DNA from: an uncultured Roseburia sp.
GTDB lineage: Bacteria > Bacillota > Clostridia > Lachnospirales > Lachnospiraceae
NCBI GenBank assembly: GCA_947088675.1
Contig: CAMUHN010000004.1
Span: 28,905 to 92,904, forward strand
Length of the DNA: 64,000 bases
Reading direction: 5' to 3'
Every line of letters starts with the position of its first letter. Position 1 is the first letter of the stretch. Below are positions 1 to 64,000 of the stretch, piece by piece. The position numbers and the translations under genes were made by a program. The notes below the pieces were generated by a model. That model did no database searches, was not told the DNA's origin, and was given only the letters and a program-made list of their open reading frames with translations.

Positions 1-108
1 ATGCTCATGCAGTTTCTGATGCAGCTGTTTTGGGTTGCCGTTTTCTTTGTTTTCAGTAAAATCTGCTGGAGAGCAGCAGTCAAAAGACTTACGGTGCTTG
101 GGGGTTAG
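1..108 (+). CDS. C-terminal end of an ABC-2 type permease (partial)
   Basis: Frame 1 is open from the first base and ends at TAG (106-108). The last 35 residues are hydrophobic (FLMQLFWVAVFFVFSKICW), followed by a short basic tail ending in VLGG. This resembles the last membrane segment and Gly-Gly end of the COG4587-type ABC-2 permease, whose usual partner (COG3694 type) lies just downstream at 263, so the two would form one exporter. The gene starts left of the window, and no ATPase is visible. The GGG GGT codons before the stop are part of the direct repeat that flanks the inserted element. The family assignment rests on a short tail plus context. Confidence 0.55.
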   Translation: MLMQFLMQLFWVAVFFVFSKICWRAAVKRLTVLGG

Positions 109-240
109 CGTGAAAAGTACATCTAAGGCTCATGCCAATGGGCATTTCGCCAACATGTACTATGTTTCACGCCAGAGAATCCCAAAATCAGGGATTCTCC
201 GCCCGGATATGAGTCGCAGCGAAGCTGCGACATGGGGGTT
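100..240 (+). mobile_element. structured intercistronic repeat, copy 1 (candidate small mobile element)
   Basis: A 127-bp body (107-233) lies between direct repeats GGGGGTT (100-106 and 234-240). Hairpin 1: 108-115 pairs with 165-172 and 116-122 with 155-161, with a 3-nt bulge at 162-164, enclosing a small hairpin ATGCC/GGCAT (132-136/141-145). Hairpin 2: GAGAATCCC/GGGATTCTC (175-183/191-199). Hairpin 3: GTCGCAGC-GAA-GCTGCGAC (213-231). Copy 2 at 19088-19243 keeps the same fold with changed bases. The AG that starts the body completes the TAG stop of the upstream gene. The family is not known to me; mobility is inferred from the flanking repeats. Confidence 0.75.
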
Positions 241-262
241 AGTGTGAGAAATGGAGGGAACT

Positions 263-1054
263 ATGTTGCGTTACATTCATTTGTATAAAATATTTTTGCT
301 TCAGTATCTGAAATCGCTGATGCAGTCGAAGCTTGACTTTTTTATGGGTCTTTTTTCATTTTTCTTAAACCAGGTTCTTGGTATAGTTTTTTTGCAACTT
401 GTCTTTGCGCAGATTCCGGATCTATATGGATGGAGCTATGAGCAGCTGGTCTTTATCTACGGGTTTGCGCAGATTCCAAAAGGGATTGACCACTTTTTTA
501 CAGACTACCTGTGGGTATTCTGCAGAAAGACAGTGCGGGAGGGGGCGTTTGACCGATACTTGTTAAGGCCTGTGAACCCGCTGTTTCAGGTGCTGGTGGA
601 GCGCTGCCAGCCGGACGGGATTGGGGAAGTGATCGTTGGGGTGGTTCTTGTCGTCTATGCGGGCAAAAAGCTTCATCTTTCGTTTTCAGTAGTTTCTTTT
701 TTTGTATTTTTGATTGCCGTGTTTGCCGGGGCTGTAATCTATATGGCGGTGAAATTGTTTTTCGCGTCCAACGCATTTTTTATGAAAGATTGTTATAATC
801 TGTTGTATACGGCCTATAATATTTCGGATTTTGCAAAATATCCGACAGAGATCTATGAGAAGCCGGTGCGTTTTGTAGTAAGCTTTGTTTTGCCGTTTGC
901 GTTTACGGCGTTTATTCCCGCGCAGTATTTTATGAACGAAAGAACGCTGCTCCTTTCGGTTGGCGCGGAATGCCTGGCTGCAGCCGCGGCATTTAGTATT
1001 GCGTATCTTTATTTTTCGTTTGGGATAAAAAGGTATGAGAGTGCGGGAAACTGA
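263..1054 (+). CDS. ABC-2 family exporter permease (COG3694/PF06182 type)
   Basis: A 263-residue integral membrane protein with about six hydrophobic segments. The motif RYLLRPVNPLFQVL after the second segment is typical of the uncharacterised COG3694 permeases, which work with a COG4587 permease and a COG4586 ATPase. The partner permease ends at 108, so both subunits are probably in one transcript. Start: ATG 263 has GGAGGG at 252-257, 5 nt upstream; an in-frame ATG at 251 has no ribosome site of its own. Substrate unknown. The insertion at 100-240 lies between the two subunit genes and leaves the coding regions whole. Confidence 0.8.
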   Translation: MLRYIHLYKIFLLQYLKSLMQSKLDFFMGLFSFFLNQVLGIVFLQLVFAQIPDLYGWSYEQLVFIYGFAQIPKGIDHFFTDYLWVFCRKTVREGAFDRYLLRPVNPLFQVLVERCQPDGIGEVIVGVVLVVYAGKKLHLSFSVVSFFVFLIAVFAGAVIYMAVKLFFASNAFFMKDCYNLLYTAYNISDFAKYPTEIYEKPVRFVVSFVLPFAFTAFIPAQYFMNERTLLLSVGAECLAAAAAFSIAYLYFSFGIKRYESAGN

Positions 1055-1057
1055 CCA

Positions 1058-1192
1058 ATGGAGATTTGGGTAAAGGCGATGGGATTTACCGTTCAATGGG
1101 ATGGGACTGCTGATTCGAAAATTGCAGTTACAGACCTCAAATGGGATAAGTATTATATTGATATCTATGAATGTGCACAAGGGTGCCGGTGA
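1058..1192 (+). CDS. small ORF of unknown function
   Basis: An open frame of 44 codons starts 4 nt after the permease stop. The product begins MEIWVKAMGF and ends ECAQGCR; it is mildly acidic, with no membrane segment or motif I know. There is no clear ribosome site, so translation could only be by coupling to the upstream gene. It may be the remnant of a degraded gene rather than a working one. Confidence 0.2.
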   Translation: MEIWVKAMGFTVQWDGTADSKIAVTDLKWDKYYIDIYECAQGCR

Positions 1193-1234
1193 AATGATGA
1201 GCAGAATGTTAAGTTATGGGACGAGGTGAAAGCA

Positions 1235-1522
1235 TTGAACGGCAGAGTGTATGAGTATGAGTCCCTGCTTTATGAAGCAGGGGAGAAAGGGGGCGCTTAT
1301 GTCGTTTTTCCCTTTGATATCAGGAAAGAGTTTGGCCGGGGCAGGGTGAAAGTACATGCCACGTTTGACGGGGAGCCGTATGATGGCAGTATTGTAAATA
1401 TGGGCGTAAAGAACGCGGACGGGAGTGTGTGCTATATTATCGGGGTGCGTAAAGATATCCGTTCCCGGATAGGAAAACAGCCGGGGGACAGGATTCTGGT
1501 GACGGTCAGGGAGCGGGTATGA
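1235..1522 (+). CDS. DUF1905 domain protein
   Basis: A 95-residue single-domain protein. GGAYVVFPFDIRKEFG, then VKVHATFDGEPYDGS and the end GKQPGDRILVTVRERV fit the DUF1905 family (PF08922), a small beta-rich domain of unknown biochemical role. The TTG at 1235 is preferred because GAGGTGA (1223-1229) lies 5 nt upstream; a GTG at 1226 overlaps that site. No close operon partner; the following chemoreceptor has its own promoter. Confidence 0.7.
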   Translation: MNGRVYEYESLLYEAGEKGGAYVVFPFDIRKEFGRGRVKVHATFDGEPYDGSIVNMGVKNADGSVCYIIGVRKDIRSRIGKQPGDRILVTVRERV

Positions 1523-1599
1523 GACAGGAGGGATAAAACAGAACACAGAAAGCGGCTGGGACGGTTCCTTTGGATGTACAACCGGACAGGAAAATTGTC

Positions 1600-1628
1600 T
1601 TGACAGTTAAGAAGGGAATTGCTAAAAT
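1600..1628 (+). promoter_or_regulatory. sigma-A type promoter of the chemoreceptor gene
   Basis: TTGACA (1600-1605), a 17-bp spacer and TAAAAT (1623-1628) lie 54 bp before the ATG at 1682. The match to the housekeeping consensus is strong. Confidence 0.75.
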
Positions 1629-1681
1629 AATGAAAGACAACATATCAATTCCAGGAAACGAAAGAGTTGGGGGAAACAGGC

Positions 1682-3259
1682 ATGAAGATTAAAGCGAAGC
1701 TGTTGGCAATGGAAATGGTATCCTTGTTTATTTTGCTGGTCGTATTGCTTATCATGGGCATACTTGTCTCGGTGGACGGTCTTGAGTCGCGTGTGGAGGA
1801 AACACTGAAAGTAGCGTTGGCAGGTTATACGGATGATGTCAACGTCTACCGTAGCAGCGGCAGAGATGTGGATATCACGGTGTTTGCCGGTGATACCAGA
1901 GTAAACAGTTCCATTTCGGGTGCGGTCGGCACAAAAGCAAGTGATGTGGTAATTGAGAAAGTAATTAATCAGAACAAAGTTTATTTTGACAGCAATGTCT
2001 CGGTCAACGGTGTCGCATACTATGGGTATTATGAACCGATAGAAGGCGGAATGATATTTGCCGGCACGCCAAAGGCAGTGGTAAACAGGTTCATTCGTTC
2101 TACTGTTGTAATACTTGTATTATCCGGACTTGTCGTGTATGTGCTTTGCGTTGTACTTGTTCTTGTGATATCCGGACGTATCAGCAAACGTATTATACTG
2201 GCCTCAGAACGTATCGGCGTTCTTGCAAAAGGCGATCTGAGCGCAGTGATTCCGGAGCGTGACCGCAGGCAGCATGATGAGATTGAGGATATGAACGAAG
2301 CGATATCCGTGCTGCACAGAGAACTCAAGAATATCGTTTCTATTATCGCAAAAAAAGCAGATCAGCTTAACTACAGCAATGCAGAATTCAATTCCAAATT
2401 TTCCAATATCGCAGAGAGTGTAAACAATGTCAATATCGCAGTAGAAGAAATAGCGCTTGGAAGCACCTCGCAGGCACAGGAGACATCTTCGGCAGGAGAA
2501 CAGGTTTCCGATATGGCTGATGTGATCGAGCAGAATGCAAAAAATACGAACTATCTGGAATCAGCCGTTCATCATATGACAGAGCTTTTTTCAGAGACAA
2601 ACAAGATACTGGAAGAGCTGGTGCATATCAACGATAAGACGGCGTCCAATATTGTGATCGTTTCCGAACAGACAAACGAGACAAATGTATCGGCCGAGAA
2701 GATCAAAGCAGCGGTACAGATGATTCAGAATATCGCGGAACAGACAAGCCTGTTATCGCTGAACGCAAGTATTGAAAGTGCGCGGGCGGGCGAGGCAGGA
2801 CGCGGGTTTGCCGTTGTTGCCGAGGAAATACGATCCCTGTCTGAGGAATCTGCAAGCAGTGCAGGTGAAATAGAGCAGATTACAAAGGAACTGCTGGAAA
2901 ATTCGAATATCAGCGTAAAGAAAGTAGAGGAAGTCAATCGTGATTCGCAGCTTCAGAAAGAGAAGCTGACAAAGACAAAGGAAGCATTCCGCACCTTAAA
3001 GAAAGAAGTCGATTCTGTTGCGGAGGTTTCACAGAATATTTTTGAACAGACCGAACGTCTGGAAAGCCAGAAAAATACAATCAGCAGCGTTTTCGAACAG
3101 CTTGCGTCTATTTCGGAGGAAAATGCCGCATCCACACAGCAGACAAGTGCGAGTATGCAGACATTGTCCGGAACGATTGATGAATGCAGGAGGGAGACAG
3201 ATGCATTGTCTGATCTGGGATTAAGTCTTTCTGAGCAGACGAAAAAATTTAAATTTTAA
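1682..3259 (+). CDS. methyl-accepting chemotaxis protein
   Basis: Transmembrane chemoreceptor, 525 residues. Order: membrane helix at about 7-32, an extracytoplasmic sensor of about 105 residues (a small single-Cache-like fold is likely), a second membrane helix at about 138-163, a HAMP linker, then a long coiled-coil signalling domain. The hairpin tip reads [16 protein letters not shown], continuing into [12 protein letters not shown], where CheA and CheW dock. No C-terminal pentapeptide for a tethered methyltransferase. ATG 1682 (GGGGGAAAC upstream) is better than the TTG at 1667. No flagellar or che genes are nearby, so it is an isolated receptor; ligand unknown. Confidence 0.95.
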
Positions 3260-3271
3260 TTGGAGGCAATT

Positions 3272-4288
3272 ATGGCTATTTTAGTGACAGGAGGCGCCGG
3301 TTTTATCGGAAGCCACACATGCGTGGAGCTGCAGAATGCGGGATATGAAGTAGTAGTGCTTGACAATCTGTGCAACTCGTCAGAGAAAGCATTGGACCGC
3401 GTGAAAGCAATTACCGGAAAAGAGGTTACGTTCTACAAAGGGGATATTTTAGACCGCGATATTTTAAATCAGATTTTTAAAGAACAAAAGATAGACAGCT
3501 GTATCCACTTTGCCGGATTAAAGGCAGTTGGCGAGTCGGTGGAAAAGCCATGGGAATATTACCATAATAATATTTCCGGGACGCTGACGCTTGTGGATGT
3601 AATGCGGGAAAATGGATGCAAGAATATTATATTTTCCTCTTCTGCAACGGTATATGGCGATCCGGCGCAGATTCCGATTACGGAGGAATGCCCCAAGGGC
3701 CAGTGTACCAACCCATACGGATGGACGAAGTCGATGCTGGAGCAGGTGCTGTCTGATATTCAGAAAGCGGACAGCGAGTGGAATGTGATTTTGCTTCGCT
3801 ATTTTAACCCGATCGGAGCACATAAGAGCGGTACAATGGGTGAGAATCCAAACGGCATTCCGAACAACCTGATGCCGTATGTGACGCAGGTTGCAGTCGG
3901 CAAGTTAAAAGAGCTTGGCGTGTTTGGCAACGATTATAATACGCCTGACGGTACCGGTGTCAGGGATTATATTCATGTGGTAGATCTTGCGGTTGGTCAT
4001 GTAAAAGCGTTAAAGAAGATTGAGGAGAAAGCAGGTCTTTGTATCTACAATCTGGGGACAGGCCACGGCTACAGCGTACTTGATATTGTAAAGAATTTTG
4101 AGGAGGCAAACGGCGTTAAGATTCCGTATGTGATAAAGGGCAGGAGAGCCGGCGATATCGCTACCTGCTATTGTGATCCGGGCAAGGCGGAGCGTGAGCT
4201 TGGATGGAGTGCGCAGTACGGCATACGCGAGATGTGTGAGGATTCCTGGAGATGGCAGAAGAATAACCCGAACGGATACGAAGAATAA
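3272..4288 (+). CDS. galE: UDP-glucose 4-epimerase
   Basis: Cytoplasmic NAD-dependent enzyme that interconverts UDP-glucose and UDP-galactose (Leloir pathway and exopolysaccharide precursors). 338 residues, the usual GalE length. The nucleotide-binding loop [10 protein letters not shown] is at the N-terminus, the catalytic serine region is FSSSATVYG, and the Tyr-x-x-x-Lys pair is in [17 protein letters not shown] and the C-terminal GRRAGDIA are further family signatures. ATG 3272 has TTGGAGG 6 nt upstream; an in-frame TTG at 3260 is part of that site. A terminator follows at 4323. Confidence 0.97.
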
Positions 4289-4322
4289 GAGCATACAGAC
4301 TGACGGAAAGAATCAGTTTTAT

Positions 4323-4367
4323 ACAGGGGAAGCTGTGGTCGAATGGCTGCAGTTGCCCCTGTTTTTT
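4323..4367 (+). terminator. intrinsic terminator after galE
   Basis: The arms ACAGGGG-A-AGCTG and CAG-TT-GCCCCTGT pair with few mismatches and are followed by TTTTTTG. Confidence 0.75.
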
Positions 4368-4520
4368 GTTTTACAGGAAAACTCATGCAGGCGGACGCGC
4401 ACTGCACACATTTTTCAGACAGGATTTGTCGCAGATGTCTTACAGGCAGCAGATAAAGCAGGTGCATATAAGACAAAATTCACATTCTCTGGAAATATTT
4501 GTCCGAATATCTGTAAAATA

Positions 4521-4549
4521 TTGCACAAAAAAATGTAAGGGAGTAATAT
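4521..4549 (+). promoter_or_regulatory. promoter of the large GH2 surface protein gene
   Basis: TTGCAC (4521-4526), a 17-bp spacer and TAATAT (4544-4549) lie 36 bp before the ATG at 4586, after the galE terminator. Confidence 0.6.
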
Positions 4550-4585
4550 ATTTTAGGAAGAAAATAAACAAGGAGGAGCAGTTTT

Positions 4586-7500
4586 ATGGTGAAAGTGAAA
4601 CGAAAAGCAATGGCATTGTTATGTGTACTTACCATGATCGTGCAGGTGTTTCTGCCGTTTCAGGATGCGTTGGCATTGAAGGCAGAAGAAAACGGCACGA
4701 AAGCCGGAGAGGATATTTCGGATGTCTATACAAGACCCGAATCTCCTGCAGTCACATACAATATGAATGTCGACTGGAAGTACAAACGTGCGGCAGATGG
4801 CAAAGAATTTCCGCTTGCCGCCGCCAAAGACGGCGTGGCAAAAAACGGAAAGCAATTTTACGAGGTCGGATATGACGATTCCGACTGGGAGAATGTAAGT
4901 CTTCCACATGCGGTCAATGCAGAGGATTCTTTCGACGGCGTGGGCGTGGACGCCGGCGAAGTAAGCCTGTACCGCGGATTTATGTTCTACCGGAAGAACG
5001 TTCTGGTGCCGCAGACAGATGCAGGCAAGAAATTTATTCTGGAATTTGAAGCGTTCCGCCAGTCGGTCTATGTCTATGTCAACGGGGCTATGGCAGGATA
5101 TTATGAGGCCGGAGTTGCGGCGGTCGGTTTTGATATTACGGATTATATGAAAGCCGGAGAGGAAAATCTGATTGCAGTTGCGACAGACAACGCATCTTCC
5201 CGGGGGTCTTCCTTTAATACCCAGGAGACAATTCCCGGACATGAACCGGGGGATCTTTCCGGGGTTGGGTATCAGTGGAATACAAAAGATTTTAACGAGG
5301 TGCAGGGCGGTCTGACCGGAAATGTCAATCTGTATGCGAAAAATAAGATTTATCAGACACTGCCGCTCTACAACAACTTAAAGACAAAAGGAAATTACAT
5401 ATACGGTTCGAATTTTGATTTCCGGGCAGGATCGGCAGATATCACGGTGGAAGCGGAGATCCGGAACGAGTCGGGAAGCGATGCAGATATTACACTGGAA
5501 GTAAATGTCGTGGACGGCGACGGAAAACTGGCGGCAAGTTTTTCGAAAACGCAGAAAGTTGCTGCGGCGGCAGATGCGGGCGCGAAATTTCAGACAGTTG
5601 TGCCGGGGACGGCATACGATACTGCCGGAGGTGGCGTTGAGACAGGAAAGGTGGACTCGTCTACCGTGGATGTCAGCTATATTACGGCGACACAGAATGT
5701 AGAGGGGCTTCACTTCTGGAGCGATGTATCGCCTTATCTTTACACGGTGTATACCGTGTTAAAACAGGGAGATCAGATAATTGACCTCTCCGAGACGACG
5801 ACAGGATTTCGCGAGGTCACTTATGATAAGGATAAAGGGCTGCAGATCAACGGCGTTTCCACATATCTGACCGGGTATGCGCAGCGCTCCACAAACGAGT
5901 GGGCGGCGATTGGCGTCGCAAACGACTGGCTTTCCGATCTTGATATGCAGATGGTAAAGGAATCCAATGCAAATATGATCCGCTGGATGCATATTGCGCC
6001 GAATCCGGTGGATATACGTGCAGGCGATAAATACGGCGTTGTCTCTGTCTGTCCTGCGGGCGACAAGGAGGGGGACCAGACAGGGCGCGCATGGGATCAG
6101 CGTCTTGAGACAATGCGCGATGTGATAATTTATTTCCGGAACAGTCCGTCCATTCTGTTCTGGGAGGCTGGAAATAACGAAATTTCTGCGCAGCATATGA
6201 AACAGATGACTAAGATCAGAAAAGAACTGGATCCAAACGGCGACCGTTTTATGGGCTGCCGGACAATTAATTCCGTAGAGCAGATCAGAGAAGCAGAGTG
6301 GGTCGGGACGATGATCTACCGTCACGATGCCGCTGCATACGCTTCGATGGAGGCGACAGGCAATTATATTCCGATGATTGAAACGGAATATCACAGAAAC
6401 GAGTCGCCACGGCGTATGTGGGACGACTACACGCCGCCTGATTACGATTATGTCAATAAGTGGCTTGGGGACGGCGGTTCTAAGACAGACGGCTATGATA
6501 TCTGGGATCAGACACAGGAAGATTTCGCGCTGACAATGGCGGCAGACTATTCCTATTTCTATGATAACCGTGTCGGCGGCACAGGAAAGAATTATTATTC
6601 CGGCGCAGCGCTTATGGTATGGTCGGATTCCAATATGCATGTGCGCAATTGCGGAGTGGAAAATTGCCGTACTTCAGGACGCGTTGATCCGATCCGCGTG
6701 AAAAAAGAGTCTTTTTATGCGATTTCTACAATCCAGTCGCAGACTCCCGCGGTAAAGATTTTGGGGCACTGGAATTATCCGGCGTATATTAAGGGCGATA
6801 AAGAAAACGGAAATTACTGGTACGAGGATAAGACATTTAACGGGACGTTCTGGGAAGGAAACGGCACAATGCTGCAGCGTGACCCGACAAATAAGACGGT
6901 CTATGTGATCGGTTCTCCCTCTGTCTCCAGAGTGGAACTTTATGTCAACGATGAATTATTCGGAACCGACAAGACGGCAGACAGCAATTGTATCTATGCA
7001 TTTCCGGGTGTTGATATTACAAAAGCCGCCATCACGTCCAAGCAGGGAAGCATTGTTGCAAAAGCATACAATGACAGGGACGAAGTAGTGGCGGAGGATA
7101 AGATTGTGACGGTAACGCCGATGACGATCCGGCTGACGCCTGTATTCGGGCCGAACGGATTCCTTGCAGACGGTTCTGACCTGATGTATGTGGACGTTGC
7201 AATTGTAGACGGAAACGGCGAGGTATGTCCGATTGATGAGAGGAAGATCAGTTTCAGCGTCAGCGACAGGTCAAAGGCAGTATTCCTTGGCGGTTATAAC
7301 AGCGGAATCGGGGAGCGGATTGTCAATCATAAAGATTATGTATTTGCAGAGTGCGGTATCAACAGAGTGTTCCTGCGCTCGACGCGTGATGCGGGATCCT
7401 TTACGCTGACCGCAACGGCAGAGGGAATGCAGCCGGTCAGCATTACGGTAGAGACGAAAGCATTTGAACTGGACGGCGGACTTACGACGACAAAGCAGCA

Positions 7501-10500
7501 GTCGTTTGCGCAGGGGGAGGTTCCGGATGTCGTGCCTCCGGAGACGGCTCCGGCAATGAAAGCGCTTGGCGGCGCGTTTACCGCAGTGTTTGACGGGGAG
7601 AACAAAAACGTTTATACCGCAAGCGAAGATGCGAAAGATTATTATGAGGTAAAGGTAGGCGGTAAGGCCGTTTCGTTTACAGACAGACCGTATAAACCGG
7701 ATAACAGCACCGGCGTAGTGGCGGAGGTCGGTCCGATTTTGGATGCGCTGAGAGCGGCAGGTGTAAATTTATCCTATACTTTCGCAACAGAGGGGGCGCT
7801 TCCTGATTACTTTATCAGCGAGGGCGGCCAGCTTCCGCTGCTGACAGTCGATGCAGGAGAGACAAAAATTGAACTTGCAAATGTTTCGACAGTTGTATTT
7901 ACAAACGGCGAGCGAAATCTGACGAACTTTGGCGTTACCACAAATACTGCAAAGACTACGCTTCTGGCGGAGCTTTCGGCAGTGATCGGAAAAATCCCGG
8001 GCGTAACGGTGGAAACGGATACACAGAATAAAGTATTTGAGGTTACATATGGTACGGCGGCACAGTCCGGATTTGAGACGGACGGGGTATTTATGACGGA
8101 AGAAGCGCCGGCAGGCGACGAAGTGCTTTCGTATATTGACGGAAATACACAGACAGAGGTTTCCTGTACTTATAAATTGGATGGAGCGAATAAAACCGAA
8201 AAAGTGAATTTAAGTCCCGGCGAGGGAGAACTTTCACCGGACGGAACACCGTATCTGACCAATCATACAGAATGGATCGCTGATTTTGCGGGATTGGCCG
8301 ATAATGCAACACAGGATCTTTTATGGGAGGCTGATATTCTCTTTGGCCGGGATAAATTCGGCGCAAGACCAAGAAATAAATCCAGGAACGAGGGAACGCA
8401 GATGGTGCGCCATGATGTGACAAAGGACGAGGTGACGACATCCTGGTTTGCACTGCAGACGGGCGGCGACAAATTTACCGATTTGTGTGAGATAGATCCG
8501 CAGAAGTGGTATCATGTGGAACTGATCGGACATTACAATGCGAGTACGGATATCACGCTGTTTTTGTATGAGTATGGAGAGAATCAGGAGAAAAAGCTGA
8601 TTCATAGACAGGCAAATGCCGGATCCAGAAATAATCTTTCCGGCGGTGCAAACCACTGGTGCGTAGATCCGGGCATCAGCGTTGACAACTTAAAGATTAC
8701 GAGTATAGCGCCGGATAAACTTACGGTAACTTCTCAGGATGACAAAACAAATCTGAAAGCAGGCAATGCGCTTCAGTTCGCCTGCAGTGCGTCCAGAAAT
8801 GATGCGCCGCTTACAACGCCAATGTTAACCTGGTCTGTCTGTGATGAAAACGGAGCGGTGATTTCAGATGACGAGATCAGTATCAGTAACGGCGGTCTGC
8901 TTTCGGTAGGACTGAATGCGGCGGCACAGACAATCTATGTAAAAGCGGAGACGGCAGCCGGCGTCTATGATCAGATGCAGATTACAATTGAAGCGGTGGA
9001 TTTAAGCAGTGTGAAATTTGACAGCCTGACGCTTTCGGCGGAAAGGGATTATGTAAGCTCCGAGGAGCCGCTTACGATTACGGCTTCTGCAAAAAAAGCG
9101 GGGGCGGACGTTTCGCTGACGGCGGATGATCTGATCTGGTATGTCTGCGATGCCGACAATATGCGTAAAATCGGAGAAGACTTAAAGTGGATCTCAGTAG
9201 AGAACGGTGTAGTTACGGTAACGGAACGTGCAATATCACAGGATCTTACCATTCGCGCGGCAGATCCGACCGATGCGGTGCGGGGTGCATATAAGATTCA
9301 TGTAAAATCCAGCAGTGCATTAGAGAACGGAGAGGACGGGGCGTTAGACAGTCTTCTGTTTGCAGAAAACTGTGAGACGCCGCGCACCGGAACGGAATTT
9401 GTGCAGTCAGTTGACGGCACCTCGGCATATAAGGTGACGGCGGGCGGTTATAAGTCAGGAGAAATCAAAGAGACGGCAAGCGATGTTGTCGTTGATATGG
9501 ATATTCGGTTCACAGCGGAAGGTGCGGGCTTTCAGCCGGCAAAAACGGGTAAATTAAATACCTGCGTGATCTATCGTGACGGCAGGCTTGCGGTACAGAC
9601 CGGCGGCAGCAGCTTTACCTATTATAGCGAAAAAGGCGAGATTACAACCGACGACTGGTATCATATCACGTTAATCCGCAAACAGAAAAGTTATGCGCAT
9701 ATCATCTTTGATTTTTATGATGAGAATGGAGAAATCGACCTCTCGAAGAGAAAGATACTGCAGGATGTGAACCAGAGGAATGACGAGCCGACGGCATTTG
9801 TGAATTTTAATGTCGGCACGGCATATGATAATCTGCGCATGCTCACACCTGCTCCTACGGATATCAGTATTTCTGCGGATGCCGCGCAGGTGTTTGCCGG
9901 CAATACGGTACAGGTTTCCTCACAGCTTTTGTGGAAAGGTCTGGAGATGAAGAATCCGGATACGTCAGCTTTTGAATATAAGCTCTATGATGCCGATAAC
10001 CAGTATCCGTTAGAAGACAGTAAGATTACGATGAACGGCGAGGGTGTGATTTCCATTGATGCAACCGTGGACGCACAGGATGTCTATGTGCGGGCGATCG
10101 CAAAGAAATCAGGGATCTATGCAAGTGTTAGATTTTCGATAATATCTTCCGATATTTTTGCCGTGACAGGCATAGGGATCAGTGAGGATCTGAGAAGGAT
10201 TGTAAACATTACAGTTGATAAGAATTTCTTTTATGCAGATGAAGTGACATTTGTCACTGAGATTTTTGATGAGAGCGGCGCCGTCAAAGCGGTAAAGACA
10301 AGGCAGCTGTATGGGGATTCGCTGAAAACAGGCGAAAATACAGTTGTGGTCGGTATGGATATCCCGGCAGATTTTGAGAAAGACAAAGATAGGATTTGCG
10401 TCTTTCCTGTCACAAAACTTGATTCGGATGAAATTACCGAGGAAAGTACGCCGGGCGCATCTGTTACAATCAGCAGCGGAAATGCGTTGATTACGGTTCC

Positions 10501-11626
10501 GTCCTATGACGCGCAGTCGGATGTGATTGTTCTTGTACTGAAACGCAATGCAAATGAGAAGAAATTAAAGGACAGCGATATTGTCTATTTTAACCAGGTA
10601 AAAGCAGAGAATGTCGGTGATCCAATTCCGGTCGGTGGTATCGAAAGCTGTATTGCAAAGACAGGTGGAAAGTCTGGCGGTGCGCTTACACTGTATACAG
10701 CGCTGCTCGGCGAGAGAACAGAACTGCCGGAAGATCCGGACGATACGTCGACGGAAAAGCCATCCGAGAATCCAGGGGATAAACCGTCTGAGAATCCAGG
10801 GGATAAACCGTCTGAGAATCCGGAAGAGAAACCTCCTGTTGTAACGGAACCTGTCGGAAACAAAATTCCGTCCGGGAAAGATAATTTTATCGTTAAGACT
10901 GCAGGAGCCAATCCGACGGTCGAATTTACAGGTACTACGAGTAAAGCGCAGACAGTGAAAGTGCCGGATACCGTGACCTATAAGGGCGTGGATTATAAGG
11001 TGACGTCTGTCGGGAAAAATTCATTTAAAAATAACAGTACAATGAAAACAGCAGAGCTTGGAAAAAATGTTACGGTAATCGGTGACAATGCATTTTTGAA
11101 CTGTAAGAATTTAAAGACAGTTAAAATAAAAGGCGCAGTGACTAAAATCGGTGCAGGTGCATTCGCAAAGTGTAAGAAGATAACAGCATTTAAAACAGGC
11201 GATCAGGCGCAGACCATCGGAAAAGGAGCGTTTGAAAACTGTTCGGGGCTGAAAAACCTTACGCTTGGCAAAAATGTGAAAACGATTGGAGACAATGCAT
11301 TTTTGGGATGTACCTCATTGACAAAAGTTACGATTCCGAATAAAGTGACTTCAATCGGAGCGAAAGCATTTTACGGCGATAAGAAGCTGAGTTCGCTTAC
11401 GATTGGTTCAGGTCTGACGAAAATTGGAAAGAGCGCATTTGAAAAATGTTCCAAACTGAAAAAAATTACAATCAGTTCCACAAAAATAAAGACGGTAGGA
11501 AAGAAAGCTTTCAAAGGGACTGATAAAAAGGCGCAGGTGAAAGTGCCGAAAAAGAAAGTGACAGAATACAAAAAGAAATTTCAGAGCGCAGGTCTTAACA
11601 GGAAAGCAACGGTAAAGAAAAAGTAA
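4586..11626 (+). CDS. giant secreted GH2-type glycosidase with BspA-like leucine-rich repeats
   Basis: 2346 residues with a signal peptide (about 1-31). Next come a GH2 sugar-binding domain (about 50-250), an Ig-like sandwich (about 260-405) and a TIM barrel (about 410-720). Expected catalytic acids are Glu532 in EAGNNEIS (acid/base) and Glu601 in MIETEYH (nucleophile). The middle has Ig-like domains and two concanavalin-like sandwiches (near 1225-1370 and 1590-1760). A Pro/Glu linker of 8-residue repeats (about 2048-2088) leads to BspA-type LRR_5 repeats (from about 2094; SVGKNSFKN, VIGDNAFLNC, KIGAGAFAKC). No LPxTG motif; the basic tail may hold it at the wall. It probably attacks a host or plant galactoside or glucuronide, but the substrate cannot be read from sequence. 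AAGGAGGAG precedes the ATG. Confidence 0.9.
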   Translation: MVKVKRKAMALLCVLTMIVQVFLPFQDALALKAEENGTKAGEDISDVYTRPESPAVTYNMNVDWKYKRAADGKEFPLAAAKDGVAKNGKQFYEVGYDDSDWENVSLPHAVNAEDSFDGVGVDAGEVSLYRGFMFYRKNVLVPQTDAGKKFILEFEAFRQSVYVYVNGAMAGYYEAGVAAVGFDITDYMKAGEENLIAVATDNASSRGSSFNTQETIPGHEPGDLSGVGYQWNTKDFNEVQGGLTGNVNLYAKNKIYQTLPLYNNLKTKGNYIYGSNFDFRAGSADITVEAEIRNESGSDADITLEVNVVDGDGKLAASFSKTQKVAAAADAGAKFQTVVPGTAYDTAGGGVETGKVDSSTVDVSYITATQNVEGLHFWSDVSPYLYTVYTVLKQGDQIIDLSETTTGFREVTYDKDKGLQINGVSTYLTGYAQRSTNEWAAIGVANDWLSDLDMQMVKESNANMIRWMHIAPNPVDIRAGDKYGVVSVCPAGDKEGDQTGRAWDQRLETMRDVIIYFRNSPSILFWEAGNNEISAQHMKQMTKIRKELDPNGDRFMGCRTINSVEQIREAEWVGTMIYRHDAAAYASMEATGNYIPMIETEYHRNESPRRMWDDYTPPDYDYVNKWLGDGGSKTDGYDIWDQTQEDFALTMAADYSYFYDNRVGGTGKNYYSGAALMVWSDSNMHVRNCGVENCRTSGRVDPIRVKKESFYAISTIQSQTPAVKILGHWNYPAYIKGDKENGNYWYEDKTFNGTFWEGNGTMLQRDPTNKTVYVIGSPSVSRVELYVNDELFGTDKTADSNCIYAFPGVDITKAAITSKQGSIVAKAYNDRDEVVAEDKIVTVTPMTIRLTPVFGPNGFLADGSDLMYVDVAIVDGNGEVCPIDERKISFSVSDRSKAVFLGGYNSGIGERIVNHKDYVFAECGINRVFLRSTRDAGSFTLTATAEGMQPVSITVETKAFELDGGLTTTKQQSFAQGEVPDVVPPETAPAMKALGGAFTAVFDGENKNVYTASEDAKDYYEVKVGGKAVSFTDRPYKPDNSTGVVAEVGPILDALRAAGVNLSYTFATEGALPDYFISEGGQLPLLTVDAGETKIELANVSTVVFTNGERNLTNFGVTTNTAKTTLLAELSAVIGKIPGVTVETDTQNKVFEVTYGTAAQSGFETDGVFMTEEAPAGDEVLSYIDGNTQTEVSCTYKLDGANKTEKVNLSPGEGELSPDGTPYLTNHTEWIADFAGLADNATQDLLWEADILFGRDKFGARPRNKSRNEGTQMVRHDVTKDEVTTSWFALQTGGDKFTDLCEIDPQKWYHVELIGHYNASTDITLFLYEYGENQEKKLIHRQANAGSRNNLSGGANHWCVDPGISVDNLKITSIAPDKLTVTSQDDKTNLKAGNALQFACSASRNDAPLTTPMLTWSVCDENGAVISDDEISISNGGLLSVGLNAAAQTIYVKAETAAGVYDQMQITIEAVDLSSVKFDSLTLSAERDYVSSEEPLTITASAKKAGADVSLTADDLIWYVCDADNMRKIGEDLKWISVENGVVTVTERAISQDLTIRAADPTDAVRGAYKIHVKSSSALENGEDGALDSLLFAENCETPRTGTEFVQSVDGTSAYKVTAGGYKSGEIKETASDVVVDMDIRFTAEGAGFQPAKTGKLNTCVIYRDGRLAVQTGGSSFTYYSEKGEITTDDWYHITLIRKQKSYAHIIFDFYDENGEIDLSKRKILQDVNQRNDEPTAFVNFNVGTAYDNLRMLTPAPTDISISADAAQVFAGNTVQVSSQLLWKGLEMKNPDTSAFEYKLYDADNQYPLEDSKITMNGEGVISIDATVDAQDVYVRAIAKKSGIYASVRFSIISSDIFAVTGIGISEDLRRIVNITVDKNFFYADEVTFVTEIFDESGAVKAVKTRQLYGDSLKTGENTVVVGMDIPADFEKDKDRICVFPVTKLDSDEITEESTPGASVTISSGNALITVPSYDAQSDVIVLVLKRNANEKKLKDSDIVYFNQVKAENVGDPIPVGGIESCIAKTGGKSGGALTLYTALLGERTELPEDPDDTSTEKPSENPGDKPSENPGDKPSENPEEKPPVVTEPVGNKIPSGKDNFIVKTAGANPTVEFTGTTSKAQTVKVPDTVTYKGVDYKVTSVGKNSFKNNSTMKTAELGKNVTVIGDNAFLNCKNLKTVKIKGAVTKIGAGAFAKCKKITAFKTGDQAQTIGKGAFENCSGLKNLTLGKNVKTIGDNAFLGCTSLTKVTIPNKVTSIGAKAFYGDKKLSSLTIGSGLTKIGKSAFEKCSKLKKITISSTKIKTVGKKAFKGTDKKAQVKVPKKKVTEYKKKFQSAGLNRKATVKKK
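10766..10821 (+). repeat. 24-bp tandem repeat coding the Pro/Glu linker
   Basis: Units start with GAGAATCC at 10766, 10790 and 10814 (the third partial). Each codes for an 8-residue unit of the type ENPGDKPS and stays in frame, so changes in copy number would only alter linker length. Confidence 0.85.
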
Positions 11627-11660
11627 ACGGCAGGCAGTTTTTGTAAAGCGGCCGGTATCG

Positions 11661-11700
11661 GACAAAGGGATCGGATGTATATCCGATCCCTTTGTCTTTC
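11661..11700 (+). terminator. strong intrinsic terminator after the GH2 gene
   Basis: A perfect 16-bp stem (11661-11676 with 11681-11696) around a GTAT loop, followed by a short T-rich run. Confidence 0.85.
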
Positions 11701-11848
11701 CGAAAAGAAAAAACAGCCGCGTTCGAATGCAGCTGCAGTAATCATTATCAGTTTTAACTCTGCAGGAGAGTCGAAAAAATACCGGCTGCAGAACCTGTTA
11801 AAAATTATGGTTTCACATATTCTGCGCCGGTTTGTCTGTAAAATCCAG

Positions 11849-12178
11849 TCAGCCGATATTTAGTATGACATTGACAGGGTGCTGCAGGTTTGGCAGGTTT
11901 CTGTAAGCGAGAACCAGTTCTTTTTCATGGTCGGTTAAGATCAGGTCGCTTGTTTCATTATATCCAAATTCGCTCAGAATGTCTGTAATGCCGTATAATT
12001 TGCACAGACTCAGAAAAATATCAATTCTTGGATAGGATTGACCGTTTTCCCAGCCGTAAATCGTTTTGATCGCTACGTCGATGGATTGCCTGTGTAATTC
12101 TGCCGCCACTTCTTTCATGTCTAATTTTTGTTTTTTTCTGGCCTTCTTTAAAATGCTGCCAATGAATTCCGCGTTCAT
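11849..12178 (-). CDS. XRE-family helix-turn-helix regulator
   Basis: 109 residues. The N-terminal two thirds form a Cro/CI-type helix-turn-helix: ARKKQKLDMKEVAAEL, then KTIYGWENGQSYPRID. The C-terminal part (LTDHEKELVLAYRNLP) is typical of small clostridial XRE proteins. AAAGGAGG lies about 8 nt before the ATG on the minus strand. It is divergent from the vanG-like operon with a 531-bp gap, so it is a candidate regulator of that operon or of itself; no direct evidence of its target. Confidence 0.85.
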   Translation of the reverse strand: MNAEFIGSILKKARKKQKLDMKEVAAELHRQSIDVAIKTIYGWENGQSYPRIDIFLSLCKLYGITDILSEFGYNETSDLILTDHEKELVLAYRNLPNLQHPVNVILNIG

Positions 12179-12558
12179 CTTTCTGTCCTCCTTTGATAAG
12201 CGTGTAAGGTAATTTTATGTAGGAACGAAAACACCCAAAAACCGGATGGCGGACAGGGGGGTTCGATTACAACCAGTTATTTTATGGAAATCAGACTGGG
12301 AGATCAGTCTGTTTTATCGAATAGACAGTACAGTATTACTCAAACAGATTATTTATAATAATAAAAACTTAATTTAGTTTATCATATTTTGGATAAAATA
12401 GCAATATTTTTTAACCACAAAAAAGGAAGAATTAAAATGATTAAATTTTTATAAATCGGTTGCTTCCATACAATTACGGAAGAGAGCGGAAAGGAGTGTA
12501 CATTGTTTTCTGTGCCGTTTTCCTGTCATAAGAAAATCGTATGATTTTAATCATGATA

Positions 12559-12586
12559 TTGTAAGAAAATCAAAAGGAAATATAAA
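12559..12586 (+). promoter_or_regulatory. candidate promoter of the vanG-vanT operon
   Basis: TTGTAA (12559-12564), a 16-bp spacer and TATAAA (12581-12586). Transcription would start at about 12593, directly at the base of the following hairpin. Confidence 0.45.
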
Positions 12587-12594
12587 AGTATATC

Positions 12595-12644
12595 ATGCCC
12601 TGTTTTGTTAAAATGAAAGATGTGAACACAACAGGGCATTTTTT
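12595..12644 (+). terminator. terminator-like hairpin in the vanG leader (possible attenuator)
   Basis: ATGCCCTGTT-TT-GTT pairs with AAC-AC-AACAGGGCAT (15-bp stem, one mismatch), followed by a T6 run, 65 bp before the vanG start. It has the form of a full intrinsic terminator but lies between the best promoter and the gene. It could be conditional, or it could end a short upstream transcript. Confidence 0.7.
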
Positions 12645-12709
12645 GCTGCATGAAATGTGCGGATGCAGAAATCCGGGTCTGTGTTGTAAATGAGCAGGAG
12701 GAGGAAGAG

Positions 12710-13783
12710 ATGGAGAAGAAAAACATTCTGGTAGTTTTTGGGGGCGTTTCCCCGGAGTACAGTGTTTCGCTGGAATCTGCATATGCGGTGATCAAAAATC
12801 TGGACGGTGAAAAGTATCGCGTTGTACCAACCGGTATTTCAAACCAGGGAACATGGTTTTATTATACCGGAGATATGGAGAAGATCAGAGAGGATACCTG
12901 GTGTAATGATACGGACTGTATTCCGGCTGTATTATCGCCAGACCGGAACGATCATAAACTGCTGTTAATTGAGAAAAACGGTCAGGTGGGCGGCATTCCG
13001 GTTGATCTGGTATTTCCGGTGCTGCACGGAAAGGGCGGAGAGGACGGTACGGTACAGGGAATTGCCGAACTTGCCGGCATTCCGCTGGCAGGATGCGGCG
13101 TACTTGCCTCAGCGCTATGTATGGACAAGGACCGGGCACACAAACTGGCGCGTCTTTCGGGAGTCCGTGTGCCGAGGGCGCTTGTGCTTGCGGACAGAAA
13201 GGAGAGTCGGAAAGCGGCTGTTTTTGCGGAGAGTACAGGATATCCTGTGTTTGTGAAACCGGTGAGGGCAGGATCTTCCTACGGGATTACAAGAGTCGTC
13301 ACGGAGGAACAGTTATCTTTTGCCATAGCGCTGGCATTCTCCTATGATGACCAGGTCATTGTGGAAGAAGAAATTACAGGATTTGAAGTCGGCTGCGCCG
13401 TGCTCGGCGGACGTGAACTTCTCGTCGGGGAAGTGGACGAGATTGAACTGTCAGGAGGTTTTTTTGATTTTACGGAGAAGTATACACTGAAAACATCGGC
13501 AATCCATGTGCCGGCCAGAATTGAGCGGGAAATGGCGGCCAGGATTCAGATGTGTGCAAAAAAGATATATCGGGCACTTGGCTGCAGCGGCTTTGCAAGG
13601 GTCGATTTCTTTCTGACGCCCGAGGGGGAGGTTGTGTTTAATGAGGTGAATACAATACCCGGCTTTACGGAGCACAGCCGTTATCCCGCGATGATGAAAG
13701 CGGCCGGCTTAGCGTTTGGAGAAGTTTTGGACAAAATTATTGCACAGGCGTTGGGGGAGGGGTCGGATGCAGGCAAAAAATAG
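12710..13783 (+). CDS. vanG: D-alanine--D-serine ligase, VanG type
   Basis: Cytoplasmic ATP-grasp ligase that joins D-Ala to D-Ser for peptidoglycan precursors with lowered vancomycin affinity. 357 residues. VFGGVSPEYSVSLESAYAV opens the first domain. FPVLHGKGGEDGT, the KPVRAGSSYGIT loop and GFEVGCAVLGG are strongly VanG-like. FFDFTEKYTLKTS matches the EKY-type omega loop of D-Ser/D-Ala ligases rather than the D-Lac type. VRVDFF-like and FNEVNTIPGFTEHSRYP carry the metal ligands. ATG 12710 follows GGAGGAGGAAG. The 3' end overlaps vanT by 17 nt, showing translational coupling. A plain Ddl is the alternative, but the VanT partner argues for D-Ser use. Confidence 0.85.
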   Translation: MEKKNILVVFGGVSPEYSVSLESAYAVIKNLDGEKYRVVPTGISNQGTWFYYTGDMEKIREDTWCNDTDCIPAVLSPDRNDHKLLLIEKNGQVGGIPVDLVFPVLHGKGGEDGTVQGIAELAGIPLAGCGVLASALCMDKDRAHKLARLSGVRVPRALVLADRKESRKAAVFAESTGYPVFVKPVRAGSSYGITRVVTEEQLSFAIALAFSYDDQVIVEEEITGFEVGCAVLGGRELLVGEVDEIELSGGFFDFTEKYTLKTSAIHVPARIEREMAARIQMCAKKIYRALGCSGFARVDFFLTPEGEVVFNEVNTIPGFTEHSRYPAMMKAAGLAFGEVLDKIIAQALGEGSDAGKK

Positions 13784-15944
13784 TTATGCCGGGATAGACA
13801 ATTTTCGTATTCCGGCGGCGATTCTTGTTGTGGCGATTCATACGTCGCCGTTTGCTGTATTTAGTGATTCGGCAGATTTTTTTCTGACAAGAGTGCTTGC
13901 ACGTATTGCGGTTCCGTTCTTTTTTCTGATTACAGGTCAGTTTGTGCTGTCCGATTACCTGACCGGTACATGGGAACCGTTTGTGAAAATTGGAAAATAT
14001 CTGAAAAAAATGGGGATATTATATGGCATTTCCATACTATTGTATCTTCCGATTGGCATTTACGCCGGACATTATAAGAATCTGAGCATATATTCGCTGT
14101 TTAAAATGATTGTATTTGACGGCACATTTTATCATTTGTGGTATTTTCCGGCATGTATGATCGGCATCTTACTGCTTTGTCTGTTAAAGCGATTTCTTTC
14201 GATTCGCGGCATGTATGCGGCGGCAGGACTGTTGTATCTGGCCGGATTATTCGGTGACAGTTATTACGGACTGGCAGAGAAAATCCCGGCAGCTGCTTTG
14301 GTTTACGAAGCAGGTTTTTCGATCTGGTCGTATACGAGGAACGGTTTGTTTATGGCGCCTGTTTTTTTTCTGTGCGGCGTTTATGCAGGACGTTGTAGAA
14401 CGTACTTTGGCAGTGTAACCGTTCGTAAAAAAAGATTTATTGCCTGCGTCTGTTTTGCGGTATCGTTTCTTCTGATGACAGCGGAGGCTTTCACGCTGCG
14501 CTGTTTTAAAATGCAGCGCCATGACAGTATGTATGCGCTGCTGATACCGTCAGTATTATTTTTCTATCAGATGCTGCTCTTGTGGCCATGCAGAAAGAAA
14601 AAGGATTTTTGGATGCAGCGTACCGTTTCACTTGGTATTTATATCATTCATCCGGCAATGATTGTCGTACTGCGGTTAGCCGCGAAAGTAAGCGGATTGT
14701 CTGTGATGGCGGAAAACAGCCTTGTCCAGTTTGTTCTGACCGCAGTTTTGTCGTATGCAGTTTCGTATGTGATTGCAGTCGTACTGCGCCGTATCAGAAA
14801 GAAAAAAGAACAGGACAAACAAAAATTGAAAAAGTGCAGGACATGGGTGGAGATCGATTCGAAAGCGCTTGGAAATAATGTTACTTTTATTCAAAACATT
14901 CTGCCGGAGAATTGTAAATTGATGCCCGCAGTAAAGGCCAATGCATACGGACACGGAGATGTTGAGACTGCGTCCTGTTTGCGCCGTATGGGAGTCGATG
15001 CGTTCTGTGTGGCATGTGCCAGTGAGGGGGTAAGGCTGCGCCGCGCCGGGATTGGCGGGGAGATACTTGTTTTGGGTTACACGCATCCGATGCAGTTTGG
15101 TTTGCTGCGCAGATACTGCCTGTCACAGACAGTGGTGGATGCTGACTATGCGAAACAGCTAAAGCGGTATGGAAAGAAGCTCCATGTGCATATCGGAATT
15201 GACACCGGAATGCATCGTCTTGGAGAGCGATGGGAAAATACGGAGGAGATTCTTCAGATTTTTCGGATCAAAAATCTGATTGTGGACGGCATTTATACAC
15301 ATCTGTCCGCAGATGAGGAAAAAGGCGAAGCCAATCGGCAGTTTACGATGCAGCAGGCCATACATTTTGCCAACGTGCTGGACGAGTTAAAAGAACATGG
15401 GGTCCGGCAGCCAAAAGTGCATATGCAGGCCAGCTATGGCGTTTTCAATTATCCTGCGCTTGCAGGCGATTTTGCAAGAGTCGGAATTGCGCTTTACGGT
15501 GTGCTGAGCACAGGCAATGATACGGAGGAGTGGAGAGAAAAGCTAAAACCGGTACTCTCGCTTAAGACAAGGGTTGCGTCCGTCAGAGAAATTTATGCGG
15601 GTGAGACGGCCGGATACGGATTTTCTTTCAGGGCAGAGCGCACGATGAAAATAGCGGCTCTTTCGATCGGCTATGCAGACGGTTTTCCACGTGCGCTCTC
15701 AAACGGAAAGGGGGCTGTCTTAATCCGCGGCAGTGCCGCGCCTGTGGTCGGTATGGTCTGCATGGATCAGGCGCTTGTCGATGTGACCGAAATTACAGAT
15801 GTGCGCGCCGGAGACGTTGCGGTGGTCATTGGAATTTCCCGGGAAAAGGAGATTTCAGTCTGCGATCTGGCCGAACGCTGCGGCACGATCACAAATGATA
15901 TTCTAAGCCGGATCGGTGAACGGGCACAGCGGGTGGTCGTCTGA
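13767..15944 (+). CDS. vanT: membrane-bound serine/alanine racemase, VanT type
   Basis: 725 residues in two parts. Residues about 1-345 are an acyltransferase-3-like membrane domain with about ten helices (opens GIDNFRIPAAILVVAIHTS; AVPFFFLITGQF follows). Residues about 355-725 are an alanine racemase fold: VKANAYGHG carries the PLP lysine (Lys390) and AGYGFSF the catalytic tyrosine; VCMDQALVDVT and LSRIGERAQR close the domain. In VanC/E/G clusters this enzyme makes D-Ser for the ligase, and the membrane part is thought to bring in L-Ser. ATG 13767 with GGGGGAGGGG upstream is preferred to ATG 13716, which lies deep inside vanG. No VanXY peptidase gene follows. Confidence 0.88.
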   Translation: MQAKNSYAGIDNFRIPAAILVVAIHTSPFAVFSDSADFFLTRVLARIAVPFFFLITGQFVLSDYLTGTWEPFVKIGKYLKKMGILYGISILLYLPIGIYAGHYKNLSIYSLFKMIVFDGTFYHLWYFPACMIGILLLCLLKRFLSIRGMYAAAGLLYLAGLFGDSYYGLAEKIPAAALVYEAGFSIWSYTRNGLFMAPVFFLCGVYAGRCRTYFGSVTVRKKRFIACVCFAVSFLLMTAEAFTLRCFKMQRHDSMYALLIPSVLFFYQMLLLWPCRKKKDFWMQRTVSLGIYIIHPAMIVVLRLAAKVSGLSVMAENSLVQFVLTAVLSYAVSYVIAVVLRRIRKKKEQDKQKLKKCRTWVEIDSKALGNNVTFIQNILPENCKLMPAVKANAYGHGDVETASCLRRMGVDAFCVACASEGVRLRRAGIGGEILVLGYTHPMQFGLLRRYCLSQTVVDADYAKQLKRYGKKLHVHIGIDTGMHRLGERWENTEEILQIFRIKNLIVDGIYTHLSADEEKGEANRQFTMQQAIHFANVLDELKEHGVRQPKVHMQASYGVFNYPALAGDFARVGIALYGVLSTGNDTEEWREKLKPVLSLKTRVASVREIYAGETAGYGFSFRAERTMKIAALSIGYADGFPRALSNGKGAVLIRGSAAPVVGMVCMDQALVDVTEITDVRAGDVAVVIGISREKEISVCDLAERCGTITNDILSRIGERAQRVVV

Positions 15945-15967
15945 AAAAAATGAGAAAAGTGCAGAAA

Positions 15968-15996
15968 TTGACAACTGCAAAGGAGTGTGCCATAAT
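15968..15996 (+). promoter_or_regulatory. sigma-A type promoter for the methyltransferase-moa genes
   Basis: TTGACA (15968-15973), a 17-bp spacer and CATAAT (15991-15996), 71 bp before the ATG at 16067. Confidence 0.65.
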
Positions 15997-16066
15997 AATA
16001 AAATGGATTTATAAAATTTTCTGTGACCATCCGGCCACAGTGACGTTACAGGAAAGGGGAGAGAAC

Positions 16067-16651
16067 ATGTCTTTTATTGTACAGTATCTGCTGCACCCAA
16101 GGAGTGTGGGAGCCGTAAAACCGAGTTCGAAGCATCTTGCAAAAAAGATGGTCGAAGACGTGAATTTTTGCAAAGCAAGATGTATCGCGGAGCTTGGCGC
16201 CGGGACCGGCGTATTTACGGAAGAAGTGGTAAAGGCAAAGCGTGATGAAACCGTCTATCTGGTCTTTGAGATCAACGACGCGTTTTACCGCACATTAAAT
16301 GATAAATACGGTTCCATTCCGAATGTGCATATCATACACGATTCTGCGGAAAAATTGGCTTCCTGTCTTGCAAAATACGGTTTTTCAAGATCCGACTATA
16401 TTCTGTCCGGTCTGCCGTTTGCCAGTCTGCCAAAAGAGACATCCGACCGTATTTTAAGAGAATGCCGCAGATGCCTGACGGCCGGAGGTTCTTTTATTAC
16501 ATTTCAGTATACCAGATTAAAACTGCCGTTATTTCGAAAATATTTTGCAAAAATTTCATTGAAAAAAGAGAACAGGAATGTCCCGCCGGCCTATATTATA
16601 AACTGTAAAAACGGACGAAAAAAGAAAAATGGAACGTCTCCAGCATCTTGA
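16067..16651 (+). CDS. SAM-dependent methyltransferase, phospholipid N-methyltransferase-like (COG3963)
   Basis: 194 residues, class I methyltransferase fold. SVGAVKPSSKHLAKKMV is the typical opening of the PmtA/KsgA-like group, and ELGAGTGVFTEEVV is the SAM loop. LSGLPFASLP stands where N6-adenine and PmtA-like enzymes have their N/D-P-P-F/Y-like motif. The true substrate (lipid, rRNA or small molecule) cannot be decided. ATG 16067 follows AAAGGGGA. The 3' end overlaps moaC by 23 nt, so it shares the moa transcript, an unexpected partnership. Confidence 0.75.
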   Translation: MSFIVQYLLHPRSVGAVKPSSKHLAKKMVEDVNFCKARCIAELGAGTGVFTEEVVKAKRDETVYLVFEINDAFYRTLNDKYGSIPNVHIIHDSAEKLASCLAKYGFSRSDYILSGLPFASLPKETSDRILRECRRCLTAGGSFITFQYTRLKLPLFRKYFAKISLKKENRNVPPAYIINCKNGRKKKNGTSPAS

Positions 16652-17111
16652 TGAAAACGGCAACGCCGTTATGGTGGATATCCACCAAAAGGAAGATACC
16701 TGCAGAGTCGCGAAAGCGGAGGGGACAATCCGCTTAAACAGCGAGGCATTCCTTGCAGTCGAAAATCATTCCGTGAAAAAAGGGGATGTGCTTTCTGTCG
16801 CAAGGATTGCCGGGATTATGGCGGCAAAGAAAAATGCGCAGCTGATTCCACTTTGCCACAATATTGCGCTTTCCAGGTGTGCGGTTGATTTTGAGACGGA
16901 CAAAAAGACATGCAGTATCCGCGCAGTCTGTACCGTCGCCTGTATCGGAAAGACAGGTGTTGAGATGGAAGCGCTGACGGGAGCCAGCGTAGCGCTTTTG
17001 ACCATTTACGATATGTGTAAATCCATAGACCGTTCTATGGAGATCACAAACATACGCCTTCTGGAAAAAGACGGCGGAAAAAGCGGCAGGTATTTGTATG
17101 AAGCAGATTGA
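16629..17111 (+). CDS. moaC: cyclic pyranopterin monophosphate synthase MoaC
   Basis: Second step of molybdenum cofactor synthesis: turns the MoaA product into cPMP. 160 residues, the normal length. KKNAQLIPLCHNI and GKTGVEMEALTGASVALLT, continuing into YDMCKS, are the signature motifs with the active-site residues. The start ATG lies inside the end of the methyltransferase gene with a weak ribosome site, so coupling is likely. Its end overlaps the next gene by 14 nt. Confidence 0.96.
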   Translation: MERLQHLDENGNAVMVDIHQKEDTCRVAKAEGTIRLNSEAFLAVENHSVKKGDVLSVARIAGIMAAKKNAQLIPLCHNIALSRCAVDFETDKKTCSIRAVCTVACIGKTGVEMEALTGASVALLTIYDMCKSIDRSMEITNIRLLEKDGGKSGRYLYEAD

Positions 17112-18132
17112 GACAAAAAATGCAGTCGGCCATATTTTGTGCCACGATGTAACGCAGATTATCCGGGGCGTGACAAAGGACGCTGTGTTTCGAAAAGGCC
17201 ACATTATTACGGAGGAGGATATCCCTGTACTTCTTGGTATCGGAAAGGATCACATTTACGTTTGGGAAAATGACAGTACAATGCTCCATGAAAACGACGC
17301 AGCGAATCAGTTGTATGAACTGTGTAAAAATAAGCATATTTATCATGGAGAGGTAAAAGAAGGAAAAATAGAGGCGTTTGCGGACTGTGACGGACTGTTT
17401 CAGACAGACAGACAGAAACTCTTTCGCATCAATTCTTTCGGGGAGATGATGATTGCCGCAAGGCATGGAAATACGCCGGTTCGAAAAGGGGATAAGCTTG
17501 CGGGGATGCGTATTATTCCGCTGCTGATCAAAAAGGATAAAATGGAGCGGGCAAAGACGGCCTGCGGCGGAGGGCCGATTTTTTCGGTCAAACCGTTTTT
17601 AAAGAAAAAAGCGGCAGTTCTTGCGACCGGAAATGAGATCTATTATAACAGGATCACCGATACGTTTACGCCGGTTGTGATGGATAAATTAAAAGAGTTT
17701 GGGGCCGAAATCATTTTTCAGGAAGTATTTGACGATCATCCGGAAAAAATAACTGCCGGTATCCTCAGAGCGATTGCAGGCGGAGCGCAGCTTGTTGTCT
17801 GTACCGGCGGTATGAGCGTCGATCCCGATGATAAGACGCCTCTTGCCATAAAGAATACAGGGGCGGATATTGTCACCTACGGAGCGCCTGTACTGCCGGG
17901 AGCGATGTTTATGCTCTCTTATTTTCGTGCGAAAGACCGGACGGTCCCGATTATGGGGCTGCCGGGATGCGTTATGTACGCAAAGCGCACCGTTTTTGAC
18001 CTGGTGCTGCCGAGAATTATGGCGGACGATCCGATTACGGCAGAAGAAATTGCGATGCTCGGAGAAGGCGGTTTATGCTTATCCTGTGAAGTCTGCCGTT
18101 TTCCGGACTGCGGATTTGGAAAAGGCTGGTGA
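17098..18132 (+). CDS. MoeA-like molybdopterin-binding protein with Cys-rich tail
   Basis: 344 residues. The MoCF/MoeA fold holds AVLATGNEIY and the molybdopterin loop VVCTGGMSVDPDD, followed by GAPVLPGAMFML and IMGLPGCVMYAKRT. It resembles clostridial shortened MoeA-type proteins and probably takes part in Mo insertion or cofactor transfer. The end CLSCEVCRFPDCGFGKGW carries four cysteines, which could bind a metal or FeS cluster; classical MoeA lacks this. It overlaps moaC and its stop is one base from the moaA start. Confidence 0.85.
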   Translation: MKQIETKNAVGHILCHDVTQIIRGVTKDAVFRKGHIITEEDIPVLLGIGKDHIYVWENDSTMLHENDAANQLYELCKNKHIYHGEVKEGKIEAFADCDGLFQTDRQKLFRINSFGEMMIAARHGNTPVRKGDKLAGMRIIPLLIKKDKMERAKTACGGGPIFSVKPFLKKKAAVLATGNEIYYNRITDTFTPVVMDKLKEFGAEIIFQEVFDDHPEKITAGILRAIAGGAQLVVCTGGMSVDPDDKTPLAIKNTGADIVTYGAPVLPGAMFMLSYFRAKDRTVPIMGLPGCVMYAKRTVFDLVLPRIMADDPITAEEIAMLGEGGLCLSCEVCRFPDCGFGKGW

Positions 18133-18133
18133 A

Positions 18134-19096
18134 ATGAACGACCGTTATGGAAGAACGATAAATTATATGAGAATTTCCGTCACCAAAAGCTGTAATCTAA
18201 GCTGCAGATATTGTATGCCGCCGGGAGAGCAGCGTGAGGTTTCCGAAAAACTGTTATCGGATTCGGAAATTTTTTGCGTGGCAAAAGCTGCTGCAGCGCT
18301 TGGGATTACGCAGTTTAAACTGACCGGGGGAGAGCCGCTGTTACGTCCGGGGATTGTGCGGCTTGCCGCGGCAATCAGGGCGTTTCCTGACACGACGGCC
18401 GTCACAATTACGACGAACGGCGTTCTGCTTGCCGGATTTGCAAAAGAGTTAAAGGAGGCAGGCGTAGATGCGGTAAACGTCAGCCTGGATACGCTTGATC
18501 CGTCTTACTTTCAATGGCTGACCGGACATGCCGCATTGGAACAGGTGACAGCGGGGATAGAGACTGCGCAGTCGGCGGGCCTTTTTGTCAGATTAAATGC
18601 AGTGTGGGGCCGGCAGTCGGATGGCAGAGAGCTGGTTCGTTTTGCACAGCAGAGAGGGCTTATCCTTAAGTTTATCGAGATGATGCCGGTCGGATATGGA
18701 AAAAATTTTGTTTCGGAGGAAAAGACGGATCTGATTTCGTTCCTGCAGGAACACTATGGTAAGGCGCAGCGCATAGATCAGCTCAGTTTTGGGGCAGGTC
18801 CTGCCGCATATTACAGGTTTGAAAAACTGCGTCATCCGATCGGACTGATACGTGCAGTCAGTCATCCTTTTTGCGAAACCTGCAACCGGATTCGGCTGAC
18901 AGCGGAAGGGAAGCTGAAACTGTGCCTTTCCTATCGGGATGGCGTCGATTTGCGGGAAGCATTAGAGCGCGGCGCCGGTGAGCGGGAACTGATCCGGATG
19001 ATGGAACAGGCGATTTATGAGAAACCGAAAAAACATAGTTTTCTGGAACCGGAAAAGATCACGGAACAGGGAGCTATGATTTCAATTGGAGGTTAG
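18134..19096 (+). CDS. moaA: GTP 3',8-cyclase MoaA
   Basis: Radical SAM enzyme for the first step of molybdenum cofactor synthesis. 320 residues. SCNLSCRYC gives the N-terminal CxxxCxxC cluster, and TGGEPLLRPG and TITTNGVLL follow. The C-terminal cluster is in PFCETCNRIRLT plus KLCLS. The end ISIGG is the Gly-Gly tail needed by the family. ATG 18134 is chosen because the protein then opens MNDRYGRTINYMRISVT as is normal. The stop TAG is partly supplied by the inserted repeat; without it the gene would end GGA GGT TGA with the same protein. Confidence 0.97.
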   Translation: MNDRYGRTINYMRISVTKSCNLSCRYCMPPGEQREVSEKLLSDSEIFCVAKAAAALGITQFKLTGGEPLLRPGIVRLAAAIRAFPDTTAVTITTNGVLLAGFAKELKEAGVDAVNVSLDTLDPSYFQWLTGHAALEQVTAGIETAQSAGLFVRLNAVWGRQSDGRELVRFAQQRGLILKFIEMMPVGYGKNFVSEEKTDLISFLQEHYGKAQRIDQLSFGAGPAAYYRFEKLRHPIGLIRAVSHPFCETCNRIRLTAEGKLKLCLSYRDGVDLREALERGAGERELIRMMEQAIYEKPKKHSFLEPEKITEQGAMISIGG

Positions 19097-19243
19097 TGTG
19101 AGAAGAACTTCTAAAACTCACGCCAGCGGGCGTTTCGCTAAGAAGTTCTAAGTCTCACACCAGAGAATCCCAAAAACACGCCATGTATGGCGTTGGATTC
19201 TCCGCGCAGATATGAGTCGCAGCGAAGCTGCGGCATGGAGGTT
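19088..19243 (+). mobile_element. structured intercistronic repeat, copy 2 (candidate small mobile element)
   Basis: A 142-bp body (19095-19236) lies between direct repeats GGAGGTT (19088-19094 and 19237-19243). Hairpin 1: GTGTGAGA/TCTCACAC (19096-19103/19153-19160) and AGAACTTCT/AGAAGTTCT (19104-19112/19141-19149), with a 3-nt bulge at the same place as in copy 1, and an inner hairpin ACGCC/GGCGT (19120-19124/19129-19133). Hairpin 2: GAGAATCC/GGATTCTC (19163-19170/19195-19202), with an extra inner stem ACGCCAT-GT-ATGGCGT not found in copy 1. Hairpin 3: GTCGCAGC-GAA-GCTGCGGC (19216-19234). The second GGAGGTT is the ribosome site of the next gene. Confidence 0.75.
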
Positions 19244-19247
19244 GAAA

Positions 19248-20699
19248 GTGGGGACAGTGAAAGCGGTCTGTATCAGTGAGAAGAGGGGTACGAACAAGAC
19301 GCCGGTGGAATGGGCAGATTTTGTGGAGAACTGGGGCATCCGCGGGGATGCGCATGCAGGAAACTGGCACAGGCAGGTCAGCCTGCTGTCTTTCGAAACA
19401 ATACAGGCATTCCGGGAGCGCGGAGCGGAGGTTGACTACGGGGCGTTTGGTGAAAATCTGGTGATAGAGGGATATGATTTTGCCCGTCTGCCGCTCGGTA
19501 CCAGAGTTTTGTGCGGGGAAGTGCTGCTCGAAATCACGCAGATCGGTAAAGAGTGCCACAGCCACTGTGAAATTTATAAAAAGATGGGCGAATGCATTAT
19601 GCCGACGCAGGGCGTATTTGCCGTCGTTTTAAAAGGCGGACGAATTGCTGTGGGGGAGAGGGCAGCGTGTATTCCTCCAAATCTTTTTGGGACGATTGCA
19701 AGCCGTCCAAAAGATGCGGACTGTGTGCTTGCGACTGTTATCGAAGGGCGAAATGCCGGGGAACAGGCGCTTTGGATAGATCGTGTTTTGCGTTTTTGCA
19801 GTTCCCCTGACGCTTTTTTTTCGAAACACGCACAGCAGTTTTATGATGCAGAAAAAAGCGGACTGATTTCGATGGATGGCCGCAGCGTTTTCTGTGAAAA
19901 AATTGGAGGCAGGAAGAATCTGGTTGTCTGCGGTGCAGGCCATGTCTCTGTGCCGATCATCGCATTGGGAAAACGTCTCGGTTTTTTTGTCACGGCAATC
20001 GATGACCGGGAATCGTTTGCACAGACTGCAAAAGCAGCCGGCGCGGATGAGGTGTGCTGTGAGTCATTTGAGACGGCGCTAAAGCGGGTGGACAAAAGCC
20101 GCGACACTTATTTTGTGATTGTGACAAGAGGGCATCAGTATGATATCGGGTGCCTGCGTATCGCTGTAAAAAAGGCGCATGCCTATATCGGAATGATGGG
20201 CAGCAGAACGCGCGCAGACGCTGTGAAAGAGCAATTGCGCACAGAGGGCGTGCCGGAGCAATTGTTAAAGCAGATTCATGCGCCGATTGGACTTGCAATC
20301 GGCGCAGAGTCGCCGGAGGAAATAGCCATATCTGTGATGGCCCAGATCATTTGGACAAAGAACCGGGAAAAGAGAATCGGAACTTACGATGCCATGCTTT
20401 TGGCTTATCTGACCAGAGAAAAAGGGGAGGGGAAAGAGATGGCGCTCTGTACGATCGTGGAAAAACACGGCTCTGCTCCGCGGGAAGTCGGAACGAAAAT
20501 GCTGGTCTTAGAAGACGGCAGCCTGGTCGGAACGATTGGAGGGGGAGCGGCGGAGCATGAAATCCGCCGGGAAGCGCTTACGTTACTCCAAAAGGGCGGA
20601 TCATTCGTTCAAAAGAGGCTGCAGCTGACTGCAGATGATGCGGCAGGGCAGGGGATGGTATGCGGCGGTACGATACTTGTAATTCTGCAAAAAATATAA
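19248..20699 (+). CDS. MOSC domain-XdhC fusion protein, molybdenum enzyme maturation
   Basis: 483 residues. Residues 1 to about 145 are a MOSC domain (WGIRGDAHAGNWHRQVSLLS; GAFGENLVIEG; GKECHSHCEIY). From about 224 there is an XdhC Rossmann domain (LVVCGAGHVSVPI; IVTRGHQYDIGCL; AYIGMMGSRTR), and from about 400 an XdhC/CoxI domain (CTIVEKHGSAPREVGTKML; GTIGGGAAEHEI). In usual XdhC proteins the CoxI part comes first, so the order here is swapped. It likely sulfurates or delivers molybdopterin to a hydroxylase. GTG 19248 has GGAGGT 5 nt upstream; an upstream in-frame ATG (19212) lies inside the repeat and is an artefact. Confidence 0.88.
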   Translation: MGTVKAVCISEKRGTNKTPVEWADFVENWGIRGDAHAGNWHRQVSLLSFETIQAFRERGAEVDYGAFGENLVIEGYDFARLPLGTRVLCGEVLLEITQIGKECHSHCEIYKKMGECIMPTQGVFAVVLKGGRIAVGERAACIPPNLFGTIASRPKDADCVLATVIEGRNAGEQALWIDRVLRFCSSPDAFFSKHAQQFYDAEKSGLISMDGRSVFCEKIGGRKNLVVCGAGHVSVPIIALGKRLGFFVTAIDDRESFAQTAKAAGADEVCCESFETALKRVDKSRDTYFVIVTRGHQYDIGCLRIAVKKAHAYIGMMGSRTRADAVKEQLRTEGVPEQLLKQIHAPIGLAIGAESPEEIAISVMAQIIWTKNREKRIGTYDAMLLAYLTREKGEGKEMALCTIVEKHGSAPREVGTKMLVLEDGSLVGTIGGGAAEHEIRREALTLLQKGGSFVQKRLQLTADDAAGQGMVCGGTILVILQKI

Positions 20700-20797
20700 T
20701 ACGATACCAGAGCCGAAAGTTTATGTCCATTGCGCTGACAGGAACAGGCATGAACTTTTGACCCGTAAAACGGAAAGAGAATGGGAGGGAGAAAAGA

Positions 20798-21406
20798 ATG
20801 GGATCTGTCAAAGATAAATTGCACACAGGAGAATTATATCTGCCGCAGGATCAGGAACTGATGGCGGAACAGTTAAAACTACAGGATCGTCTGTACGAAT
20901 ATAATCTGTTAAAACCGTCTCAGACGAAAGCGCGGGAGGCAATGCTGCATGAAATTCTTGCAGAATGCGGGGACGGCTGTTATGTCGAGGCGCCGTTTTA
21001 TGCAAATTTTGGCGGCAGCCATGTGCATTTTGGAAATTATGTCTATGCCAATTACCATTTGACGATGGTGGACGATACGCATATCTATGTGGGCGACTAT
21101 ACGATGTTCGGCCCGAACGTGACGATTGCCTCGGCGGCGCATCCGATTGAACCAAAGCTGAGGGAGGAACTGTACCAGTATAACAGGCCGGTTCATATCG
21201 GAAGAAACTGCTGGATTGGCGCCGGAGCGGTTGTGGTTCCGGGCGTTACAATCGGAGATAACACCGTAATCGGCGCCGGCAGCGTGGTTACAAAAGATAT
21301 ACCGGCAAATGTGGTGGCGGTTGGAAATCCGTGTCGTGTGCTTCGTGAAATCGGAGAAGAGGACAGGAAGAAATGGGCATGGGAAATCGAAAACCGACAA
21401 AAATGA
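20798..21406 (+). CDS. sugar O-acetyltransferase (LacA/Maa type)
   Basis: Acetyl-CoA-dependent left-handed beta-helix enzyme, 202 residues. The N-terminal Mac domain is EKL-like (LYLPQDQELMAEQL). NFGGSHVHFGNYVYANYHLT, MFGPNVTIASAAHPI (catalytic His) and RNCWIGAGAVVVPGVTIGD are hexapeptide-repeat signatures. It acetylates a free sugar such as maltose, glucose or galactoside. GGGAGG precedes ATG 20798. A terminator follows. Confidence 0.92.
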   Translation: MGSVKDKLHTGELYLPQDQELMAEQLKLQDRLYEYNLLKPSQTKAREAMLHEILAECGDGCYVEAPFYANFGGSHVHFGNYVYANYHLTMVDDTHIYVGDYTMFGPNVTIASAAHPIEPKLREELYQYNRPVHIGRNCWIGAGAVVVPGVTIGDNTVIGAGSVVTKDIPANVVAVGNPCRVLREIGEEDRKKWAWEIENRQK

Positions 21407-21412
21407 TGAAAG

Positions 21413-21451
21413 AAAAGGGAATGGCTGCTTGTTTTAAGACCATTCCTTTTT
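21413..21451 (+). terminator. intrinsic terminator after the acetyltransferase gene
   Basis: AAAAGG-G-AATGG pairs with CCATTCCTTTT with one bulged base, then T. Confidence 0.75.
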
Positions 21452-21519
21452 GTTAAGCAGTTGATCATTTGTTTTGAAAAAGCGTGTTAAAATTTTGCCA
21501 ATGTGGGATAATAGGAACA

Positions 21520-23058
21520 ATGGACAGGAAAGCAAGCGAAGAAAATCATATTTATATAGCGATCGACCTGAAATCTTTCTACGCTTCGGTAGAATGCGTA
21601 GAGCGTCAGCTTGATCCTCTGACAACGAATCTGGTGGTTGCGGACGCCGGGCGGACAGAAAAGACAATCTGTCTTGCCGTTTCGCCGTCGCTAAAAGCAT
21701 ACGGGATTTCCGGACGGGCAAGGCTGTTTGAGGTAATACAGAGAGTGGAAGAGGTCAACAGGGAGCGGAGAAACCGCGCGCCGGGACGGCAGTTTGTCAG
21801 CGCTTCCTATGATGCGAAAGAGCTTTTGCGGCATCCCGAATTTTCGGTTTCGTATGTGATTGCGCCGCCGCGTATGGCTTTTTATATCGAATACAGTACG
21901 AAGATTTATGATATCTATTTAAACTATATTGCGCCGGAGGATATGCACGTCTATTCCATTGACGAGGTTTTTCTGGATGTCACGCATTATCTGAATATTT
22001 ACCGCATGGAGCCAGAAGAACTTGCGTCAAAGATTATCGCAGATGTTTTAACAGAGACGGGGATTACGGCGACGGCGGGAATCGGGACAAATCTGTATCT
22101 GTGCAAGGTTGCGATGGATATTCTGGCAAAGCACGCTTCCCCCGACTCCAATGGAGTGCGTATCGCCAGGCTGGACGAGATGAGTTACCGAAGATTACTG
22201 TGGAACCATACGCCGCTTACCGATTTCTGGAGAGTCGGGTATGGCTATCAGAAAAAACTGCATGAGGCAGGAATCTACACCATGGGGGATATCGCAAGAT
22301 GTTCTCTTGGCGGTCCAAACGATTATCGGAATGAGGATATGTTATACCGGATGTTTGGAGTGAATGCCGAACTTCTGATTGATCATGCATGGGGGTATGA
22401 GCCAGTCACGATAGAACTGATCAGGGCCTATAAACCGCAGAGCAGCAGCCTTTGTTCCGGACAGGTTCTGCCGTATCCCTATGATTTTGAAAAGGCAAAA
22501 CTGGTGGTGCGGGAAATGGCGGAACTGCTCTCGCTTGACCTGGTCGAAAAGAAACTGGTGACAGACCAGGTGGTTTTAACGATCGGGTATGACAGGGAGA
22601 ATTTAACCAGGCCGGAACAAAAAAATAATTATGACGGAGAGGTTACGCTGGACCGATATGGAAGAAAAGTGCCGAAACATGCGCATGGTTCGGTTAATCT
22701 GGAACGACTGACTTCTTCCTCGCATTTGATTACGGAAGCGGTTATCGGCCTTTATGAGCGCATCGTAAACGAAGGACTGTGGATTCGCCGTATTACGCTG
22801 ACGGCAAACCATGTTGCGGATGAAGCGCAGCAGAGAGAGCCGACGTTTGAGCAGCTGGATTTGTTTACCGATTATCAGGCAGTAGAAAAAAAACGAAGGG
22901 AAGAGGAGGCAAAGATTGCCAAAGAGCGGAAGCTCCAGGAGGCCATGCTGGCAGTGAAAAAAAAGTACGGAAAAAACGCTGTGTTAAAAGGAATGAACCT
23001 GCAGGAGGGCGCTACGGCGATCAAACGCAATGATCAGATCGGAGGGCACCGTGCGTGA
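21520..23058 (+). CDS. Y-family DNA polymerase (UmuC/DinB/UvrX type)
   Basis: Error-prone lesion-bypass polymerase, 512 residues. IAIDLKSFYASVEC and YSIDEVFLDVT carry the catalytic acidic residues; TATAGIGTNLYLCKVAMD and the little-finger region follow. It has a long, charged C-terminal tail (about 440-512) rich in Lys and Glu, longer than in DinB and like the UvrX/UmuC group of Firmicutes. ATG 21520 has AGGA close upstream and gives the usual N-terminus. The stop overlaps the yolD-like start by 4 nt (GTGA), so the two are translationally coupled. Confidence 0.92.
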   Translation: MDRKASEENHIYIAIDLKSFYASVECVERQLDPLTTNLVVADAGRTEKTICLAVSPSLKAYGISGRARLFEVIQRVEEVNRERRNRAPGRQFVSASYDAKELLRHPEFSVSYVIAPPRMAFYIEYSTKIYDIYLNYIAPEDMHVYSIDEVFLDVTHYLNIYRMEPEELASKIIADVLTETGITATAGIGTNLYLCKVAMDILAKHASPDSNGVRIARLDEMSYRRLLWNHTPLTDFWRVGYGYQKKLHEAGIYTMGDIARCSLGGPNDYRNEDMLYRMFGVNAELLIDHAWGYEPVTIELIRAYKPQSSSLCSGQVLPYPYDFEKAKLVVREMAELLSLDLVEKKLVTDQVVLTIGYDRENLTRPEQKNNYDGEVTLDRYGRKVPKHAHGSVNLERLTSSSHLITEAVIGLYERIVNEGLWIRRITLTANHVADEAQQREPTFEQLDLFTDYQAVEKKRREEEAKIAKERKLQEAMLAVKKKYGKNAVLKGMNLQEGATAIKRNDQIGGHRA

Positions 23059-23513
23059 ACGAAAAAGAAATTCATAAATATGACGATATCATGAATCTGC
23101 CGCATCATGTGTCAAAATATCATCCCAGAATGGCTCTGTCAGACCGTGCGGCGCAGTTTTCACCGTTTGCAGCTCTGACCGGTCACGAGGATGCGATCAG
23201 GGAGACGGGAAGGCTGACCGAGCAGTTTAGGCAGCCGGACGAGGAAACAAGGGAACAGATGGATGCCTGTCTTAGGGCTGTCATCGAACATATCACAGAG
23301 ATGCCGCAGATAGAGGCAGTCTGTTTTAAACCGGATGCCAGAAAGAGCGGCGGCAGCTATCTTACCTGCCGCGGCCGGGTAAAAAAAGTTGACCTGTATA
23401 ACAGAAAGGTTATATTTCTTGACGGAACGCAGATACCGCTTTCGCTGCTGGTTTCATTGGAGTTTTACAGGGACGGAAAGGAATACGATGGAGGGATTGC
23501 AGAAAATGAATAA
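23055..23513 (+). CDS. YolD-like family protein
   Basis: 152 residues. KYDDIMNLPHHVSKYHPRMA, then LSDRAAQFSPFAALTGHEDA, are the conserved opening of YolD-like proteins (PF08863), which are nearly always next to a Y-family polymerase and are thought to control it. The C-terminal half is a small beta domain ending in DGTQIPLSLLVSLEFYR. GTG 23055 is used, with GGAGGG at 23041-23046. Confidence 0.9.
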   Translation: MNEKEIHKYDDIMNLPHHVSKYHPRMALSDRAAQFSPFAALTGHEDAIRETGRLTEQFRQPDEETREQMDACLRAVIEHITEMPQIEAVCFKPDARKSGGSYLTCRGRVKKVDLYNRKVIFLDGTQIPLSLLVSLEFYRDGKEYDGGIAENE

Positions 23514-23694
23514 TGCCGGAATCATGAAAACTGCCATGGGCGAATTTAGCGATATACAGGAATATATGGCGCTGGCCAAAAAAGAGAATGCGAAAGAAAC
23601 ATATGCCAAACTGAAAAAGAAATATCTTTTTCTGAAAGCTCTGCTTCACAATCTGGACGTAAATCTGGCGGATATTGATGAGATAAAGGAATAG
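23506..23694 (+). CDS. small hypothetical protein in the Y-polymerase operon
   Basis: 62 residues, Lys/Ala/Leu-rich and probably all-helical (EYMALAKKENAKETYAKLKK, continuing to LHNLDVNLADIDEI). It overlaps the end of the YolD-like gene by 8 nt, and GGAGGG (23490-23495) precedes ATG 23506; an in-frame ATG at 23488 would add six residues. No family recognised. Its place suggests a third part of the same repair operon. Confidence 0.65.
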   Translation: MNNAGIMKTAMGEFSDIQEYMALAKKENAKETYAKLKKKYLFLKALLHNLDVNLADIDEIKE

Positions 23695-23760
23695 CGGAAA
23701 TCTGAGAGTGGGAAAATCTCATTCGCAAAGCGAAAACAAATGGAATCCGGAGGGGTTGCA

Positions 23761-24438
23761 GTGGAACATATTTTAATAATCGAAGACGAAAAAGATGTCA
23801 ACAGACTGCTTGCGCAGACCTTAAAGGAAGAGGGCTATAGGACGACGTCAGCGTTTGATGGAATGGAAGGGCTTCATATGGCGGAAAACGGAGCGTTTGA
23901 CCTGATTATGCTTGATCTGATGCTGCCATATTTCAGCGGGGACGAGGTGCTTCGCAGGCTGCGTGAAAAATGCGATACGCCTGTGATTGTTATTTCTGCC
24001 AGAGATATGGTGCGCACAAAGATTGATCTTTTAACGCTGGGAGCCGACGATTATATTACAAAGCCGTTTGATCTTGGTGAAGTGGTGGCCAGAGTCGTCT
24101 CCAATTTAAGGCGGTGCAGGAAAGAAGAGTCGGCAAAGCAGCTTACATATGGAAATCTGGTGCTTGACAGGGAGGCCAAAACCATATCCGCAGAGGAGAC
24201 AAAGCTTGATTTGACAGCAAAGGAATATCGGATGATGGAGCTTTTCCTGGAGCATCCAAACAAAGTATTTTCAAAAGCAAATCTGTATGAGACGATCTGG
24301 GGCGGCGAGTATCTGGGAGACGACAATGTCATTAAGACGCATATCAGCAATCTGAGGACAAAGTTAAAAGCGTATGGGTATGAGAATTATATCGAGACTG
24401 TCTGGGGACTTGGATATCGTCTGAACAAAAATCCGTAA
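23761..24438 (+). CDS. OmpR-family response regulator
   Basis: 225 residues. The receiver domain has IIEDEKDVN (acid pocket), the phosphate-accepting Asp52 in MLDLMLP, VISARD and YITKPFD. The C-terminal winged helix reads LTAKEYRMMELFLEHPNKVF and ends VWGLGYRL. GTG 23761 sits 4 nt after GGAGGGGTT; an in-frame ATG at 23740 has no such site. It is the first gene of a regulator-ABC-permease-kinase module. Confidence 0.93.
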   Translation: MEHILIIEDEKDVNRLLAQTLKEEGYRTTSAFDGMEGLHMAENGAFDLIMLDLMLPYFSGDEVLRRLREKCDTPVIVISARDMVRTKIDLLTLGADDYITKPFDLGEVVARVVSNLRRCRKEESAKQLTYGNLVLDREAKTISAEETKLDLTAKEYRMMELFLEHPNKVFSKANLYETIWGGEYLGDDNVIKTHISNLRTKLKAYGYENYIETVWGLGYRLNKNP

Positions 24439-24440
24439 AA

Positions 24441-24505
24441 CTTTACAGTTTCTTTACCATTTTTTTATTTTTCCTGACAATTTCCAAACATTTGCCGACT
24501 ATACT
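24441..24505 (+). promoter_or_regulatory. candidate response-regulator operator and promoter of the ABC operon
   Basis: Two CTTTAC half-sites (24441-24446 and 24452-24457) are 11 bp apart, one helical turn, as expected for an OmpR-type dimer. A -10-like TATACT lies at 24500-24505, with no good -35 at the right distance, which fits an activated promoter. Confidence 0.5.
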
Positions 24506-24566
24506 TCTTATCGAAAGCAGTAACAATAGAAAAATAGTTCAGACAGATAAGGAGGAGCAGTATTTT

Positions 24567-25490
24567 ATGGAAGATGTGATTCTGGAGACAAGGAACCTTT
24601 CCAGGCGTTATAAAACGCAGCAGGCGTTACATAAGGTAAACCTGAAGCTGAAACGGGGAAGGATCTACGGGCTGATCGGGAAAAACGGGGCGGGAAAGAC
24701 TACGCTGATGCGGATGGTTGCAGGTCTTGGGTTTCCGACCGAGGGGGAAGTTTTCCTGTTTGGAAAAAACGGCAATCAGGCCAGAGGCAGCGAGGGGAGA
24801 CGGATTGGCACACTGATTGAGAATCCTGCCTTTGTCGGCAGTATGACAGCAAAAGAAAATATTCATCTGCAATTTTTGATGAAAGGGCTGCCGAATTATG
24901 AGATGGAGAAAGAACTTCTTGCGCTGGTCGGTCTTTCGGATACCGGGAAGAAAAAGGTGAAACATTTCTCCCTTGGCATGAAGCAGCGGCTTGGAATCGC
25001 AGCGGCCCTGGTCGGAAACCCGGAGCTTCTGATGCTGGACGAGCCGATCAATGGTCTGGACCCTGCAGGGGTGATTGAGATACGCAGATTGGTCAAACGT
25101 CTGTGCGAAACAGAAAATAAGACGATTCTGATCTCAAGCCATAACCTTCCGGAATTATACCAGACGGCAACAGACTATATTATCATTCACAACGGAGAGG
25201 TCAGACAGTTTTTGACGCACGAGGAACTGGATGATCGGTGTAAATGTTACTTTTCACTTGAGAGCACCGATGCCGGACGTCTTGTGACAGTCCTGCAGGA
25301 TAAACTGCACACACAAGAATTTAAGGTAATGCCGGATCAGAGCGTAAGGCTTTACGCTCTTTTGGATGAGCGTGAACGAGTCGGCAGGACGCTCTATGAG
25401 AACGGCGTTGTGGTGACCGGGTTTGCACTCTCGGAGACAAGTCTCGAGGAATATTTTATGCATGTGATCGGAGGAGAAGAAAATGTTTAG
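24567..25490 (+). CDS. ABC transporter ATPase, bacitracin/lantibiotic-resistance type
   Basis: 307 residues. Walker A GLIGKNGAGKTTLMR, signature HFSLGMKQRLGIA, Walker B LLMLDEPINGLDP, and switch ISSHNLPEL. The long C-terminal region after the switch and ETSLEEYFMHVIGG are usual in the BcrA/NatA/lantibiotic-immunity group. ATG 24567 has AAGGAGGAG upstream. It overlaps the permease gene by 8 nt. Confidence 0.92.
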   Translation: MEDVILETRNLSRRYKTQQALHKVNLKLKRGRIYGLIGKNGAGKTTLMRMVAGLGFPTEGEVFLFGKNGNQARGSEGRRIGTLIENPAFVGSMTAKENIHLQFLMKGLPNYEMEKELLALVGLSDTGKKKVKHFSLGMKQRLGIAAALVGNPELLMLDEPINGLDPAGVIEIRRLVKRLCETENKTILISSHNLPELYQTATDYIIIHNGEVRQFLTHEELDDRCKCYFSLESTDAGRLVTVLQDKLHTQEFKVMPDQSVRLYALLDERERVGRTLYENGVVVTGFALSETSLEEYFMHVIGGEENV

Positions 25491-26262
25491 TCTGTTAAGA
25501 AGCGAGTGGTTTTGTGTCCGCAAATCAACGGCGGTAAAGATTACACTGCTCATTGTAACGGCGTTGTCTGTTTTTATGGGCGTTTATATGCTAAAAGATG
25601 ATATGTATGACGTTTATGTCAATTCAGAAAATCAGTATCTGCTCTACGGCGGCGGCAATCTGATGAGTCAGATGGGGGATGCCACGGCATGTCTTTTGGT
25701 GGTAAGCCTGCTTTCCGGCTGGCTGATCGGCGAATCGTTTGAGAACCGAACGATACAGGGCGCTGTTTCTTTTGGGAAGAGCCGCACAAAAGTTTATCTG
25801 GCAAAAGTTACGATGTTTTTGCTTGCCAGCTCGTTTTTCTGTCTTGTGTTATGGTTTGGCAGCTGTATTCCGGTTTTTGCTGAAAACGGGATTGGCACGG
25901 CGGAATCGGTTGGAAATCTCTGTCGGATTTCGTATCTTGCCGGTATGGTGATTTCCGGGATTCTGGCCTATATGAGTCTGTTCTCAGTCTGTGCAGTTAT
26001 CGGGTTTTTCCTGCAAAAAACAGGTATGGCGATCGCATTTAGCATGATTGCGCTTGTATTTGGCGTCAGGATAATTGAACTTCTCGTGCCGCAGGCGCTG
26101 CAGGAATTTCTGTGTTATACGCCGCTGGGGCTTTATCGGGAAGTGCTTACCGTTCATGTCGAATGGGCGGATATGATAAGAACAGGATGTCTTGGCCTTG
26201 TCTGGACCGCAGCCATCTGTGGAATCGGGCTGTGGAATTTTAAAAGAACAGAACTAAAATGA
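25483..26262 (+). CDS. ABC-2 type permease of the same exporter
   Basis: 259 residues with about six membrane helices. Opens MFSLLRSEWFCVRKSTA, as in BcrB/MutG-like permeases; ESFENRTIQGAVSFGKSR is the typical cytosolic loop after helix 2. Partner of the ATPase just upstream, and its last bases overlap the kinase gene. Likely function is export of, or immunity to, a membrane-active peptide; substrate not known. Confidence 0.85.
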   Translation: MFSLLRSEWFCVRKSTAVKITLLIVTALSVFMGVYMLKDDMYDVYVNSENQYLLYGGGNLMSQMGDATACLLVVSLLSGWLIGESFENRTIQGAVSFGKSRTKVYLAKVTMFLLASSFFCLVLWFGSCIPVFAENGIGTAESVGNLCRISYLAGMVISGILAYMSLFSVCAVIGFFLQKTGMAIAFSMIALVFGVRIIELLVPQALQEFLCYTPLGLYREVLTVHVEWADMIRTGCLGLVWTAAICGIGLWNFKRTELK

Positions 26263-27230
26263 GGTTTGCTATGGCGATTGCATTGGTTGCGGTAAGTTTT
26301 TTATGCGTTCTGCTTCTGCTGCGGCTTTTGTTTCTGAAGAGGCAGCTTTTGAGTATACGGCGTCAGCTGGAACGGAGGGCAAAGGAAAAGGCGGAAAATC
26401 TGATTTATCTGGAAGTGCGGGAACGAAATTTAAATGAGCTGACGCGCCTGTTAAATATGACATTAAAGCGTGAAAGTGAGCTGCGCGCCGAACAGGAGAT
26501 AAGAGAGCGGGAGTTCCGCGGTCTGATTACAAATATTTCACATGATTTGAGAACACCGCTGACTGCGATGAAAGGGTATCTGCAGCTTCTTGCGCGCAGT
26601 CCGCTGCAGGATGACGCAAAAGAATATCTGGAAGTCTGCTTTCGCCATACAAAAGAGCTGGAGGGACGTATCCGACAGTTCTTTGAATACTCTTATTACA
26701 GTACCCAGGATCAGGAAGTATCGTGTTCGCGAATCAATATTGTAAATCTAGTCACAGAAGTGATGACAGATTTTATTCCGGTCTTTGAGGAACATGCGCT
26801 CACGATGCGTCTGGAACATGATGCAAATCAGAAAGCTTCGGGAAATGAGGAGCTGCTCAAACGGATGATACAGAATCTGTTAAAAAACTGCCTCCAATAT
26901 GCAGTCGGCGAAGTTACGGTTGTGATAGCAAAAGAGCGGGTGCAGTATGCGGACAGTAATCATAGCGGCAGAATTATTGTTTCGGTAAAAAATCAGATCA
27001 GGAAAGGCGTGAAATTTAACGAGTCGTTTGTTTTTGCGCGTTTTTATGCAGGCAGCCCTGTGAGCGGACGCTCCACAGGGCTTGGACTTTCCATAGTAAA
27101 ACTTCTTGCCGAAAAGATGGGCGGAGAAGTCTTTGCCGAAAAAAGAGGCGAATACTTTACGGTTGGCTTTTATCTGCCGGAAGCGCCGGATTCGCGTCGG
27201 ATTGATCCCGCCGGAAACTTCCGGGTGTGA
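26259..27230 (+). CDS. sensor histidine kinase with one membrane helix
   Basis: 323 residues. One N-terminal membrane helix (about 4-26), then a charged coiled coil and the H-box ISHDLRTPLTAM (His95), N-box MIQNLLKNCLQYA and G-box STGLGLSIVKLLAEKMGG. There is almost no extracellular part, so sensing probably needs the neighbouring transporter or the membrane, as in BceS-like systems. Its start overlaps the permease stop (ATGA). The cognate regulator is at 23761. Confidence 0.9.
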   Translation: MRFAMAIALVAVSFLCVLLLLRLLFLKRQLLSIRRQLERRAKEKAENLIYLEVRERNLNELTRLLNMTLKRESELRAEQEIREREFRGLITNISHDLRTPLTAMKGYLQLLARSPLQDDAKEYLEVCFRHTKELEGRIRQFFEYSYYSTQDQEVSCSRINIVNLVTEVMTDFIPVFEEHALTMRLEHDANQKASGNEELLKRMIQNLLKNCLQYAVGEVTVVIAKERVQYADSNHSGRIIVSVKNQIRKGVKFNESFVFARFYAGSPVSGRSTGLGLSIVKLLAEKMGGEVFAEKRGEYFTVGFYLPEAPDSRRIDPAGNFRV

Positions 27231-27255
27231 TCGTTATTTCGCCGGAAACTTCCGG

Positions 27256-27330
27256 TTTGCCGTTGAATTTTGGTTTGCCTGCAATTTCAGTTTGCCGTTG
27301 AATTTTGGTTTGCCTGCAGATTTCGGTTTG
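27256..27330. repeat. 35-bp tandem repeat at the convergent end of two genes
   Basis: Units begin with TTTGCCGTTGAATTTTGG at 27256 and again at 27291 (period 35), followed by a shorter TTTGC copy. On the minus strand the second unit codes the last residues of the activase protein ([14 protein letters not shown]) and its stop is inside the repeat. Just before, GAAACTTCCGG also occurs twice (27218-27228 and 27245-27255). Confidence 0.8.
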
Positions 27331-30300
27331 CAGTGGATAACATCAGTTTAATCCTGTTTAACTGATTTACTTCGCTTGCGCCCGGGTCATAATCAATCGC
27401 GACGATATTGGAATCCGGAAAACGGTGGCGCAGTTCTTTGATGACGCCCTTTCCTACTACATGGTTTGGCAGACATGCGAACGGCTGCGTACATACGATA
27501 TTTGGCGTGCCGTTTTCAATCAGCTCCAGCATTTCGCCGGTTAAAAACCAGCCCTCTCCGGTCTGGTTCCCTTCGGAGACTATGTCGCGCGCAGCGTCGG
27601 CAAGATTGTCGATCTGTGCGGGAACGTCAAAATGTCTGCTCTTTTTAAACTCTTCTTTTGCGGTGCGCCGCAGCCATTCCAGAAATGCAATGCCCATGCG
27701 TCCGAATCGTTTTGATTTTTTGCTCATGCCAAGCGCGTCGGCGCGAAAGCCGGTGTTGTAGAAGCAGTAGAGCAGAAAATCAGTCAGGTCTGGCACTACG
27801 GCCTCCGCTCCTTCCGACTCCAGCAGTTCCACCAGATGGTTGTTTGCCGCCGGGTGAAATTTAACCAGAATCTCTCCGACAATGCCGACACGCGGTTTTT
27901 TTAAGTCGACGCGCGCGAGATTATCAAAATCCCGTATGATATCGCGGCAGAGTTTTTTGTATTTTTTATGCGAGAGCGTTTTCGGCTGCGTGATAAAGCG
28001 GACCACTTCTTTTTTCCATTTCTGATGCAGCGCGTTGGCCGAACCCGCGACTGCTTCATAGGGGCGTGTCGCGTACAGGCAGCGCATAAAGATATCGCCG
28101 AATACAAGGGCGTAAAGCCCGTGCTGCAAAAGCGGGAGCGTCAGTTTAAAGCCGGGATTTGATTCAAGTCCGCTTAAGTTAATGGAGATCACGGGCACAT
28201 CCGGATACCCGGCTTTTTCAAGAGCCCGCCGGATAAAGCCCACATAATTGGATGCGCGGCAGCCTCCTCCGGTCTGCGACATCAGGATTGCTGTTTTTGA
28301 CATATCGTATTCGCCGGACAACACGGCGGCCATCATCTGACCTACTACAATCAGCGACGGATAGCAGGCGTCATTGTTCACAAAGCGCAGTCCGGCGTCT
28401 ACACTGGCGCGTGCCGAAACATCCGGTATGACAAGGCGGTAGCCGGCTGCTTTAAACGCCGGTTCCAACAATTCAAAATGGATCGGAGACATCTGCGGGC
28501 AGAGTATCGTATAATTTCTGCGCATTTCCTCCGTAAATACAACGCGGTGATAAGAGGAGGGCACAACAGTTCGTTTTGACTGTTTCTTCTCGCGGACGCG
28601 TATTGCCGAGATCAGTGAGCGGATCCGGATTCTTGCCGCGCCCAGATTATTTACCTCATCAATCTTTAAGCAGGTGTAGATTTTGCCTGAATCCGATAAA
28701 ATATCGTTGACCGCGTCCGTAGTGACCGCATCTAAACCGCATCCGAATGAATTGAGCTGGATCAGATCCAGATCGTCCCTTGTCTTGACAAAATTTGCGG
28801 CGGCATACAGGCGGGAATGGTACATCCACTGGTCCATAACGATCAGCGGCCGCTCTACTTCGTGCAGATGCGAAACGGAATCTTCGGTCAGCACTGCGAT
28901 GCCGTAGGAATTGATCAGTTCGGGTATGCCGTGGTTGATCTCCGGATCTGTGTGGTAAGGGCGTCCTGCGAGCACAATGCCGCGCATGTTATGCTCCTGC
29001 ATATATGCAAGAACTTCCTCGCCTTTTTTCTGCACTTCCATGCGGACGGCGGCAAGTTCCTTGTATCCCTCCGAGACTGCGTCGCGCACTGCAGATTCGG
29101 GGATGCCGAATTCCGCGCTGCCAAACGTTTTCACAAGCTGCATCGACAGCGCTTCTTCGCTTGCAAACGACATAAACGGATTGTAGAATCTGACCTGTCC
29201 GGACGTAATCTCGTCCACATTATTTTTAATGTTTTCCGCATAGGAAGTGACAATCGGGCAGTTATAGTGGTTGTTGGAATCCGGAAATTCATCTCTTTCA
29301 TATGGAATGCACGGATAAAAGATAAAATCAACATTCTGATGAATCAGCCAGTTGATATGTCCGTGCGCCAGTTTGGCCGGGTAGCACTCCGATTCACTCG
29401 GAATGGAATCGATCCCCAGTTCGTATATTTTTCGGGTAGACTGCGGCGAGAGAACAACGCGAAACCCGAGCTTTTCAAAGAAGACAGCCCAAAACGGATA
29501 ATTTTCATACATATTCAGCACACGCGGGATGCCGACCGTTCCGCGCGTGGCCACCTCTGCGGACAACGGTTTGTAGTCAAACAGCCGTTTGTTTTTAAAT
29601 TCAAACAGATTGGGGATATTTTCTTTATTTTTTTCTTTGCCAAGACCGCGTTCACACCGGTTTCCGGTGATATACCTGCGGTTTCCGGAAAACCGGTTGA
29701 TTGTCAGCAGACAATGGTTGGTACAGCTCTGGCATCTTGTCAGTTTTGTATCAAAGGTCAGTTCGTTAATTGCATCAATCGAGAGCATGGTTGTCTTAGC
29801 GCCGCTTTCATAGCGTTCGCGGGCAATCAGCGCTGCGCCGAAAGCGCCCATAATACCGGCGATATTTGGCCGAACACATTCCAGCCCCGATATTTTTTCA
29901 AAACTGCGCAGTACAGCGTCATTGTAAAAAGTTCCGCCCTGCACGACAATATTTTTTCCAAGGTCGCCGGGATTCGAAAGTTTTATCACCTTAAACAGCG
30001 CGTTCTTGATGACGGAATAGGCCAGGCCCGCGGAGATATCGGCGACGCTTGCGCCTTCTTTTTGGGCCTGTTTTACTTTTGAGTTCATAAATACGGTACA
30101 GCGGGTGCCAAGATCGATTGGATTTTCTGCGAACAGCGCTTCTTTTGCAAAATCTTCAACCGAATAGTTTAACGATTTTGCAAATGTTTCAATGAACGAA
30201 CCGCAGCCGGACGAGCAGGCTTCATTCAGCTGGACGCTGTCTACGGTCTGATTTTTTATTTTAATGCATTTCATGTCCTGTCCGCCGATATCGAGAATGC

Positions 30301-31555
30301 AGTCAACCTTTGGATTAAAAAAGGCGGCGGCATAATAATGCGCGACTGTCTCAACCTCCCCGTCGTCAAGCATCAGCGCGGCTTTTAAGAGCGCTTCGCC
30401 GTATCCGGTGGAGCAGGAACGCACGATCACGGCATCTTTGGGCAAAAGAGAATAGATTTCTTTGATGGAGCGTATCGCCGTGGACAGCGGGCTTCCGTTA
30501 TTGCTGCTGTAAAACGAGTAGAGCAGAGAGCCGTCCTCTCCGACAAGGGCAATTTTTGTCGTCGTGGAACCGGCGTCAATACCAAGAAAACATCTGCCCC
30601 GGTACGAGGCGAGATCTGCCGCTTTTACATTGTGTCCGTTGTGGCGTGCCGTAAATGCGTCATATGCTTTCTGATCTGTAAAAAGCGGTTCCATACGCGC
30701 AACTTCAAATTCCATCCGGATATCGGACGACAGTTTTTGTACCAGCTCTTTTAACGTGACCAGGGAATCTTCCTTATAGTTAAGCGCAGAGCCGATCGCC
30801 GCAAACAGATGTGAATTTTCCGGCAGTATGGCATGTGCGTCGTCCAGGTGCAGAGTGCGGATGAAAGCGGCGCGTAATTCGGACAGGAAATGCAGCGGGC
30901 CGCCTAAAAAAGCGACATGTCCCCGAATCGGTTTGCCGCAGGCAAGTCCGCTGATTGTCTGGTTGACAACTGCCTGAAATATGGAGGCTGAGAGATCCTC
31001 TCTGGTAGCTCCCTCGTTGATTAACGGCTGTATGTCGGTTTTTGCAAAGACACCGCAGCGCGCAGCAATCGGGTAGATCGCCTTGAACTCTTTTGCATAT
31101 TCGTTTAATCCGGTGGCGTCCGTCTGGATCAGCGAGGCCATCTGGTCGATAAACGAGCCGGTTCCGCCGGCGCAGATTCCGTTCATGCGCTGTTCTACAT
31201 TCGTACCTTCAAAGTAAATAATTTTGGCATCTTCCCCGCCGAGTTCGATTGCGACGTCTGTCTGCGGCGCGTAGTGGCGCAGTGCAGTCGAGACGGAGAT
31301 CACTTCCTGTACAAACGGGATCTCAAGATGCCTGGCAAGCGTAAGCCCGCCGGATCCGGTGATGACAGGCGCTGCGCCAAGATCACCCAGTTTATCAAAT
31401 GCTTTTTGGATCAGGGAAGATAATGTTTCCCGGATATTGGCAAAATGTCTTTCGTAGTCGGAAAATAAAAGATTGTCCTGTTCGTCGAGGACAGCGACTT
31501 TTACCGTGGTCGAGCCAATATCGATCCCTAATTTATGAAGTATATTTTTTTTCAT
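27287..31555 (-). CDS. giant acyl-CoA dehydratase activase-type protein (COG1924-COG3580-COG3581)
   Basis: 1422 residues. Two BadF/BcrA/HgdC ATPase modules come first: [15 protein letters not shown], with cluster cysteines in [11 protein letters not shown] and ARCGVFAK; then [15 protein letters not shown], with ACSSGCGSF and TRCTVF. They are followed by a DUF2229 domain ([14 protein letters not shown]) and two HgdA/B-like regions with conserved Cys ([28 protein letters not shown]). ATPases of this class pump electrons to a low-potential FeS protein; this long fusion is common in anaerobes but its substrate is unknown. GGAGG lies before ATG 31555. The end is in a tandem repeat. Confidence 0.9.
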
Positions 31556-31662
31556 GATCATCCTCCATAGCAGTAAGTTCACAGATCTGCTGTTTTTCCT
31601 GCAGAATGTAAGTGTTTCTACCTATTATAATAAGAATAATTCATATGGCGCGAACAATGTAC

Positions 31663-31691
31663 ATTATACGACAGGATTTGTCAAAAGACAA
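31663..31691 (-). promoter_or_regulatory. promoter of the activase gene
   Basis: On the minus strand TTGTCT (31691-31686), a 17-bp spacer and a perfect TATAAT (31668-31663). The -35 lies inside an inverted repeat TTGTC-AAAA-GACAA. Confidence 0.75.
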
Positions 31692-31743
31692 TGTGTAAAA
31701 GCAGGAAAAATATAAAGTTTTTATGAAGAGCATGGGGCAGAGA

Positions 31744-31772
31744 TTGACAAAAACAATATGTACCGATATACT
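31744..31772 (+). promoter_or_regulatory. promoter of the rhomboid-like gene
   Basis: TTGACA (31744-31749), a 17-bp spacer and TATACT (31767-31772), 60 bp before the ATG at 31833. Confidence 0.75.
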
Positions 31773-31832
31773 TTATGAAGAATAGCCAAAAATAATTAAC
31801 AGGAAATAAAATTTCGGAAATGAGGTTGGCAG

Positions 31833-32693
31833 ATGAACTGGCTGAATAAAATGGAACGCAAAATAGGAAAATATGCGATACCGAATCTGATAATCTGGCT
31901 GATCGGAGCTTATATGGTCGGATTTGTGCTCTATGGGGTAGCCCCGGATGTTTTAAACTACCTGACATTGAGTCCGTACCATATTCTGCACGGGCAGGTA
32001 TGGCGGCTGGTCTCCTGGATTTTTATGCCAACCGATACCAACCTGATCTTTTTGCTGATCATGGCATTGTTTTATTATCAGCTCGGCATGACATTAGAGC
32101 GGACCTGGGGGACGTTCCGCTTTAACGTTTATATTTTTGGCGGATTGATTTTTACAATAATTGGAGCATTTCTGTTATATTTTATTATGCTTTTCATAAG
32201 CGGGAGAGGATATGCCGCAGAACTGTCCACTGCAATTGCATTGGGGATGAGTACAAACTATATTAATATGAGTATTTTTCTTGCATTTGCCGTGATGTAT
32301 CCTGACATGCAGGTTATGCTCTACTTTATCATTCCGATTAAGATGAAGTGGATGGCGCTTGTGTACGGCGCAATTACGCTCTATAGCTTTATTGTCAGCG
32401 GGTGGGCGGGCAGAATCGCAATTTTTATGTCGCTGCTCAACTTTATTATTTTCTTCCTCTCCACAAGAAATTTAAGCCGCTATACGCCGCATGAGATTCA
32501 CCGCAGACAGCAGTTTCGGGCGCAGATGCGAACACCGCGGTCTGGCAGCGTCACAAAGCATAAATGTGCGGTCTGCGGCAGGACAGAGCTTGACGATCCC
32601 AATCTCGAATTCCGGTTCTGCTCAAAGTGCGAGGGCAATTATGAGTACTGCAACGACCATCTGTTTACGCATACCCATATCAGGCGAAGCTAG
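31833..32693 (+). CDS. rhomboid-like membrane protein without catalytic motif, zinc-ribbon tail
   Basis: 286 residues with about six membrane helices. The topology and GQVWRLVSWIFMP before a helix pair recall rhomboid proteases. However, the expected GxSG serine motif is absent: the matching helix region reads ALGMSTNYINMS and no helix His partner is seen, so it is probably a non-proteolytic relative (derlin or iRhom-like role). The soluble tail has CAVCG, then CSKC, and a His/Cys-rich EYCNDHLFTHTH, likely zinc-binding. GAGGTTG precedes the ATG. Confidence 0.65.
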   Translation: MNWLNKMERKIGKYAIPNLIIWLIGAYMVGFVLYGVAPDVLNYLTLSPYHILHGQVWRLVSWIFMPTDTNLIFLLIMALFYYQLGMTLERTWGTFRFNVYIFGGLIFTIIGAFLLYFIMLFISGRGYAAELSTAIALGMSTNYINMSIFLAFAVMYPDMQVMLYFIIPIKMKWMALVYGAITLYSFIVSGWAGRIAIFMSLLNFIIFFLSTRNLSRYTPHEIHRRQQFRAQMRTPRSGSVTKHKCAVCGRTELDDPNLEFRFCSKCEGNYEYCNDHLFTHTHIRRS

Positions 32694-32759
32694 GGAATGA
32701 GCGATTGTCTCACCTGTTCTCTGACGCTTTCGGCGGATGCAGAAATGAGCCTGTGAATG

Positions 32760-32801
32760 AAAAATCCAAATTCTGGGAAATCCGGAAATTGGATTTTTTT
32801 T
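32760..32801 (+). terminator. intrinsic terminator after the rhomboid-like gene
   Basis: AAAAATCCAAATT pairs with AAATTGGATTTTT, followed by further T. Confidence 0.8.
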
Positions 32802-32880
32802 ATATCAGTATTTTCGCATAACAATGTCAAAAACCTGACATAATAAAAAGGCAATCAGAATCGAGAGGAGGACTTTGACG

Positions 32881-33210
32881 ATGACATCATTAAGCTGTTC
32901 GGCTGTCACCTGTATGTATAACAAGGACAGATACTGCTGTAAAGGCGACATTCATGTGGAAGGACAGAGCGCAAAGAAAATGGAGGATACCTGCTGCGGC
33001 AGTTTTAAGGAGCGCGGAGAATCCATGAGTAATTCGGTCGGAAGCGCTAGCAGCAGGATTGACGTGTCCTGCGATGCATGCAGCTGTGTACACAACGACA
33101 ACAGAAAATGCAGCGCTGACCGTATCGGAATCACAGGACCGAACGCCTGCAAATGTTCCGAGACAGAGTGTCATACGTTTGAGTGCAGATGCGGCTGCAG
33201 GGGAATTTAA
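32881..33210 (+). CDS. protein with two DUF1540 domains
   Basis: 109 residues with 17 cysteines. Two copies of the DUF1540 pattern are clear: LSCSAVTCMYNKDRYCCKGD and VSCDACSCVHNDNRKCSADR, each ending in an I-x-V/I-x-G turn. The second half looks like a duplication with a divergent Cys-rich end (CSETECHTFECRCGC). Such small Cys-rich proteins occur in clostridia, probably bind metal, and have no known role. ATG 32881 is 9 nt after GGAGG; a TTG at 32875 is too close. Confidence 0.88.
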   Translation: MTSLSCSAVTCMYNKDRYCCKGDIHVEGQSAKKMEDTCCGSFKERGESMSNSVGSASSRIDVSCDACSCVHNDNRKCSADRIGITGPNACKCSETECHTFECRCGCRGI

Positions 33211-33257
33211 CAGTCGCTGTCCGGCTCTGACGGAGCAGTAAAAGTAAAAAAATTCTG

Positions 33258-33294
33258 GACAGGGAAACCGTTTGGGCGGAAAATATTCCCTGTC
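33258..33294 (+). terminator. hairpin between the DUF1540 gene and the phospholipase-like gene
   Basis: A perfect 9-bp stem GACAGGGAA/TTCCCTGTC (33258-33266/33286-33294) with only a short T content after it, so a weak terminator or mRNA structure. Confidence 0.4.
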
Positions 33295-33314
33295 TGTACA
33301 TAGAAAGGATTGAC

Positions 33315-33899
33315 ATGAGAAAGAAATCACATATTTCGCTGGCCCGTTATCTGGTCAGAAGTTTAAATGACGAAGAACTGAAAAAACATAAGTTTTCTTT
33401 TTATCTGGGGAGCGTACTGCCGGATATCAAGCCGTCGTTTTTTTATAAACGGCATGAGATTGAGAAAACGTTCCCGCTTGTACAAAAGAGGATCGGTAAA
33501 ATGTATGAACGCGGAGAACAGGGAAAAAGGAGGGATTTTCGTTTTTTTGTCAATCTTGGACAGATCAGCCACTATCTTGCCGATTATTTTACGTTTCCGC
33601 ATAATAAAATTTATGACGGGGGGCTTCGTGGTCATTGCTCTTATGAGGAAAAACTGAAAAAAGACCTGCGCAGCTATCTGAAAGATAACAGGAGCGGGGA
33701 GGAAAGGGGAAAAGCGGAGCAATTTAAAAACGTAAGGGCGCTGTGCAATTATATTGCCGGTGCACATCGGGCGTATATTGGCAGAAAACATGATGTCGAA
33801 GATGATATTCATCATATTGTGGAGGTAAATCACAGGGCGCTTGGCGGCATGATGCGTCTGTTCGGGAATCAGCCGGCGCCGAAAAAGAAAAGAAATTGA
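33315..33899 (+). CDS. zinc-dependent phospholipase C family protein (PF00882 type)
   Basis: 194 residues. LGSVLPDIKPSFFYKRH and QISHYLADYFTFPHNK match the Asp/His metal ligands of the zinc-dependent phospholipase C/S1-P1-like fold. KKSHISLARYL at the N-terminus gives another conserved His. It has no signal peptide, unlike the secreted clostridial toxins, and is half their length, so a cytosolic hydrolase is more likely; the substrate is unknown. AAAGGA precedes the ATG. Confidence 0.75.
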   Translation: MRKKSHISLARYLVRSLNDEELKKHKFSFYLGSVLPDIKPSFFYKRHEIEKTFPLVQKRIGKMYERGEQGKRRDFRFFVNLGQISHYLADYFTFPHNKIYDGGLRGHCSYEEKLKKDLRSYLKDNRSGEERGKAEQFKNVRALCNYIAGAHRAYIGRKHDVEDDIHHIVEVNHRALGGMMRLFGNQPAPKKKRN

Positions 33900-33910
33900 A
33901 GATAATCAGC

Positions 33911-33939
33911 TTGCAATTTTTGCCAAAGTGGAGTAAGAT
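33911..33939 (+). promoter_or_regulatory. promoter of the mraZ division cluster
   Basis: TTGCAA (33911-33916), a 17-bp spacer and TAAGAT (33934-33939). The first AAAGTGG box (33925-33931) lies inside the spacer. Confidence 0.65.
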
Positions 33940-34018
33940 AAGTCTACCGAGTGGAGGAAAAGGGTGTGAAAGTGGTGTGAAATGGATTAAAGTGGTGGAT
34001 AAGTTTATAACTTAGTGG
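33925..34018 (+). promoter_or_regulatory. array of five AGTGG boxes, likely MraZ operator
   Basis: AGTGG occurs at 33927, 33950, 33971, 33991 and 34014, so successive boxes are 23, 21, 20 and 23 bp apart, about two helical turns each. Three have the form AAAGTGG. MraZ proteins are known to bind direct repeats of short G-rich boxes upstream of their own gene, so autoregulation of the whole division cluster is likely. Confidence 0.75.
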
Positions 34019-34071
34019 ATAACTGCAATTTCACACAAAATTTTCCACATTTTAAGGCAGGTGTTTGTATT

Positions 34072-34506
34072 ATGTTTATGGGAGAATACAATCACACAGT
34101 GGATGCGAAAGGCAGGCTGATAGTCCCGTCCAAATTCAGGGAGCAGTTGGGAGAGGAATTTGTAGTTACAAAGGGGCTGGATGGATGCTTATTTGTGTAC
34201 ACAAACTTAGAATGGCAGAATATGGAGGAAAAGTTTAAAAACATACCGATGACTTCAAAAGATGCAAGAAAATTCTCGCGTTTTTTCTTTGCGGGAGCGG
34301 CAGGCGTGGAAATAGACAAGCAGGGGAGGATTCTTCTTCCGCCGAATCTGCGCGAATATGCCAGCATACAAAAAGATGTGGTTTTGGCCGGCGTCTTAAA
34401 CCGGATTGAGATCTGGGATAAGGACAGATGGCTTGAAAATACTTATGACGATGATGAAATGGATGAGATCGCAGAGCATATGGCAGATTTGGGCTTCAGT
34501 ATATAG
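34072..34506 (+). CDS. mraZ: transcriptional regulator MraZ
   Basis: 144 residues, the usual size. Two AbrB-like swapped-hairpin halves: [20 protein letters not shown], and [19 protein letters not shown], with the family's DxxGR motifs in both. Forms a ring and binds the repeats upstream of its own promoter. ATG 34072 is preceded by AGGCAGGTG; the longer open frame from 34015 runs through the operator array and is not used. Confidence 0.96.
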
Positions 34507-34518
34507 GGAGGGATGTCC

Positions 34519-35466
34519 GTGGACTTTGTACATAAATCCGTATTATTGGAAGAAGCAGTATCCAATCTGAAGATACGTTCTGACGGGATCTATATTGACG
34601 GCACACTTGGCGGGGGCGGCCATTCCGCAGAAATTGCCAGGCGCTTAACAGGCGGAAGACTGATTGGAATTGATCAGGACGCAGACGCCATAAGAGCAGC
34701 CGGGGAGCGTTTAGCCGTCTATGGCGATCGTGTGATCATCCGAAGAAACAACTATGCAAATATGAAAGAAGAAGCAGAGCAGCTTGGGATCTGTTCGGTG
34801 GACGGGATTTTACTCGACCTTGGAGTTTCCTCGTTCCAGCTGGATACGGCAGAGCGTGGATTTTCTTACCGCGATCCAAATGCCCCGCTTGATATGCGAA
34901 TGGATGACCGTATGGAAATGACGGCAGCCGATATTGTCAATCATTACACTGAAAGGGATTTATACCGTGTCATACGTGATTACGGGGAGGATAAATTCGC
35001 GAAAAACATAGCAAAACATATTGCTCTTGCAAGAGAGAGGGCGCCGATTTTGACGGCGGGGGAACTTACAGAGATCATACGGGGATCCATCCCGATGAAA
35101 GTACAGCAGAGCGGAGGACATCCGGCAAAGCGCACGTTCCAGGCATTGCGCATTGAGTTAAACAGGGAGCTGGCTGTTCTGGAAGACACCATTGATACGA
35201 TGATCGGTATGTTAAAACCCTGCGGAAGACTCTGTATTATCACGTTTCACTCGCTGGAAGACCGCATTGTGAAGCTGAAATTTAAAACGAATGAAAATCC
35301 CTGTATCTGTCCGCCGGATTTTCCGGTTTGCGTCTGTAAAAGAGAGTCAAAGGGCAGAGTAGTGACAAGAAAGCCGATCCTGCCAAAAGAGGACGAGCTT
35401 TTGGCAAATCCCCGCTCAAAAAGTGCAAAACTTCGCGTTTTTGAACGGATTTGCGGCGAAGATTGA
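34519..35466 (+). CDS. rsmH: 16S rRNA (cytosine1402-N4)-methyltransferase RsmH
   Basis: 315 residues. [12 protein letters not shown] opens the protein; [14 protein letters not shown] is the SAM loop; [14 protein letters not shown] and [17 protein letters not shown] are hallmark motifs; [12 protein letters not shown] and [13 protein letters not shown] close it. GTG 34519 is 6 nt after GGGAGGG; ATG 34513 touches that site and is less likely. Second gene of the division cluster. Confidence 0.96.
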
Positions 35467-35488
35467 CGGCATAAATAGGAGGCATAAT

Positions 35489-35974
35489 ATGAGCACGCAA
35501 AAAAAGCATAATTTTTATGTAGACGGAAATACGGTCCGGCGATTCAGCGCAGAACCGGATTACCGTGAGATACAAAAAGAGAGGGAACGGCGTACAAAGG
35601 AAGAGCAGGAGCGCAGAAAGAAGCGCCTTGCAAGGCACAACCGTGAGCGTGAGCTTCGGATGAGCAGAAGATATGTGATATTCCTTATGATGGCGGTCGG
35701 CGTGTTCGGTGTTTTTGCAGCTGCATATATCTACATTCAGTCAAACATATCCGCGCATATGAGAAACATTTCAAAACTGGAAAGCCAGATCAAAGATTTA
35801 AAGGCTGACAATGACGAGGCATTGAAACGGATCAATATGTCGATTGATCTGGATGCAGTGAAAAACAGTGCAATCAATGAACTTGGAATGTCCTATGCCA
35901 GAGAGTCACAGATTATTTACTATACAGTGGAAAATGATGATTATATGAACCAGTATGGCGAGATTCCTGAGTAG
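35489..35974 (+). CDS. ftsL: FtsL-like septum protein
   Basis: 161 residues. A long, very basic cytosolic part (about 1-60; Arg/Lys/Glu rich, RRTKEEQERRKKRLARHNRE), one membrane helix (about 62-85) and a short extracellular leucine-zipper-like coiled coil (ISKLESQIKDLKADNDEALK). This is the bitopic layout of FtsL/DivIC proteins, and the place between rsmH and a transpeptidase gene is that of ftsL. Sequence similarity in this family is low, so the name rests largely on position. AGGAGG precedes ATG 35489. Confidence 0.75.
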   Translation: MSTQKKHNFYVDGNTVRRFSAEPDYREIQKERERRTKEEQERRKKRLARHNRERELRMSRRYVIFLMMAVGVFGVFAAAYIYIQSNISAHMRNISKLESQIKDLKADNDEALKRINMSIDLDAVKNSAINELGMSYARESQIIYYTVENDDYMNQYGEIPE

Positions 35975-35991
35975 AAACAGAGGTAGTTTGT

Positions 35992-38166
35992 TTGACGGCG
36001 CGAAGAAAAAGAAGAAAATTACAGTTAAAGTTTTTAAAGCGGATGCAGAAAAAGCTGGTCGTCATGTTTGTAGCTGTTTCGCTGATGCTGATTGGCCTTG
36101 TTGCGAGATTAATGTATATTGAGTATACCTCCGGAGAAAAATACGTAAAGATTGTATTGGCTCAGCAGGGGTATGACAGCCAGACGATTCCCTACCAGCG
36201 GGGGGATATTGTGGATGCAAAGGGAACGATATTTGCGACCAGTATCGCTGTCTACAATGTGATTCTCGACTGCTCGGTTATGACAAGCGATGAAAAATAT
36301 ATCGACCCGACAATCTCCGCCCTCTGCACCTGTTTTCAGGATCTTGACAAAAATGAACTGTACAGTTATGCAAGGGAGCAGGAGAAGAGCAAATATATTA
36401 TTTTAAAGAAAAAAATATCCTATGAGGAAATTCAGCCGTTTATCGGTTTACAGGAGGAGGAAAACGAGGACGGGGAGCTGGTCAATCCCAATATCAAAGG
36501 CGTCTGGTTTGAGAAAGAATACCAGCGTGAATACCCGCTCGGATCGCTTGCAAGCGCAGTGGTCGGGTTCACCACGTCGGGGAATGTCGGTATTAACGGC
36601 CTTGAAAATTTTTATAACGACAGGTTAAACGGTCTTGACGGCAGGCAGTACGGCTATTTAAATAATGATAATGATTTTGAAAAGACGATCAAGCCGGCAA
36701 TAAACGGAAATACGCTTGTCACAACTATAGACGCAAATATACAGACTGTTGTCGAAAAAAAAATAGCCGAATTTAACGAGGCGTACAAAGGAGCGTTTCG
36801 AGCCGGCGACGACGGTGCTACGCACATTGGAGTGCTGCTGATGGATCCGAATAACGGAGACGTTCTTGCGATGGCAAATTATCCGAATTACGATCTTGGC
36901 AATCCGAGAGATCTCTCGGCATACTATACGAAAGAAGAACTGGATGCAATGAACGAGGACGAGAAGCTTGATCAGCTGAATAAACTCTGGCAGAATTTCT
37001 GTACCACATATACGTATGAACCGGGATCGACAGCCAAGACGTTTACCATTGCAACAGGACTTGAGACAGGGGCGATGTCGGGCGGCGAGACATACTACTG
37101 CGACGGATTTGAGATGATGCCGGGCTATTCCAAGCCGATCCGCTGTGTCAGCCGCAGCGGACATGGGATGCAGACAATCTCGGAATCACTGATGAATTCC
37201 TGCAACGATGCGCTGATGCAGATGTCGTATGTGATTGGCGCCGAGGATTTCACAAAATACCAGCAGATTTTTGGCTTCGGACAAAAGACGAATATTGATT
37301 TACCGGGCGAAGCGCGGACGGATACGTTGATCTATACGTTGGAGAATATGACAAAAATTGACCTTGCGACAAATTCGTTCGGGCAGAATTATAATACGAC
37401 AATGATTCAGCTTGCGACGGCATTTTGTTCGCTTGTCAATGATGGTACGCTTTACCAGCCGCATGTGGTCAAACGAATTGTAGATGAAAAGGGCAATACA
37501 ATTGAGAATATTACACCGACTGTGCTGCGTCAGACTGTTTCAAAATCAACAGGTGATAAATTAAAGAGTTATATGCAGGATACGGTAGCGCTTGGCACCG
37601 GTAATACCGCAAAAGTAGACGGCTATTCTATGGGCGGCAAGACAGGGACGGCGCAGAAGAGAGGGCGTGACGGTGTCAATTACGTTGTTTCATTTATCGG
37701 GTTTGCTCCTGTAGAGGATCCAAAACTTGTCATCTATTGCGTAGTGGACGAGCCGAATGCAGAGGAACAGTATCATAGTACTTTTGCGCAGAATATTGCG
37801 CGGGAAATTTTAGAGGAAGTGCTTCCTTATTTAAATATCTATCGCGATGAGGAGGCAACAGGACTTCACGCCGGTTGGGATATCAGGGGAGAGGAGGCTG
37901 GGCAGCAGGCTCTGACAGACATTGTCAACGGCGATCATACACAGGAAACCGGTCCGATGGAAGGAGAACTGGATGTGCCGGATACCGGCGACCGGCTTGA
38001 AGGAAATCAGGACGGTTCCGCGGAACCGGGAGGAGATACGCCGCCGGAGGGTGAAAATGAGCCGGAGGGAGATACGCCAGAAGAAGGAGGAAATACGCCG
38101 CCGGAGGGTGAAAATGAGCCGGAGGGAGATACGCCAGAAGAAGGAGGAAATACGCCGCCGGAATAA
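35992..38166 (+). CDS. class B penicillin-binding protein, septal transpeptidase (FtsI/PBP2B type)
   Basis: 724 residues. A short basic cytosolic end, one membrane helix (about 20-42), a dimerisation domain (YQRGDIVDAKGTIFATS) and a transpeptidase domain with Ser346 in GSTAK, SCN at 403 and KTG at 550. It cross-links septal peptidoglycan. No PASTA domains; instead the end is an acidic low-complexity tail made of 19-residue repeats. TTG 35992 is the only start with a ribosome site (AGAGGT) that keeps the basic N-terminus. Confidence 0.92.
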   Translation: MTARRKRRKLQLKFLKRMQKKLVVMFVAVSLMLIGLVARLMYIEYTSGEKYVKIVLAQQGYDSQTIPYQRGDIVDAKGTIFATSIAVYNVILDCSVMTSDEKYIDPTISALCTCFQDLDKNELYSYAREQEKSKYIILKKKISYEEIQPFIGLQEEENEDGELVNPNIKGVWFEKEYQREYPLGSLASAVVGFTTSGNVGINGLENFYNDRLNGLDGRQYGYLNNDNDFEKTIKPAINGNTLVTTIDANIQTVVEKKIAEFNEAYKGAFRAGDDGATHIGVLLMDPNNGDVLAMANYPNYDLGNPRDLSAYYTKEELDAMNEDEKLDQLNKLWQNFCTTYTYEPGSTAKTFTIATGLETGAMSGGETYYCDGFEMMPGYSKPIRCVSRSGHGMQTISESLMNSCNDALMQMSYVIGAEDFTKYQQIFGFGQKTNIDLPGEARTDTLIYTLENMTKIDLATNSFGQNYNTTMIQLATAFCSLVNDGTLYQPHVVKRIVDEKGNTIENITPTVLRQTVSKSTGDKLKSYMQDTVALGTGNTAKVDGYSMGGKTGTAQKRGRDGVNYVVSFIGFAPVEDPKLVIYCVVDEPNAEEQYHSTFAQNIAREILEEVLPYLNIYRDEEATGLHAGWDIRGEEAGQQALTDIVNGDHTQETGPMEGELDVPDTGDRLEGNQDGSAEPGGDTPPEGENEPEGDTPEEGGNTPPEGENEPEGDTPEEGGNTPPE
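38038..38163 (+). repeat. 57-bp tandem repeat coding the acidic tail of the septal PBP
   Basis: Two identical units (38038-38094 and 38095-38151) plus the start of a third. Each codes 19 residues rich in Glu, Pro and Gly (TPPEGENEPEGDTPEEGGN). Copy-number change would keep the frame. Confidence 0.9.
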
Positions 38167-38176
38167 ACATATGTAT

Positions 38177-38234
38177 AACCTCGCAGAAGTTTGAATAAGA
38201 TTTTAAGAAAAAGAAAACTTTTGCGGGGTTTTTT
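38177..38234 (+). terminator. terminator hairpin overlapping the start region of the second PBP gene
   Basis: AACCTCGCAGAAGTTT (38177-38192) pairs with AAACTT-TTGCGGGGTT (38215-38230), followed by TTTT. The only Shine-Dalgarno-like GCGGGG before the ATG at 38237 is in the 3' arm, so the hairpin would both end transcripts and hide the ribosome site. Confidence 0.75.
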
Positions 38235-38236
38235 CT

Positions 38237-39973
38237 ATGGAAAAGGAACAAAAGGAGCTCCCATTTTATCGGAATAAGACGATGCACCGGAAAAAAATAT
38301 GGATATTTTTTCTGGCTGTGTTTTTTATGATGACATTTTTGATTGGCAGGCTTGTTTATCTGATGATTTTCTGCTCTGTCTATTATGGGCAGAAAGCGGA
38401 GGATCTGCATGAAAGGGAGCGCGATATCAAGGCGGCGCGCGGACGTATTCTGGATGCAAATGGAGTGGTGCTTGCGACAAATAAGTCCGTCTGTACGATT
38501 TCTGTGATTCACAGCCAGATTACGGATCCCGAAGCAGTGATTCATGCGCTTACAAAAGAGCTGGAACTGTCAGAGGAAAAAGTTCGAAAGCGTGTCGAAA
38601 AGGTCAGTTCCATAGAACGGATCAAAACAAATGTAGACAAAGAAGTCGGAGATCGGATACGCGCATACGGACTTTCCGGTATTAAAGTAGACGAGGATTA
38701 CAAGCGCTATTACCCATATGATACGCTGGCATCGAAAGTGCTTGGATTTACCGGTGCGGATAATCAGGGAATTGTCGGGCTTGAAGTCAGGTACGATGAT
38801 TTTTTAAAAGGGGAAAACGGCAAGATACTCACGCTGACCGATGCACGCGGAGTCGAGATTGAAAATGCGGGCGAGACGCGGCTGGAGCCTGTGAACGGAT
38901 ATGACCTGTGTCTCTCACTTGATTACAATATTCAGAAGTATTGTGAACAGGCTGCAGAGAAAGCATATATCAGGAAAGAAGCCGACAGTGTCTCCGTAAT
39001 TGTAATGAATCCGAAAAACGGTGAAATTATGGCTATGGTAAACTATCCGGAGTTTAATTTAAACCAGCCGTTTCTGCTTAATATGGAATCGGACGCTGTC
39101 GGCGACGAAAAACAGACATTGCTGAATCAGATGTGGAGGAATCAATGTATCAGCGATACGTATGAGCCGGGATCCACTTTTAAAATTATCACGGCAAGCG
39201 CAGCGCTTGAGAAAGGTGTTGTATCGCTGACCGACCAGTTTTACTGTCCGGGTTATAAGCTCGTAGAGGACCGGCGGATTCACTGTGCGAGAGTGACGGG
39301 GCATGGGGCGGAAACGTTTGAGACAGGTATTATGAATTCCTGCAATCCTGTTTTTATCGAATTGGGAGAGCGCATCGGTACCGAAGATTTCTTTGGATAT
39401 TTTAAACAGTTTGGTCTTTTGCAGAAGACAAATATTGATCTGCCGGGTGAGGCGGCGACAATTATGCATAAACAGGAAAATGTAGGGCCGGTCGAACTTG
39501 CAACGATTTCGTTTGGACAGTCATTCCAGATCACACCGGTGCAGCTGGTCACAACTGTTTCTTCTATTATAAATGGAGGTATTCGTGTTACGCCGCATTT
39601 TGGCGTTTGTGTAAAAGATACTGACGGCAATCTGGTGAAAGAATTTAATTATGAGACAACGGAAGGCATTTGTACGCAAAAGACTTCAGAGACGATGCGT
39701 TATTTGCTGCAGCGCGTCGTGGACGAGGGCGGCGGAAAAAATGCAAAAATAGAAGGGTATGCAATCGGCGGCAAGACGGCTACCTCGCAGACGCTGCCGC
39801 GAAGCGAGCATCGTTATATCTCTTCGTTTTTAGGGTTTGCGCCTGCAGACGATCCCAAAGTGCTTGCAATCGCCATTATCAGAAATCCGTCAGGCGTCTA
39901 TTATGGCGGAACGATTGCCGCTCCTGTGGTAAAAGAAATCCTGGAAAACATTCTGCCATATCTTGAACATTGA
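38237..39973 (+). CDS. class B penicillin-binding protein, SpoVD-like
   Basis: 578 residues. Membrane helix at about 20-45, then RGRILDANGVVLATN and the transpeptidase domain: Ser313 in GSTFK, SCN at 368 and KTA at 513 (GGKTATSQTLPRS) in place of the usual KTG. No PASTA domain. Position after the septal PBP is that of spoVD, the sporulation transpeptidase for the cortex, but a second vegetative PBP is possible. The gene has a weak ribosome site inside the upstream terminator stem, so expression is probably low or conditional. Confidence 0.85.
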   Translation: MEKEQKELPFYRNKTMHRKKIWIFFLAVFFMMTFLIGRLVYLMIFCSVYYGQKAEDLHERERDIKAARGRILDANGVVLATNKSVCTISVIHSQITDPEAVIHALTKELELSEEKVRKRVEKVSSIERIKTNVDKEVGDRIRAYGLSGIKVDEDYKRYYPYDTLASKVLGFTGADNQGIVGLEVRYDDFLKGENGKILTLTDARGVEIENAGETRLEPVNGYDLCLSLDYNIQKYCEQAAEKAYIRKEADSVSVIVMNPKNGEIMAMVNYPEFNLNQPFLLNMESDAVGDEKQTLLNQMWRNQCISDTYEPGSTFKIITASAALEKGVVSLTDQFYCPGYKLVEDRRIHCARVTGHGAETFETGIMNSCNPVFIELGERIGTEDFFGYFKQFGLLQKTNIDLPGEAATIMHKQENVGPVELATISFGQSFQITPVQLVTTVSSIINGGIRVTPHFGVCVKDTDGNLVKEFNYETTEGICTQKTSETMRYLLQRVVDEGGGKNAKIEGYAIGGKTATSQTLPRSEHRYISSFLGFAPADDPKVLAIAIIRNPSGVYYGGTIAAPVVKEILENILPYLEH

Positions 39974-40036
39974 CAAAAAATACTTTATACTTGGTACGTT
40001 AAAAAAGATTTAGAGAAAATACATGAGGTGTCGGTT

Positions 40037-40990
40037 ATGAATTTTAAAGTTTTGATCCCGGTAATACTTTCTTTTGCATTCAGTGCGCTGCTCGGGCCGA
40101 TTGTTATTCCGTTTCTGCGCAGGTTAAAAGTCGGCCAGACAGAGAGGGAGGAACTGAAATCCCATCTGAAGAAAACCGGAACACCGACTATGGGAGGGAT
40201 TATCATATTGGCGGCGATCGTTCTGACATCGCTGTTTTACATCAAAGATTATCCGAATATCATACCGATCCTGTTCATGACAGTTGGATTTGGCGTGATC
40301 GGATTTTTAGACGATTATTTAAAAGTTGTGCTGCACCGGAGCGACGGCCTTCTGGCATGGCAGAAAATGCTGCTGCAGCTGTTGGTTGCGACAGTGTATG
40401 CCATATACATGACGGTATACTCGGATGTATCGCTCACAATGCTGATCCCGTTTTCGGGAGGCAGATACCTTGATATCGGATATCTGGCGATCCCTGTATT
40501 ATATATTGCAATTGTGGGTACGGTAAACGGGACAAATTTTACAGACGGACTTGACGGTCTTGCTTCCAGCGTGACGATCATGGTCGCAACATTCTTTTCT
40601 GTTGTCGCAGTTGGGTCAAATGCCGGAATCGAACCGATTACATGTGCGGTAGTAGGGGCGTTGCTTGGATTTCTGTTGTTTAATGTCTATCCGGCAAGCG
40701 TATTTATGGGGGATACCGGTTCGCTTGCGCTGGGAGGTTTTGTGGTTTCGGCTGCTTATGCGATGCAGATGCCGCTGTTTATTCTGATTGTGGGGTTGAT
40801 TTATCTGGTAGAGGTCCTCTCTGTCATCATTCAGGTGACTTATTTTAAAAAGACAGGCGGTAAGCGCATTTTTCGGATGGCGCCGATCCATCATCATTTT
40901 GAACTTGGCGGATGGTCGGAGACGAGGGTGGTTGCAGTTTTTTCGATTACAACAGCGCTGCTTTGCATGATCGCGCTGCTTGCATTGTAA
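40037..40990 (+). CDS. mraY: phospho-N-acetylmuramoyl-pentapeptide-transferase MraY
   Basis: 317 residues, about ten membrane helices. Makes lipid I from UDP-MurNAc-pentapeptide and undecaprenyl phosphate. Asp-rich sites: GFLDDYLKV, then NGTNFTDGLDGLA, VFMGDTGSLALG and the His-rich APIHHHFELGGWSE. ATG 40037 has GAGGTG 7 nt upstream, better than GTG 40028. murE and murF, normally just before it, are missing here. Confidence 0.97.
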   Translation: MNFKVLIPVILSFAFSALLGPIVIPFLRRLKVGQTEREELKSHLKKTGTPTMGGIIILAAIVLTSLFYIKDYPNIIPILFMTVGFGVIGFLDDYLKVVLHRSDGLLAWQKMLLQLLVATVYAIYMTVYSDVSLTMLIPFSGGRYLDIGYLAIPVLYIAIVGTVNGTNFTDGLDGLASSVTIMVATFFSVVAVGSNAGIEPITCAVVGALLGFLLFNVYPASVFMGDTGSLALGGFVVSAAYAMQMPLFILIVGLIYLVEVLSVIIQVTYFKKTGGKRIFRMAPIHHHFELGGWSETRVVAVFSITTALLCMIALLAL

Positions 40991-41122
40991 AGAGGAAGAT
41001 GCCTCTGAAGCGAGCGCGCTCGGCAGCGCCATCTATATGGCGCAGCAAAGTGTGCAAATCCCTCAGGACTGAGGGAAAAGCCAGCGAAGCTGGCTTGGGA
41101 ATTGAAGTGGGCTTGCCCGCTT
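40991..41122. repeat. six consecutive hairpins between mraY and murD
   Basis: AGAGG/CCTCT (40991-41006); palindrome CGAGCGCGCTCG (41011-41022); GCGCCAT/ATGGCGC (41026-41043); CCCTC/GAGGG (41060-41075); AAGCCAGC-GAA-GCTGGCTT (41078-41096); AAGTGGGC/GCCCGCTT (41105-41122). No protein gene fits. The GAA-loop hairpin resembles hairpin 3 of the intercistronic repeat. It would form a structured spacer in the polycistronic mRNA. Confidence 0.7.
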
Positions 41123-41150
41123 TGGTCTGGAACAGAAAGGGTGGCTGCAT

Positions 41151-42518
41151 ATGGAATTTACAGGAAAAAAAGGATTGGTGGCAGGATCCGGTGTCAGTGG
41201 AATTGCCGCGGCAGAGCTTTTGCGACAGAAAGAAATAGAATTTGTTTTATTTGACGCGAATAAGGATCTTGATGTGGAGGCGCTGCGTGCTCGCGCGCCG
41301 GTCTTTGCAGATACGGATATCATAGCAGGAGAGTTGACGGATTCCGATCTTGCCGGAATTGACTTTGCAGTGGTAAGTCCTGGTATTCCATCGGACTCGG
41401 CTGCAATCAATGTGATACGCGCAAGGCAGATTCCGATCATTGGAGAGATTGAGCTGGCGTTTTTGTTTTCGAAAGGAAGAATTGCGGCGATTACCGGTAC
41501 AAACGGAAAGACAACAACGACCGCGCTGACCGGTGAAATTTTAAAAAGCCATTATTCGGATGTGAAAGTGGTTGGCAATATCGGGATTCCATATACTTCA
41601 GTGGCTGCGCAGACAACGGACGAGTCGGTTATCGTGGCTGAGATCAGCAGTTTTCAGCTGGAGACAATACAGGATTTTGCGCCGGATGTCTCGGCCATTT
41701 TAAATATTACGCCCGATCATTTAGATCGGCACCATACGATGGAGTGTTACATAAAAACAAAGGAGAGTATTACAAAAAATCAAAAGCCTGGCAGCGTATG
41801 CGTTTTAAATTACGAGGATGAGGTGCTGCGTGAATTTGGCAGTCTGGCAGGGATCAATGTTCTCTGTTTCAGCAGCAGACGTGTATTGGAACAGGGGCTT
41901 TATCTGGACGGAAATCAGATTTGCTATGCAGACGGAAACCGCATTCATACAATCATCCATACGGATGAATTGAATATTCTGGGCGTGCACAATTACGAAA
42001 ATGCAATGGCAGCTTCGGCGATCGCGATCAGTTTTGGAGTACCACTGGAAAAAATTACCGAAGTTTTAAAACATTTTCAGGCTGTGGAACATAGAATAGA
42101 ATATGTGGCAGAGATTGACGGCGTGAGATATTACAATGATTCCAAAGGAACAAATCCGGATGCCGCAATCAAAGGTATTCAGGCGATGAGCCGTCCGACT
42201 TATCTGATCGGAGGGGGCTATGACAAACAGGCGGGATACGATGAGTGGATTGAGAGCTTTGACGGAAAGGTAAAACAGTTGCTTTTGATCGGGCAGACAA
42301 AAGAAAAGATTGCAAAAAGCGCCAGAGAGCATGGTTTTCACGATATCGTATTCTGTGACAGTTTAAAAGAAGCGGTGGAACTTGCAGGCGCGAACGCGTC
42401 GGAGGGCGAAGCAGTCTTACTCTCTCCTGCCTGTGCAAGCTGGGGAATGTTCAAAAATTATGAAGAGCGCGGACGCATGTTCAAGGAATATGTTACCGGG
42501 CAGCAAAAAAAAGAGTAG
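41151..42518 (+). CDS. murD: UDP-N-acetylmuramoylalanine--D-glutamate ligase
   Basis: 455 residues. Cytosolic Mur ligase that adds D-Glu to UDP-MurNAc-L-Ala. The N-terminal dinucleotide-like fold opens KGLVAGSGVSGIAAAELL; ATP loop ITGTNGKTTTTAL; then ISSFQLETI and HLDRHHTMECY, the carbamoyl-lysine region, and YYNDSKGTNPDA plus LLSPACASWGMFKNYEERG at the end. ATG 41151 with AGAAAGGGTGG upstream. Confidence 0.97.
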   Translation: MEFTGKKGLVAGSGVSGIAAAELLRQKEIEFVLFDANKDLDVEALRARAPVFADTDIIAGELTDSDLAGIDFAVVSPGIPSDSAAINVIRARQIPIIGEIELAFLFSKGRIAAITGTNGKTTTTALTGEILKSHYSDVKVVGNIGIPYTSVAAQTTDESVIVAEISSFQLETIQDFAPDVSAILNITPDHLDRHHTMECYIKTKESITKNQKPGSVCVLNYEDEVLREFGSLAGINVLCFSSRRVLEQGLYLDGNQICYADGNRIHTIIHTDELNILGVHNYENAMAASAIAISFGVPLEKITEVLKHFQAVEHRIEYVAEIDGVRYYNDSKGTNPDAAIKGIQAMSRPTYLIGGGYDKQAGYDEWIESFDGKVKQLLLIGQTKEKIAKSAREHGFHDIVFCDSLKEAVELAGANASEGEAVLLSPACASWGMFKNYEERGRMFKEYVTGQQKKE

Positions 42519-42533
42519 TGACCGGAGGTATGA

Positions 42534-43652
42534 ATGGCTCAAAGACGGAAAAAAGAAAAAAGGCAGAAAACAATCCGTTATTTTGACTACAGCCTGTTGT
42601 TTCTTGTTATTTTCCTGCTTTGTTTCGGACTGATCATGCTCTACAGCACAAGTTCCTATTATGGGACGATCCGGTTCGGAAGCGCAGCTTACTATGTGAA
42701 AAAGCAGTTATTCGCTACGGCGCTTGGCGTCGCAGTGATGTTGGTAATTGCAATGATTCCATATCGTTTCTGGATGAAAGTAAGCGGGCTTGCTTACCTC
42801 GCTGCGCTGTCTTTATGTGTAGTTGTTATTTTCATCGGAAGAGAATCAAAAGGGCAGGCCAGATGGCTTAATATTGCAGGACTGTCGTTTCAGCCCTCCG
42901 AGTTTGCAAAACTTGCCGTCATTATATTTTTTGCGTTTGTGATCTATAAGACATCAAAGCAGTTGAAGAATTTTAAGAATCTGATCAAAGTAGGGATGAT
43001 TGTACTGCCGATTTTTGCGGTGGTTGCCTACAATAACTTAAGCACTGCAATTATTATATTTGGCATTGCAGTCTGTATGATGTTTGTTGCAAGCCCGAAA
43101 TATTCGCACTTTCTGATTGTAGGAATCGCGGGCGTTGCATTTGGCGCCGTATTCCTGATGCTTGCAAGCTATCGTATGGAACGTATACAGATCTGGCTGG
43201 ATCCGGAACGGTTTGACAAAGGCTATCAGACGCTTCAGGGGTTATATGCGATCGGTTCGGGCGGCCTGTTTGGAAAAGGTCTGGGCGAGAGTATACAAAA
43301 GCTGGGGTTTATTCCGGAAGCGCAAAACGATATGATTTTTTCCGTGATCTGTGAGGAACTTGGTCTGTTTGGGGCAGTATGCCTGATTTTATTATATCTG
43401 CTTTTAATTTGGCGGTTTATGATTATTGCGAATAATGCGCCGGATCTGTATGGGGCCCTGATTGTGGTAGGTATTATGGCGCATATTTCAATCCAGGTTG
43501 TCTTAAATATTGCCGTTGTGACAAATACGATACCCAATACAGGTATATCGCTTCCGTTTGTCAGCTACGGAGGGACGTCTATCCTGTTTTTGCTGGCGGA
43601 GATGGGGCTTGCACTCTCTGTGTCGCGGGGGATTAAATTCGAGGTTGACTGA
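42534..43652 (+). CDS. ftsW: peptidoglycan glycosyltransferase FtsW
   Basis: 372 residues, SEDS family with ten membrane helices. RWLNIAGLSFQPSEFAKLA is the family signature with the catalytic region; FIPEAQNDMIFSVICEELG and GISLPFVSYGGTS follow. It polymerises lipid II at the septum with the class B PBP coded upstream. CCGGAGG precedes the ATG. murG, usually next, is absent. Confidence 0.96.
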   Translation: MAQRRKKEKRQKTIRYFDYSLLFLVIFLLCFGLIMLYSTSSYYGTIRFGSAAYYVKKQLFATALGVAVMLVIAMIPYRFWMKVSGLAYLAALSLCVVVIFIGRESKGQARWLNIAGLSFQPSEFAKLAVIIFFAFVIYKTSKQLKNFKNLIKVGMIVLPIFAVVAYNNLSTAIIIFGIAVCMMFVASPKYSHFLIVGIAGVAFGAVFLMLASYRMERIQIWLDPERFDKGYQTLQGLYAIGSGGLFGKGLGESIQKLGFIPEAQNDMIFSVICEELGLFGAVCLILLYLLLIWRFMIIANNAPDLYGALIVVGIMAHISIQVVLNIAVVTNTIPNTGISLPFVSYGGTSILFLLAEMGLALSVSRGIKFEVD

Positions 43653-43654
43653 GT

Positions 43655-44398
43655 ATGGGAACAAGGCGTAAGAAAAAGAGAAAACACAGAAGATTTGGGC
43701 TGACAGTCTTTCTGACGATACTGCTGCTTGTCGTTTTGTCTGTATTTGTGATCATTAAGGTATTTACAGTAGATCAGGTTATTGTGGAGGGGAATGAACT
43801 GTACTCCGCAGGGCAGATTGAGGAAATTGTGCTAAATGATAAATATGCATGGAATTCCCTTTATGTATATCTGAAATATAAGTTAAAAGGGGTCGGGGAC
43901 GTCCCGTTTGTCGATGATATGGAGATTTCGCTGGATGACCCGCATACAATCCGTATTCATGTCTATGAAAAAGGAATCCTGGGAAGTTTTTATATTGACA
44001 GTATCGGCCAGTATGCATATTTTGACAAGGACGGATTTGTAGTGGAAACTTCACCGGATGTGATTGAAAATGTTCCGAAAATCACAGGCATCACATGCAG
44101 GGAAGTTGTATTGTATGAAAAGCTTCCGCTGGAAGAAGAATATCTTCTGGCAGGACTTTTGGAGCTGACGCAGACGTTGAATAAATATGGCATCCTGCCG
44201 CGCGAAGTGCATTTTTCATCCAAAGAGAGACCTGAGCTTGGGTACGGGGACATCAAAGTAATGGTCGGATCAATGGAATATCTTTCACAGAAGATGGTAA
44301 GGCTGTCCAATATTCTGCCGCAGCTTGAGGGAAAACAGGGGACGCTTCATCTTGAAAATTGGACGCCGGAGACAACGGACATTTATTTTTCAAAATGA
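43655..44398 (+). CDS. cell division protein FtsQ/DivIB
   Basis: 247 residues. Basic cytosolic end (RRKKKRKHRRFG), one membrane helix (about 15-37), a POTRA domain (FTVDQVIVEGNELYSAGQIE) and a C-terminal beta domain. It belongs to the septal FtsL-DivIC-DivIB complex. The start is 2 nt after the ftsW stop. Confidence 0.9.
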   Translation: MGTRRKKKRKHRRFGLTVFLTILLLVVLSVFVIIKVFTVDQVIVEGNELYSAGQIEEIVLNDKYAWNSLYVYLKYKLKGVGDVPFVDDMEISLDDPHTIRIHVYEKGILGSFYIDSIGQYAYFDKDGFVVETSPDVIENVPKITGITCREVVLYEKLPLEEEYLLAGLLELTQTLNKYGILPREVHFSSKERPELGYGDIKVMVGSMEYLSQKMVRLSNILPQLEGKQGTLHLENWTPETTDIYFSK

Positions 44399-44421
44399 AA
44401 TGAAAAAAATAAAAAAACGTA

Positions 44422-44450
44422 TTGATTAATTAGGAAAAAAATTATATGAT
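44422..44450 (+). promoter_or_regulatory. promoter of ftsZ
   Basis: TTGATT (44422-44427), a 17-bp spacer and TATGAT (44445-44450), 95 bp before the ftsZ start. Confidence 0.65.
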
Positions 44451-44544
44451 AGAGTATATGAGCTTAATGATGGAGTAGTTTACTCCCTGTTTTGGCAAAT
44501 ACACAGGATAGTAATTTGTGACATAGAATAAAGGAGGAATTACC

Positions 44545-45762
44545 TTGTTAGAAATCATGAATACGGAGATAGAAGATGCGGCTAAGATCATCGTCCTCGG
44601 TGTCGGGGGGGCTGGTAATAATGCTGTAAATAGAATGGTTGGGGAAAATATAGGCGGTGTGGAGTTTGTTGGGATTAATACGGATAAACAGGCGCTTTCC
44701 CTGTGTAAAGCGCCCACACTGATTCAAATAGGAGAAAAACTGACAAAAGGACTTGGGGCAGGCGCACAGCCTGAAATTGGTCAAAAAGCAGCGGAGGAGA
44801 GTATAGAGGAACTGTCGGATGCCGTACAGGGAGCCGATATGGTATTTGTTACCTGCGGTATGGGAGGCGGTACCGGTACAGGAGCGGCTCCTGTTGTCGC
44901 AAGACTTGCAAAAGAACAGGGGATCCTGACCGTTGGAGTTGTGACAAAGCCGTTTAAATTTGAGGGAAAGCAGCGTATGGTAAACGCCCTTTCCGGGATT
45001 GAGCGGTTAAAAGAGAGTGTGGATACTTTAATTGTGATTCCGAACGATAAACTGCTTGAGATTGTGGACAGGCGTACTTCGATGCAGGAGGCCTTAAAAA
45101 AGGCGGATGAGGTGCTTCAGCAGGCGGTTCAGGGAATTACCGACCTGATTAATGTGCCGGCTCTGATTAACCTCGATTTTGCCGATGTATGTACGGTTAT
45201 GCGCGATAAAGGGCTTGCCCATATCGGAATCGGAAGCGCAAGAGGCGAGGACAAGGCGAGCGAGGCCGTCAGACTGGCGGTTGCAAGCCCGCTGCTTGAG
45301 ACAACCATTGACGGCGCTACGCATGTTATTGTTAATCTTTCCGGTAATATTTCTCTGATGGATACCGCAGATGCGACTACATACGTACAGGAGTTTGTCG
45401 GAGAAAATGCGAATATTATACTGGGAGCAAAAGACGATGCGACGATGGACGATGAGGTTGTTGTAACCGTCATTGCAACCGGTTTAGAGTCGCCGGAGAT
45501 GCAGACTGCGGCGGCGGCTGCAGGCAAAAAGCCGTATTACAGCGGCGGAATGGTAAGGCCGCAGGGAGAGCGCCAGGGAAGTTCTCTTGGCGGGTTTTCC
45601 GGTTTACAGGCGGATTCTCATCTGTCGCGCGGCAGTGGCGGAGCGCCGCTTCGGGGCGTTCCAAATCAGGGACAGACGGTGCAGAGACGGAAACCGCAGG
45701 AGAGCACAGTGCAGCCGATTGATATTAAAATACCGGATTTTTTAAAGAATACACGAAAATAA
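44545..45762 (+). CDS. ftsZ: cell division GTPase FtsZ
   Basis: 405 residues. Tubulin-like GTPase that forms the Z ring. [15 protein letters not shown], the tubulin signature [16 protein letters not shown], and a long linker ending in [14 protein letters not shown], the C-terminal peptide that binds FtsA/SepF. TTG 44545 is 7 nt after AAAGGAGG; the ATG at 44557 is too far from that site. A terminator follows, so it ends the division block. Confidence 0.98.
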
Positions 45763-45786
45763 AAAGGGGCGGCAGCTCCTTTTTTT
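45763..45786 (+). terminator. intrinsic terminator after ftsZ
   Basis: AAAGGGGC-GGCA-GCTCCTTT with one mismatch, followed by a T run. Confidence 0.75.
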
Positions 45787-45817
45787 GTCGATAAAATACA
45801 AAGCAACATGCAGTGGT

Positions 45818-45851
45818 TTCGACAGGATCTGCAAAATTTACATATTATAAT
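45818..45851 (+). promoter_or_regulatory. Spo0A-type promoter of spoIIGA-sigE
   Basis: A perfect Spo0A box TTCGACA (45818-45824) is followed after 21 bp by TATAAT (45846-45851). The long spacing with a 0A box near the -35 is the layout of the Spo0A-activated spoIIG promoter of Bacillus. A second near-match, TGTCGAT, lies at 45786-45792. Confidence 0.75.
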
Positions 45852-45927
45852 GGGAATATCTGGTATGAAATCAGTATGCTGCAATGTTTTATTTTTATGT
45901 GTAAAGAAGAAAAAGAGGTGAGGCCCG

Positions 45928-46704
45928 ATCTATCTATTTTATGCAGACGTATTTTTGTTTCAGAATTTCCTGATGGATTTTCTGGCGCTGCTTTTTGTGA
46001 ACCGCTATCTGAGGCGTCAGAAAAAGCGGGTGCATCTGCTTTTTGTATCCCTTTTGTTTTCAGTCCTGGCGCTCATCGTTCTGATTTGGATGAATAATAC
46101 CTGGGTTTATATGCTGACCGTGCATTTTGTGCTGAATACGGCAATGGTGCTTTGGGCATTCGGTTATCACGGAAAGAAATATTTTCTGGAAAACTGGGCT
46201 TTTTCTTATTTTGCGGTGATTTTGTCCGGAGGAATTTTTCAGTGGCTGATGTCTCTGTCCATACCACTGCCGGGGTTTGCGGGAATCGCGGTGACAACGG
46301 GACTGATCGGATCTTTAATCCTTGCCCTGTTAAAGATGAGAAAGCGCAGAGGGAGCCATATCTATCCGGCAAAACTCACGGTCAACGGACGTTCCTTTTT
46401 CGTACAGGCGTACTGGGACAGCGGCAATCAGCTGTTTGACCCATATACGGGCAAGAGTGTCCATATACTGTCTGACGAAAAGCTTTATGGGATTATCAAA
46501 AAGGAAGATATGCTGTTCCGCTATGTCCCGTTTTCCTCTCTGGGGGAAGAAAACGGCCTGATCAAAGTGATAAATGTAGATGAATTACTGATATTCGATG
46601 AAAGTGAAGTAGTACGTATAGAGTCTGCTGCAGTCGGCGTTGCAAACGGCGTCCTGTTTGCGGAGAAAGAATATGAACTGATTCTTCATGCGTCTGTGTT
46701 CTGA
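45928..46704 (+). CDS. spoIIGA: sigma-E processing peptidase SpoIIGA, apparent ATC start
   Basis: About 258 residues. Five N-terminal membrane helices, then an aspartic-protease-like domain with AYWDSGNQLFDPYTGKSV (catalytic Asp in DSGN). It cleaves the pro-sequence from SigE after septation. The family opening reads YLFYADVFLFQNFLMDF in this frame, but no ATG, GTG or TTG precedes it after the in-frame stop (45919-45921). ATC 45928 lies 5 nt after AGAGGTGAG and would give the normal length. The next usable start, TTG 45955, would cut nine family residues and has no ribosome site. Confidence 0.85.
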   Translation: MYLFYADVFLFQNFLMDFLALLFVNRYLRRQKKRVHLLFVSLLFSVLALIVLIWMNNTWVYMLTVHFVLNTAMVLWAFGYHGKKYFLENWAFSYFAVILSGGIFQWLMSLSIPLPGFAGIAVTTGLIGSLILALLKMRKRRGSHIYPAKLTVNGRSFFVQAYWDSGNQLFDPYTGKSVHILSDEKLYGIIKKEDMLFRYVPFSSLGEENGLIKVINVDELLIFDESEVVRIESAAVGVANGVLFAEKEYELILHASVF

Positions 46705-46736
46705 TTTTGCATGGGGATGGAAAGGCGTGGTGATTT

Positions 46737-47480
46737 ATGTACATAAAACTTATTTTGCCGGAGTACCGGATTAAAAAATTTCTGCTTGGCATCAGGCGGA
46801 TTGTAAGACAAAAGGAAAACGAGGTTCATTATATTGGAGGAACAGAAGTATTGCCGCCGCCGCTTGGCGCGGAGGAAGAAGCGAAATGCCTGCATGAACT
46901 GCTGGAGGGAAAGACGAAAGAGGCGAGAAAAAAACTGATTGAACACAATTTAAGGCTGGTTGTATACATAGCAAAGAAGTTTGATAATACGGGTGTTGGT
47001 GTGGAAGATTTAATCTCGATTGGAACAATAGGGCTGATTAAATCAATCAACACATTTAATCCCGGAAAAAATATTAAGCTCGCGACTTACGCGTCCAGAT
47101 GTATCGAAAATGAAATCCTGATGTATTTAAGGCGCAACAACAAGACAAAGCTGGAGGTTTCGATTGATGAGCCGCTGAATGTGGACTGGGACGGCAACGA
47201 ACTCCTGCTGTCAGATATTCTTGGAACCGACGAGGACGTAATCTATCACGATATGGAGACGGATGCAGAGAGAAAACTGCTGATGCATGCGATTAATACG
47301 CTTTCCGGGCGGGAGCGTATGATTATCGAACTGAGGTTTGGTTTAAATACACTAAACGGCGAGGAGAAGACCCAAAAGGAAGTTGCCGATATGCTTGGGA
47401 TCTCTCAGTCGTACATTTCCAGGCTGGAGAAAAAAATTATGGTTCGTCTGAAAAAAGAGATTGTACGTTTTGAAAATTAG
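46737..47480 (+). CDS. sigE: RNA polymerase sporulation sigma factor SigE (pro-form)
   Basis: 247 residues. The N-terminal pro-sequence runs to [16 protein letters not shown], which matches the known cleavage region of pro-sigma-E. Then come sigma region 2 ([36 protein letters not shown]) and region 4 ([14 protein letters not shown]). Mother-cell sigma factor of early sporulation. Lies 32 bp after spoIIGA and shares its promoter. Confidence 0.97.
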
Positions 47481-47501
47481 AGAATGAATCCGAAAAAAAG
47501 A

Positions 47502-47530
47502 TTGTATCATATGACCAAAAATAGTATAAT
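47502..47530 (+). promoter_or_regulatory. sigma-A type promoter of the beta-CASP gene
   Basis: TTGTAT (47502-47507), a 17-bp spacer and TATAAT (47525-47530), 71 bp before the ATG at 47602. Confidence 0.75.
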
Positions 47531-47601
47531 AGGACTAGATTACAGTGGAGTGTAAGAATTGTCGATTTTTGGGCACGGATACGCTCCGAAAGGGGATTCG
47601 T

Positions 47602-49215
47602 ATGATACTGGAGTTTTTAGGCGCTGCGCATGAGGTTACGGGAAGCTGCCATTATCTTTCCTTTGAAGAAAAAAATATCCTGATCGACTGCGGAATGGAA
47701 CAGGGACCGGATCTTTATGTCAACCAGGAGATACCGGTCAATGCTTCTGAGATTGATTATGTGTTTATTACACATGCACATATCGACCATTCCGGGCTGC
47801 TTCCGCTTCTGTACAGTCACGGTTTCAGGGGGCGCGTGTTTGCCACAGGCGCAACCTGCCAGCTCTGTCAGATTATGTTAAAGGACAGCGCGCATATTCA
47901 GATGTTTGAAGCTGAATGGCGCAACCGGAAAGCAAAGCGCGCCGGCACAGAGAAAGTGGTGCCCCTTTATGATATGAACGATGCGTTGGGGGTATTAAAA
48001 CATTTCGAGGCCTGTGATTACAACACGGTCGTTTCCGTTTGCGACGGCTTAAAAGTACGTTTTGTGGATGCGGGACATCTGCTCGGTTCCTCCTCCATTG
48101 AAATTTGGGTCACAGAGGAATGCGACGGAGAGAAAAAAGAAGTCAAAATTGTCTTTTCCGGAGATATCGGTCCGGGAAACCGGCCGCTGATCAAAGATCC
48201 TGTATATATCAGAGGAGCCGATTATGTCGTGATGGAATCTACTTACGGCGACAGACTGCATAAGGCGCCTGTGGATTTTGCGGTACTGCTTGCCGATTTA
48301 TTAAAAGATACGTTCCGTCGCGGCGGGAACCTGGTGATTCCGGCTTTTTCCGTTGGACGTACACAGGAGATGCTGTTTTTCTTAAGACGTATCAAGACAG
48401 AGCAGCTGGCGCCGGAGCTTGGAAATTTTCTCGTCTATGTAGACAGTCCGCTTGCAATTGAGGCAACTTCTATTTTCAATAAAAATGTACAGGACTGTTT
48501 TAAGGAGGAGGCTGTTGCACTGGTCAACAGCGGCATAAATCCAATCGGATTTCCCGGCCTTAGAATGTCGATTACAAGCGACGAATCGAAAATGATAAAC
48601 TTTGACAAGAATCCGAAAGTCATTATCTCGGCGTCCGGCATGTGCGAGGCAGGGCGTATCCGCCATCATTTGAAACATAATCTGTGGCGGAAAGATTCTA
48701 CTGTTTTATTTGTCGGATTCCAGGTGCCGGGGACGTTGGGAAATGCGCTGTTAAACGGAGTAAAGGAAGTACGGCTGTTTGGAGAGACGATTGATGTGCA
48801 GGCCCGTATCGCAAATCTGCCGGGAATCAGCGGCCATGCCGATATGGATCAGCTTACTTCCTGGATCGGCGCATTTACCGAACAAAGGCCAAAGAAAGTG
48901 TTTGTTGTGCATGGGCAGGATAAAGTGACGGAGGAATTTGCCGCGCATATTGAGTCAGAGCTTGGATTTTCGGCATATGCGCCGTATTCCGGCGATGCGT
49001 TCGATCTTGTAACCGGGGAATGCGTGCGCGAGGGCTCAAGACTGCATGCGCAGAAAAAAGCAAAAGCAAGCCGGGCATCCGGCATATTTACAAGGTTGCT
49101 TGCTGCCGGAAGCCGGTTGATGGCAATTATCAAACGCAGCGAGGGAATGCCGAACAAAGAGCTCGGCCGTTTTGCAGATCAGATCAACGATCTGTGCAAC
49201 AAATGGGAGAAATAA
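47602..49215 (+). CDS. MBL-fold beta-CASP RNA-processing nuclease (COG1236)
   Basis: 537 residues. The metallo-beta-lactamase core has GAAHEVTGSCH, THAHIDHSG (zinc ligands around His58) and DAGHLLGSSSIEI; the beta-CASP insert has VIPAFSVGRTQEML; and the end has ISASGMCEAGRIRHHL, GISGHADMDQL and VVHGQ. It is likely an RNA endo- or exonuclease related to RNase J and CPSF73, with an extra basic C-terminal region of about 80 residues. ATG 47602 follows AAGGGGA. It separates sigE from the inverted sigG. Confidence 0.9.
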   Translation: MILEFLGAAHEVTGSCHYLSFEEKNILIDCGMEQGPDLYVNQEIPVNASEIDYVFITHAHIDHSGLLPLLYSHGFRGRVFATGATCQLCQIMLKDSAHIQMFEAEWRNRKAKRAGTEKVVPLYDMNDALGVLKHFEACDYNTVVSVCDGLKVRFVDAGHLLGSSSIEIWVTEECDGEKKEVKIVFSGDIGPGNRPLIKDPVYIRGADYVVMESTYGDRLHKAPVDFAVLLADLLKDTFRRGGNLVIPAFSVGRTQEMLFFLRRIKTEQLAPELGNFLVYVDSPLAIEATSIFNKNVQDCFKEEAVALVNSGINPIGFPGLRMSITSDESKMINFDKNPKVIISASGMCEAGRIRHHLKHNLWRKDSTVLFVGFQVPGTLGNALLNGVKEVRLFGETIDVQARIANLPGISGHADMDQLTSWIGAFTEQRPKKVFVVHGQDKVTEEFAAHIESELGFSAYAPYSGDAFDLVTGECVREGSRLHAQKKAKASRASGIFTRLLAAGSRLMAIIKRSEGMPNKELGRFADQINDLCNKWEK

Positions 49216-49230
49216 CGGCAAAACTTGCTT

Positions 49231-50010
49231 TCAGGAGGAGAGGTAGTGACGGATGGATTTTAACGCAGATTTTTCAAGGCGGCTGACCTGCGCCTGTGAG
49301 ATATGGATTTCTTCTGCAACTTCCATCTGTGTCTTCCCCTCGAAAAAGCGGAGCTTTAAAATATAATTTTCGCGTTCATTCAAATGATCCATGGCATCGT
49401 TTAGCGAGAGTTCTTCGATCCAGTGTTCCTCATGGTTTTTTTTGTCGCCGATCTGGTCCATGACATAGAGCGTATCGCCGCCGTCATTGTAAACCGGGTC
49501 ATAAAGGCTGACAGGACTTTGGATGGCCTCTAAGGCAAAGATAATTTCTTCGGGTGTGAGGTCGGCTGCTTTTGCAATTTCTTCTATTGTAGGTTCTTTT
49601 GTGCTTGTCTTTGAGAGCAGTTCCCGTGTGTGGATCGCCTTATATGCGGTGTCACGCAGCGAGCGGCTTACGCGGATGGAATTGTTGTCGCGCAGATAGC
49701 GCCTGATTTCACCGATAATCATGGGAACGGCATAGGTTGAAAATTTTACCCCGATGGTCGGATCGAAATTATCAATGGATTTGATCAGGCCGATACAGCC
49801 GATTTGAAACAGATCGTCTACATTTTCATGATTGCCGGAAAATCGTTTGATAACGCTCAGTACAAGCCGCAGATTTCCTTTGATATACGTTTCGCGGGCT
49901 TTTTGATCGCCCTGTTTGATACGTGCAAAGAGAGAGGCTTTTTCTTCCTCTTTCAGGATCGGGAGTTTTGCGGTATTAACACCACAGATTTCTACTTTGT
50001 ATGAAGCCAT
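49231..50010 (-). CDS. sigG: RNA polymerase sporulation sigma factor SigG
   Basis: 259 residues. The N-terminal motif VEICGVNTAKLPILKEEE is diagnostic for SigG. Then come region 2 (LRLVLSVIKRFSGNHENVDD; FSTYAVPMIIGEIRRYLRD), region 3 and region 4 (MEVAEEIHISQAQVSRLEKS). Forespore sigma factor of late sporulation. CCGGAGG lies before the ATG. A weak SigF/SigG-like -10 (GGTGAAATG) can be read about 70 bp upstream without a good -35. In most spore formers sigG follows sigE in the same direction; here it is inverted. Confidence 0.96.
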   Translation of the reverse strand: MASYKVEICGVNTAKLPILKEEEKASLFARIKQGDQKARETYIKGNLRLVLSVIKRFSGNHENVDDLFQIGCIGLIKSIDNFDPTIGVKFSTYAVPMIIGEIRRYLRDNNSIRVSRSLRDTAYKAIHTRELLSKTSTKEPTIEEIAKAADLTPEEIIFALEAIQSPVSLYDPVYNDGGDTLYVMDQIGDKKNHEEHWIEELSLNDAMDHLNERENYILKLRFFEGKTQMEVAEEIHISQAQVSRLEKSALKSIRHYLSS

Positions 50011-50138
50011 GATGAATTTCCTCCGGTTCGTTTTAGAGTTCTTCCTTAAATTAAGGATGCTTCATTTCACCAGATTTTATACAGATGAGACAGATTTTAT
50101 GGAACATGGAATTTACCATTGGAGGCAGAGGACGAACA

Positions 50139-50438
50139 ATGAAAGATTTGATTGATCAGAGAAACGAAAAAGAAAAGATAAGGAGCAGCATTATAAAAAG
50201 CTGGAATGTAAATTATCAGAATATGAGCCCGCATAAGGTCAGTTCGCAGCCAAAAGAAGAGGAAGATGCGGGCAAAAAGCAAAAAAGGGATTATTTATAT
50301 AATGAAAAGACAGGTTCTTATTCCGGAATGTACGGGCAGGGGGAAGTAGACGGCGTGAACAGGGGCCAGATCGATAAAATACTGCGCGAAAAGACAGAAG
50401 AACTCAGAGAACTGCTCATCAGGCAGGGGGTAAATTAG
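50139..50438 (+). CDS. small charged hypothetical protein
   Basis: 99 residues, strongly charged (Lys, Glu), with no membrane segment. It has KDLIDQRNEKEKIRSSIIKS at the start and a Gly/Tyr-rich middle (YNEKTGSYSGMYGQGEVDG), then a helical end (DKILREKTEELRELLIRQG). No family recognised. ATG 50139 is 7 nt after GAGGA. Divergent from sigG, so a sporulation role is possible but only by position. Confidence 0.65.
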   Translation: MKDLIDQRNEKEKIRSSIIKSWNVNYQNMSPHKVSSQPKEEEDAGKKQKRDYLYNEKTGSYSGMYGQGEVDGVNRGQIDKILREKTEELRELLIRQGVN

Positions 50439-50478
50439 GCATTGCATTTTTCTCCTTAGTGTGATAAAGTTTAAACGT

Positions 50479-50521
50479 CGTGTGTTCGAGACCTTCCACA
50501 CGTAAAACAAAACTAAAGGAG
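50479..50521 (+). promoter_or_regulatory. preQ1-I type riboswitch upstream of queT
   Basis: Stem CGTGTG/CACACG (50479-50484/50497-50502) closes a 12-nt loop TTCGAGACCTTC and is followed by the A-rich tail TAAAACAAAACTAAAGGAG. The loop CCTT (50492-50495) can pair with AAGG (50516-50519) of the tail, forming the H-type pseudoknot and hiding the AAAGGAG ribosome site of queT. The size, A-rich tail and target gene fit a class I preQ1 riboswitch acting on translation. Confidence 0.8.
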
Positions 50522-50529
50522 AATAAAAG

Positions 50530-51060
50530 ATGAGGAACAGGAAAGTATTGTTTATTGTGCAGGCGGCGATGGTCGCCGCGATCTATGTAGTGATAACGAT
50601 GTTTGTCAGCGCATTCCAACTGGCATCCGGAGCGATTCAGGTTCGTTTGTCCGAGGCGCTTACCGTTTTGCCGTATTTTACGACGGCGGCGGTTCCGGGG
50701 CTTGCAGTTGGCTGCCTGCTTGCAAATTTTCTGACGGGGGCGGCGCTGCCTGATATTATTTTTGGAAGCATGGCAACGCTGCTTGGAGCGGTTGGAACCT
50801 GTCTTTTGCGGGGACATAAGCGTTTATGTACGCTGCCGCCCGTTGCGGCAAATGTTCTGATCATACCGTTTGTGCTGCGCTATGCTTACGGACTGGCAAT
50901 AGAGTTTCATGGTGCGGATGTTTCCATTCCGTTTTATATGCTGACGGTAGGGGCGGGTGAGGTAATCTGCTGCTGTATTTTGGGCACAATACTCATTAAT
51001 GCACTTGCAAAAGTAAGAAATGTAATATTTGTGACACAGGAAAAGAAAAGAGCGGTTTAG
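50530..51060 (+). CDS. queT: queuosine precursor transporter QueT
   Basis: 176 residues with about five to six membrane helices. Opens VLFIVQAAMVAAIYVVITM; SGAIQVRLSEALTVLPYFT and GLAVGCLLANFLTGAALPD are typical of the QueT family (COG4708), an ECF S component for queuosine precursors such as preQ1. The energising ECF module is not in the window. The upstream riboswitch supports the substrate. Confidence 0.9.
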   Translation: MRNRKVLFIVQAAMVAAIYVVITMFVSAFQLASGAIQVRLSEALTVLPYFTTAAVPGLAVGCLLANFLTGAALPDIIFGSMATLLGAVGTCLLRGHKRLCTLPPVAANVLIIPFVLRYAYGLAIEFHGADVSIPFYMLTVGAGEVICCCILGTILINALAKVRNVIFVTQEKKRAV

Positions 51061-51089
51061 CGCCGGAATGCCGGAGGGAGAATCACGTT

Positions 51090-52001
51090 ATGGATAAGGA
51101 AATCAAAAATAAGATTGCCAGGTTGAAAGAAGAAAAAGATGTTGTTATTCTTGCACATTATTATGTGGATGATCTGGTTCAGGAGATTGCCGATTATGTC
51201 GGTGATTCTTACTATCTGGCAGAACTTGCAACGAGAGTGCCGCAGAATACAATTCTGTTCTGCGGCGTATCGTTTATGGGGGAGAGCGCGAAACTTTTAA
51301 ATGAGGGCAAGACGGTTGTGATGGCGGATGCGGATGCGGATTGTCCGATGGCGCATATGGCAGAGATCTCTCGTATTCGAAAGGTGCGGGAACAATATCC
51401 GGATGTGGCAGTTGTATGTTACGTCAATTCGACAGCTCAGATTAAGGCCGAATCGGATGTCTGCGTCACTTCCTCCAATGCCGTGCGTATAGTGGAAAAG
51501 CTTCCGAATCGGGATATCTTTTTTATTCCGGACGAAAACCTCGGACGCTATGTTGCCGAACAGCTTCCGCAGAAGCACTTTATTTTTAATGACGGTTTCT
51601 GTCATGTACACAAAGAGATTGCGGCAAAAGATCTGGCAGCAGCAAAAGATCTGCATCCGAATGCGCTTGTATTAACGCATCCGGAGTGTACGGCAGAGGT
51701 GCTTGCATTATCGGATTTTATCGGAAGTACATCGCAGATGATTGATTTTGCGACGCAGTCAAATCAGAAAGAATTTCTGGTCTGTACGGAAAACGGGATT
51801 TTTTATGAGCTTAGTCAGAAAAACCCCGGCAAGAAATTTTATCCGGTCAGCCGACATCAGTGCTGTCCGAATATGAAACGCATCCGGTTAGAGAGCGTGC
51901 TGCATGCGCTTCAAACACTCGAGCCGGTCGTTACGCTTGACGCTGAGTTGAGCGAAAAGGCAAGGCTGCCGCTTGCGCGGATGCTGGAACTTGCAAAATA
52001 A
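51090..52001 (+). CDS. nadA: quinolinate synthase NadA
   Basis: 303 residues. Condenses iminoaspartate with dihydroxyacetone phosphate in NAD synthesis, using an oxygen-sensitive 4Fe-4S cluster. VILAHYYVDDLVQEIADYVG, ILFCGVSFMGESAK, CPMAHMAE, FNDGFCHVH and LTHPECTAEV carry the conserved residues, and HQCCPNMKRI the last cluster Cys. nadB and nadC, usual partners, are not adjacent here. Confidence 0.97.
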   Translation: MDKEIKNKIARLKEEKDVVILAHYYVDDLVQEIADYVGDSYYLAELATRVPQNTILFCGVSFMGESAKLLNEGKTVVMADADADCPMAHMAEISRIRKVREQYPDVAVVCYVNSTAQIKAESDVCVTSSNAVRIVEKLPNRDIFFIPDENLGRYVAEQLPQKHFIFNDGFCHVHKEIAAKDLAAAKDLHPNALVLTHPECTAEVLALSDFIGSTSQMIDFATQSNQKEFLVCTENGIFYELSQKNPGKKFYPVSRHQCCPNMKRIRLESVLHALQTLEPVVTLDAELSEKARLPLARMLELAK

Positions 52002-52016
52002 CAGGAGGAAGCTGTT

Positions 52017-52475
52017 TTGAAAAAACAGGAAGAATTGTTTCGTGAACTCGGTGAAATGATCAGGGAGACGAAAGAGAAAAAAATCCATTGGACGGTTGAG
52101 GTTCTGACCACAGAGACGAACCCTGTCAGCGAGAAGCCGGTTGAGGAAGAAAACGGGATCAAATGGATCGTGGACGAGTGTTATATTTCCTTTTACTGTA
52201 AATACCATGACAAAGAATTTTGCATGATCACATACGAGATGTTAAAAAATACGGGCGATCAGAGGAGGACGCATACGGTTAATATGGTGTTTCTGCCGCC
52301 GGTTTCGCTGCGGCTGTTTGATTTGCATACGCTGATGCCGTACAGTGTGGAAACGTCGGCCGTTTTGCTTGACCAGATCCATAAGCTTTGGGTTCTGCTG
52401 CTTGAGATGTACAGGCAAAACCCGGCAAATGTAAATCTTTTGGTTTCGGAGGGGAAGATGGTGATTGAAGCGTAG
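52017..52475 (+). CDS. hypothetical protein downstream of nadA
   Basis: 152 residues, soluble. A charged N-terminus (QEELFRELGEMIRETKEKKI), then a beta-rich middle with IVDECYISFYCKYHDKEFCM, and a helical end (LLDQIHKLWVLLLEMYRQNP). No family recognised. TTG 52017 is 9 nt after AGGAGG, 15 nt after nadA, so it is in the nadA transcript. Confidence 0.7.
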   Translation: MKKQEELFRELGEMIRETKEKKIHWTVEVLTTETNPVSEKPVEEENGIKWIVDECYISFYCKYHDKEFCMITYEMLKNTGDQRRTHTVNMVFLPPVSLRLFDLHTLMPYSVETSAVLLDQIHKLWVLLLEMYRQNPANVNLLVSEGKMVIEA

Positions 52476-52544
52476 ACAAATTTTACGTCAATTTGCTGCA
52501 GGGTATCTGGTTTTCAATAATAGGCTGAAAATAAAATTATAATT

Positions 52545-52586
52545 AAAAATCGCCAGAGCCGACTTTTGCCGGAACTGGCGATTTTT
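52545..52586. terminator. bidirectional intrinsic terminator
   Basis: AAAAATCGCCAG (52545-52556) pairs with CTGGCGATTTTT (52575-52586). It has A before and T after the stem, so it serves both the plus-strand gene ending at 52475 and the minus-strand gene ending at 52650. Confidence 0.85.
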
Positions 52587-52590
52587 GTGT

Positions 52591-52643
52591 GGATGCGTAC
52601 TGCGCGCAAAAGGAACCTGGATGTTGAAGCAGCACGCGCTCCG
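52591..52643. repeat. short interspersed repeat B, copy 1
   Basis: 53 bp that align to 60767-60818 without large gaps. Shared parts are GGATGC, ACTGCGCGCA, AAGGAA, GAA, CAGC and CGCGCTCCG. GCGCG and CGCGC can close a stem. It is followed by a small hairpin ACAC-TAA-GTGT, where copy 2 has GGCGC/GCGCC. The ECF gene stop lies 7 bp further on. Confidence 0.65.
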
Positions 52644-52649
52644 ATGACA

Positions 52650-53255
52650 CTAAGTGTGAGACTCTTTGCCGGCTGTGCCGTTTATCCAGATGCGTATTTC
52701 TGTGATGTTGTACAGAATTGGAAGCAGCAGTGCGGCAATTATGATCCCGGAGACACCCTGTACAATATTAAACGGAATGCCTGCAGCGGAAGATACGATC
52801 CCTGCGGAAAGCGCGGCTTTTGTAAACGAACCGCTGCCAAAAGCGGCAAGCGCTGCCTCATACAGAAAATAACCGAGCACCATAAGAGCCTCCCCCACTA
52901 TGCCGCCAATCACTACGCCGAAAAAACGGCCTTTTGCCAAAAAAGCATTGTCCTGTCTGCGTGCAGTACTGCGAAACAGGAACCCGGCGACTGCTGCGGT
53001 CAGCGCTTTGATCAGGAATGTGGCCGGCGCCCAGGAGGCATAGCCGGAAAAAATATCGGAGAACATAGAACCGATTCCCGCTGAAAGCGCTCCTGCGCCG
53101 GGGCCCAGGATAATACCGCACAAAAGTACAAAGCCGTCCCCCGGATGAATATAGCCGAACGTCGGAGTCGGGATTTTTATAATCATTGTTGCAATACATG
53201 TCATTGCCGTAAGCAAAGCGGCAATGACCAGTTTTTTTATTTTCTGGTCTGTCAT
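52650..53255 (-). CDS. ECF transporter S component (PF07155 type)
   Basis: 201 residues, six membrane helices. VIAALLTAMTCIATMII is the first helix. Then come PTFGYIHPGDGFVLLCGIIL and GAGALSAGIGSMFSDIFSGY, the membrane loop motifs of vitamin-type S components; GVVGEALMVLGYF-like follows. The substrate is unknown (a pyrimidine or vitamin is usual). On the minus strand ATG 53255 is 8 nt after AAAGGATGG; the ATG at 53267 touches that site. Confidence 0.85.
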   Translation of the reverse strand: MTDQKIKKLVIAALLTAMTCIATMIIKIPTPTFGYIHPGDGFVLLCGIILGPGAGALSAGIGSMFSDIFSGYASWAPATFLIKALTAAVAGFLFRSTARRQDNAFLAKGRFFGVVIGGIVGEALMVLGYFLYEAALAAFGSGSFTKAALSAGIVSSAAGIPFNIVQGVSGIIIAALLLPILYNITEIRIWINGTAGKESHT

Positions 53256-53331
53256 AAAATATGCCATCCTTTCTTTTCATTTCCTTTGTGATCACAGGAT
53301 GTATTCAATATAACACAAATTGGACTGCATG

Positions 53332-53360
53332 AAATGACCAGTTATAGAATAAATGACCAG
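53332..53360. promoter_or_regulatory. direct repeats upstream of the ECF gene
   Basis: AAATGACCAG occurs at 53332-53341 and 53351-53360, 19 bp apart, with ACCAGTT after both (53337-53343 and 53361-53367). A candidate operator for the S component gene. Confidence 0.45.
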
Positions 53361-53387
53361 ACCAGTTGAAAGCACAATCTCATTCTT

Positions 53388-54416
53388 TTATTCGGACGCT
53401 CCCGGAGAAAATGCTTCCAGCGGACCGGGGGCTGCGGTGGAAGTGCGAAACATCGTATTTGACTGGAATTCCCTGCAATAAATGTATCTGCCCGTAATAT
53501 TGATATCTTTATAATTTCCCTCCGCAACTACAATATAGTCGGAACCGGAGGTTGTCATCCGGCAGAGCGCGGCGTCATCCCCGTTTCTCTGGAAATAGAT
53601 ATAGCTCCCGTAAACGTTAAAGCAGTCGATGCGGTCATCGCAGAGCGTCTTTTTTTCGCCGGTTGCAGTATTGACGCAGGCAAGTTTGTAATTGTCGTCA
53701 CAGTCCAGAAAATAGATGACATTTCCGTTTTCGGCAGGAACCGGCATCCAGCAGTTGCCCTGATAGACGCATTCCCTGGAGTTGCTGGCCGTGTTCAGAC
53801 GCCAGATATTATGGTCGCCGGACAGTCCGTTATAGTAGATATACTGTCCGCTGACACCGCAGGTGTAATAGGGGGTTTTGTCAATCTGTTCTTTCTCATT
53901 GCTGTCAATCTTCACACGGTAGAGCGTAGTTGCTTCTGTTTTGTCATAGTGCAGATAATAGACATAGTCGCCGACTAAAGCCGCATACATGCAAGGCACG
54001 TCGTCCAGAGTTACGGAAGAGCGTTTACTGCCGTCACGGTCTACACGCAGCAGCACATTGCTTTGAAAATTTAAAAAAGAAAATGCGTCTCCGGTGTTTC
54101 TCTCGTTGTTGCAGACATAGTAAATATAGTTTTTATCCGCGTTAATATAGGTTGCCGTGTCATCGGTCAGTTTTTTCAGTTCGGAACCGTCCGCGTTCAT
54201 GGAATAGAGTTTATAACTGTCCGATGGATTGGCGAAGAAAATTTTATCGCCGCTTTCACAGAACAGACCTGTATTATAAAGATTTCCGGGAAGATTGCCG
54301 TTGACATAGGAATTGTTAAAGATTGTCTGTCCGGATCTGTAATTGAACAGGAACAGTACGCCGATCAGTATGACAATACAGAAAATAATTGCGGATGTGA
54401 TTAGTTTTTGTTTCAT
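53388..54416 (-). CDS. membrane-anchored DUF5050 beta-propeller-like protein
   Basis: 342 residues. One N-terminal membrane helix (about 6-26) and then an extracellular region of repeating blades: NKIFFANPSDSYKLYSMNAD-like, DYVYYLHYD, QYIYYNGLSGDHNIWRLN, GSYIYFQRNGDDAALCRM and RYIYCREFQSN. The pattern of YIYY strands with L-Y-x-x-x-x-D-G is that of DUF5050 proteins. Its function is unknown; it may be a surface sensor or binding scaffold. GGGGGA precedes the ATG. It is divergent from pheA. Confidence 0.8.
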   Translation of the reverse strand: MKQKLITSAIIFCIVILIGVLFLFNYRSGQTIFNNSYVNGNLPGNLYNTGLFCESGDKIFFANPSDSYKLYSMNADGSELKKLTDDTATYINADKNYIYYVCNNERNTGDAFSFLNFQSNVLLRVDRDGSKRSSVTLDDVPCMYAALVGDYVYYLHYDKTEATTLYRVKIDSNEKEQIDKTPYYTCGVSGQYIYYNGLSGDHNIWRLNTASNSRECVYQGNCWMPVPAENGNVIYFLDCDDNYKLACVNTATGEKKTLCDDRIDCFNVYGSYIYFQRNGDDAALCRMTTSGSDYIVVAEGNYKDINITGRYIYCREFQSNTMFRTSTAAPGPLEAFSPGASE

Positions 54417-54457
54417 AGGAAAATCCCCCTGTTAGTCTGAATGTATTTCTTAAATTA

Positions 54458-54523
54458 ATTATACATTATTTCGTCATTCTATAGCAAGTGATTCTTGCTA
54501 TTAATTCGTGAATGTAATAATAT
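54458..54523. promoter_or_regulatory. back-to-back promoters sharing a palindrome (DUF5050 gene and pheA)
   Basis: Palindrome ATAGCAAG-TGATT-CTTGCTAT (54481-54501). Its right arm holds the -35 TTGCTA (54495-54500), 17 bp before TAATAT (54518-54523), for pheA. Its left arm holds the minus-strand -35 TTGCTA (54487-54482), 18 bp before TATAAT (54463-54458), for the DUF5050 gene. Confidence 0.7.
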
Positions 54524-54578
54524 GAAAGACAGGAGGAAAAACATTCTGAAGAGACAACGAAAGGAAAAGGAGATTGAA

Positions 54579-55733
54579 GTGAGAGAATTAAACGAACTGC
54601 GTGAGGAGATTGATGTGATTGATGAACGCATAGTGGAATTGTACCGCAGGCGTATGGAAATTACAGCGGAAGTCGCTGAATATAAGATAAGGAACAACAG
54701 ACCGGTCTTTGATCGAAAGAGAGAGCTGGCCAAACTGGAAAGACTTTCGGGTATGGATGAGAGGCCGTTTCACAGACGGGGGATCTGCGAGCTGTTTGAA
54801 CAGATCATGGCGATCAGCAGAAAACGGCAGTATCAGATGATGGCTGAAAACGGGAGTATGGAAAAACCGGATTTTCACGAGGTGGCAAGTCTTGATGATA
54901 CAGGTGCACGCATTGTGTTTCAGGGCACGGAAGGGGCATACGCACAGCTTGCGATGCGGGAGTACTTTGGAGAGAATGCTGAAAACAGCTATCATGTCGA
55001 GACATGGCGGGATGCAATGGAAGCGATCCAAAAAGGGGAGGCCGATTACGCGGTACTTCCGATTGAAAATTCTTCGGCCGGAATCGTATCCGAAAACTAC
55101 GATCTGCTCGTGGAATATGACAATTGTATCGTGGGAGAGCAGATTATCAAAATCAATCATGCGCTGCTCGGCCTGCCGCAGGCAGAGTTATCCGATATTG
55201 CGGAGGTATATTCGCACCCGCAGGCTCTGATGCAGTGCAGCAGATATCTGGAAACGCAGCGCAGCTGGCAGCGCTGCAGCTTAAAAAACACGGCGGTTGC
55301 GGCGCAAAAAGTCAGGGATGATAACGATATAAAAAAAGCTGCGATCGCAAGCGCATTGACTGCAGAAATCTATGGCTTAAAGGTATTAAAAGAAGAGATT
55401 CAAAATAACAGGGAGAATGCGACACGTTTTATTATCGTGGCAAAAGATCATATTTTTACAAAGGACGCAAAAAAGATCAGCATTACGTTTGAGGTCGAGC
55501 ATAAGAGCGGATCGCTCTACCATATGCTGTCGCATTTTATTTTTAACGGAATTAATATGGATCATATTGAGTCGAGGCCTGTACAGAGTAAAAACTGGGA
55601 ATATCGGTTTTTTGTCGATCTGGAAGGCAACTTAAACGATCCTGCCGTATTAAACGCATTATGCGGCCTGCGCGAGGAGGCGATCAGCGTAAAAATATTA
55701 GGAAACTATCGGACAGGAGGGATGGTACAGTGA
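54579..55733 (+). CDS. pheA: bifunctional chorismate mutase/prephenate dehydratase
   Basis: 384 residues. Chorismate mutase domain (about 1-90: LREEIDVIDERIVELYRRRM), prephenate dehydratase (about 110-290: FQGTEGAYAQLAMREYF; LPIENSSAGIV; NATRFIIVA with the catalytic Thr), and a C-terminal ACT domain with the Phe-binding HIESRPVQSKNWEYRFFVD. Makes phenylpyruvate and is feedback-inhibited by Phe. GTG 54579 is 6 nt after AAGGAG; the upstream ATG codons (54495 and 54522) give an unusual basic extension and lie on the promoter. Confidence 0.95.
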   Translation: MRELNELREEIDVIDERIVELYRRRMEITAEVAEYKIRNNRPVFDRKRELAKLERLSGMDERPFHRRGICELFEQIMAISRKRQYQMMAENGSMEKPDFHEVASLDDTGARIVFQGTEGAYAQLAMREYFGENAENSYHVETWRDAMEAIQKGEADYAVLPIENSSAGIVSENYDLLVEYDNCIVGEQIIKINHALLGLPQAELSDIAEVYSHPQALMQCSRYLETQRSWQRCSLKNTAVAAQKVRDDNDIKKAAIASALTAEIYGLKVLKEEIQNNRENATRFIIVAKDHIFTKDAKKISITFEVEHKSGSLYHMLSHFIFNGINMDHIESRPVQSKNWEYRFFVDLEGNLNDPAVLNALCGLREEAISVKILGNYRTGGMVQ

Positions 55734-57040
55734 AAAACATCAATAATCTGATTTTGTATCGTGATTTTGACGATGACGGACTGTTATTGCAGATGGCCTG
55801 GATTATCGGGCATTATCGGGATGAAGAGAAAGACGGCGGCGATGTGGAGGCGCTTTTTTACAACTGCTTAAACAGATTGATTGAGCTTGCCGAAAGTCAT
55901 GGGTTTTCCGGCAACCTCTGGCATATGTTTCTGACTTATCTGATGGTGAATCATGAAAATGCCTACAGCCGTGCCTGCGAAATACGCGGCGAGGTGGACG
56001 GTGCGGTCAATGCGGTCGCTACGCATGATTTTTCTGTTTTGAAAGCCTATTTTAATTATGATTTAAGGGAGATTGGGGCTTATTTTGAAGTAGACTGCAT
56101 GGACGCCATTTTAAATTACAGTGGAAACAGAGAGGGAAAGAAATATTTTAATCAGCGGATACGTGACCGTATTCAAAAACTTTGCAGTCATCTTGAGCGG
56201 TCGAGGGGAACTGTTACGTTTAAAGCGGCTGTAACCGAATTTTACAAAGAGTTCGGGGTTGGGAAATTAGGGCTCCACAAAGCGTTTCGCGTGCTGCATA
56301 AAGAAGACGGTGCAGAGATTATACCGGTTACGAATATTGCGCATGTGAAGCTTGACGACCTTGTCGGTTACGAGGCGGCGAAAAAGAAGCTGACAGAAAA
56401 TACGGAGGCATTTATAAACGGCAGGGAGGCGAATAACTGTCTGCTTTACGGAGATGCCGGCACCGGCAAATCCACAAGCATCAAAGCGATTGCCAATCAG
56501 TATTTTGACAGAGGACTGCGCCTGATTGAAATATATAAGCACCAGTTTTGCGATCTGCATGATGTGATTGCGCAGATCAAAAACCGTAATTATAAATTTA
56601 TTCTTTATATGGACGATTTATCTTTTGAGGAGTTTGAGACGGAATATAAATATTTAAAAGCAGTGATTGAGGGCGGACTTGAGAAAAAACCGGAAAATGT
56701 GCTGATCTATGCAACGTCCAACCGCCGTCATCTGATACGCGAGACATTCCGGGATAAGGAAGAAATACGGGAGGATATGCACACCTCCGATACCGTGCAG
56801 GAAAAGCTTTCTCTCTATGCAAGATTTGGCGTAACGATTTATTTCGGCGCCCCGGATAAAAAGGAGTTTGAGACGATTGTAACTTCGCTTGCGGCGAAAA
56901 ACCAAATCCGGATGAATGAAAAGGAGCTGCTTTTGGAGGCAAATAAATGGGAACTGCAGCATGGCGGACGTTCGGGGCGGACGGCGCAGCAGTTCATTGA
57001 TTATCTGTTGGGAGTAAAAGCCGTACAGACGGCAGAGTGA
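55730..57040 (+). CDS. DUF815 AAA-type ATPase
   Basis: 436 residues. A helical N-terminal half of about 220 residues, then the AAA domain: LLYGDAGTGKSTSIKAIANQ (Walker A), FILYMDDLSFEEFE (Walker B), IYATSNRRHLIRE and a C-terminal lid (GRSGRTAQQFIDYL). Matches DUF815 (PF05673) of unknown function. GTG 55730 overlaps the pheA stop by 4 nt, with GGAGGG 8 nt before. It is followed at once by ppx and ppk, so a link to polyphosphate metabolism is possible. Confidence 0.88.
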   Translation: MKNINNLILYRDFDDDGLLLQMAWIIGHYRDEEKDGGDVEALFYNCLNRLIELAESHGFSGNLWHMFLTYLMVNHENAYSRACEIRGEVDGAVNAVATHDFSVLKAYFNYDLREIGAYFEVDCMDAILNYSGNREGKKYFNQRIRDRIQKLCSHLERSRGTVTFKAAVTEFYKEFGVGKLGLHKAFRVLHKEDGAEIIPVTNIAHVKLDDLVGYEAAKKKLTENTEAFINGREANNCLLYGDAGTGKSTSIKAIANQYFDRGLRLIEIYKHQFCDLHDVIAQIKNRNYKFILYMDDLSFEEFETEYKYLKAVIEGGLEKKPENVLIYATSNRRHLIRETFRDKEEIREDMHTSDTVQEKLSLYARFGVTIYFGAPDKKEFETIVTSLAAKNQIRMNEKELLLEANKWELQHGGRSGRTAQQFIDYLLGVKAVQTAE

Positions 57041-57050
57041 GGGATGATAT

Positions 57051-58583
57051 ATGGCAGTTTTTACATTTGCGGCAATTTATATCGGATCATATGAGGTGAG
57101 TTTAAAAATTTTCGAGCTCTCCACGAAAAAGAAAATGAGGGAAATTGATTATGTCAGAAGCCGGATTGAGCTTGGCAGAGATGCCTATTCCAAGGGAAGC
57201 ATCGGATACGAGATGGTCGAGGCGCTGTGCGATACGCTGGCGGAATTTACCGGGATCATGAAAGCGTACCGTGTTGACAGCTATGAAGCCTGTGCGTCCG
57301 CTGCGCTTCGCGATGCAGGAAACGAACTTTTTATTTTGGATCAGATCCGCATTCGTACAGGACTTAACGTAAATGTGCTCAGCAATTCCGAGCATCGTTT
57401 TATCAGCTACAGGGCGCTTGCCGCGCGCGACGGGTTTGAGGAGCTGATTCAAAAGCGGACGGCTGTCATTGATATCGGAGGCGGCGGCCTGCAGCTGACG
57501 CTGTTTGACAACGGGAGCGCGGTGACGACAGAATACATGGCGATCGGTACGATGCGTCTTCGGAATCAGCTGGCGGACAAGAGCGCCAATCTGGAACAGT
57601 ATGAGCTTCAAATGGAGGAAATGGTCAACAAGGAACTGGATGTGTTCTGCGCGATGTTTTTAGAGGGCAAAAAAATTCCCCGGCTGATCTTTGTCGGCGA
57701 CTATATTATGGAAGTCGCAAGAAAAGTTGAAAAAAAGCATGATAATAAAATGGTCAGCGCAGAAAAATTTATCGGCTATCTGGAGAAAATACGCAGAAAA
57801 TCAATTGAGATGATTTCCTCAGAACTTAGCATTTCCAATGACAGCGACCCGCTTGTCGTTCCTTATATGATTATTTTTGAATGCATGGCAAAAAAAATGG
57901 GAGCGGAGGAAATCTGGGCCCCGGGCGTGGGAATCAGCGACGGAATTGCCTGTGGATTTGCGCTGAAGAATCATATATTCAAACTGGAGCATGATTTTGA
58001 CGCGGATATTCTTTCGGCTGCGCGCTGTATGGCGGCAAGGTATATGAGTTATTCCCCGCATATTGATGCGCTCTGCGCTATGTCTACGCTGATTTTTGAC
58101 ACGATGAAAAAAGTTCACGGCCTGTCGGCGCGTGAGCGTCTGCTGCTGCAGGTTGCCGCTATTCTGCATGACTGCGGGAAATATATCAGTATTGCAAATT
58201 CACCTGTGTGCGCATACCATATTATTATGTCGTCAGAGATTATCGGGCTTTTGCACCATGAGCGTGAGATAGTCGCAAATACGGTGCTCTATAATACGCA
58301 TCCGGTTCCGACTTATCCGGAACTGTCGGGTGAGCTTGACCAGGAAAGTTATCTTGTTGTAGCAAAGCTTGCGGCTATTCTTCGTGTCTCCAATGCGATG
58401 GACAGGAGCCACAAGCAGAAATTTAAGAAAGTAAAGGCTGTAATCCGGGGCAGGGAGCTTGTCATTACGATTGAGACGGAAGATGACATCACGCTGGAAA
58501 AAACATTGTTTGATGTAAAGACGGCTTATTTTGAGAGTGTATTCAGTATCAAACCTGTGATCAAAAGAAAACGTATTGTTTGA
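57051..58583 (+). CDS. ppx: exopolyphosphatase/pppGpp phosphohydrolase family with HD domain
   Basis: 510 residues. The ASKHA-type N-terminal domain has an altered first loop (FAAIYIGSYEVSLKIFE; the usual D-x-G-S has Y-I-G-S) and the second phosphate loop VIDIGGGGLQLTLF. The C-terminal HD domain has AAILHDCGKYISIANS and LLHHEREIVANTV. Hydrolyses polyphosphate or pppGpp. It lies 10 nt after the ATPase gene and 12 nt before ppk. Confidence 0.9.
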   Translation: MAVFTFAAIYIGSYEVSLKIFELSTKKKMREIDYVRSRIELGRDAYSKGSIGYEMVEALCDTLAEFTGIMKAYRVDSYEACASAALRDAGNELFILDQIRIRTGLNVNVLSNSEHRFISYRALAARDGFEELIQKRTAVIDIGGGGLQLTLFDNGSAVTTEYMAIGTMRLRNQLADKSANLEQYELQMEEMVNKELDVFCAMFLEGKKIPRLIFVGDYIMEVARKVEKKHDNKMVSAEKFIGYLEKIRRKSIEMISSELSISNDSDPLVVPYMIIFECMAKKMGAEEIWAPGVGISDGIACGFALKNHIFKLEHDFDADILSAARCMAARYMSYSPHIDALCAMSTLIFDTMKKVHGLSARERLLLQVAAILHDCGKYISIANSPVCAYHIIMSSEIIGLLHHEREIVANTVLYNTHPVPTYPELSGELDQESYLVVAKLAAILRVSNAMDRSHKQKFKKVKAVIRGRELVITIETEDDITLEKTLFDVKTAYFESVFSIKPVIKRKRIV

Positions 58584-58595
58584 CGGAGGATTTTC

Positions 58596-60746
58596 ATGGA
58601 GAAAAAAATTGATTTTGCAAATCCGCAGTATTATGAGAACCGCGAACTCAGCTGGCTGAAGTTTAACGCGCGTGTTTTAAACGAGGCCAGAGATAAGAAG
58701 ATTCCGCTTTTGGAACGTCTGAAATTTGTCAGCATAACATCGTCTAACCTGGATGAATTTTTTATGGTTCGCGTCGCCTCACTGAAAGATATGGTACATG
58801 CCGATTATAAGAAACCTGATATTGCGGGGATGACGGCAAAGGAACAGCTTGCCGCTATTAACAGCAATACAAGAGAGCTGGTAAATCTGCAGTATCAGAC
58901 ATACAACAGGTCGCTTTCGCCGCTTTTAAATCAGAACGGCATTTATGTGATTGACGCTTATGAGAAGCTGGACGATCAGCAGGCGGAGTATGTTGACCGT
59001 TATTTTATGGAAAACGTTTATCCGGTGCTGACGCCGATGGCTGTGGATGCGTCAAGGCCGTTTCCGTTAATACGCAATAAGACGTTAAATATTGCAGCGC
59101 TTCTTTCAAGAAAGGAGACGGGGAATAAGGAGCTTGTAAAGAAAGGCAAAGACGCTTTGGAGTTTGCCACAGTACAGGTGCCCGGAGGTCTGCCGCGCCT
59201 TGTATCTGTGCCGTCAGAAGAGGGGAGTCATACATTTATTCTGTTGGAACAGATCATTGAAAAGAATATTGACCGTCTGTTTTTAAATTATAACGTGCTC
59301 GGCGCTTATCCATACCGTATCATGCGGAATGCAGATCTTTCCATTGATGAGGACGAGGCGGAAGATCTGTTAAAGGAGATCCAGAAACAGCTGAAGAGGA
59401 GGCAGTGGGGTGAGGTAATCCGCCTTGAAATTGAGGCAAATGCAAACAAGAAGCTTTTGCGCTTTCTGAAATCGGAATTAAAGGTAGCCGAGGAAGATAT
59501 CTATGAGATCCAGGGACCGATTGATTTTACATTTCTGATGAAAATGTATGGTATGGAAGGATATGACCATTTGCGTTACGAGCCGTATAAGCCGCAGCGC
59601 ATTCCAAGAATCGAATCGGGTGAAAATATTTTTGATACGATTAAAAAAGGCGATATTCTGCTGCACCATCCTTACCAGACATTTGAGCCTGTTGTTGATT
59701 TTATCCGGCAGGCGGCAAAAGATCCGGATGTGCTTGCCATCAAGCAGACGCTCTACCGCGTCAGCGGCAATTCTCCGATTATTGCTTCTCTGGCGCAGGC
59801 GGCCGAGAACGGCAAGCAGGTATCGGTGCTGGTGGAGCTTAAGGCAAGGTTCGACGAGGAGCATAATATTGTCTGGGCAAAGAAACTGGAGCAGGCGGGA
59901 TGTCATGTCATCTATGGTCTTGTCGGGTTAAAGACGCACAGCAAAATTGCGCTGGTGGTAAGGAACGAGGAAGAGGGGATCCGCCGCTATGTACATCTGG
60001 GCACCGGAAATTATAATGATTCTACGGCGAAGCTTTATACGGACTGCGGAATTTTTACCTGCAATGAGGCGATCGGAGAGGATGCGACGGCAGTATTTAA
60101 TATGCTAAGCGGATATTCCGAGCCGTTGTCCTGGAATGAACTGTCGCTGGCGCCGCTGTGGCTGCGCGCAAAGTTTATGCATTTAATCGAACGCGAGACA
60201 AAACACGCAAAGGCGGGAAAACCGGCAAAAATTGTTGCAAAGATGAACTCCCTCTGCGACGAGGGAATTATTGCCGCACTGTATGCGGCATCAGCGGCAG
60301 GCGTTTCGATTCAGCTGATTGTGCGCGGAATTTGCTGTATCAAAGTCGGCATTCCGGGTGTCAGCGAGAATATTGAGGTGCGTTCGATTGTCGGAAATTT
60401 TTTGGAGCACAGCAGGATTTTTTATTTTGCAAACGACGGGCAGGAAGAAATCTATATGGGAAGCGCCGACTGGATGCCGCGCAATCTTGACCGACGCGTG
60501 GAAATTCTGTTTCCGGTATTAAATGAGGAGATCAGGAGAGAAGTAAAACATATTCTGGATGTGGAACTTTTGGATAATACGAAAGCGAATATTCTCTGTC
60601 CCGACGGGAATTACGAAAAAGTTGACAAGAGGGGAAAGATGCTGGTCAATTCTCAGATGCAGTTTTGCAAAGAGGCGACCGAAGCTGTGCCAAAACCGGA
60701 ACATATTTATAAGGAGAGGGTGTTTGTGCCGGCGGAACCGGTATAG
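58596..60746 (+). CDS. ppk1: polyphosphate kinase 1
   Basis: 716 residues, normal for PPK1. The N-terminal domain opens NPQYYENRELSWLKFNARVL, continuing to SNLDEFFMVRVA. Two phospholipase-D-like halves: LKARFDEEHNIVWAKKLEQA and GLKTHSKIALVVR with the phospho-accepting His448; GTGNYNDSTAKLYTD; and GVSENIEVRSIVGNFLEHSR. It reversibly makes polyphosphate from ATP. AAATTT-rich repeat B follows its stop. Confidence 0.97.
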   Translation: MEKKIDFANPQYYENRELSWLKFNARVLNEARDKKIPLLERLKFVSITSSNLDEFFMVRVASLKDMVHADYKKPDIAGMTAKEQLAAINSNTRELVNLQYQTYNRSLSPLLNQNGIYVIDAYEKLDDQQAEYVDRYFMENVYPVLTPMAVDASRPFPLIRNKTLNIAALLSRKETGNKELVKKGKDALEFATVQVPGGLPRLVSVPSEEGSHTFILLEQIIEKNIDRLFLNYNVLGAYPYRIMRNADLSIDEDEAEDLLKEIQKQLKRRQWGEVIRLEIEANANKKLLRFLKSELKVAEEDIYEIQGPIDFTFLMKMYGMEGYDHLRYEPYKPQRIPRIESGENIFDTIKKGDILLHHPYQTFEPVVDFIRQAAKDPDVLAIKQTLYRVSGNSPIIASLAQAAENGKQVSVLVELKARFDEEHNIVWAKKLEQAGCHVIYGLVGLKTHSKIALVVRNEEEGIRRYVHLGTGNYNDSTAKLYTDCGIFTCNEAIGEDATAVFNMLSGYSEPLSWNELSLAPLWLRAKFMHLIERETKHAKAGKPAKIVAKMNSLCDEGIIAALYAASAAGVSIQLIVRGICCIKVGIPGVSENIEVRSIVGNFLEHSRIFYFANDGQEEIYMGSADWMPRNLDRRVEILFPVLNEEIRREVKHILDVELLDNTKANILCPDGNYEKVDKRGKMLVNSQMQFCKEATEAVPKPEHIYKERVFVPAEPV

Positions 60747-60766
60747 GAGTCAAAAAAATTTCAGTT

Positions 60767-60818
60767 GGATGCTCACTGCGCGCATAAGGAAAACGGCTGC
60801 GAAAGCAGCCGCGCTCCG
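60767..60818. repeat. short interspersed repeat B, copy 2
   Basis: 52 bp aligned to 52591-52643. The inner hairpin GGCTGC-GAAA-GCAGCC has a GNRA-type loop, and outer GCGCG pairs with CGCGC. It is followed by GGCGC-GGGTAA-GCGCC. Lies 21 bp after the ppk stop. Confidence 0.65.
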
Positions 60819-60922
60819 GCGCGGGTAAGCGCCAGAATGCACGTCTTTTTCCATGAAGATCTCTCTGATAGACTGTGTTTTGGGAGAAAAATCTGTTTTT
60901 GGGATTGCCGGCGCAGAGAAAG

Positions 60923-61237
60923 TCAGGAAATTTTTTGCTTTAAGTCCAGTACGTCTGATTCCAGTCTTCTGACTTTAATGCTTAACAGTTCAAGTTCGCT
61001 GCTGGGTTTCATGGCTTCATGCAGATTTCCTGACAGATCAAGATGTCCCTCCGCAACACGCTGAATATTGACGCGGAGTTCATTATCGATAATCATATCC
61101 ATTTTTATAATTTTGGTCTTAACCGTATTCATATCGGATTTCAAGTCACAGACATCGGATTTCAAATCAGAAACATCAGATTTTATCTGGGTCAGATCTT
61201 TTAAAATTAAATCCAGTTTTTCAGTTTCAGTCATCAT
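60923..61237 (-). CDS. small coiled-coil protein overlapping the PHP gene
   Basis: 104 residues. The first half is a heptad coiled coil with internal repeats (SDVSDLKSDVCDLKSDM), then a second helical segment (KVRRLESDVLDLKQ). No membrane part and no domain recognised; coiled coils of this kind occur as short hypothetical proteins in clostridia. ATG 61237 (or 61234) overlaps the stop of the PHP gene by 11 nt on the minus strand, so it is probably coupled. Ribosome site weak. Confidence 0.55.
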   Translation of the reverse strand: MMTETEKLDLILKDLTQIKSDVSDLKSDVCDLKSDMNTVKTKIIKMDMIIDNELRVNIQRVAEGHLDLSGNLHEAMKPSSELELLSIKVRRLESDVLDLKQKIS

Positions 61238-62120
61238 AGTTCGTCTTTTCTTTGGCTGCTTTGTGATTCTTAAGGCTGTCAAGTACACAATAGGGGAGGT
61301 ACATATGTCCTTTCCCGATCCCAAGCCGGATGTCAGGTTTATTTGTTCCATGGAAATCGGAACCGCCGCTGATGAGAAGATCGTGTTCTCTGGCCAGTTT
61401 TTTGACCAGCTGCTCGTCTGCAGTCGAATAGGTGGAATAGATTGCTTCTATGGCCGCAAGACCTGCAGTTTTCAGTTCGCAGATCAGCCGGTTTAAAACG
61501 GCAGGTGTTAAATGGTAGAGCAGCGGATGGGCTAATACGGCGATACCCCCTGCGCGTATGATCAGCTCTGCGGCTTCGGAAGGGGAGATTTTGAAGCGTC
61601 CGACATAGCAGGGGCATCCGTCGCCGATATAACGGTCAAAGGCTTCTTTGATACTTTTGATACAGCCGTGGTTGTACAGAAAACGGGCGATATTGGCGCG
61701 CGTGATTACGCTGTCCGGATTTTCTGCAGCCAGCGCTTCCATTGTGATCGCAAATCCCTGCTGCTGCAGCCGTTCTACCATTATTTCGTTGCGTCTGTCG
61801 CGGCATTCGCGAAATTCGGCAGTTTTCTTCAGTAATTCTTCGTTTTTGGTATCTATAAAAAGTCCGACAATATGGATTTCTTTTGTCTCTTTTTCGGAAA
61901 CCTGATATTCTGTCGAGAGTTCGACGCCGGGAATCAGTTCGATTCCCAGTTGTTTTGCAGCTTCCCGCGCCTTTTCGACGCCGGATACTGTGTCATGATC
62001 CGTCAGCGCAATTGCGCTAAGGTGCGATTCTTTGGCGAGCGCAACTACTTCCTCCGGTGTAAAGGTGCCGTCGGATTCGGTAGAGTGTACATGCAGGTCA
62101 ATCGTTCGGTTGTCCATCAT
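61227..62120 (-). CDS. PHP-domain phosphoesterase (RNase AM/YciV type)
   Basis: 297 residues. DLHVHSTESDGTFTPEEVV, ALTDHDTVSG and IPGVELSTEY carry the first metal ligands; VLAHPLLYH and SGGSDFHGTNKP the rest. This set and length match the family that includes 3',5'-nucleoside bisphosphate phosphatases and the 5'-3' exoribonuclease RNase AM. ATG 62120 or the next codon is the start. Followed by the coiled-coil gene. Confidence 0.92.
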   Translation of the reverse strand: MMDNRTIDLHVHSTESDGTFTPEEVVALAKESHLSAIALTDHDTVSGVEKAREAAKQLGIELIPGVELSTEYQVSEKETKEIHIVGLFIDTKNEELLKKTAEFRECRDRRNEIMVERLQQQGFAITMEALAAENPDSVITRANIARFLYNHGCIKSIKEAFDRYIGDGCPCYVGRFKISPSEAAELIIRAGGIAVLAHPLLYHLTPAVLNRLICELKTAGLAAIEAIYSTYSTADEQLVKKLAREHDLLISGGSDFHGTNKPDIRLGIGKGHMYLPYCVLDSLKNHKAAKEKTNYDD

Positions 62121-62330
62121 TTATGATCTCCTTTGGAAAATAATTTAAGCGTATTATACTCCCGCCGGATCGAATCGGCAAGCGCAAGATTCGTTTTGTA
62201 TCCGGACTGATGCAAATATTGCCTCGAAAAAACGGTTGGAAAATAATCTTTTTCTTGTTTTACATGCATTTCGGGTGTATCATTATTGTATGTCTTGTTT
62301 GGATAACATATGTTTATACGGGAGGAAGAA

Positions 62331-63671
62331 ATGAAAAAAACAGGAGCAGTTTTTCTTTTGCTTTTATTTGTTTTGCTTGTATGCGTCTGCGGAGCAACTC
62401 AATCTTTGGAAGTGCCGGAGAGCAGTGCAGAAAACAATTCTGAGACGGAGACAATCCGGACAGAGAGAAAAGTCCCATTGGAATATACAAATCACGGACC
62501 GGATTTTGACTTTGAAGAACAGATGGAGAGTTTAATGGAACTTGAATGGTATGATAATGTTAATGTCGGAATGATATCGTTGGATTTGCCGAGGGGCTTT
62601 CGTGAATGGCTCTATCCGGAAAATACAGATGAGGACAGCCGGGAGATTCATTGCTATCAGCAGGGAGAGAGGGACCCCGATGCAATGGCTGTTTCTGTGT
62701 ACCGTCAGGAGGAGCGTACACTTGAAAGTTTTTCTTCTGATTTTGAGCGGAAAGGGTATGAAATTTATGAAAATGAAACATTTGTAACGGAAAATGTCGG
62801 CGATGCGGTTTATTATTGTTATCGCGGTCATATGACGGACACACGTCTCAATTCAGCGGCTTTTTATAAAACATATGTCTATGCTTTTTATAATGTACAA
62901 AAAGATTTGATCACTTTGCAGGTTGATATACCGGATAAGTGGGAAACAGACTGCGGCGATATGGTTTCTCATATGTTTGAGAGTATTGTACTGCCGCCCA
63001 GGCGTTTCCCGGATCATGATTTCCTTTCGTCGGAAGAGAATTATAACCTGTGTTACGAATGCAGGAGAGAGGGAAGTTATCAGCGGTTGTATGATGTTTT
63101 GCAGGAATATGTGAGCGGTCCCGATGTGCAGGAAAATGATTCGGCTTATGCATTTTTGGAAGTGCTGGAGAAGATTATGCCGTATGTGGATGCTGTCAGT
63201 GTAAAATATGATGAGATAGAGGAGCATGGGATTATTACGTACAGGGGAGTTGAGGAGATTTCTTCCAGTATCCATCTTGTCCCTTCGGTTCTCACTACAC
63301 GGAACGATGTGTCGGTTACTGTGGGTTTTGTAAATTCAGGGTGGCTGTTTTTTGACGGAATTATTATAACAGCGGAACCGCAAAATTATTCGATCCCAGT
63401 TGATTATGATGACCGCCATGATGAAATTCTGGGAGGCGCCCAAATTAAGGAGACATGTAAGCCCTGGGGGTTAGAGCGGTATTTAGACGATATTCTTCAA
63501 AAGGAAAATCCAATGATTCGATTTGAAAACCGTCATGATGAAAAACAACTGGAGTATCCGCTGTCAGACAGTGAGTTATCCGCCATCAGAACCGTCAGGG
63601 AATTTGCAACAATCGGAGGTGATCTGGGAGATATTCTGAATGATTACAATGAATCCGTAAGAAATCAGTGA
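62331..63671 (+). CDS. secreted or lipid-anchored hypothetical protein
   Basis: 446 residues. N-terminal signal segment MKKTGAVFLLLLFVLLVCVC followed by G; a Cys in LLVCVCGA could be a weak lipobox. Then an acidic stretch (SSAENNSETETIRTERK) and a soluble domain with DDVSVTVGFVNSG-like strands. No family recognised. GGGAGGAAG precedes ATG 62331. The base composition is a little richer in A+T than its neighbours. Confidence 0.7.
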   Translation: MKKTGAVFLLLLFVLLVCVCGATQSLEVPESSAENNSETETIRTERKVPLEYTNHGPDFDFEEQMESLMELEWYDNVNVGMISLDLPRGFREWLYPENTDEDSREIHCYQQGERDPDAMAVSVYRQEERTLESFSSDFERKGYEIYENETFVTENVGDAVYYCYRGHMTDTRLNSAAFYKTYVYAFYNVQKDLITLQVDIPDKWETDCGDMVSHMFESIVLPPRRFPDHDFLSSEENYNLCYECRREGSYQRLYDVLQEYVSGPDVQENDSAYAFLEVLEKIMPYVDAVSVKYDEIEEHGIITYRGVEEISSSIHLVPSVLTTRNDVSVTVGFVNSGWLFFDGIIITAEPQNYSIPVDYDDRHDEILGGAQIKETCKPWGLERYLDDILQKENPMIRFENRHDEKQLEYPLSDSELSAIRTVREFATIGGDLGDILNDYNESVRNQ

Positions 63672-63898
63672 TACAAAGCAATTGTGGAGCTATCGTTTGG
63701 AAAGAAATCCGCAGAATCGGAGGAATTCTATACTGATTGTAAGAAACTGCTTTCCGGAAAAAGATAGATGAAAGAAATATATGTGTATGAAATGAGCAAG
63801 GTTTTCCGCTTATGCCGTTATATCATGCCATATCCCCGTATAAGTTGGTTTTGTACGACCGGGCACCATTTTAGCACCACAAATTACAGGAGGACGAC

Positions 63899-64000
63899 AT
63901 GGAAACCATAAACCGCCTTACGGACATTCTTGTTACCATGAACACACCCGCCGACCGGGGGAAGCTGTTCAAAATCATAAAAATGCTCTACGGGCTTATG
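63899..64000 (+). CDS. N-terminal end of an unknown protein (runs off the window)
   Basis: 34 codons: METINRLTDILVTMNTPADR, then GKLFKIIKMLYGLM. AGGAGG lies 5-6 nt before the ATG. More GC-rich than the gene before it, with a 227-bp gap holding no supported gene. Might be the first gene of an inserted element, but that needs the sequence to the right. Confidence 0.5.
   Translation, partial: METINRLTDILVTMNTPADRGKLFKIIKMLYGLM

Follow-up and report, generated by a model that had tools for sequence, protein, structure and literature searches.

A repeat unit lies between moaA and the following gene in the window analysed here (the whole stretch of 64,000 nucleotides from an uncultured Roseburia sp.), and we found it to be one member of a family of repeats with many copies in this genome and its relatives. 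The family is probably a BOX-like, non-autonomous and modular hairpin repeat, which spreads in Roseburia and in some other Lachnospiraceae genomes and whose two ends fit the junctions between genes. At the moaA junction (Table 1), it would follow as part of the same explanation, and with the same good but incomplete confidence, that the left GGAGGTT is host sequence, combining the Gly-Gly codons and an old Shine-Dalgarno (SD) sequence, and that the right GGAGGTT is the element's own SD.

Table 1. Coordinates in the window of the two repeat copies, their parts and the neighbouring genes.
Feature	Position	Strand	Basis or remark
moaA	18134..19096	+	Pfam Radical SAM, Mob_synth_C; C-terminal Ile-Gly-Gly-TAG
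Left GGAGGTT	19088..19094	+	MoaA Gly-Gly codons and T of the stop; taken as host sequence
moaA TAG stop at left edge of element	19094..19096	+	Sequence; offset 0
Repeat unit copy 2	19095..19243	+	Covariance model match G000:C4:47999-48147, 140 bits
Copy 2 hairpin A (GTGTGAGAAGAACTTCT...AGAAGTTCTAAGTCTCACAC)	19096..19160	+	Fold; compensatory changes
Copy 2 hairpin B (GAGAATCC...GGATTCTC)	19163..19202	+	Fold; module type varies among copies
Copy 2 hairpin C (GTCGCAGCGAAGCTGCGGC)	19216..19234	+	Fold; compensatory changes
Right GGAGGTT	19237..19243	+	Taken as the repeat family's own right end; likely SD of next gene
MOSC-XdhC fusion gene, GTG start	19248..20699	+	Pfam
Repeat unit copy 1	107..240	+	Fold; covariance model; sequence
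Gene 3' of copy 1 (ABC2_membrane_6)	263..1054	+	Pfam

The 3' end of moaA reads ATT GGA GGT TAG in the window. A sequence-only reading of this DNA had described copy 2 as flanked by GGAGGTT on both sides, unlike copy 1, with the left GGAGGTT encoding the Gly-Gly of MoaA and forming the TAG stop together with the AG of the element; both points agreed with the sequence, copy 1 being bounded by GGGGGTT at 100-106 and at 234-240. Its remark that the joined flanks would read GGA GGT TGA and leave the end of MoaA the same was also borne out by eye. The right GGAGGTT had been proposed as the SD of the GTG at 19248-19250, and here the SD stood but the spacing of 5 nt did not, since the GTG begins 4 nt past GGAGGTT and 6 nt past GGAGG. 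The fold of copy 2 has three hairpins (z -4.2, matched by 1 of 200 shuffles), and copy 1 folds like it (z -6.2, matched by 0 of 200 shuffles). The left edge of copy 1 supplies the TAG stop (106-108) of the frame upstream, and the ABC2_membrane_6 gene behind copy 1 has its own SD, GGAGGG, closer to its ATG. Rfam gave no match within the window at the gathering score, and none for 19060-19280 at E<=1.

The C-terminus of MoaA was Gly-Gly-stop in all nine other genomes whose moaA end was read. One of the nine, G007, reads GGA GGA TAA AATG, with the ATG of the next gene immediately after, indicating that the MoaA Gly-Gly codons are able to act as the SD of the next gene; the left GGAGGTT at moaA was probably the ancestral SD of the gene that follows. 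The nearest relative is without the element at this site, yet it contains GGAGGTTAG twice, 28 nt apart. The moaA site alone is therefore no proof of duplication, and the site may have been altered before the two species split.

Blastn gave 50 rows for the repeat unit in its own genome (G000). Matches at E<=1e-4 were present in 14 of 62 genomes of the same genus, and at E<=1e-6 in 15 of 250 genomes sampled from the family, the own genome being included in both counts. Using a covariance model built from 20 copies, with a cut-off of E<=0.01 and the 150 best candidates scored per genome, we obtained 61 matches in G000, 119 in G051 (a related uncultured Roseburia MAG, identical to CAMUGE01 over the compared stretches), 24 in G054, 13 in G024, 6 in G060 and 3 in G052. 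The array statistics given below were based on 133 of the matches in a shortened listing, those not carried over being chiefly weaker ones and the two listed for G052; there were 112 arrays in total, 104 with sequence and eight without fetched sequence, and their gene neighbours were called from open frames rather than from annotation. No blastn match at E<=1e-5 was found among 50,697 phage and 72,556 plasmid records.

The copies are modular, consisting of a hairpin A, an exchangeable hairpin B (types GAGAATCC, GAAAAACGCC and GTGAACAAAGTTCAC) and a hairpin C; units are mostly 120-170 nt long, and part of the copies stand in head-to-tail arrays with units joined by ATGGRGGTTAGYGTGA. The hairpins are conserved, with compensatory evidence in the form of both sides changed in 18 of 39 pairs, and the covariation score was 0.33, a value reached by none of 500 shuffles; shuffles gave 0.13, and slid structures scored no higher than 0.08. 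The sole one of five covariation measures not raised was that of further pair types, which 382 of 500 shuffles reached. With the blastn rows, the paired changes and the covariation score, the repeat stands well outside what chance would give. Two copies of G051 at unrelated loci share 148 bp at 100% identity. For 52 arrays of G051 the median best identity to another copy was 95.0%, and for 33 arrays of G000 it was 89.5%. Judging from these sequences, the near-identical copies would reflect recent spread, to which gene conversion may contribute. Strong covariation, along with the sense bias and intercistronic placement described below, would also suit a cis-acting RNA that is not mobile, arose within operons where it now stands and serves in processing, stability or attenuation; however, a 100% identical stretch at unrelated sites, orthologous junctions with different unit types and the existence of empty sites argue against this explanation, which we consider quite improbable.

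The left end of the repeat has the consensus TAGYGTGA and thereby contains stop codons in two frames. For the left-end test, 14 of the 104 arrays were dropped (four close to contig ends and ten preceded by another unit), and among the remaining 90 the element started directly after a TA in 72. A co-directional upstream frame of at least 80 codons ending close to the element was available for 70 arrays, and its stop was the TAG, once TAA, of the left edge (offset 0) in 28 of them, the TGA of YGTGA in five, and a codon 2-3 nt before the left edge in eight. The other 42 of the 70 arrays, whose stop is not at offset 0, count against the preferred explanation. Among the 28 stop-coincident arrays, four repeat a site already counted through an ortholog, leaving 24 sites; one (G051 C36:20788) is on a frame that is probably no gene, another (G051 C51:8195, 95 codons) is doubtful, and the two frame-calling methods disagree for two of the 28. 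The reading frames among TA-flanked arrays were distributed 28:3:4 (p 3.5e-8), where equal frames would be expected for random insertion into coding ends, and this three-frame test is independent of a further, crude chance model in which stops are spread evenly along 151 nt.

Six stop-coincident arrays have an element-free counterpart, and in five of these TAG stands at the same codon, with the C-terminal residues the same up to substitutions. These five are G051 C1:62337, C1:70597 and C18:8091 as seen in G000, fabK-fabD as seen in G051, and moaA as seen in the Roseburia MAG; the sixth, G051 C36:20788, disagrees, and its upstream frame does not look like a gene. TAG terminates 9 of the 42 long ORFs of the window, moaA among them. 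The frame skew of 28:3:4 and the same TAG in five of six element-free counterparts therefore indicate that the element tends to sit at native stops. In line with this, the proposal that the insertion harms neither moaA nor its neighbour not only held but generalises, given the stop coincidence and the agreement between filled and element-free sites. There are two exceptions: at L009, the copy behind an upstream gene that we presume to be aroA-like leaves a product eight residues shorter than in G051, and one upstream frame in G000 (C14) reads through the unit for about 59 codons. At nine loci from other genera, the upstream stop was at offset 0 in two and 2-11 nt before the left edge in four more.

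The right end has the consensus ATGGRGGTTA, which contains a strong SD, and the right 7-mers of 71 arrays included GGAGGTT (18), GGGGGTT (16), GGGAGTT (7) and GTTGGTT (6). A start codon, counted only if it opened a frame of 60 codons or more, followed 2-13 nt 3' of the right end in 25 of the 70 arrays with a recognisable right end, and 21 of these starts were at 4-6 nt. The other 45 right ends had no start codon in this range, several standing ahead of a further unit or of a gene that has an SD of its own, hence the element's SD is not used everywhere. In G051 C29:28852, the GTG of the element occupies the position of the ATG in the G000 ortholog and the following codons are the same. In some loci from other genera the right end likewise stands ahead of a start codon, e.g., at L239, where GGGGGATAAGATG stands in front of a frame with a DnaG-like beginning. 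The element's stop and SD would, to judge by these positions, be used in translation.

The agreement between the two ends of each copy had been read as a target duplication of 7 bp, and hence as the mark of a DNA transposon that targets GGRGGTT. The agreement is real for both copies in the window, but exact identity of left and right 7-mers was found in only 4 of the 71 arrays with a recognisable right end. This is slightly above the shuffled mean of 1.1 (p 0.013) and speaks for such a transposon; in contrast, mean similarity of the two 7-mers was not raised (3.35 compared to 3.27 when shuffled, p 0.18). When the flanks of all copies were tabulated for GGNGGTT, the left 7-mers of the 71 arrays proved diverse, with T last in 63 and G/A-rich sequence before it, GGAGGTT occurring once and GGGGGTT twice. 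We read the right 7-mer as the repeat family's own end and the left 7-mer as host sequence.

The fabK-fabD junction points the same way. Its empty site in a relative reads GGGGAATAGAATGGG, and in the filled site the left 7-mer is GGGGAAT and the right one GGAGGTT, the right side reading GGAGGTTGGCATGGG; the right SD was therefore brought by the element and not copied from the target, the empty site being GGGGAATAG. A 7-bp target duplication was thus rejected as a rule, on the exact matches, the mean similarity and the fabK-fabD pair together, and a transposon making such duplications at GGRGGTT is very improbable. Of the target that had been proposed, the placement where stop codon and ribosome site overlap survived, but the fixed motif did not.

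Occupied and empty sites could be paired at fabK-fabD, L004, G051 C1:62337 and G051 C1:70597, the repeat being present in one relative and absent from the other. Duplication was readable at few clean insertions and by eye was consistent with TA at L004 and, with one change, with TA at fabK-fabD. For L004, alignment by eye gave GTTATAATA-TA-AGATAAG for the empty site, and GTTATACTA-TA-G... and ...GGGGGT-TA-ATATGAATG for the filled one. TAGTGTG(A) is already present in the element-free genome at G051 C1:62337 and C1:70597, where it may be a target or may have remained as a scar after loss. At many orthologous sites both species carry other units or remnants, so that insertion is mixed with exchange at a later time. 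The flank searches left out two downstream flanks, those of L026 and L031.

The frames neighbouring the 104 arrays were oriented ++ in 63, -- in 2, +- in 19 and -+ in 14 relative to the element, one side being undetermined in 6; between co-directional genes, the element is thus in sense orientation 63:2. This bias would be expected if the element actively targeted junctions of SD and stop, by homology of GGRGGTTA to SDs or by an RNA step, beyond mere survival. In 29 of 90 arrays an SD-like 4-mer was also present among the 12 nt preceding the element, compared to 258 of 1775 for control TA sites lying further 5' (p 3e-5). Such 4-mers occurred at 12 of 28 stop-coincident sites compared to 2 of 21 other TAA/TAG stops (p 0.011), and in some empty counterparts the site lies directly after an SD (GGAGGATTTTCATG, GAGGGAATACTATG, GGGAGAATCTATG). 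However, the SD-like motif is missing from 61 of 90 left flanks, other empty counterparts (G051 C3:115123 and C67:2449) show the site ahead of an SD or without one, and the same trend is expected from purifying selection in tight operons. Active targeting is hence a possibility that we entertain without favouring it. We lean towards a placement pattern that arose because harmless insertions survived, to which a certain preference for SD-like targets may have been added.

A far-reaching version of targeting would have the element find translation junctions by itself, inserting in sense between stop or SD and start while its own GGRGGTTA end pairs or recombines with host SDs, so that it would act as a portable cassette of stop, hairpins, SD and start that rewires operons between their cistrons and at times supplies the start codon itself (e.g., G051 C29:28852). 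We offer this as speculation, more doubtful than not.

For the BOX-like repeat that we prefer, sense insertion would occur either at a native stop, at its TA, or in the gap separating an SD from the start codon. The upstream protein would then be unchanged and the downstream gene would receive a new SD, sometimes with ATG or GTG about 5 nt on. Mobility may go through a circle or a strand transfer, with no more than TA being duplicated in this step. Most likely the unit would move in trans via a joined form with the junction GGRGGT-TA-GYGTGA, inserting at TA, and we infer the joined form because of the head-to-tail arrays and the few readable pairs of empty and filled sites. Terminal inverted repeats were not seen by eye, as the TAGYGTGA and ATGGRGGTTA ends are not complementary.

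An autonomous relative encoding a transposase had been suggested as a check, and a search for the family Y1_Tnp found none. This search also bears on the explanation that the repeat is a REP-type element moved by a Y1 (RAYT/IS200-IS605) transposase, which would be consistent with hairpins close to both ends, conserved end motifs and head-to-tail units, and Y1_Tnp does occur in 22 of 62 genomes of the genus. However, it was absent from G000 and G051, the richest genomes (87.6% and about 90% complete), and it was present in 4 of 14 genus genomes with an element match compared to 18 of 48 without. The absence from the two richest genomes, both incomplete, rules against a Y1/RAYT transposase as the mover, and we consider this origin unlikely.

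Whatever the mover, the paired empty and filled sites provide a natural series of intercistronic spacers, in which the effects of hairpins and a new SD on the expression ratio of neighbouring genes can be tested. Where gut bacteria of this family are annotated, the repeat may also be a hidden source of altered stops and starts.

Several known repeats can be compared by their descriptions. ERIC/RU-1 is a stem-loop repeat of 127 bp that ends in TA, duplicates TA and occupies many intergenic regions, RU-1 being in some cases fused to the 3' ends of genes, but it differs in having terminal inverted repeats and enterobacterial hosts, and the passages describing it mention no SD end (PMC2759123, PMC2229807). 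ERIC, with RUP and Correia, stands for TA-inserting MITEs, whose marks are TA duplication at insertion and terminal inverted repeats matching an IS. REPs are palindromic, and 446 of 4,072 predicted E. coli REPs lie within 15 nt of a stop codon, REPs at up to 15 nt from stop codons being reported to stall ribosomes (PMC12306157). The REP/RAYT system differs in its units of 20-40 bp, its GTAG tag and its Y1 transposase (PMC3733652, PMC12306157), compared to the TAGYGTGA end and mostly 120-170 nt found here. The bcr repeats of the Bacillus cereus group are 100-400 bp long, bcr1 averaging 39 copies per strain, and their mobility has been ascribed to a step resembling site-specific recombination; they differ by a TTTAT motif and by belonging to another genus, and no role in stop codons or SDs appears in the parts of their description compared here (PMC6542083). 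Searches of the open-licence PMC literature listed no title or abstract start on such a repeat in Roseburia or Lachnospiraceae, or on an SD-ended repeat.

The closest known kind appears to be BOX of Streptococcus pneumoniae, which is small and modular with predicted hairpins, numbers 125 in one genome and differs in element length between strains (PMC3049150). In 36 cases the far 3' end of a gene takes its stop codon from BOX, with no strong evidence of truncation (PMC3049150), so the stop-codon trick is already known according to that description. The likeness, set side by side by description, comprises a modular hairpin repeat, many copies per genome and stop codons supplied without truncation, and by this analogy the Roseburia repeat would work like BOX. 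BOX is reported to carry inverted repeats at its termini, to duplicate its target and to be enriched between convergent genes (PMC3049150), whereas no inverted repeats were seen here and sense placement between co-directional genes prevails. Moreover, the present repeat ends on the right in an SD, which in some arrays a start codon follows after about 5 nt; such an end has no counterpart in the portion of the BOX description compared, and it appears to be new. In tight operons repeats are not expected, since they would cut a gene off from its ribosome site; carrying both junction signals, stop and SD, would explain how dozens of copies of this BOX-like repeat can sit in operons.

The MOSC-XdhC fusion gene downstream of the second element copy offers two candidate start codons. 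An in-frame ATG lies directly 5' of hairpin C, and if used it could give a protein 12 codons longer at the N-terminus. However, comparison of the moaA/MOSC-XdhC junction with that of an element-free relative, in which a TAG lies closely 5' of the GTG, indicates that the GTG is the likely start of this gene.

Coordinates of the features described
Feature	Sequence	Position
In-frame ATG	window	19212
Stretch from in-frame ATG through GTG	window	19212-19250
Likely GTG start	window	19248
Unit crossed by an open frame	L019 (contig C14 of G000, the window's own genome)	32828
Truncated element copy	L009	2974-2999
57-nt tandem repeat	window	38029-38178
moaA of Roseburia MAG	L058	3001-4026

At one locus of the same genome (L019), the open frame 5' of the unit crosses it entirely, running about 59 codons beyond its left edge. 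A truncated copy lies at the 3' end of an aroA-like gene (L009), which has 8 residues fewer than its counterpart in G051, the element-rich Roseburia relative. MoaA also differs in length, its gene measuring 960 nt in the window and 1026 nt in a Roseburia MAG; matches between the two proteins break near query residue 217-224, and about 22 residues are inserted in frame in the MAG protein.

Arrays at orthologous junctions differ in content between G000 and G051. Additional units of a GTGAAATTAAAAATTTCAC...GCCCGCCAAAGCGGGC type, as well as a GTGCCGGGAACGTCACA-like module, occupy the same junctions as the element (L033, L041 and many G051 loci). Elsewhere in the window, a 57-nt tandem repeat comprises two copies 98% alike and one partial copy.

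Six genomes (G009, G013, G026, G027, G035 and G044) lacked an element match in the genus comparison. These genomes carry Y1 transposase open frames of 258-306 residues, the size of RAYTs.
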